Shown here: positions 1 to 24,752 of the stretch, piece after piece | Layout: every line of letters starts with the position of its first letter | Position numbering within the stretch: the first letter of the stretch is position 1 | IMG/VR virus record: IMGVR_UViG_3300048589_001041 | Location: 1 to 24,752 of that record | Strand: one strand, 5' to 3' | Origin: a virus | DNA length: 24,752 nucleotides | The notes under the pieces: model-generated | The model's input: the letters and a program-made list of their open reading frames with translations, nothing else | Databases searched by the model: none | What the model was told of the DNA's origin: nothing | Program-made: the position numbers and the translations under genes

Positions 1-1
1 C

Positions 2-253
2 CTCGACCGCGCCCTCGACCTCGACCTCGACCTCGCCCGCGCCCGCGCCCGCGCCCGCGCCCTCGACCGCGCCCTCGACCTCGACCTCGACCGCGCCCTC
101 GACCTCGCCCGCGCCCGCGCCCGCGCCCTCGCCCGCGACCGCGCCCTCGACCTCGCCCGCGCCCGCGCCCTCGACCTCGCCCGCGCCCGCGCCCTCGACC
201 TCGACCTCGACCGCGCCCTCGACCTCGCCCGCGCCCGCGCCCGCGCCCTCGCC
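2..253. repeat. Hexanucleotide tandem repeat CKCGMC, 42 uninterrupted units
   Basis: Every hexamer from 2 to 253 fits C[T/G]CG[A/C]C with no exception: 42 units made of CTCGAC, CGCGCC, CTCGCC and a single CGCGAC. Larger blocks recur within the array, so it probably grew by slippage or unequal exchange. In frame it codes the dipeptide array of the overlapping protein. Confidence 0.9.
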
Positions 254-325
254 TGGGTTGAGGTCGGTGACAAGTTAATCGAGTTGCTTGCTGCCGCCCC
301 GGTGCCTGTGCAGGCAGTGGCTTAG
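2..325 (+). CDS. 3' end of a [LR][DA] dipeptide-repeat protein (partial, probably host gene)
   Basis: The frame is open from the window edge and ends at TAG 323-325. The first 84 codons are a pure run of two-residue units (LD, RA, LA, one RD). A non-repetitive tail follows, beginning Trp-Val-Glu-Val-Gly-Asp, helix-like and leucine-rich, and ending in VPVQAVA. The other two forward frames stop soon after the repeat, and only this one runs into an ordinary protein tail and a terminator, so I take it as the coding frame. From memory, similar leucine/arginine/aspartate/alanine repeats occur at the C-terminus of large NTPase-type (NACHT/STAND-like) proteins of Chloroflexota and cyanobacteria; that family link is a guess because the N-terminus is missing. 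It points toward the integrase and is probably the chromosomal gene beside the prophage. Confidence 0.5.
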   Translation, partial: LDRALDLDLDLARARARARALDRALDLDLDRALDLARARARALARDRALDLARARALDLARARALDLDLDRALDLARARARALAWVEVGDKLIELLAAAPVPVQAVA

Positions 326-345
326 CTCGCCTCTCACTGTATTTC

Positions 346-373
346 AAAAGCCGCCCGTCATAGGCGGCTTTTT
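346..373. terminator. Bidirectional intrinsic terminator
   Basis: A perfect 10-bp stem, AAAAGCCGCC with GGCGGCTTTT, encloses a 7-nt loop (356-362). It ends in T on the plus strand and equally on the minus strand. It lies 20 bp past the stop of the repeat protein and about 105 bp past the stop of the leftward integrase, so it can end both transcripts. Confidence 0.8.
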
Positions 374-413
374 GATTTGATATCTTCCGTGGCGTCTTTT
401 TGAAATGGAGCCA

Positions 414-451
414 GTCCCAAGCCATCCGCAATTTTTCGGATGGCTTGGGAC
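414..451. other. Perfect 15-8-15 inverted repeat, candidate recombination core site
   Basis: GTCCCAAGCCATCCG (414-428) and its exact reverse complement (437-451) flank an asymmetric 8-bp centre, CAATTTTT. The site sits 27 bp beyond the integrase stop codon. Neither side carries a T tract outside the stem, and a good bidirectional terminator is only 40 bp away, so a terminator role is not needed. Two identical arms around an asymmetric 6-8 bp spacer is the layout of tyrosine-recombinase core sites (loxP 13-8-13). It could still be a hairpin with another role. Confidence 0.4.
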
Positions 452-478
452 GCGACAGTTATGTTCCGTTGTTGTTCC

Positions 479-1408
479 TTACGCCAGAGCGTTCTGAGCT
501 TTAGAAACTAGCACATTGCCAGGCAGGAAAGGCACGATCTCTTCGCCTGTGATTGCCCGGGTGTAGTGCAGCACCATCTCTGTGTTCTTCCAGCCTCCGG
601 CCTCTTTGACAGCCTGCAGGCTGGCGCCGTTGCGGATGGAGAGCGTGGCAAAGGTGCGGCGAAGATCGTGGGGCGAGAATGGTCCGATACCTGACAGCAG
701 GCCGATCTTGCGAAACATGTTGCGCATGCCAGCTTCGGTCATCCGTTGCTTGGTATTCATCACGGGAGTGAACACGTGCGGGCCGCGAGCTGGGCGCACT
801 TCGAGCCAGTTGGCCAGGACCTGCGCCGTGTGAGTAGAGAAGTGAGCTGTGCGCCAGCGCCCGAACTTGACAAGTCCTGTGGCGCTGTGATTTGCAAGAT
901 CGAGATTTGAAAGCGCAAGGTTACAGATCTCGGCGCAGCGAAAGCCCGTGTCCAGCATCAGCCAGATGATGGCCAGGTTGCGTTTTCCCAACGGCTGGTC
1001 AGTATCGCAGATCCCGAAACGGCGATAGCGGGTGCCAAATCCATCAGAGATGCCTGGCTGGAAGCTGCTGAGCAGCTGGCCGACCATATTTTCGTTCAGT
1101 GTGCGCTGCGGTGGTGAGACTTCGCGGCGTACGCGCCAGCGTGCGAGGCTATGCTCCTCGCCGAACTTCCAGCGCATGAACTGCAACAAGACACTGTTGA
1201 GCTTGCGAATAAGCGAGTTGCCCCATTTTGTGGACGCTGCGAATTCTTTGGCGTGGCGAATGGTCAGATCACCAAAGCTCTGGATGCCCTGCTGATCCAT
1301 CCATTTGCTCAGGAGCTTGATGAGGCGCCGATACATGGTGATCGTAGTCGGGCTCCAGGTCTTTTCGTCAAGGAAGCGCTCGAAGTCATCGAGTTCGCAG
1401 CTAAGCAT
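479..1408 (-). CDS. int: Tyrosine-type site-specific integrase
   Basis: This is a phage integrase of about 309 aa that would recombine attP with a chromosomal attB. An N-terminal SAM-like core-binding domain (about residues 1-90) precedes the catalytic domain. Visible catalytic residues are Arg157 (DTGFRCAE), His247 and Arg250 (SPHDLRRTFAT), Trp273 (GGWKNTEM) in the His/Trp position, and nucleophile Tyr282 (LHYTR). The active-site lysine is less clear; Lys181 is a candidate. I start at the ATG at 1408-1406 because GGAG lies 7 nt upstream and the ATG overlaps the TAG stop of the preceding gene. The in-frame ATG at 1435 has no ribosome site. It is the last gene of the leftward operon. Confidence 0.93.
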   Translation of the reverse strand: MLSCELDDFERFLDEKTWSPTTITMYRRLIKLLSKWMDQQGIQSFGDLTIRHAKEFAASTKWGNSLIRKLNSVLLQFMRWKFGEEHSLARWRVRREVSPPQRTLNENMVGQLLSSFQPGISDGFGTRYRRFGICDTDQPLGKRNLAIIWLMLDTGFRCAEICNLALSNLDLANHSATGLVKFGRWRTAHFSTHTAQVLANWLEVRPARGPHVFTPVMNTKQRMTEAGMRNMFRKIGLLSGIGPFSPHDLRRTFATLSIRNGASLQAVKEAGGWKNTEMVLHYTRAITGEEIVPFLPGNVLVSKAQNALA

Positions 1409-1625
1409 TGTCGGGCTCCAAAAGCAACAATGCATCTGTCAGCCAGTTGCTGGCGTCGGCCTCTACCTGTGGATCGATATTGCCCATGTGCGCTTGGTGA
1501 GCGTACAGGTTGAAATAGCTCTGAGCTTGTAGGATTTCTGTGAGGACCGGGTCTTTCCGAGCGCGCTTTCGAGCTGCTGCGTAAAGCTTCTCGCCCATCT
1601 CCTCGGCGAAACGTGGGGTCAGCAT
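1401..1625 (-). CDS. Small hypothetical protein translationally coupled to integrase
   Basis: This 74-aa soluble, helical, alanine- and charge-rich protein starts MLTPRFAEEMGEKL and ends LLLEPDNA. I recognise no family. A perfect AAGGAGG site lies about 10 nt upstream of the ATG, which makes it a convincing gene. Its TAG stop overlaps the preferred integrase start by 8 nt, so translation of the two is probably coupled. A role as an accessory factor for integration or excision is possible from position only. Confidence 0.75.
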   Translation of the reverse strand: MLTPRFAEEMGEKLYAAARKRARKDPVLTEILQAQSYFNLYAHQAHMGNIDPQVEADASNWLTDALLLLEPDNA

Positions 1626-1687
1626 GGTAAACTATCCTCCTTCTCTGCAGCGAATGGCTTCCTGGCTAACGCGCTTCAGAGGTAGCG

Positions 1688-1719
1688 CCGCCCGGCTTTG
1701 CCGGGCGGTTTGTGTTTTT
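1688..1719 (+). terminator. Intrinsic terminator facing right, inside the leftward operon
   Basis: CCGCCCGGC and GCCGGGCGG form a 9-bp GC stem with a TTT loop, followed by TTTGTGTTTTT on the plus strand. No rightward gene ends just upstream, so it may stop antisense transcription. A weaker 6-bp GGGGGA/TCCCCC hairpin lies beside it near 1722-1742. On the minus strand the stem is not followed by T and should not end the integrase transcript. Confidence 0.6.
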
Positions 1720-1759
1720 AGAGGGGGACTTTTGCGCTCCCCCAGGCCCAGACTCTAGC

Positions 1760-1791
1760 AGAACATGAGTTCTAAATCTAGGCCCTGTCAA
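1760..1791 (-). promoter_or_regulatory. Candidate integrase-operon promoter with LexA-type box
   Basis: On the minus strand TTGACA (1791-1786) is followed about 17-18 bp later by a weak -10 candidate, CATGTT. The palindrome AGAACATGAGTTCT (1760-1773) overlaps that -10 and matches the Gram-positive LexA consensus GAAC-N4-GTTC exactly. It lies between the 57-aa and 74-aa genes, where a separate promoter for the 74-aa gene and integrase would be expected. The -35 and the palindrome are directly visible; promoter activity and LexA control are inference. Confidence 0.35.
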
Positions 1792-1795
1792 GGTG

Positions 1796-1970
1796 TTAGT
1801 TGGTTTCCACAGGATTGGTCCAGTGGTACTCGTTGTTGCTGCCGTATTTGCCCTCTGCTGCATCCAGGCATTCTTCGGGTGAGCTACCCCGTGATCGTGT
1901 CCACCAAGGGCCAATTGTCTGTGCCGTCGATTACCTGGTAAACATCAAGCTTGTATTCGCGCTGTTCCAT
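1796..1970 (-). pseudogene. 57-aa phage protein gene broken by one extra base (frame disruption)
   Basis: A strong AGGAGG site precedes the ATG at 1970-1968. The first frame reads MEQREYKLDVYQVIDGTDNW and on to DTITG, then meets TAG at 1886-1884, 28 codons in. The CCCC run at 1887-1890 (GGGG on the coding strand) lies directly before that stop. Removing one base there continues the reading as SSPEECLDAAEGKYGSNNEY, then HWTNPVETN and TAA at 1798-1796. The joined 57-aa product looks like one compact small phage protein. I do not know its function. It could be a real mutation, a sequencing error in a homopolymer, or a +1 frameshift at GGG-TAG-C. Confidence 0.65.
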
Positions 1971-2102
1971 TTTTCCTCCTGCGCCCCGATGGCCGGCGCC
2001 CGCATTGTGCTTAGTTTAAAGTGATTTCATCCGATTTGGTAGATGGGTTATTATGGTGCCGTATGTGGGGGGGGGCTACGACCCCCGCCCGACCCGCCAG
2101 TC

Positions 2103-2270
2103 TTACCGAAGTGCGCCCAGCAGGCTCAATCCAATAAGCACCAGCGTTCCCACGAACACCGCTTCACCGAGCAAGGCGAAGAAAAGAAATCGCGAGCGGC
2201 GATACTTCCTTCGCTGCGCTTGGAACTTGCGCACGCGTCGGCTCTTGCGGTACTTCTGTGTTTCCGTCAT
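2103..2270 (-). CDS. Small basic single-pass membrane protein
   Basis: This 55-aa protein has a very basic N-terminal half (residues 6-27, many Arg/Lys) and one hydrophobic helix at about residues 28-52 (FLFFALLGEAVFVG and on). An ideal AAGGAGGT site lies upstream of the ATG. It is the first gene of the leftward operon, behind a consensus promoter, so it should be made in the lysogen. An inner-membrane location with the basic part in the cytoplasm follows from the positive-inside rule. Function is unknown; superinfection exclusion or regulation of the integrase operon are only positional guesses. Confidence 0.75.
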   Translation of the reverse strand: MTETQKYRKSRRVRKFQAQRRKYRRSRFLFFALLGEAVFVGTLVLIGLSLLGALR

Positions 2271-2329
2271 GGCTATTTACCTCCTTTCCGTGTATTTGCC
2301 TGAGTAAACTGTATCTCAGACATGCACTA

Positions 2330-2357
2330 ATTATATCTATAAATAGTATCTTGTCAA
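2330..2357 (-). promoter_or_regulatory. Leftward promoter, perfect consensus
   Basis: The minus strand reads TTGACA (2357-2352), a 16-bp spacer, then TATAAT (2335-2330). Both boxes match sigma-70 consensus exactly. It drives the leftward operon beginning with the 55-aa membrane protein. Its -35 box overlaps the -35 of the rightward promoter by five bases. TATCT recurs at 2312, 2334 and 2347 and could be part of operator sites. Confidence 0.8.
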
Positions 2358-2379
2358 GTACCAATTATTTTGATATGCT
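2351..2379 (+). promoter_or_regulatory. Rightward promoter, predicted to give a leaderless mRNA
   Basis: TTGTCA (2351-2356), a 17-bp spacer and TATGCT (2374-2379) make a good sigma-70 promoter. Normal spacing from the -10 puts +1 at about 2386, exactly the A of an ATG. No Shine-Dalgarno sequence precedes the gene, in contrast to nearly every neighbour, which fits a leaderless transcript. Confidence 0.7.
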
Positions 2380-2385
2380 ATGGCT

Positions 2386-2583
2386 ATGTTGAACGACTAC
2401 CTCACTACGGCAGAAGCGGCCGAAGTAAAAAAGGTTACGGTTGCCTACATTGCGCGCCTGATACGCCAACAGCGCCTCAAGGCCGAGAAGAAGGGCGGTG
2501 TCTACTTGATCCAGCGCAAGGATCTGGATAACATCAAGCCCGCGCCTAGACCAAGGGGGCGGCCGTGGCCAAAGAAAGACTAA
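2386..2583 (+). CDS. Small HTH_17/excisionase-type DNA-binding protein with AT-hook-like tail
   Basis: This protein of about 65 aa starts MLNDYLTTAEAAEVKKVTVA, the typical opening of the helix-turn-helix family shared by excisionases and MerR-like regulators, with a wing at KGGVYLIQRKDLDNI. The C-terminus carries PRPRGRPWPKK, which contains the RGRP core of an AT-hook. I place the start at 2386 rather than at the in-frame ATG at 2380 because the promoter predicts transcription from 2386 and there is no ribosome site for either. It sits beside the divergent promoters and so could be the lysis-lysogeny regulator or an excisionase. Its 3' end overlaps the next gene by 19 nt. Confidence 0.8.
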   Translation: MLNDYLTTAEAAEVKKVTVAYIARLIRQQRLKAEKKGGVYLIQRKDLDNIKPAPRPRGRPWPKKD

Positions 2584-2903
2584 GCTCTCTGGCCGTCCTG
2601 GCGGCATACCCTCACGAGCTGATGCATCATCTGGCGGCTCGCACGATGCGCCTGCCTTCGCGTATCGTGGCTGGAGCGACTGAAGTTGACCTTGAAACCG
2701 ACGTACAGGAGCTGGTCATCGCTCTGGCGCCGCTGGTCGGCACGTTGGCGTTGGTGACCATCGGTAGTTATTTGATGCGGGACATGCCCGGAGCTACGCC
2801 CCTGACCCGGAGCCTATTCCGCCTGGTGTCAGCCGGTTGGATCCTCGGCTGCGCTCACGATGTGGCCCAGGCCGCCGCAACACTGCGGCGCATGTTGGCT
2901 TGA
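2565..2903 (+). CDS. Membrane protein with HExxH zinc-protease-like motif
   Basis: This 112-aa protein has a GTG start with AGGGGG about 7 nt upstream, inside the end of the HTH gene. His17-Glu18-Leu-Met-His21 forms an HExxH motif near the N-terminus, followed by another His. Hydrophobic helices lie at about residues 46-70 and 83-108, and His98-Asp99 in the last one could give a third metal ligand. The size and layout resemble minimal integral-membrane metallopeptidases, but I cannot name a family. A HExxH gene coupled to a phage regulator recalls the ImmR/ImmA pair, where the protease cleaves the repressor; that comparison is inference. The motif could also be chance in a small membrane protein. 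Confidence 0.6.
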   Translation: MAKERLSSLAVLAAYPHELMHHLAARTMRLPSRIVAGATEVDLETDVQELVIALAPLVGTLALVTIGSYLMRDMPGATPLTRSLFRLVSAGWILGCAHDVAQAAATLRRMLA

Positions 2904-2945
2904 CACCGCGCACCTGAGCGTATAGCATTACGACAACTTAATACA

Positions 2946-3064
2946 GCGCAACACCTTACAGCGCGAGAAAGAAAACTCGGCGGGGTGATGTGCACATCTG
3001 ATGGCTATGGCTTTCAGTTGTGCACGTCACCCCGCCGTTTTGTTTTCTCCTGAAGGTGTTGCGC
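2946..3064. other. Three-tier nested foldback in the early-late intergenic region
   Basis: Three inverted repeats share one centre. The outer is GCGCAACACCTT (2946-2957) with 3053-3064, 12 bp perfect. The middle is AGAAAAC (2970-2976) with 3042-3048, 7 bp perfect. The inner is a 19-bp stem, 2978-2996 with 3019-3037, with a single G-U wobble. The loop is 22 nt. The ribosome site of the holin-like gene follows directly. The inner part can act as a terminator; the outer arms are more than a terminator needs. Confidence 0.75.
2978..3046 (+). terminator. Intrinsic terminator between early and late genes
   Basis: The 19-bp GC-rich stem (2978-2996 with 3019-3037) is followed by TTTTGTTTT. It lies 75 bp after the HExxH gene and 38 bp before the first late gene. 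It would end the early transcript unless antiterminated. I see no clear promoter between it and the next gene. Confidence 0.75.
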
Positions 3065-3083
3065 GTCCAACAGGAGAAAACTC

Positions 3084-3416
3084 ATGGAACAACTCTTCGC
3101 GTCTTTCCTCGCTCTCGCCGGTGTGGCTGCCCTGGTCGCCGTGCTGGTAAACATCGGCAAACTGGTCGGCTGGGTACCTGATGGCGCTGCGCCCACGGCC
3201 GCCCTGCTGCTCAACCTGGGTGCGTTTGTGGTATTCGCCGGGCTCAAGATCTATGCCCCTGATGTCGACGTTGCCGGCCTGGATGCCGGCGCTCAGCAAA
3301 TTGCTACCATCCTGGTACAGGTGCTGGCCTTCGTGGCTCAGCTGGGCGTGTCTCGTGCCGCCAATGCGGCGGTGCGCGGCGTGCCGGTGATCGGTTACTC
3401 GCACTCCCAGGCCTAA
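3084..3416 (+). CDS. Holin-like small membrane protein
   Basis: This 110-aa protein has three hydrophobic segments, at about residues 5-25, 37-57 and 74-92, with a short polar C-terminus ending GYSHSQA. An AGGAG site lies 8 nt before the ATG. Size, number of helices and position at the head of the late operon next to a TM-coiled-coil protein fit a holin. Holins share little sequence, so the assignment rests on topology and context. The lysin gene is about 21 kb downstream at the other end of the late region. Confidence 0.5.
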   Translation: MEQLFASFLALAGVAALVAVLVNIGKLVGWVPDGAAPTAALLLNLGAFVVFAGLKIYAPDVDVAGLDAGAQQIATILVQVLAFVAQLGVSRAANAAVRGVPVIGYSHSQA

Positions 3417-3422
3417 TATCTC

Positions 3423-3803
3423 ATGGCCTGGCTAGTGGATAACTGGCAGGTGCTCGTTGGGCTGGCAGGCTCCCTGTTGGGGACAGGGGGCCTGCTGGCT
3501 TTGTTGCGCTATCGCCACATCGAAGAGCCTCAGGCCGAGAGCGAACTGCGTGCCAAGGAAGCCGAAAACTATCAGCGCATGCTGGAAACCCAGGCAAAGC
3601 AAGGCACCCTCATAGGTGAGCTCAGCGCCAAGCTGGATGATGAGCGCGAGAAGCGCAGGGAGCTTGAGGATCGCCTTGACGAGTTAGAAAACAAGCTGGC
3701 AATCAAGGACCGCACCATCTCGATCTTTTCCCGGGGCGTAGCCAAACTGCACAAACAGATCCGTGACCTGGGCCACGAGCCGGTCTGGTCGTACGAGGGC
3801 TGA
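3423..3803 (+). CDS. Membrane-anchored coiled-coil protein (i-spanin-like topology)
   Basis: This 126-aa protein has an N-terminal membrane helix (about residues 8-28) followed by a long charged coiled coil (about residues 35-108, rich in Glu, Lys, Arg and Leu heptads). It starts 6 nt after the holin-like gene. One helix plus a coiled coil is the layout of inner-membrane spanins, and the pairing with a holin-like gene fits a lysis role. No outer-membrane lipoprotein partner is embedded or adjacent, so it may instead be a holin modulator. No ribosome site is strong. Confidence 0.5.
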   Translation: MAWLVDNWQVLVGLAGSLLGTGGLLALLRYRHIEEPQAESELRAKEAENYQRMLETQAKQGTLIGELSAKLDDEREKRRELEDRLDELENKLAIKDRTISIFSRGVAKLHKQIRDLGHEPVWSYEG

Positions 3804-3815
3804 TAGCTGCATGTT

Positions 3816-5570
3816 ATGGGCAATCCTGGCAAGCGAGAAAGCAACAAGGCTCTCCGCGCTTTTGAGGATTATTTCAACCTGGGGCCCGGCCGTAGCTTGG
3901 CAAAACTGGTGCGAATGTATGGCGAAGCTAAGGCGGGTGCGCCGACACGCCACAAGTCCACGCTCGAGAAGTGGTCCTCGGATTTCCGCTGGCAAGAGCG
4001 CGTGCGCGAGCGGGAAGCCGAGATTGCTGCCGCCCAGCTGGAGGCCATCAAACAAACAGCACCAATCACCGGCTACGCCGTCTACCAGAAGCGGATCGCT
4101 CACTTGAACGCCCTGGCCGAGAAGCTCTACGAGGGTATCTCCGATGAGGATAAGCTGTTTTTGCCCGATCCTCGCTGGGTGGGTGGCTTCACTGACGGGG
4201 TGCGCGTCGACCGCGTGAAATTCAACCAGCCGCTGGTGACGGCGTACCTGGATACGCTCGATGACATTGCTGAGGAGATGGGCGAGCGCGAAGGCGCGCC
4301 GGAACCGCCGGTGCCAACCTCTCCGATCGCTGCGGGGCTGCCAGCGCACCTATTGGCCCCTAGTTTCTTGGAGCCCTATCGTGATATCCGCGCCGCCAAG
4401 CATACCGAGTATGTGTTTATCGGTGGGCGTGGCTCTATCAAATCGAGCTCTGTAAGCCTTTTTGACTTGGATCTATTGCTCGCAAATCCAAACATGCACG
4501 TACTGGTCATGCGCCAGTATGCCAATACGATGCGAGACAGCGTATTCAGCCAGCTGCAGTGGGCTATCTCTGAGCTGGGCTTGGATGATCGGTTCCGCAG
4601 CATTCGCAGTCCGCTGGAAATGGAGTACCTGCCCACCGGTCAGAAGATCTACTTCCGTGGGGCTGATGAGCCTGGCAAGCTCAAGTCTATAAAACCGGCA
4701 TTCGGCTATATCGGCATCCTCCACCTCGAAGAGCTGGATCAGTTCAAGGGCGAGGATGCGGTGCGCAACATCGAGCAGTCAGCCATCCGCGGTGGTGACC
4801 TGGCATACAGGTTCAAGGTCTACAACTCGCCTAGGAGCGCTAACGCGTGGGTCAACAAATGGGTGCGAGTATCCGACCCTCGGCGCCTGGTGCACAAGAG
4901 CTCGTATCTCGACGCGCCGCATGAGTGGCTTGGGTCGGCCTTTATCGATATGGCCGAGCACCTCAAAGAGGTCAACCCCAAAGCCTACGAGCATGAGTAT
5001 TTGGGCGAGGTCAATGGCACCGGCGGCATGGTGTTTGAGAACGTGGTGGCCGACGAGCCCATCACAGATGAGCAGATCGCCCAGTTTGACCGCCCGCTGC
5101 AAGGCTTGGATTGGGGCTGGTTCCCGGATCCGCTGCACTTCGCCAAGATGCACTATGACGCGGCGCGCATGACCCTGTACATCTATGGTGAATATCGGGC
5201 CAACAAAACGAAGAACCGCCAAGCGTTTGATGATCTGATCTCCAAGGGCTTGCTATCCCTCGATCACCTCTTGATTGCAGATAGCGCCAGCCCTAAGGAT
5301 ATTGCCGACTTCCGCTCCTTTGGAGCAAATATCCGCGGCGCTGAGAAGGGGCCAGACAGTGTCACCTACAGCATCAAGTGGTTGCAGAGCTTGGCCAAGA
5401 TCGTGATTGACCCTGTGCGTTGCCCGCAAACAGCAGAAGAGTTCCTGAATTATGAGCTTGAGCGGGACAAAGAGGGCGATTTTATTTCAGCCTATCCAGA
5501 CAAGAACAACCACGCCATCGATGCTGTGCGCTATGCCACAAACCTAATCTGGCGTCGAGGTGGTGAGTGA
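3816..5570 (+). CDS. terL: Terminase large subunit with fused small-terminase-like N-terminus
   Basis: This 584-aa protein packages DNA into the prohead. Residues 10-80 (AFEDYFNLGPGRSLAKLVRM, LEKWSSDFRWQERVREREAE) look like the helix-turn-helix of phage small terminases. Residues about 190-410 are the ATPase: Walker A GGRGSIKS (203-210) and Walker B ILHLEELDQ (301-309). The C-terminal part is the RNase H-like nuclease with Asp432 (GLDWGW), Asp489 (LIADSASP) and Asp569 (NNHAIDAVRYA). It resembles the PBSX/Terminase_3 family. No separate small terminase gene is seen upstream, so the fusion probably supplies that role. The start is the ATG at 3816, with only a weak ribosome site. The stop overlaps the portal start (TGATG). 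Confidence 0.93.
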   Translation: MGNPGKRESNKALRAFEDYFNLGPGRSLAKLVRMYGEAKAGAPTRHKSTLEKWSSDFRWQERVREREAEIAAAQLEAIKQTAPITGYAVYQKRIAHLNALAEKLYEGISDEDKLFLPDPRWVGGFTDGVRVDRVKFNQPLVTAYLDTLDDIAEEMGEREGAPEPPVPTSPIAAGLPAHLLAPSFLEPYRDIRAAKHTEYVFIGGRGSIKSSSVSLFDLDLLLANPNMHVLVMRQYANTMRDSVFSQLQWAISELGLDDRFRSIRSPLEMEYLPTGQKIYFRGADEPGKLKSIKPAFGYIGILHLEELDQFKGEDAVRNIEQSAIRGGDLAYRFKVYNSPRSANAWVNKWVRVSDPRRLVHKSSYLDAPHEWLGSAFIDMAEHLKEVNPKAYEHEYLGEVNGTGGMVFENVVADEPITDEQIAQFDRPLQGLDWGWFPDPLHFAKMHYDAARMTLYIYGEYRANKTKNRQAFDDLISKGLLSLDHLLIADSASPKDIADFRSFGANIRGAEKGPDSVTYSIKWLQSLAKIVIDPVRCPQTAEEFLNYELERDKEGDFISAYPDKNNHAIDAVRYATNLIWRRGGE

Positions 5571-7018
5571 TGTTTGAGCGCATATTGGGCTGGGCTAAAG
5601 GAGTGTGGAACAAGATGATCGGTAAATCAGATATCAAGCGCTTGCTTGGGGTTGAGGTTGACATCTCCTCGGCGATGATGACGGCGCTGGCTGAATGGGC
5701 CAAGATGTACGAGAACCGCGCCGAGTGGCTCAGCAAAACGGTGCGCTCCCTCAACCTGCCGGCAGCCGTGGCCGGCGCGTTTGCTACCTCTGTAACCCTT
5801 GAGATGGAGGTCGAGGTAACTGGTGCATCGGGCGCCGGCGGAGCTGCTCGTGCTGAGTTTTTGCACGAGCAGCTCCAGCGTATCCTCCCCAGCCTCCGCG
5901 AGCAGGTCGAGTATGGCGTGGCCAAAGGTGGCCTCATCATGAAGCCGTGGGTGGATGGGGACCAGCTGGCGGTTGACTTTTCCCAGGCTGACCAATTCAT
6001 CCCGGTGGCCTTCGACAGCCGCAAGCGGCCCTCGAAGTGCATCTTCGTCTACAAGCTTCGGCAAGGGGATTATTACTACACCCGCCTCGAGTTCCATGAG
6101 TTCCTCGGCTACGTCCAGGACGGCGCCCAGGCCGAAGGCTCGTACCGCATCCGCAACAAGGTTCTGCGCAGCACCTCAGATGCAGATCTCGGCTCCGTGG
6201 TTCCCCTGTCTTCGGTGCCCGAGTGGGCCGATCTCAGCGAGGAGGAGAGCTACCTGGGCGTCCGGCAGCCGCTGTTCGGCTACTTCCGCTTCCCGCAGGC
6301 CAACAACATCGAGCCTGGCTCGCCGCTTGGCGTTAGTGCCTACGCCCGCGCCGTGGACCTCATCAAGCAGGCCGACATCCTGTGGTCTCAGCTGCTCTGG
6401 GAGTTTGAGAGCGGCCAACGAAGAATGATGGTTGATGAGGGTGCCTTAGAGAAAGGCAAGGATGGCAAAGTAATCCTGCCGGACTTCAACCTCTACCGGA
6501 CGCTGCGAGGCGTCAGCGATGTGGGCAAGGGCAAACTATTTGAGGAGTGGTCGCCTGGCTTCCGTGAACAGAACCTGATCAATGGCCTCGAGGCAATCCT
6601 CAAGCGCATTGAGTTCAACTGTGGAATGGCCAGGGGCATGCTGAGCGATCCTCAGCAGGTCGACAAGACGGCCACCGAAGTGCTATCCAGCAAGCAGCAG
6701 TACGCCGCCACCGTGGTCGATATCCAAAAGGCTCTCGAGACGGCCATCCGTGACCTGCTGTATGCGATGGATGCGTGGACGAGCATCTTCAAATTGGCCC
6801 CTAAAGGCGCCTACGAAGCCACTTTCACCTTTGATGACAGTCTGGTCACCGATCGCCAGCAGCAGTTCGCCCAGGACACCCAGATGGTGACCATGCGGGC
6901 AATGGGGCCGGTGGAGTTACGTATGCGCACCTACGGCGAGAGTGAGGAAGTGGCAAAGCAAAAAGTAGCCGAGGCGCAAGCTAGCCAGACAACCGAGCTA
7001 TTCCCAGAGGAGGAGTAA
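5570..7018 (+). CDS. Phage portal protein (A118/SPP1 gp6-like)
   Basis: This 482-aa portal would form the dodecameric ring at the capsid vertex through which DNA passes. It follows the large terminase, which is where a portal gene normally lies. Recognisable traits are the N-terminal KMYENRAEWLSKT segment, the central VEYGVAKGGLIMKPW, the FRFPQANNIEPGSPLGVSAY loop region and the C-terminal QVDKTATEVLSSKQQ helix typical of A118-type portals. I prefer ATG 5570 over the preceding GTG 5567; GAGGTGG lies upstream. Start and terminase stop share one base. The stop overlaps the next start (TAATG). Confidence 0.9.
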   Translation: MFERILGWAKGVWNKMIGKSDIKRLLGVEVDISSAMMTALAEWAKMYENRAEWLSKTVRSLNLPAAVAGAFATSVTLEMEVEVTGASGAGGAARAEFLHEQLQRILPSLREQVEYGVAKGGLIMKPWVDGDQLAVDFSQADQFIPVAFDSRKRPSKCIFVYKLRQGDYYYTRLEFHEFLGYVQDGAQAEGSYRIRNKVLRSTSDADLGSVVPLSSVPEWADLSEEESYLGVRQPLFGYFRFPQANNIEPGSPLGVSAYARAVDLIKQADILWSQLLWEFESGQRRMMVDEGALEKGKDGKVILPDFNLYRTLRGVSDVGKGKLFEEWSPGFREQNLINGLEAILKRIEFNCGMARGMLSDPQQVDKTATEVLSSKQQYAATVVDIQKALETAIRDLLYAMDAWTSIFKLAPKGAYEATFTFDDSLVTDRQQQFAQDTQMVTMRAMGPVELRMRTYGESEEVAKQKVAEAQASQTTELFPEEE

Positions 7019-7170
7019 TGGAAAAGCTTTTTGTGTTCAAGAAAATATCGGTCTTCTTGGGGGATGTGGCTGCGGCCCTGTTGATGCTCATTGCCACTGT
7101 ATGGCTGATCTATGCGCTGGTGTGGTCTGCACTGAAGCTGGCCGCATTGATGGTGGGTGCCTGGTCATGA
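7018..7170 (+). CDS. 50-aa single-helix membrane protein
   Basis: A short protein, MEKLFVFKKISVFLGD and on, with a long hydrophobic stretch at about residues 11-46. A strong GAGGAGG sits within the end of the portal gene, and the ATG overlaps the portal TAA. Its stop overlaps the next ATG as ATGA. Being coupled on both sides and next to another membrane protein, it may act with that partner. No family recognised. Confidence 0.75.
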   Translation: MEKLFVFKKISVFLGDVAAALLMLIATVWLIYALVWSALKLAALMVGAWS

Positions 7171-8003
7171 AATTCACTGAATTCATCCCCATTCACGAAG
7201 ACACCTACCCGCGCCCGGTGCGCAAAAGCCTGGCGCTCGGCTGGGGCTTCTGGGTGGCGGTAGCCGTGGCCGCGGGTGCCATTGTCTTGGCGGCCATGCG
7301 CACGGCCCACAGCTTCTACACCGCGGCCGTCCTCTCCGCCCAGGTATACGGTATGGAGAGTGCGATCGCAACGCAGGTGATGGGCCTAGCCGAGGCCGTG
7401 GCGGCGATGCTGGCCATCGAGGGCGGACTGGTCTACGCCGCGGTGAAGCGCGCCCAGCAAGAGGGCAAGGTGAAGCCCCGCTTGATCGCAACCAATATCG
7501 CTCTCCTGGTAGCCATCTCCGTGGTGGCCGGCCTGGGCCAGTCGCTCGGTCTGGTGATCGGCTTGCCGGCTGAGTGGCTCGAAGGCTTTAGTTGGCTGAT
7601 GGCGCTCATCCTGGGCCCCGGGGCCTCGATCGTGGCATGGCTATCCGGCGAAATGCTTGGCGTTGAACTGCTGAAATTTGAGTTTGCCCGTGCCGCAACT
7701 GAGAAGGCACACCAGGCTGCTATGACCAAATGGACCAACGAAGCCCGGGCGGCTTGGCAGCAGGCGAGGCAGGAGCAGCGCGAGCGTGCCAGTCAGCCTG
7801 AGCCTGTAAACGAGCCCACGCCGCCGGCGAGCAAATTTGATCAGGACAAACAGCGCGTTTTTGAGTACGTCACGCAATTCTCACTCAATCGGCGGCGCAT
7901 ACCCACCACCGGTGAGATCAGTGCGGCGCTTGGCCTGCCCGGCAAGTATGTTGCCCAGATCTTCGAGGTGCTGAAACGTGAGCACCGGGTGCAGCAGGCG
8001 TGA
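7167..8003 (+). CDS. Four-helix membrane protein with C-terminal winged-helix domain
   Basis: Start chosen at the ATG overlapping the upstream TGA (ATGA), giving 278 aa. Membrane helices are at about residues 24-44, 71-93, 107-133 and 141-160. A helical, Gln/Arg/Glu-rich linker (171-212) and a proline-rich hinge lead to a winged helix at 228-278 (FEYVTQFSLNRRRIPTTGEI, SAALGLPGKYVAQIFEVLK) resembling MarR/LexA-type wHTH. TM-plus-wHTH proteins are known from actinobacterial plasmid transfer (DUF2637/Spd-like), but I see no sequence match. In a phage head operon it is unexpected: it could tether DNA, or sense the membrane and control transcription. Function unknown. Confidence 0.75.
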   Translation: MKFTEFIPIHEDTYPRPVRKSLALGWGFWVAVAVAAGAIVLAAMRTAHSFYTAAVLSAQVYGMESAIATQVMGLAEAVAAMLAIEGGLVYAAVKRAQQEGKVKPRLIATNIALLVAISVVAGLGQSLGLVIGLPAEWLEGFSWLMALILGPGASIVAWLSGEMLGVELLKFEFARAATEKAHQAAMTKWTNEARAAWQQARQEQRERASQPEPVNEPTPPASKFDQDKQRVFEYVTQFSLNRRRIPTTGEISAALGLPGKYVAQIFEVLKREHRVQQA

Positions 8004-8962
8004 AGCCCGCGTTCTTTTTCAAGCCTCACCAGCACAAAGGCAAAGCGTATCTGGAGGCTTTGCTGGCTGCTGGGTATTGCAAAACCCGCAACTTGGAGAA
8101 GGCTCAGTTCGTATTTTTGGATTTTCTCTACGCCGGGCTGTTTTCGGGGCTACATGGCAATGGCATGCTGCGCAAGGAGGCTACCCATGCTGTAGAGCAC
8201 GGCAAGCCGGTCTTCTTGTACCCGCACTTCTGCTCGCCCTGGCTGCCGCACGACCTTGAGGTAGAGCCGCTGGCCGCCGCTGCCTTCTTTTGCCACTCAG
8301 CCGGCTATGCCAAGGTGCTCGAGATGATCGGTTATCCAACGCCAACGGAGGTGGTCGGATGGTCGTACAGCGAGGTGCGGCCGTTTGCGCCGTTCGTCGG
8401 CCGTAAGCCGCAGGTGCTGTTTGCGCCCCTGCATCCGGTGGGTGGCACGCTGCCCCAGGTGGAGCGTGAGATCAATGAGCATGTGTTTCGCACGCTGGTG
8501 GCCCTTCGCACAGCCGGGGTGCTGGCCAAGCTCACCGTTCGTTTTTACGGCAGCCTTGCAACCAACGGCCTGCACAGGCATAGCGACGTGAATTACCAGG
8601 AGGCCCTGCTCACCGGGCGCACCGATGACATGGAGCGAGCCGACGTGGTGGTCTCAGCCGGCACTTATGCCCACATGGCGGTAGCGCTGGGCAAGCCAAC
8701 GGTGATGATGGGCCAGGATATCCGTCCGCACAACACTCCCCGCGGCGGTGGCCAGATGGCCTGGGTGCGCAACTGGGAGCTGTATCGTGATTTTGCCCGC
8801 TTCCCGCATTCGATCGAGATGAGTACAGGCAGCAGCGTTGCTGCAGAAACGATCAAGCGCGCCTGTGAGGGCACCGCTTCTGTCGAAGACTGGAAGGCCA
8901 ACCATATTGGCCATCAATTCAACCCGCAGCACTTTATCTCACGCTTGGAGGCGTACCTATGA
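8000..8962 (+). CDS. GT-B fold glycosyltransferase-like protein
   Basis: A 320-aa protein with a GTG start overlapping the upstream stop (GTGA). The N-terminal half has a Rossmann-like start (MKPAFFFKPHQHKGKAYLEA), and the C-terminal half holds ADVVVSAGTYAHMAVALGK (214-232) followed by PTVMMGQD. That is the classic donor-site signature of GT-B enzymes such as CDP-glycerol and N-acetylglucosamine transferases, where a residue is tested for loss before renaming as a nucleotide-sugar site. The substrate cannot be told. It is followed by a methyltransferase and a GT-A enzyme, so the three probably build or decorate one glycan. Confidence 0.7.
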   Translation: MKPAFFFKPHQHKGKAYLEALLAAGYCKTRNLEKAQFVFLDFLYAGLFSGLHGNGMLRKEATHAVEHGKPVFLYPHFCSPWLPHDLEVEPLAAAAFFCHSAGYAKVLEMIGYPTPTEVVGWSYSEVRPFAPFVGRKPQVLFAPLHPVGGTLPQVEREINEHVFRTLVALRTAGVLAKLTVRFYGSLATNGLHRHSDVNYQEALLTGRTDDMERADVVVSAGTYAHMAVALGKPTVMMGQDIRPHNTPRGGGQMAWVRNWELYRDFARFPHSIEMSTGSSVAAETIKRACEGTASVEDWKANHIGHQFNPQHFISRLEAYL

Positions 8963-9534
8963 GTAATCAACAAGCCGGACTCTTCACCCCTCCGCATGCA
9001 CAGCTCATTGACGATACCTTCGGTCGCCATATCGGCGTAAAGGAGACGGACGCCCGGCGGTTGGCCTGGTTGGCTAGCCAAGTGCCTGAGAACGGCATCA
9101 TTGTTGAGGTTGGCAGCTTCTGGGGGCGCAGTGCTGGCTATATGGCCTCAGCCATGCATCGAAGCGTTCAACTCTTCTGCGTAGACAAGTGGCCCAACCT
9201 GGTAGACCTGGAAAAATTCAAACGCAACATATCCAGCCTCGCACTCGGGCATTTCAACGTACAGACCATGCGAGGCGAGAGCGTGGAAATGTCCAAGAAA
9301 TGGAGTGGTCGACCCATCGACCTGCTGTACATTGACGCTACGCATACGTACGCGATGGTGCAGGCGGATTATCTTGCTTGGGCACCGTTCGTGAGGCCGG
9401 GCGGGCTGATAGCGTTCCATGACTACGGGGCACGCACCTGGCCCGCGGTGAAGCGCTTCGTAGACGAAGTGGCAAGTTTGGAGTTTCAGCAGTTGGGCAT
9501 TCATCAGCATGTATGGAGTGGGGTGAAGCGATGA
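8959..9534 (+). CDS. Class I SAM-dependent methyltransferase (Methyltransf_24-like)
   Basis: This 191-aa enzyme has motif I at residues 48-59 (IVEVGSFWGRSA), an acidic residue at the end of strand 2 (FCVDKWP), DLLYIDATHTY at 121-131 with Asp126, and GGLIAFHDY at 148-156. These are typical of Methyltransf_24 and of cephalosporin-hydroxylase-like methyltransferases that act on sugars. The start overlaps the preceding TGA (ATGA). Flanking glycosyltransferases on both sides suggest it methylates a sugar. DNA methylation is unlikely because no DPPY-type motif is present. Confidence 0.8.
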   Translation: MSNQQAGLFTPPHAQLIDDTFGRHIGVKETDARRLAWLASQVPENGIIVEVGSFWGRSAGYMASAMHRSVQLFCVDKWPNLVDLEKFKRNISSLALGHFNVQTMRGESVEMSKKWSGRPIDLLYIDATHTYAMVQADYLAWAPFVRPGGLIAFHDYGARTWPAVKRFVDEVASLEFQQLGIHQHVWSGVKR

Positions 9535-10250
9535 AGCTGTCCGTCATTTTCCCCTACACCAAGGCTTATGGCGATTTCGCAACACCATACACCGAAAGCA
9601 TTCACAAGCACGAGCCTGCTGTTCAGGTGGTGGGAGTGAACACCGAGGGTGAGCCAGATTATCGCTACACCCAGGCGCTCAACCAGGGCGCCAGGCAGGC
9701 AGCCGGTGACTGGCTCATGTTCACCAATGACGACATCCTTTGCCAGGGTGAATTTGTAGAGTTGGTGAGCGGCCTCGATCCCAACAATATCTATGGCATG
9801 GAACTGCGCCACAAGACCAAAGAGGAGTGGGGTGCAGATGTTGAGTACCTCTATGGTTGGATCCTGCTAATGCACCGCTCCATCTACGAGGCCGTTGGCC
9901 CCTTCGAGGAGCAGTATCTGCACGCCGGCTTCGATGATATCGATTACTGCTGGCGCGCTCAGCAGGCTGGCTTCGGTCTCGAGGTCATCGATCTGCCGTT
10001 CATCCACCTTGCTGACCAGCCCGGCGGCAAGCATCGCCGCTACACGGTGCCTGGCTACCGCGAGCAGATGGCCCGCAGTAAGCGTTTCTTCTTGGCCAAA
10101 GTGAACCTCGCTGCCCGAGGTTATACCAAAGATCAAAGCTCGGCCCTGCTTATGGCTATAGTCCCGTACATCGACAATCATGTCTTGTTTGAGCAAAGCC
10201 TGTATGACCAAGTACAAGGCGCGAAACCGCTAGAACTCTCTAGCCAGTAA
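9531..10250 (+). CDS. Family 2 (GT-A) glycosyltransferase
   Basis: Start at the ATG overlapping the methyltransferase stop (ATGA), 239 aa. It begins MKLSVIFPYTK, has the metal/nucleotide-sugar motif NDD at 66-68 (WLMFTNDDILCQG), and YGWILLMHRSIYEAVGPF followed by FDDIDYCWR (134-142), the acceptor/catalytic region of rhamnosyltransferase-like GT2 enzymes. It is cytoplasmic with no membrane helix. It closes the cassette between portal and minor capsid genes. Targets could be a virion protein or the host envelope. Confidence 0.88.
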   Translation: MKLSVIFPYTKAYGDFATPYTESIHKHEPAVQVVGVNTEGEPDYRYTQALNQGARQAAGDWLMFTNDDILCQGEFVELVSGLDPNNIYGMELRHKTKEEWGADVEYLYGWILLMHRSIYEAVGPFEEQYLHAGFDDIDYCWRAQQAGFGLEVIDLPFIHLADQPGGKHRRYTVPGYREQMARSKRFFLAKVNLAARGYTKDQSSALLMAIVPYIDNHVLFEQSLYDQVQGAKPLELSSQ

Positions 10251-10255
10251 ACGAG

Positions 10256-11356
10256 ATGTTGACGCCTGGCCAGTTCGACGTTTCTGCAGATGCGATCCTC
10301 AAGCTCTATCACGAGTTTGAGGATGTTGTGCTGCAGGATATTGCCCGCCGGCTGGCTGGGCTCAACTTTGCCTCGGCCGCCTGGCAGGTGCAGCGGCTTA
10401 ACGAAACCGGAGCGCTGTACGAGGACATTCTGCGCGAGCTGGCCAGGCTGACCGGACAATCCGAGCGCCAGGTGGCCGAGATCCTGCGCCAAGCCGGGGT
10501 GCAGGCGGTGCGATTCGACGACCGCATTTACAGGGCGGCCGGGCTGGACCCGCTGCCGCTCAATCTCTCGCCGCAGATGGCCTCGGTGCTCTCCATCGCC
10601 ATCCAGCGCACCAATGGCAGCATGCGCAACCTCACGCAGACCACCGTGCTGACGGCTCAGCAAGCCTTTGTGCAGGCGGCCGACATGGCTTTCCTGCAGG
10701 TGAGCAGCGGGGCCATGAGCTACGACCAGGCTATCCGGGCGGCCGTGGGCAACGTGGGTGCCAGCGGGCTGGAAGTGATGTATCCATCTGGCCGCCGAGA
10801 CAAGCTCGACGTAGCCATGCGGCGCACCGTGCTGACTGGGGTGGGGCAGGCGGCTGGCCAGTTGCAGTGGGCACGGGCTGATGAGATGGGCGCCGATCTG
10901 GTGCAGACCTCGGCGCACATTGGTGCCCGGCCGTCTCACCAGCTTTGGCAGGGGCGCATTTTCTCTCGATCGGGCACGCATCCGCTATACCCGCCCTTTG
11001 TGGCCGAGACTGGCTGGGGCACGGTGACCGGGCTGGGCGGTGCCAACTGTAGGCACTCGTACTTTCCGTTTTTTGAAGGGTTGTCCGAGAACGCCTACGA
11101 TGAGGCAATGCGGGAGCACCTGGCTAACGAGAGTGTGGACTACCGCGGCCGCCAGCTGACGGCCTACGAGGCTACCCAGGTGCAGCGCGGCCTCGAGCGC
11201 AAGATCCGCGAGTGGAAGCGCCGGGCACTGACGCTGGAAGCCGCCGGGCTGGATACAGCCCGTGAGAGTGCCAAGGTGCGCCTTTGGCAGGCGCGGATGC
11301 GAGATTTCGTTGGACAGACCGGGCTTCGCCGGCAGCGCGTTCGGGAGCAGATATGA
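10256..11356 (+). CDS. Phage minor capsid protein (Phage_min_cap2-like)
   Basis: A 366-aa head morphogenesis protein. The diagnostic part is the C-terminal half: QTSAHIGARPSHQLWQGRIF followed by GWGTVTGLGGANCRHSYFPF, the conserved His/Cys segments of the A118-type minor capsid and Mu gpF-like families. The N-terminal 200 residues are helical. In related phages this gene directly follows the portal; here 3.2 kb of cassette separates them. The ribosome site is weak and the start lies only 5 nt after the GT2 stop. Confidence 0.88.
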   Translation: MLTPGQFDVSADAILKLYHEFEDVVLQDIARRLAGLNFASAAWQVQRLNETGALYEDILRELARLTGQSERQVAEILRQAGVQAVRFDDRIYRAAGLDPLPLNLSPQMASVLSIAIQRTNGSMRNLTQTTVLTAQQAFVQAADMAFLQVSSGAMSYDQAIRAAVGNVGASGLEVMYPSGRRDKLDVAMRRTVLTGVGQAAGQLQWARADEMGADLVQTSAHIGARPSHQLWQGRIFSRSGTHPLYPPFVAETGWGTVTGLGGANCRHSYFPFFEGLSENAYDEAMREHLANESVDYRGRQLTAYEATQVQRGLERKIREWKRRALTLEAAGLDTARESAKVRLWQARMRDFVGQTGLRRQRVREQI

Positions 11357-11514
11357 GCGACCGCATGCTTGCTGAGATCATCTGCCGGGCATTGCTGGCT
11401 ATTGTGGCGGGGATTCGCAAGAAGTACAACCTGCCAGACATCAAGAATGTGACGGTCGTGCTGCAAACTGAGGTGGCATCACCGGATAAATACAAACAAA
11501 AAGAGAGCGGCTAA
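11353..11514 (+). CDS. 53-aa hypothetical protein
   Basis: The ATG overlaps the minor capsid TGA (ATGA), with GGGAG 6 nt upstream. The product, MSDRMLAEIICRALLAIVAG and on, has an amphipathic or hydrophobic N-terminal helix and a KNVTVVLQTEVAS strand. No family recognised. The last codons lie inside the following terminator stem. Confidence 0.65.
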   Translation: MSDRMLAEIICRALLAIVAGIRKKYNLPDIKNVTVVLQTEVASPDKYKQKESG

Positions 11515-11532
11515 AAACGCTGCTCTTTTTTT
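11500..11532 (+). terminator. Intrinsic terminator after the minor capsid genes
   Basis: AAAGAG pairs with CTCTTT and AGCG with CGCT, with one bulged G, an 8-nt loop and a seven-T tract (11526-11532). The stem overlaps the end of the 53-aa gene. It isolates the packaging/cassette operon from the lipoprotein island. Confidence 0.8.
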
Positions 11533-11652
11533 GGTATCATCAAAGCTCGTAAGCGCGGGCCGGTTTGGGATGTTGACCCGGCCAGCGTAGAGGCATACAA
11601 AAAAGCGCCCAAGGCTAAAAGGTGGGCGACCAAGAAAGAGGGATATCAAAAA
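11533..11652 (+). pseudogene. Remnant of an HTH_17-type DNA-binding protein gene
   Basis: In frame just after the terminator the sequence reads GIIKARKRGPVWDVDPASVE followed by AYKKAPKAKRWATKKEGYQK, running into the lipoprotein ATG without a stop. It reads like the second half (recognition helix end, wing and tail) of a small HTH_17/excisionase protein; compare the wing of the early regulator near 2460. The first half is replaced by the terminator and there is no start codon. It is probably a decayed regulator carried with the lipoprotein. It could also be chance coding. Confidence 0.4.
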
Positions 11653-12285
11653 ATGAAGAACAAACATGTTGGGAAACTTAGCATTCTAGTATTGGTTTTG
11701 GTATTTGCATCTTTAGCCTGCGGGGGAGGGTCAGAGGTGCAAGTAAATGCCCCTGTAAGCCAAGAAGATGCGGTAAATACTCAGGTAGCCGTCATCCTCG
11801 CCCAAGGCGGAGACGGTGACTCGAGTACTGCCGCTACCGTAACAGAGCAGCCTGCTCTGGGTACAGCCCGAAGCAACCCTGCACCTGCCGGGTCAGAGAT
11901 CATTGCTGATGGAATGGCATTTACGCTTACAGGGAGCGTCCGCCCTGCCACACAGACAGTGATGAGCGCAAACCAGTTCAACTCAGCACCCGAGGCTGAT
12001 GAAGAATATGTTTTGGTGTCTGTCAGCATTGCGTGTCAAAAGACAGTAGATGAAAAATGCTCCATCTTCTCTTCAAGCTTCAAGATGTTGGGGAGTAGTG
12101 GCATTACAAGCGAGCCCGAGATATTCGTGGCTGGTGTGCCAGGTCTATTAGACTTCAATACCGAGTTCTACGGCGGTGCATCGATTTCAGGGGCAATCCC
12201 ATTCATTGTCAGCACTGCAGACACCGGGCTACTGCTTGTTTATGAACCCTTCTTGGGTGACAGTTTCTATCTTGCAATAGAATAA
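11653..12285 (+). CDS. Exported lipoprotein, DUF4352-like
   Basis: A 210-aa protein with a signal peptide (MKNKHVGKLSILVLVLVF) ending in ASLAC, with Cys23 as the lipid site, then a flexible Ser/Thr/Ala/Pro-rich linker to about residue 80. A single beta-rich domain follows (MAFTLTGSVRPA, DEEYVLVSVSIACQK, and the end LLLVYEPFLGDSFYLAIE). This pattern is that of DUF4352/telokin-like lipoproteins common in Gram-positive and Chloroflexota genomes. Terminators lie on both sides, and the base composition is less GC-rich than in the neighbouring head genes. It is not a virion-type protein and reads as a lysogenic-conversion or exclusion gene. Confidence 0.8.
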   Translation: MKNKHVGKLSILVLVLVFASLACGGGSEVQVNAPVSQEDAVNTQVAVILAQGGDGDSSTAATVTEQPALGTARSNPAPAGSEIIADGMAFTLTGSVRPATQTVMSANQFNSAPEADEEYVLVSVSIACQKTVDEKCSIFSSSFKMLGSSGITSEPEIFVAGVPGLLDFNTEFYGGASISGAIPFIVSTADTGLLLVYEPFLGDSFYLAIE

Positions 12286-12322
12286 GGCTGATAAAGAGAT
12301 CAAGAAGGGCTTCCCTTTCTGG

Positions 12323-12352
12323 TTGACAACTTGCAGATTGCTCTGCTAGTAT
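12323..12352 (+). promoter_or_regulatory. Promoter upstream of the capsid operon
   Basis: TTGACA (12323-12328), an 18-bp spacer and TAGTAT (12347-12352) form a near-consensus sigma-70 promoter. Transcription would begin at about 12359. It is the only good promoter I see between the lipoprotein and scaffold genes. Confidence 0.65.
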
Positions 12353-12358
12353 TGGGCC

Positions 12359-12451
12359 GGAAGCAAAAAACTAAATAGAAGTACAGCCCCGCTGAACCTC
12401 AGCCGCGCTTGTGACATGTCGAGAGACGTGCCGCAAGCGCGGCTTTTTTTT
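12359..12451 (+). ncRNA. Candidate small RNA or attenuator leader
   Basis: From the predicted start of transcription to the T tract is only about 93 nt. It has a short unstructured A-rich 5' part (GCAAAAAACTAAATAGAAG) and then an elaborate terminator hairpin. No ORF with a ribosome site fits inside. It is either a small stable RNA or a leader whose terminator must be overridden to express scaffold and capsid. Predicted only; no known RNA family recognised. Confidence 0.45.
12401..12451 (+). terminator. Intrinsic terminator before the scaffold gene
   Basis: AGCCGCGCTTG (12401-12411) pairs with CAAGCGCGGCT (12434-12444). Above a 3x3 internal loop, CATGTC pairs with GACGTG (one G-U) and is capped by a GAGA (GNRA) tetraloop. 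Eight T follow. It is very stable and would stop transcription from upstream. Confidence 0.85.
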
Positions 12452-12563
12452 GTTTCCAATTTCGCCAGCCTGGCAGGCGTAAAAGCAGCCAGCCATCGGG
12501 TGACGCCGACCACCTAAAACGGCTAGATGGATATCGGAGCGCTAGCTCCCAGGAGACACAGGA

Positions 12564-13169
12564 ATGAAGAAGTCAGATCTTGAAAAGCTGGGCTTGACCG
12601 AAGAGGCCATCAAGAAAGCTGGCCTGCCGGACAACCTGCAGGAAGAGCTGCTGAAGTTGAACGGCCAGGCAGTCGAGGCCCAGAAGGCCAAGACGGTGGC
12701 GGCCGAAGAGAAGGCAACTGCCTTGCAGACGCGGCTCGACGAAGCCGGCGAGACCATCAAGAACTTTGAAGGCCTGAAGCCGGATGAGCTGAAAAAGTCG
12801 GTCGAGGAATGGAAGGCAAAAGCCAGTGAGGCCCAGGAAGCCGCGAAGAAGGTGGCCGCCGAGGCTGAATCCAAACTGAAGGCTCAGGCCTTTGACCATG
12901 CGCTGGATGGCGCCCTGACCGCTGCCAAGGTCAAGAACACCAAGGCAGCCAAGGCGCTGCTCAAGCTCGATCTGTTGAAGCTGAACGATGAGGACGGCTC
13001 GATTGCCGGCCTGAGCGAGCAGCTGGAGAAGATCAAAGAGACTGACGACTACCTGTTCTCCAACGACGACCCCTCCCCGCGCCAGGTGGCGAAGGGGGGC
13101 ACTCAAAAAAAGGTGACTGAACAACCTGGCACCTTTGCCGAGGCTATCGGCGAGGTGCTGAACCAATAG
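12564..13169 (+). CDS. Capsid scaffolding protein (phage GP20 family-like)
   Basis: A 201-aa, highly charged, almost wholly helical protein with a long coiled coil from about residue 25 to 110 and a C-terminal basic/acidic tail (GTFAEAIGEVLNQ). The N-terminus KKSDLEKLGLTEEAIKKAGL and AFDHALDGALTAAKVKNTKA are typical of Phage_GP20 scaffolds, which direct HK97-fold capsid assembly and then leave. It directly precedes the major capsid gene. AGGAG lies about 13 nt before the ATG, with a second AGGA closer. A GGAGC/GCTCC hairpin lies just upstream. Confidence 0.85.
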   Translation: MKKSDLEKLGLTEEAIKKAGLPDNLQEELLKLNGQAVEAQKAKTVAAEEKATALQTRLDEAGETIKNFEGLKPDELKKSVEEWKAKASEAQEAAKKVAAEAESKLKAQAFDHALDGALTAAKVKNTKAAKALLKLDLLKLNDEDGSIAGLSEQLEKIKETDDYLFSNDDPSPRQVAKGGTQKKVTEQPGTFAEAIGEVLNQ

Positions 13170-13193
13170 CGCACCACTAATACGGAGATTGAC

Positions 13194-14156
13194 ATGCCTA
13201 TTACCCTAGCAAATGCAAAGCAACTTTCTCAGGAGAAGCTGACTGGCTTCGTCATTGACGAATTCCGCAAGTCCGCACTCCTGGATACGTTGATCTTTGA
13301 CAATACTGTGAAGCCGCAGGGCGGCCAGAGCATGACCTACAGCTACAACCGGGTCAGCACCCAGCCGACCGCGGCCGGCCGCGCCATCAACAGCGAGTTC
13401 ACGCCTCAAGAAACCATCACCCAGCGCTACAACGTTGACCTGAAGGTCTTCGGTGGCAGCTTCGAGCTGGACCGCGTGCTCATCAAGCATGAGCGCCAGG
13501 TGGTGAATCACGTCCAGTTCCAGATCGAGCAGAAGGTCAAGGCCACCATTGCCTTGTTCCACGACTGGTTCATCAACGGCGACGCAGGTGACAACCCGCT
13601 CATGTTTGACGGCTTGGACAAGGCCGTGAGCGGCACCTCCACTGAGCTGGATCCCGGGACCGACATCGATTTGTCCTCCTCGGCCGCCATCGACACCAAC
13701 TGGAAGGTGTTCCTGGATCATCTGCGCCGCTTGCGCGCCCGCATGGATGGGGCTCCCTCGCTGTATGCGATGAGTGGCGATATGTTCGGTGTCTTCCAGT
13801 CCGTGATGGACCGTGCGGGCATCAACCTGCTGAGCAAGGAAACCTACGGTCATGAAGTGGCTGTGTGGGGCCCCTCGCTGGTGATGAGCCTGGGCGACAA
13901 ACCTGGCACCTCTGACCCAATCATCGAAACGGACGCGGGCGTCACCAGCATCTATGCGGCCCGTATCGGCTTGGATGGCGTGCATGGTGTTTCCCCTGAG
14001 GGCGACGACCTGGTTACGCAATATTTGCCGGACCTGAAGGCCCCTGGCGCTGTGAAGTTGGGCGAGGTGGAGATGGTGGCTGCAACTGCCGTCAAGGCCA
14101 CCCGCTCGGCTGGTGTTCTGCGCGGCATCAAGATCTCTGAGAGCGAGAGCGCCTAA
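13194..14156 (+). CDS. Major capsid protein (HK97-fold expected)
   Basis: A 320-aa protein directly after the scaffold with a GGAG site 7 nt before the ATG. It starts with a coat-type N-terminus (ANAKQLSQEKLTGFVIDEFR), a GGQSMTYSYNRV E-loop-like region, a long spine-like helix near residues 95-130 (VNHVQFQIEQKVKATIALFH) and a P-domain with MDGAPSLYAMSGDMFGVFQS. Length and order match A118-like capsids. The exact family is uncertain but the role is clear from position. Confidence 0.88.
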   Translation: MPITLANAKQLSQEKLTGFVIDEFRKSALLDTLIFDNTVKPQGGQSMTYSYNRVSTQPTAAGRAINSEFTPQETITQRYNVDLKVFGGSFELDRVLIKHERQVVNHVQFQIEQKVKATIALFHDWFINGDAGDNPLMFDGLDKAVSGTSTELDPGTDIDLSSSAAIDTNWKVFLDHLRRLRARMDGAPSLYAMSGDMFGVFQSVMDRAGINLLSKETYGHEVAVWGPSLVMSLGDKPGTSDPIIETDAGVTSIYAARIGLDGVHGVSPEGDDLVTQYLPDLKAPGAVKLGEVEMVAATAVKATRSAGVLRGIKISESESA

Positions 14157-14187
14157 AGCGGCGCACTCGAACCGCACCTGAATAGCT

Positions 14188-14583
14188 ATGGCCGCGTACG
14201 CAGATTACGACTTCTACATCACCGTATATCTCGGCGCGGCCATAGCTGAGGATGCCTTCCCTGCACTGGCCCTGCGCGCATCAGAGCAAATCGATGCGCT
14301 CACCTTTGGGCGGGCGCCCAAGGTGCCTGAGACCGACCAGGCCACGCTAACCCTGCTAGGCAAAGCCTGCTGTGCAGCCGCTGAGGTTGAGCAGGCAGCG
14401 CAGCAGGCCGGCGGCGCGGTTGGCGTGCAGGCCGAGCGCCTGGGCAACTACTCTGTGACCTATGCGGCCGGCTCCGAAAAGCAGCTCAGCCTTGCCCAGC
14501 AAGTGGAGCAAGCGGTGAGCAAGTACCTGGCCGGCACCGGCTTGATGTTTCGTGGCTTCTACGAAGGCGAGTACGGCCGATGA
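14188..14583 (+). CDS. Head-tail connector (adaptor) protein
   Basis: A 131-aa helical protein starting AAYADYDFYITVYLGAAIAE, then an FPALALRASEQIDALTFGR helix as in gp6/gp15-type adaptors that bind beneath the portal. A mid-region of alanine-rich helices and GNYSVTYAAGSEKQ follow. It lies just after the major capsid as expected. No good ribosome site is seen 31 nt after the capsid stop. The stop overlaps the next start (ATGA). Confidence 0.75.
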   Translation: MAAYADYDFYITVYLGAAIAEDAFPALALRASEQIDALTFGRAPKVPETDQATLTLLGKACCAAAEVEQAAQQAGGAVGVQAERLGNYSVTYAAGSEKQLSLAQQVEQAVSKYLAGTGLMFRGFYEGEYGR

Positions 14584-15002
14584 TCACCAACGCCGACCTG
14601 ACGCTCTACAACAAGTACATCGAAGAACGCAAGGAGCGGTTTCAGCGCGTCCAGCTGCTGGGCGTGATGTGGGAGAACCGCAAAGCCCGCAACGTGCTGG
14701 CCAGCGGCGGCAACATCGCCGCAGACCAGGCCGCCATCTACATCCCGATGAGCATCCCTGGCTACCTGGCGCCCAAGGAGTGGCAGGCAGGCCAGGATGA
14801 ATCAGGCGACGAAGATCTGGTGACGTGGACACTGCAGACTGGCGACTTTGTGGTGCGGGGCCTGGTGGATGACGAGCTGGACGATGATTTTGGCCCATCG
14901 GCGCTGAAGGCCAAATACGATGACGTATTGGTGATCAGCAGCGTGGACACCATGAAAGCTGGTGGTGAAGCTATGCACCACTGGCAGGTGGGTGCCAAAT
15001 GA
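14580..15002 (+). CDS. Minor capsid / head-closure protein
   Basis: A 140-aa protein starting MITNADLTLYNKYIEERKER and containing a YIPMSIPGYLAPKEW segment. It lies in the slot of Minor_capsid_1/DUF6751-type head-closure proteins in A118-like phages. It is coupled by ATGA on both sides. It probably forms the stopper ring between adaptor and tail. Confidence 0.7.
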   Translation: MITNADLTLYNKYIEERKERFQRVQLLGVMWENRKARNVLASGGNIAADQAAIYIPMSIPGYLAPKEWQAGQDESGDEDLVTWTLQTGDFVVRGLVDDELDDDFGPSALKAKYDDVLVISSVDTMKAGGEAMHHWQVGAK

Positions 15003-15397
15003 GCGGGCCGGTCATTCAGACGCCGCGGGGCGCCGTCTTCCACACGCCAAACGGGTCTGCACGCCTGATCTGGAACCCCGGCTTCAAGCCGGTTTGGCAA
15101 GGGCGCTACACCGGTGCGCAGCACTTCGTGGATAGCGAAGTCCTGCGAGGAACTGAGCCCTTCACGCCTTTGCTCACGGGCACGCTGATCAAGACGGGCC
15201 AGCTGGGCACTGAAGTGGGTAGCGGCCTGGTGCAGTGGATTGCCCTGTATGCACGCCGCCAGTACTACGCCAAGCGCAAGACGGGCAGCCAAACTGGCCC
15301 ATTACGCGGGCCCTACTGGTTCGACCGCTGGAAGGCGGCAGATGGCGGGGCCACCGTGCGCAAAGCCCGGCGCCTGGCCGGCGGTGGTGTGCGATGA
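14999..15397 (+). CDS. Minor capsid protein 2-like (head-tail joining)
   Basis: A 132-aa protein with HFVDSEVLRGTEPFTPLLTG, then TLIKTGQLGTEVGSGLVQWI and YARRQYYAKRKTG before GPYWFDRWKA, a pattern of the Minor_capsid_2 family. These proteins link head and tail in A118-like phages. ATGA overlaps at both ends place it in a tightly coupled block of four connector genes. Confidence 0.8.
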   Translation: MSGPVIQTPRGAVFHTPNGSARLIWNPGFKPVWQGRYTGAQHFVDSEVLRGTEPFTPLLTGTLIKTGQLGTEVGSGLVQWIALYARRQYYAKRKTGSQTGPLRGPYWFDRWKAADGGATVRKARRLAGGGVR

Positions 15398-15840
15398 CCA
15401 TCATCGAAGCACTGCAGACGTGGATCGGCAGCTTTGATCTGCTTGCGGCCGAGGCCCCGTTGTTTGTGGATCACGTAGATGCCGGCACGCTGACGCAGTA
15501 TGCCATCGTCCCGCTGCCTGGCCCGCCCATTGTGGAACGCTATCTGGATGGCAGTAGCACGCGCCAGTATGCGTTTGCAATCCAGTTTGCGGCACCCACC
15601 GCGGACGACCAGGCGCGCCTGGCCAATAGCGGGTTCATGGAGTTTCTCAGCGATGAGTTTGAGCGCCGCACGGCGGATGGCGATCTGCCTGATCTTGGCG
15701 ATCGCCGCATGGCAGAAGCCGTTGAAGCCGTGAATTCGGGCTTCCTGGCCCAGCAGGGCGAGAGCGACAGTGCAATTTACCAAATCAGTTGCCGGCTGGA
15801 GTACTTCCAACCGGCGATGACGAGCGACGAATCTGAGTAA
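15394..15840 (+). CDS. Minor capsid protein 3-like / tail terminator
   Basis: Start at the ATG overlapping the previous TGA, 148 aa, begins MTIIEALQTWIGSFDLLAAE. FVDHVDAGTLTQYAIVPLPG and the end AIYQISCRLEYFQPAM are typical of the Minor_capsid_3/tail-terminator group, which caps the tail tube. It lies just before the tail tube gene. An upstream in-frame ATG at 15235 would overlap the previous gene heavily and is not the start. Confidence 0.78.
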   Translation: MTIIEALQTWIGSFDLLAAEAPLFVDHVDAGTLTQYAIVPLPGPPIVERYLDGSSTRQYAFAIQFAAPTADDQARLANSGFMEFLSDEFERRTADGDLPDLGDRRMAEAVEAVNSGFLAQQGESDSAIYQISCRLEYFQPAMTSDESE

Positions 15841-15852
15841 GGAGAAATAGCT

Positions 15853-16350
15853 ATGGCAAAAGTACGCCGAGATCAATTCCGCACTTTCATCGACACGACC
15901 CCCAAAGCGGGGTCTGCCACCTTCGCGCTGTTGGGCAAGGGGATTTCCGATTCTGCGGTGAACGCCAATCCGCAGACGGAGACTGAGCACTACATCAGCG
16001 ACAAAGAGGCCACCACGGACACCAACAGCTACCAGCGTGCACTGCCGTTTGATGCTCGCCTGATCATGAGCGATGAGGCCCTGGCCTACCTCGAAGGCCT
16101 ATGGCGCGACGGCCCGCCGGTGCTGGATGATGCGGTGACCGAAATCGTGAACGTGTACACATATCACGAAAAGGTGGAAGGCAAGTACCCGGCCACCAAG
16201 CACGAGGTTTCGATTGCCTATGACAACTTTGGTGGTACCGGTGGTGATGGGGTGCGGATCAGCGGGAACCTCAATTACCGCGGCGACCAGGTCAATGGCT
16301 GGTTTGACCCCGTGGAGCTGGAGTTCACCGCGACCGAAGAGAGCGCATAA
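15853..16350 (+). CDS. Major tail tube protein
   Basis: A 165-aa beta-rich protein with a strong AAGGAG site. It starts MAKVRRDQFRTFIDTTP and has DSAVNANPQTETEHYISDKE, then ATTDTNSYQRALPFDARL, features of Firmicutes-type siphophage tube proteins. It stands between the connectors and the chaperone gene. A perfect hairpin follows and could separate its high expression from the downstream genes. Confidence 0.82.
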   Translation: MAKVRRDQFRTFIDTTPKAGSATFALLGKGISDSAVNANPQTETEHYISDKEATTDTNSYQRALPFDARLIMSDEALAYLEGLWRDGPPVLDDAVTEIVNVYTYHEKVEGKYPATKHEVSIAYDNFGGTGGDGVRISGNLNYRGDQVNGWFDPVELEFTATEESA

Positions 16351-16366
16351 GTAGAGACAGTCAGCC

Positions 16367-16402
16367 CCCGTATGGAGCGCGGTAAGCCGCGCTCCATACG
16401 GG
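16367..16402. other. Perfect 16-bp hairpin between tail tube and chaperone genes
   Basis: CCCGTATGGAGCGCGG (16367-16382) pairs perfectly with 16387-16402 around a TAAG loop. There is no T tract, so it is not a standard terminator. It ends one base before the AGGAG site of the next gene. Likely roles are mRNA protection or processing to keep tube mRNA abundant, or limiting translation downstream. Confidence 0.8.
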
Positions 16403-16416
16403 CAGGAGATAAACCG

Positions 16417-16869
16417 ATGGATTCCATTCGAATTGATCAGCCCAACCTGAAGCGCATTCTCATCAATGAGGATGAGAGCAAGGTGCTTGAGTTTGACCCT
16501 AGCGATGTTGCTTTCATCGAGCGCTTTTACAAGGTTTTCAACGAGCTGAAGGCCAAGATCGAGGACTACCAGCAGCGCAACAACGATCTGGGCAGCCATG
16601 TAGCAACCGATGAGCTGGGGGTGCCCCTGAATGTGGGTGACCGGCTCAAACTGCTTAGTGAGGCGTGTGAGTACATCCGCGGCCTGGTAGATGACCTGTT
16701 TGGTGCTGGTACCGCCCAGATGGTATTTGGCGACGCACGCAGCTTGCGCCAGTTCGAAATCTTTTTTGAGCAGCTCACGCCCTTCATTGAGAAACCCCGG
16801 GCCGAGAAGCTAAAGCCTTATGTGGTGCCTCGCCGCGGCGGCAAGAAGCAGAAGCGGAGCGGCAAATAA
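16417..16869 (+). CDS. Tail assembly chaperone (gpG-like)
   Basis: A 150-aa helical, acidic protein starting MDSIRIDQPNLKRILINEDE with a basic tail (RRGGKKQKRSGK). AGGAG lies 9 nt upstream of this ATG. An in-frame ATG at 16372 sits inside the hairpin without a ribosome site and is rejected. Position between tube and Gp15/tape measure is that of the tail chaperone that coats the tape measure during assembly. Its TAA overlaps the next gene's start. Confidence 0.75.
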   Translation: MDSIRIDQPNLKRILINEDESKVLEFDPSDVAFIERFYKVFNELKAKIEDYQQRNNDLGSHVATDELGVPLNVGDRLKLLSEACEYIRGLVDDLFGAGTAQMVFGDARSLRQFEIFFEQLTPFIEKPRAEKLKPYVVPRRGGKKQKRSGK

Positions 16870-17486
16870 GCGTCAATCTGCTGGTCTCCGACTTCCCTGA
16901 AAGCATCACCCTGGGAGGGCGCGAGCTCGCCTTGAACACCGATTTCCGGGCCGCCCTTGGCGGCCTCTTGGCGTTTGAGGATCCTGAGCTGACAGCTAGC
17001 GAAAAGCAGGGCGTTTTGCTGAGCAATTTGTTCCCCGAGGTTGACTTTGGCGAGCTTACTCCGGCCGAGTTGATCGAGTTGCAGGAGCGGGTGAATTGGT
17101 ACCTGAATGCCGGCCAGCCCGAGAGTGAGGACCATGCTGCGGATGGGCCGCGGGTGTACTCCTTCGGCAAAGACGGTGCCCTGATTTTTGCCGCCTTCCG
17201 GCAGACACATGGCATTGACTTGCAGGGCGCTGAGCTGCATTGGTGGAGTTTTCTGGCCCTATTCATGGATTTGGGCAACGAGACGGCGTTTAACCAGCTG
17301 GTCTCGTTGCGCAAGCGCGTGAAAACCGGCAAGGCCACCAAGGAGGAGCGCCAGGCAGCCAGCGAACTGGGGGCTCGGTTTGATTTGGAAGAGCTTGATG
17401 AGCGCACTCCTGACGAGCGGATGCAGGATGATGAATTCGACCGCTTGGTAGAGAAAGGGCGGCGCAAGCGTGAGCAAGCCAGCTGA
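16866..17486 (+). CDS. Gp15-family tail chaperone with apparent ATA start
   Basis: The protein reads (M)SVNLLVSDFPESITLGGREL then ALNTDFRAALGGLLAFEDPE, the normal N-terminus of the Bacteriophage Gp15 family, giving 206 aa. The only codon in the right place is ATA at 16866-16868, overlapping the upstream TAA as ATAA. GGAG lies 6 nt upstream, ideal spacing. The first standard start, TTG 16932, would cut off 22 conserved residues and lacks a ribosome site. The gene lies in the -1 frame relative to the chaperone, as in G/GT pairs, but I see no slippery heptamer. One G-to-A change would turn ATGA into ATAA and keep the upstream stop. The C-terminus is basic and charged. Confidence 0.75.
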   Translation: MSVNLLVSDFPESITLGGRELALNTDFRAALGGLLAFEDPELTASEKQGVLLSNLFPEVDFGELTPAELIELQERVNWYLNAGQPESEDHAADGPRVYSFGKDGALIFAAFRQTHGIDLQGAELHWWSFLALFMDLGNETAFNQLVSLRKRVKTGKATKEERQAASELGARFDLEELDERTPDERMQDDEFDRLVEKGRRKREQAS

Positions 17487-17670
17487 GTATGACCAGGCGG
17501 TCATGGATGATCTGCTGGCCACGCCCGGCGTGCAGGAGCACGTGCAGCAGATGAAGCCTGAGGTGTTGGAAGCCTATATTGAGCTGCTCTTGCAGCCGCA
17601 AGGCTACCTGCCGAGCATTTATGAACAGCACCGCCAAACCCTTGAGCGTCGTAAGGAGCACGGCCTGTAA
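17470..17670 (+). CDS. Small protein between Gp15 and tape measure
   Basis: A 66-aa acidic helical protein, MSKPAEYDQAVMDDLLATPG and on, with GTG start 17 nt inside the end of Gp15 and AAGGGCGG upstream. Its stop overlaps the tape measure start (TAATG). No family recognised. Position suggests a third chaperone-like subunit. It is not required by every related phage. Confidence 0.65.
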   Translation: MSKPAEYDQAVMDDLLATPGVQEHVQQMKPEVLEAYIELLLQPQGYLPSIYEQHRQTLERRKEHGL

Positions 17671-19883
17671 TGCAGTACGACGGCTCTATTCGCATTGACA
17701 CGCGCATTGATGAGCGCGGCTTCAACACGGGCGTGGCCTCGATGCAGAAGATCCTGCTGCGTATTGGGCGCCTTGTGGCAACCACTTTCGCCGTCGCGGC
17801 GATTGTGGCGTTTGGGCGCACCGCGGTGCAGGCAGCCAGCGAAACCGCTTCTGCGATGGTGGGCCTGCAGTCGGTGGCCGAGGGTGTGGGCACCAGTTTT
17901 GCAGACGCCCACGAGTTCATAAAAGACTTCACCGCGGATGGCCTGGTGCCGGCCACCAATGCCGTCAACGCGTACAAGAACCTTCTGCTGCGTGGCTATG
18001 ACACCTCGCAGATCGAAGGTGTGCTTACGGCTCTCAAGGACAGCGCCGCCTTCGGCCGGCAGGGCCGGCTCTCGATGGGCGAAGCCATCGAATCGGCCAG
18101 TGAAGGCCTGAAGAACGAGAACTCCCTGCTGGTAGACAACGCCGGTGTCACCAAGAACGTGGCCAAGATGTGGCGTGACTACGCCGCCTCGATCGGCACC
18201 ACCGTGGGTGCGCTGACCCAGCAGCAGAAGATCGATGCTGAATACCAGGGCATCCTGCAGGAGACCCGCTTCCAAACTGGCGATGCGGCCAAGCTAGCCG
18301 GCACCTACGCCGGCCAGCTATCGGCGCTGGGTGTGAGCTTCTACAACCTTAAGGTGGGGATCGGTAATGTCATCATCCCGATCGCCCAGCGGGTGATGCC
18401 GTACATCAAGGCGGCGATTGACTTGCTGACGGTGTTTGCCAACCGCTTGGCCAGCATTATGAGCATCCTGTTTGGCGTGGATATTGGCGCGGCGCGCCAG
18501 TCTATGGATGCGGTGGCCGATGCGAGCAATGCGGCGGCGGACGGCCAGGCCAACTTGGCCAAGCAGACCGAGAAGGCAGGCAAGGCTGCCAAGGGCGCCC
18601 TGGCACCGTTCGATGAGCTGAATGTATTGGAGCAGCCGGATACCAGCGGCACCGGCGATGCTGCGGGCGTTGGCGGGATGCCAGCGGCGGGGGCGGCCTC
18701 TCCGTTTGATTCGCAGGTCATTGACGAGCAGTTGGAAGAGCTCAAAGCCAAGGTCGAGGCGTGGAAGCAGAGCTTTTTGCAGTTTATTGCGCCACTGCAG
18801 GAAGCTTGGGATCGCTTGTGGCTTTCTGCCCAGCCTCTAATCCGCACAGTGGGTGACATCCTGCTCTGGCTGTGGAACAACGTGCTGGTCCCTTTTGGGA
18901 CATGGTTGATACAAGACCTGGCGCCGGCCTTTCTGGATGTGATTACTCCTTTGCTAGAGATTGCCGATGCGGTGCTCGAAGTTCTTGGCCCCGCCTTCCT
19001 GTGGCTCTGGAAAAATGTTCTTGAGCCAGCATTCGCTTGGATTGGCAGCGTACTGGTGGGCATTTTGGAATGGCACACCGAAAGGCTACAGGAGCAAACG
19101 AAGTGGATTGAAGACAATGCCAAAGCTTGGCAACTTTTGGTGATCATTCTCGCCATCGCTGCGGTATTCATTCTCGCCACCTTAAGCCCGATCGCCGCGG
19201 TAGTGCTGGCCATCATTGCCATCATCGCCATCATTGCCAACTGGGGGAAAATCTGGGAGTGGCTGAAGGGGGTTGGCAAATCGGTGTTGGATTCGCTGAA
19301 GGCGGCCTGGTCCACTTTTGGCGCGTGGTTCCAGCGCACAGTGATTGACCCGGTCTCTAACGGCTTCAACACCCTGTTGGATAGCCTAAGCATAGGCTGG
19401 CAGCGTACCTGGGACGGAATCAAGGGCTTCGTCAAAAACACCGTCAACGGCATCATTGACCTGATCAACGGCATGCTGCGGGCGGTGGCCGGCGGGCTGA
19501 ATGCGGTGATCGGCAGCATGAATTCACTCAAGGTGAACATCCCCGACTGGGTGCCGAATTTCGGCGGCAAGAGCTTTGGGCTGAGCATTCCCACGGTGGG
19601 CGTGCCGCAAATCCCCCGCCTGGCCCGCGGCGCGGTGATCCCGCCGAACGCTGAGTTCCTGGCGGTGCTGGGCGACCAGCGCAACGGCAACAACATTGAG
19701 GCCCCGCAGGCGCTCCTGGAGCAAATGCTGGAGCGCGCCGTTGCCGGCGCCCAGGGCAGCCAGCAGGTGACGATCAACTTCACTGGCAGCATGGCTGAGC
19801 TGGTGCGGATCCTGAAGCCCAAGATCGACCAGGAGTATGTGCGCGCCGATAGTTCGCTGGTAAGCAGTGGAGGGGCGGCGTGA
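17670..19883 (+). CDS. Tail tape measure protein
   Basis: A 737-aa protein that sets tail length and is delivered on infection. It begins with the repeat-like SIRIDTRIDERGFNTGVASM, then long helical stretches with many Ala and Gln. There are hydrophobic helices at about residues 488-524 (LLVIILAIAAVFILATL and AAVVLAIIAIIAIIANW) and Trp-rich pore-type segments (LWLWNNVLVPFGTWL, FLWLWKNVLEPAFAW). The end region holds LARGAVIPPNAEFLAVLGDQ, a common tape measure terminus motif. AAGGAG lies upstream. At 737 aa it would predict a tail of about 110 nm by the usual 1.5 angstrom per residue rule. Confidence 0.92.
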   Translation: MQYDGSIRIDTRIDERGFNTGVASMQKILLRIGRLVATTFAVAAIVAFGRTAVQAASETASAMVGLQSVAEGVGTSFADAHEFIKDFTADGLVPATNAVNAYKNLLLRGYDTSQIEGVLTALKDSAAFGRQGRLSMGEAIESASEGLKNENSLLVDNAGVTKNVAKMWRDYAASIGTTVGALTQQQKIDAEYQGILQETRFQTGDAAKLAGTYAGQLSALGVSFYNLKVGIGNVIIPIAQRVMPYIKAAIDLLTVFANRLASIMSILFGVDIGAARQSMDAVADASNAAADGQANLAKQTEKAGKAAKGALAPFDELNVLEQPDTSGTGDAAGVGGMPAAGAASPFDSQVIDEQLEELKAKVEAWKQSFLQFIAPLQEAWDRLWLSAQPLIRTVGDILLWLWNNVLVPFGTWLIQDLAPAFLDVITPLLEIADAVLEVLGPAFLWLWKNVLEPAFAWIGSVLVGILEWHTERLQEQTKWIEDNAKAWQLLVIILAIAAVFILATLSPIAAVVLAIIAIIAIIANWGKIWEWLKGVGKSVLDSLKAAWSTFGAWFQRTVIDPVSNGFNTLLDSLSIGWQRTWDGIKGFVKNTVNGIIDLINGMLRAVAGGLNAVIGSMNSLKVNIPDWVPNFGGKSFGLSIPTVGVPQIPRLARGAVIPPNAEFLAVLGDQRNGNNIEAPQALLEQMLERAVAGAQGSQQVTINFTGSMAELVRILKPKIDQEYVRADSSLVSSGGAA

Positions 19884-20263
19884 TCGTAATCGACGGTGAC
19901 ACCTTCAATGTGCCTATTCTGCAGCTGACGGATACGCTCAACTTCTTGGACAAGTACGCTGAGCGCACAGTAGATGGCAACCTGCGGCGCGAGCTGATTG
20001 GAACCTTTCCTAAGGCACGGCTGATCTTCGCTTCGCCGACCACCTGGGAAGAGCGGGCTGAGTTTGGCCGACTGACGTCCAAGCTGCGTGAGCCGGTGGA
20101 GTTCCACACGGTCACCATCCCAGCTGAAGATGGCACCACCTTCACGTTCATCGCCTATGTGTCTGAGGTGACCCGGGAGCTCAAGCGCTGGACGCCCGCT
20201 GCCACTTGGTGGAAAGCCCTCAGTGTGACCTTTACCGCCCAGGGTCCGAAGGACAGGCCATGA
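19880..20263 (+). CDS. Distal tail / baseplate-type protein
   Basis: A 127-aa protein, GTG start overlapping the tape measure TGA (GTGA). It reads MIVIDGDTFNVPILQLTDTL then NFLDKYAERTVDGNLRREL, a pattern found in small distal-tail proteins of A118-like and clostridial phages. The rest is beta-rich. It precedes the large baseplate protein, with which it is coupled by ATGA. Confidence 0.7.
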   Translation: MIVIDGDTFNVPILQLTDTLNFLDKYAERTVDGNLRRELIGTFPKARLIFASPTTWEERAEFGRLTSKLREPVEFHTVTIPAEDGTTFTFIAYVSEVTRELKRWTPAATWWKALSVTFTAQGPKDRP

Positions 20264-21627
20264 GCACATCTCCGGTTATCCAAATGACAATCGGCGATGA
20301 AACGTTGGTCTTTGAAGGCCCGCAGGTGCGCACTGCTCATTTGGTAGTGGAAAGCAGCCCGATCAGCGACGAGCTTCCCGGCAGCTCCATTGAGTTCACC
20401 ATCATCAGCACAGATGAAACATTCTCGATGTTCAACGCCGAGCGGGTGAATTTGCTGGCTGAGCGGCTTCCCATCCTGGCGTACGAACGGGTAGACGGGA
20501 GTTTGAAATGGCTGGGCAAGTTCTACCTGGAAGATTGGTCCAACCTCAGCGAGCAGGAGATTCAGTTTCAGGCCATCGATCTGATCGGGGTGATGGAAGA
20601 GATGGCGTTTGAGGGCATCTTCTGGGCCAGCCCGGTCACACTGGATACTGCCTTGCGCCAGGTGTTGGTGCCGGCTGATATCCCCTATGACCTGGACCCG
20701 AGCATCGCATCGAGAACCCTGAAGGGGTGGATTGCACCTGGAAGCTACCGCAGCGCGCTAAAGCAAATGCTATTTGCTGCCCGTGCCACGGTGAGTACTT
20801 TTGGGTCTGACAAGCTCACCATCCGCTCTGTCGCATTGCCCAACAAAATGCCCGATGTGATTTTGGCCGACGCGAGTGTGGCTGACAGCCGCAAACCGTC
20901 TTTGTTGCCTCTGGTGTATTCGGTCGAGCTGGTAAGCCACGACTACAAGGAGTCGGACGCGCCAGAAACGGTGTTCGATGGCATCCTGGGCGCCGGCACC
21001 CATAAGATCATTTTCGAGCGGCCTTACTACAACATCGAGATCATTGGCCCAGGCTTTGTTCCGGACACCTTGGTGAGCACTGAAGGCGATCGGATCGTAA
21101 CGACCAGTGGAGACTGGATTGCGGTTGGTGGTAGTTTCCAGTTCGGCCCTAATTCCGTCACGCTCACGCTGAGCGAGGAAGCTGAGATCCTGATCACCGG
21201 CTACCCGTGGCAGGACCGGATGAAGTCGTTCCAGTTTGTTGAGGCAGATGCGGCCAGCTACGGGAACAAGAAAATGCTATCCATCCGAGAAGCCACTTTG
21301 GTTTCCGAGGATGCTGCCCAAGGCGTCTTGGATACCGTGCGCGACTACTACCGCCAGCGCTATCAGCAGGAGTATGAGGTGCTGCCCTCGGATGTGGCGC
21401 CGGGCGCCAAAGTGCTGGTGAATACCTATTACCGCAAGAAGCTACTCACCCAGGTGCGGCGCATTGAATTCGATATGGCGGGGGGCTTTCTGGGGCAGGT
21501 GATATCTCGTGGGATTGTGCCGCAGTATATACCGCCGATGGAGCACCCGTACCTGCGGCCACGGACAGGGGTGGCGGTCGCCGGCGCTGATTTGCTGCGC
21601 CAAAACATGTTTCGGGAGTATGCGTAA
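20260..21627 (+). CDS. Baseplate hub / tail-associated protein
   Basis: Start at the ATG overlapping the previous TGA, with AAGGA upstream, 455 aa. The N-terminal 140 residues are beta-rich (MTIGDETLVFEGPQVRTAHL, WLGKFYLEDWSNLSEQEIQF). A middle TALRQVLVPADIPYDLDPSI region and a C-terminal DTVRDYYRQRYQQEYEVLPS fit the hub/gpP-type proteins at the tail tip. No enzymatic motif is seen. It is followed by the fibre genes. Confidence 0.7.
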   Translation: MSTSPVIQMTIGDETLVFEGPQVRTAHLVVESSPISDELPGSSIEFTIISTDETFSMFNAERVNLLAERLPILAYERVDGSLKWLGKFYLEDWSNLSEQEIQFQAIDLIGVMEEMAFEGIFWASPVTLDTALRQVLVPADIPYDLDPSIASRTLKGWIAPGSYRSALKQMLFAARATVSTFGSDKLTIRSVALPNKMPDVILADASVADSRKPSLLPLVYSVELVSHDYKESDAPETVFDGILGAGTHKIIFERPYYNIEIIGPGFVPDTLVSTEGDRIVTTSGDWIAVGGSFQFGPNSVTLTLSEEAEILITGYPWQDRMKSFQFVEADAASYGNKKMLSIREATLVSEDAAQGVLDTVRDYYRQRYQQEYEVLPSDVAPGAKVLVNTYYRKKLLTQVRRIEFDMAGGFLGQVISRGIVPQYIPPMEHPYLRPRTGVAVAGADLLRQNMFREYA

Positions 21628-22139
21628 TGGCAGATAAAACTTTGCAGCAGCTGGCCGACGACGGCCAACTCGTCACAACCCTGCCGGGAGCAGCACTGCT
21701 CATGGCGGAAGACCCCACCGAACCCATCGCGGCTGCGCGCACGAAGGTCATATCCAAAGCTAATTTACTGAAGGGCAACTTTGGCATCTCGGTGATGTTC
21801 GGCGATGGCGAAAACCTTATCCAGCCAAAATCTGTTCCGGTTGCCTGGGCCAAAGTGCCGTTGGCAGCCACTATAAAGCTCTGCGAAATTGAGTCGCTGG
21901 GCGATGTTGGCTCAATTGTCGTGGATATCTGGAAAGGCACGTACGCCAGCTGGCCGCCCAGTAGCGGCAACAGCATCACTGGGGAGCAGAAACCTACGCT
22001 AAACAATGAGGCCAAGAGCCAGACCTCCCTAACTGGCTGGACAACTGCGGTGGCGGCGGGCGAGTATCTTTTTTTCAAAATCGATGAGGCTTCGCTAGTG
22101 AAGCTGGCGGGGCTTTCTTTGGTGCTGGAAAAAGCATAA
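21627..22139 (+). CDS. Tail fibre / receptor-binding type protein
   Basis: A 170-aa protein, TAATG coupled. After a short linking N-terminus (ADKTLQQLADDGQLVTTLPG), residues about 52-170 form a compact beta domain with FGISVMFGDGENLI, GDVGSIVVDIWKGTYASWP and GWTTAVAAGEYLFFKIDEAS. This domain is familiar from environmental phage tail proteins, where it probably binds a surface ligand, but I cannot name it. It heads a block of five small fibre-like genes. Confidence 0.6.
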   Translation: MADKTLQQLADDGQLVTTLPGAALLMAEDPTEPIAAARTKVISKANLLKGNFGISVMFGDGENLIQPKSVPVAWAKVPLAATIKLCEIESLGDVGSIVVDIWKGTYASWPPSSGNSITGEQKPTLNNEAKSQTSLTGWTTAVAAGEYLFFKIDEASLVKLAGLSLVLEKA

Positions 22140-22777
22140 TGGCTACCACGCTAGAAATAGTTGCCAGCGCAGATTCTGCTGAGATTTCCGGGTACTCCAC
22201 GGTGCGCAGTTTGGCGCGCACGAGTGCCGAGGACCATCGCACCGATGGGGTTTCGCGTAGCGCTGCGATCTCGTCTGACAATGCGCTCTATTTCTACTAT
22301 CGCTACTTTCTCAGGTTCCCCGTGTCTCTGCCGGCGGGGAGCACTATAGTGTCTGCAAAAATCAGGATGACACCTACCGGCATTGAAAATACTCCCAGTT
22401 CCGTCAGTTGGAATGTTGATGTGTGCACGTGCAACTGGGGTGCTTTCTACCCAGTGACCTCTGCCAATAGGCAAGGGGCTTACACGCTCAGCGTAAATGC
22501 GCCTACGCAGGCCAATTGGGGATCCATTGGGAATTTAGTCATCGGGACGCCGCGGCTGACAGGGGCCCTGAACCACGCGCTCATACCGACGAATGGGGCA
22601 GTCTACTATGTGGTGCGAACCTCTTACGACATCAGCAATGTTGCATTTGGAAAAAATGAGAATAAGGGCATCCGGATCGCCACCCCGTCTCACGGGACGG
22701 CTGCTTGGCGCCCAACCTTGGTGCTGGAATATCTCAACCCCGTCACACCCTCTCAGGTCTTCCTGGTAGGCGTATAG
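22139..22777 (+). CDS. Beta-sandwich (DNRLRE/CBM-like) tail surface protein
   Basis: A 212-aa protein, TAATG coupled. YYRYFLRFPVSLPAGSTIVS then AKIRMTPTGIEN, and WRPTLVLEYLN at the end, are the pattern of DNRLRE-type carbohydrate-binding beta sandwiches found in surface and phage proteins. It probably contributes to host glycan recognition. A GGCGTATA tandem duplication lies across its stop codon. Confidence 0.6.
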   Translation: MATTLEIVASADSAEISGYSTVRSLARTSAEDHRTDGVSRSAAISSDNALYFYYRYFLRFPVSLPAGSTIVSAKIRMTPTGIENTPSSVSWNVDVCTCNWGAFYPVTSANRQGAYTLSVNAPTQANWGSIGNLVIGTPRLTGALNHALIPTNGAVYYVVRTSYDISNVAFGKNENKGIRIATPSHGTAAWRPTLVLEYLNPVTPSQVFLVGV

Positions 22778-22793
22778 GCGTATAGGAGAAAAA

Positions 22794-23168
22794 ATGGCTA
22801 AGCAATATGAACCCACCGATTGGAATGATGATGCCCTCGTTGGTGATCCGCGGTATGGCGTCAAGCAGGACGACGGTACACCAATTGAAGGCCTGCAGAA
22901 TGTGCGCATCTCACTCGAGAATGATGTGGCAGAAGCCGGCACCCCGGTCAACGCTGAACACATGAACAACCTCGAGGGCGGGGTTGACATGCTCGACACC
23001 ATCGTCAATCAGGATGGCGTGCGCCGGTTGCAGGTGGATGGTGAAAGCGATCCGGTGACGCTCGAAATCGGCGAGGTGCAGGATGGGCAAGCGCTGGTGC
23101 GGCAGGGCGATACGATCGTGGGCGGCTCGGGGGGAGCAAGCCTGGCGCACATCTGGGTCGCAGGATAA
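22794..23168 (+). CDS. Tail fibre / baseplate wedge-like small protein
   Basis: A 124-aa protein with a TAGGAG site. It has KQYEPTDWNDDALVGDPRYG and AGTPVNAEHMNNLEGGVDML, the latter a short motif widely seen in phage tail fibre attachment regions. The C-terminal part is VTLEIGEVQDGQALVRQGDT. It is likely an adaptor for the fibres that follow. Confidence 0.6.
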   Translation: MAKQYEPTDWNDDALVGDPRYGVKQDDGTPIEGLQNVRISLENDVAEAGTPVNAEHMNNLEGGVDMLDTIVNQDGVRRLQVDGESDPVTLEIGEVQDGQALVRQGDTIVGGSGGASLAHIWVAG

Positions 23169-23181
23169 AAAGGAGCAGAAA

Positions 23182-23484
23182 ATGCCTGGTGTCAATTATG
23201 TAGCAAGCGGATCAGAAGATAAAGAAGTTGTTTTTACTGCTACCGGCAAGCCTCAGGTGCTTGGCTGGGTTCAGGTATCCAATGCTGGCCTGGGTGAAGC
23301 ATTGGTTGGGATCTATATTGCTGGCTCCTCTGCCACGCATGTATTAATCCCACCTAAGGCATTTGATCCTGGAGAGAGTTTCCCTTTTCCTTGTGCGCCA
23401 ACGCTTAATATCGGAGACGAGATTCAGGTTGACTGCGATCAGGCTGGCGTCACTTTCCATTTTTCGCTGGCCGAGAGCAAATAA
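23182..23484 (+). CDS. 100-aa beta-rich tail protein
   Basis: Start at ATG 23182 with AAGGAG 7 nt upstream, MPGVNYVASGSEDKEVVFTA. The product is nearly all strand-forming (LGWVQVSNAGLGEALVGIYI and THVLIPPKAFDPGESFPF) and ends VTFHFSLAESK. No family recognised. It fits a small jelly-roll domain at the tail tip, judging by its neighbours. An upstream in-frame ATG at 23083 overlaps the previous gene and has no site. Confidence 0.6.
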   Translation: MPGVNYVASGSEDKEVVFTATGKPQVLGWVQVSNAGLGEALVGIYIAGSSATHVLIPPKAFDPGESFPFPCAPTLNIGDEIQVDCDQAGVTFHFSLAESK

Positions 23485-23486
23485 GG

Positions 23487-24383
23487 ATGCCGCGTCCTAA
23501 ATTCCCCCTCCCGCTAAGTGAAGGTTTCCCTCTCCTTACCGATTACCCGCTATTGGGCGACTATCCCATCATCATCGGTCGAGGACTGGAAATACTTGCA
23601 GACGTTTTGCTCGTGGCCGGCGGCGGCGGGGGCGCTGGTGTCCGCGCCTCGAATGGGTATGCCGCTGGCGGCGGTGGCGGCGGGCAAGTGCTACTCCTCG
23701 AGAGTATGGCCTTGCTACCAGGGACGTACCCCGTAGTTGTTGGTAATGGTGGCGCCGGAGGTGCTGGTGCAGCAGATGCTACTGCACGGGGGGCAAAAGG
23801 AGGCAATACCTCATTCAACGGGTTCACAGCGGCTGGTGGCGGGGCAGGTATGCCTTACGGGGAAAACGGTGGAGCCGGTGGTCCGGGCGGCGGTGGCGGC
23901 GGGTCCATTACGACTGGCGGCGTTGGTACACCCGGCGGCAATGGAGGTAATGGTGCCCAGGGAACAAAATGGGCTGCTGGTGGTGGCGGCAGTAGCGCAG
24001 CCAATGGCGGCAATGCTACAGATACTCTGGCCGGCGCTGGCGCCAATGGGGTGAGCGTTTGGGGGGGAGATTATGGCGGTGGTGGCGGTGGTGGAAACGG
24101 TGGCGTTGGTGGCAATGCCGACGGTGCGGATGGCGGTTCTGGCGGTGGTGGAAGTGGCGGCAAATCAGCGAACAGTTATGTCGGGCAGCCAGGGCAGGCA
24201 AACACCGGTGGTGGCGGTGGTGGTGCTACGTCTACTAGCGCTGCCAAGAGCGGTGGTGCCGGCGGGAGCGGGATTGTGATTATCCGATACCCTGGGCCGC
24301 CTGTAGCAACTGGAGGTGCGATTACCGAGGACGGTGGATACACCTATCACGAGTTTACCGCTAGTGGTGATTTCATCTATTAA
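23487..24383 (+). CDS. Glycine-rich tail fibre / adhesin
   Basis: A 298-aa protein. After an N-terminal segment (PRPKFPLPLSEGFPLLTDY), residues about 40-270 are dominated by Gly runs (VAGGGGGAGV, GGAGGPGGGGGG and similar), ending with GGSGIVIIRYPGPPV and a TEDGGYTYHEFTASGDFIY tail. This is the glycine-rich phage fibre domain, with the IVIIRY motif common at its end. Related adhesins (such as phage S16 gp38) form polyglycine-II helices that hold receptor-binding loops. GC-rich Gly codons vary, so it is not simple slippage. No strong ribosome site is seen. Confidence 0.8.
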   Translation: MPRPKFPLPLSEGFPLLTDYPLLGDYPIIIGRGLEILADVLLVAGGGGGAGVRASNGYAAGGGGGGQVLLLESMALLPGTYPVVVGNGGAGGAGAADATARGAKGGNTSFNGFTAAGGGAGMPYGENGGAGGPGGGGGGSITTGGVGTPGGNGGNGAQGTKWAAGGGGSSAANGGNATDTLAGAGANGVSVWGGDYGGGGGGGNGGVGGNADGADGGSGGGGSGGKSANSYVGQPGQANTGGGGGGATSTSAAKSGGAGGSGIVIIRYPGPPVATGGAITEDGGYTYHEFTASGDFIY

Positions 24384-24400
24384 GAATAGGAGTTTTGAAT

Positions 24401-24752
24401 ATGGATATTTTGAACGGCAAAGGAATGTATTTGTGGATCAACAGCCGGGTAGAGGGTGGCGACCCGGAGCGCATCGCCCAGGTGGCCGCCGAGGCTGGCC
24501 TCACGCATGTGCTCATCAAAGTGGCGGATGGGCAGTACGCCTACAACATCGATCCTAAGACCGGCAAGGATAACGTGCCGGCCGTGGTCGATGCGTTGCG
24601 CGCCCGCGGCATCCAGGCGTGGGGTTGGCAGTACATCTACGGCCGCAACCCGGCCGCCGAAGCGGCGATGGCCATCCAACGCGTCAAGCAGTTCGGCCTG
24701 GATGGTTTCGTGGTCAATGCCGAGGTAGAGTTCAAGCAGAAGGGCATGGAAG
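24401..24752 (+). CDS. Glycoside hydrolase-type endolysin (5' part)
   Basis: AGGAG lies 10 nt before the ATG. The visible 117 codons read MDILNGKGMYLWINSRVEGG, then AEAGLTHVLIKVADGQYAYN, and ARGIQAWGWQYIYGRNPAAE with DGFVVNAEVEFKQKGME at the edge. This is a TIM-barrel glycoside hydrolase of the GH25-like/DUF4015-like type, with AE-VE acidic residues at a strand end as candidate catalytic residues. Position after the fibre genes fits a phage lysin. The C-terminus lies beyond the window. Confidence 0.7.
   Translation, partial: MDILNGKGMYLWINSRVEGGDPERIAQVAAEAGLTHVLIKVADGQYAYNIDPKTGKDNVPAVVDALRARGIQAWGWQYIYGRNPAAEAAMAIQRVKQFGLDGFVVNAEVEFKQKGME

Follow-up and report, generated by a model that had tools for sequence, protein, structure and literature searches.

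The window, by which we mean the whole 24.75-kb stretch of DNA analysed here, is an IMG/VR virus record whose genes include an integrase and an SPP1-like set for packaging and head formation (terminase, portal, minor capsid, scaffold, major capsid protein (MCP), adaptor and tail). Between the genes for the portal (5567-7018) and the minor capsid protein (10256-11356) lie five open reading frames (ORFs), found at the positions where the original prediction had placed them. They comprise two genes for membrane proteins, here called memA and memB, followed by a trio of enzyme genes for a GT-B-fold glycosyltransferase (GT-B), an O-methyltransferase (MT) and a GT2-like glycosyltransferase (GT-A):

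479-1435, minus strand: integrase
5567-7018, plus strand: portal protein, SPP1 gp6-like (phrog_533, 3.5e-121), the neighbour upstream of the insert
7016-7020: portal/memA junction, TAATG
7018-7170, plus strand: memA, 50 aa, a single transmembrane segment (TM)
7167: memA/memB junction, ATGA
7167-8003, plus strand: memB, 278 aa, about four TM and a C-terminal LexA-like winged helix
8000: memB/GT-B junction, GTGA
8000-8962, plus strand: predicted GT-B-fold glycosyltransferase, 320 aa, first gene of the trio, without a Pfam or PHROG family
8959: GT-B/MT junction, ATGA
8959-9534, plus strand: SAM-dependent O-methyltransferase, Methyltransf_24, 191 aa, second gene of the trio
9531: MT/GT-A junction, ATGA
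9531-10250, plus strand: GT2-like (GT-A) glycosyltransferase, 239 aa, third gene of the trio
10256-11356, plus strand: minor capsid protein (Phage_min_cap2, 1.2e-103), the neighbour downstream of the insert
13194-14156, plus strand: MCP, phrog_212 type

The genes had been described as coupled at every junction. This holds for the five junctions from the portal to GT-A, all of them overlaps or TAATG, but not for GT-A and the minor capsid gene, which are separated by a gap of 5 nt. For GT-A, a start at 9531 is preferable to the listed one at 9513. No sigma-70-like promoter was found across window positions 3600-12300, and the sole convincing terminator-like match lies downstream of the cassette, at 12427-12443.

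The closest relatives of the window are prophages in chromosomes of Anaerolineales (Chloroflexota), namely L002 in the MAG ACE_CHL7 and L006 in genome G402, with portal proteins 85% and 93% identical to that of the window, respectively. With its SPP1-type head genes, its integrase and its chromosomally integrated relatives, the window has the features of an SPP1-like temperate siphovirus of Anaerolineales. Both prophages have kept all five genes in the same order and in the same position between portal and minor capsid, and the trio of L006 is 94-98% identical to that of the window. Between the window and L002, dN/dS was 0.16 for memA, 0.10 for memB, 0.15 for GT-B, 0.25 for MT and 0.12 for GT-A, compared with 0.05-0.08 for the head genes. 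Because the nucleotide divergence is mostly synonymous (dN/dS 0.10-0.25), we conclude that all five ORFs are working genes under purifying selection. In L002 only, an extra 27-aa ORF with a hydrophobic helix is found between memA and memB (11604-11687).

Is an insertion between portal and minor capsid unusual in such phages? The two genes are normally adjacent, as had been supposed: the gap does not exceed 400 nt in 37 of 44 relatives, and in 23 of these it is 10 nt or less. It exceeds 1 kb in seven of the 44, and four of these seven lie outside the lineage of the window and have other cargo. Since the slot is usually closed and otherwise holds varied cargo, the arrangement in the window is one use of a recurrent insertion site. 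In L077 (370-3510) and L037 (2456-4090), the slot holds three to five small proteins in tandem, which have a common N-terminal motif like HPRDPKGKSTGGQFVS or NPYHVKSGEFGGQFTTG and differ in the rest, one of them with a weak RadC/JAB match; the motif resembles a tag by which cargo proteins might be packaged or delivered. In relatives that lack the trio, a different slot, between MCP and adaptor, is often occupied by a putative surface protein of the beta-helix or a similar type (weak family matches).

The predicted gene composition was borne out, with the limitation that the name GT-B has no family match behind it and rests on a predicted fold. Neither Pfam nor PHROGs nor PDB sequences yielded a usable match for the protein. 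An AlphaFold model built from eight relatives (pLDDT 81) shows two Rossmann-like domains, and its top Foldseek matches are exclusively GT-B enzymes (3.6e-6), including SdgB and the enzymes of serine-rich adhesins (7vfk, 4w6q, 3rhz). The TM-scores are modest (about 0.4, with low-confidence loops), so that the predicted resemblance is one of fold and implies no particular acceptor. In an alignment of 10 relatives, 56 columns are invariant. The 'glycerophosphate transferase' of Thermobifida phage P1312, which adjoins an O-methyltransferase, was considered as a homologue and has no meaningful similarity to GT-B.

MT matches PF13578 (Methyltransf_24) at 1.7e-21 and, weakly, RMNT_CmcI, a rhamnosyl O-methyltransferase family (0.003); its structure matches are O-methyltransferases (best 8.8e-10). 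The DNA methyltransferase label of phrog_2675, which has Methyltransf_24 members, was disregarded, being probably an artefact that MT fusions caused in the annotation. GT-A matches PF13641 (3.6e-4) and PF00535 (9.7e-4), both under the Pfam cut-off, and conserves the motifs NDD and GFDDIDYCWR (GFDDxDYxWR). None of the three enzymes contains a transmembrane segment. MT is only 53% identical between the window and L002 (13482-14036), where its neighbours GT-B and GT-A reach 77% and 84%, and it is identical to the last base between the window and L006. This pattern suggests an exchange of MT alleles, perhaps with an altered sugar specificity.

The two membrane proteins gave no family match. For memB, no relatives were found in viral contigs, and weak matches in two genomes turned out to be merely LexA-type winged helices; its structure prediction reached a pLDDT of 53. 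By architecture, memB (7167-8003) is a membrane-anchored protein of a DNA-binding type, and we found no relatives of it beyond the lineage of the window. Both genes are confined to this lineage and lie outside the mobile trio, i.e. they are a separate, lineage-specific insertion, and their role is not accounted for by virion glycosylation, the function that we propose below for the trio.

Thus, the five genes do not form the single cassette that had been envisaged; the true unit is GT-B/MT/GT-A, which in relatives is found at another place, behind the capsid gene, and is not accompanied by the membrane genes. In prophage L012 (portal 49% identical), the three genes overlap in the same order between MCP and head-tail adaptor without memA and memB, and profile searches placed the trio in this slot also in the viral contigs L030, L032, L034, L035, L109 and L019, which makes seven non-redundant relatives (one prophage and six viral contigs) with the trio and without memA and memB. 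The independent scattering in relatives that the original prediction had named as speaking against a cassette was therefore seen for memA and memB but not for the trio.

Variants of the block were also observed. In the MCP-adaptor slot of L046 the order is GT-B, GT-A, nucleotidyltransferase, MT, and a nucleotidyltransferase (PF12804, 1.5e-10) lies within the block in L022/L035, L023/L109 and L034 as well as L046, as one would expect of a cassette that produces its activated sugar itself. Pairs occur as GT-B/MT immediately before the terminase genes in L024 and as MT/GT-B in the portal-minor capsid slot in L054, and L019 has the MCP and the trio, its terminase and portal being unrelated. When the presence of the trio is mapped onto the tree of one MCP family, three changes are needed, to which the second MCP family contributes at least one more. 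About four independent lineages thus have the trio as a single travelling unit in their head operon. In L017 (10131-10736), a GIY-YIG homing endonuclease lies directly after GT-A, where other phages have the nucleotidyltransferase; it may aid the spread of the cassette.

The relatives were found only with profiles that included the prophage copies; single-protein searches of viral contigs for close relatives returned nothing. Outside this prophage lineage, neither 395 other genomes of the class nor 399 of the phylum contained GT-B, and hence no host locus of origin was found. A tie of the trio to one capsid type was rejected, since the window and L006 share the trio and differ in capsid family.

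What would be the substrate of these enzymes? Three virion proteins encoded downstream end in acidic, Ser-rich C-terminal tails, which we propose as glycan acceptors:

14136-14153, plus strand: C-terminal tail of the MCP (gene 13194-14156), ...SESESA, proposed acceptor
15820-15837, plus strand: C-terminal tail of the tail terminator (gene about 15394-15840), ...TSDESE, proposed acceptor
16333-16347, plus strand: C-terminal tail of the major tail protein (MTP; gene 15853-16350), ...TEESA, proposed acceptor

Among the relatives, the presence of the trio goes with acidic and Ser-containing C-terminal extensions on MCP, tail terminator and MTP. In the MCP1 family, 10 residues follow VLR in the two members with the trio, compared with 4-7 in the 15 without it. 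The tails of MCP2 average 6.7 aa with and 3.7 aa without the trio (p=5e-6), and those of MTP 6.1 and 3.3 aa (p=3e-5), both after dereplication at 90% and with relatedness ignored. The tail terminators of trio phages end in ...EEESSS, ...EEIGS, ...EPESS or ...EELGSS, those of the others mostly in ...LTYxQxP. The last six residues are enriched in D/E/S/T in trio phages for MCP2 (p 3e-4), tail terminator (2e-4) and MTP (1e-5), again ignoring relatedness, and for MCP1 (p=0.018, n=2). In the control proteins, the same residues were not enriched for the minor capsid protein, scaffold, adaptor and two connector proteins, and weakly so for portal (p=0.016) and tape measure (p=0.013, n=2). None of these p-values is corrected for descent, and the phylogenetically independent gains of the trio number about four.

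The window and L006 are instructive in this respect, as their near-identical trios stand beside non-homologous MCPs (phrog_212 and phrog_422 types) that both end in ESA. Here the capsid gene was swapped (window 13101-14143; L006 10827-11723), the flanks being 94-98% identical and the ESA end retained. A partial exception is L046, which has the enzymes and no tail on MCP or terminator, only an MTP ending in ...TETVVS; L017/L032 combines the trio with weak tails.

Based on this correlation and on the gene content, we consider it likely that the trio glycosylates and methyl-caps the C-terminal tails of MCP, tail terminator and MTP during late expression. Of the earlier reading, this retains late genes of the head operon that most probably serve to glycosylate the virion; it gives up the five-gene unit, tempers the claim that no such system had been described and disfavours the envelope as an alternative target. 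The trio would be expressed together with the head genes late in infection; one of the two glycosyltransferases would attach a sugar to a serine in the acidic, Ser-rich tails, the second would extend it, and the Methyltransf_24 enzyme would cap the glycan with an O-methyl group. In some relatives the nucleotidyltransferase in the block may supply the activated donor. The modification could shield the particle, or tune its surface and adsorption. In this scheme, we infer the reaction order, the priming glycosyltransferase, the sugar identity, the chemistry and the purpose. More speculatively, and with a confidence that falls somewhat short of an even chance, the enzymes may form a portable 'tag and paint' system, which needs only a short Ser/acidic tag at the C-terminus, so that any tagged virion protein would be glycosylated and the cassette could move with or without a capsid gene; the priming enzyme would then be GT-B, as a new family of protein O-glycosyltransferases.

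Other targets have to be weighed against this proposal. Phages do carry glycosyltransferase cassettes that act on the host envelope (PMC12619734), and in the lineage of the window two membrane genes adjoin the trio and are translationally coupled to it, so that enzymes and membrane proteins together might alter a surface glycan in late infection or lysogeny, masking receptors or excluding superinfection in the manner of gtr cassettes. We regard this as unlikely, because seven non-redundant relatives have the trio without memA and memB, the enzymes show neither transmembrane segments nor a GtrA/GtrB-type family match, the trio always lies in the head operon and never in a lysogenic or moron position, and its presence correlates with altered C-termini of virion proteins. 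The last-minute change of the cell envelope offered by the original prediction is accordingly disfavoured: the trio is free of TM and gtr-type genes, and the C-terminal tags occur mainly where it is present. That the glycosyltransferases and MT hypermodify DNA bases or another non-protein target seems highly improbable to us; phage glycosyltransferases can glycosylate DNA (PMC12619734) and a DNA methyltransferase label is attached to one PHROG that has Methyltransf_24 members, but no base-hydroxymethylating or base-modification gene was recognised among the annotated ORFs of the window, MT is related to O-methyltransferases, and the correlation with protein tails would be left unexplained.

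The tails could also serve some other role. Virion proteins might be modified at other sites, e.g. surface loops, with the tails being an independent structural feature of these lineages, as L046 with its enzymes and its tail-less MCP and terminator would suggest, and relatedness inflates the association between trio and tails. Against this, the same ESA end was acquired by two unrelated MCP families, tail terminator and MTP change in step while the other head proteins are largely unchanged, and the precedent in phage Che8 is C-terminal; we therefore hold modification at other sites to be improbable.

To our knowledge, it is mainly in mycobacterial phages that phage enzymes have been demonstrated to glycosylate the virion, and Freeman et al. 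2023 reportedly dealt with this for Che8, Corndog and Myrna. In mycobacteriophages, Che8 among them, the subunits of capsid and tail tube are glycosylated at their C-termini (PMC12619734), Che8 gp110 and Corndog gp38 are essential glycosyltransferases (PMC12363180), cluster O phages have an O-methyltransferase and three glycosyltransferases (PMC11600133), and for such clusters of glycosyltransferase and O-methyltransferase genes, glycosylation of the capsid and the tail tube was shown (PMC11600133, PMC12363180, PMC12619734). The statement that no system of this composition had been described was therefore too strong, also in view of Che8 gp108, a fusion of GT2 and Methyltransf_24. As in the mycobacteriophages, the window has phage-encoded glycosyltransferases and an O-methyltransferase in one cluster; the MT family is the one found in gp108, gp109 is a distant match to GT-A (prob 84, single template), and the C-terminal residues of the Che8 MCP and MTP are TGS and DGS, a GS end that is shared by several of the phages analysed here. 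Apart from gp110, the enzymes are thus related (GT2, Methyltransf_24). However, gp110 belongs to GT25, of which the trio has no homologue, with the family-less GT-B instead; the Che8 glycosyltransferase genes, at 56-58.7 kb, are well away from its head operon, and the trio is inside that of the window; and the window differs further in its host phylum (Chloroflexota), in a third tagged protein (the tail terminator) and in the nucleotidyltransferase of some relatives. Direct homology to gp110 or gp108 was rejected, as gp110 did not match the GT-A profile and GT-B did not match gp108. From the shared MT family, the distant gp109 match and the GS ends, we suggest that the trio functions in the manner of the mycobacteriophage system, with some of the enzymes exchanged for others and at a different location in the genome.

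More distant resemblances were found in three other systems. In the Omegavirus LittleE, a Mycobacterium phage, the slot between MCP and head-tail connector, which the trio occupies in seven non-redundant relatives, holds four glycosyltransferase genes and a kinase, but the block as a whole is not homologous, all its glycosyltransferases are GT2-type, MT is fused to one of them and a GT-B is absent. SdgB, Gtf3 and GtfC, protein glycosyltransferases of Ser-Asp and Ser-rich adhesins, have the GT-B fold in common with the window enzyme and act on Ser-rich, acidic segments, to which SESESA may be compared; at about 10% identity, a TM-score of about 0.4 and an unrelated secretion and adhesin context, this is a resemblance of fold only. 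The gtr serotype-conversion cassettes likewise place a phage-borne glycosyltransferase beside membrane genes, as in the lineage of the window, but the window lacks a flippase or membrane-bound GT2 (memA and memB have no family, and GT-A has no TM where GtrA flippase and membrane-anchored GtrB would be expected), and the trio occurs without membrane genes.

If our proposal is correct, phage virion glycosylation would be extended to a further phylum, where another set of enzymes is used, and would be seen to arise recurrently in the same slots of the operon; a short tag would also be at hand as a candidate acceptor. Should this tag be sufficient, it would explain how one enzyme set acts on unrelated virion proteins, and it would offer a simple tool for adding sugars to protein C-termini in bacteria. 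As environmental phages meet no antibodies, the question of the natural purpose of capsid glycans is raised.

Within the head operon, the window also has a lipoprotein-like gene at 11653-12285 (signal peptide with Cys, DUF4352-like), which is 98% conserved in L006 and is a possible candidate for superinfection exclusion.
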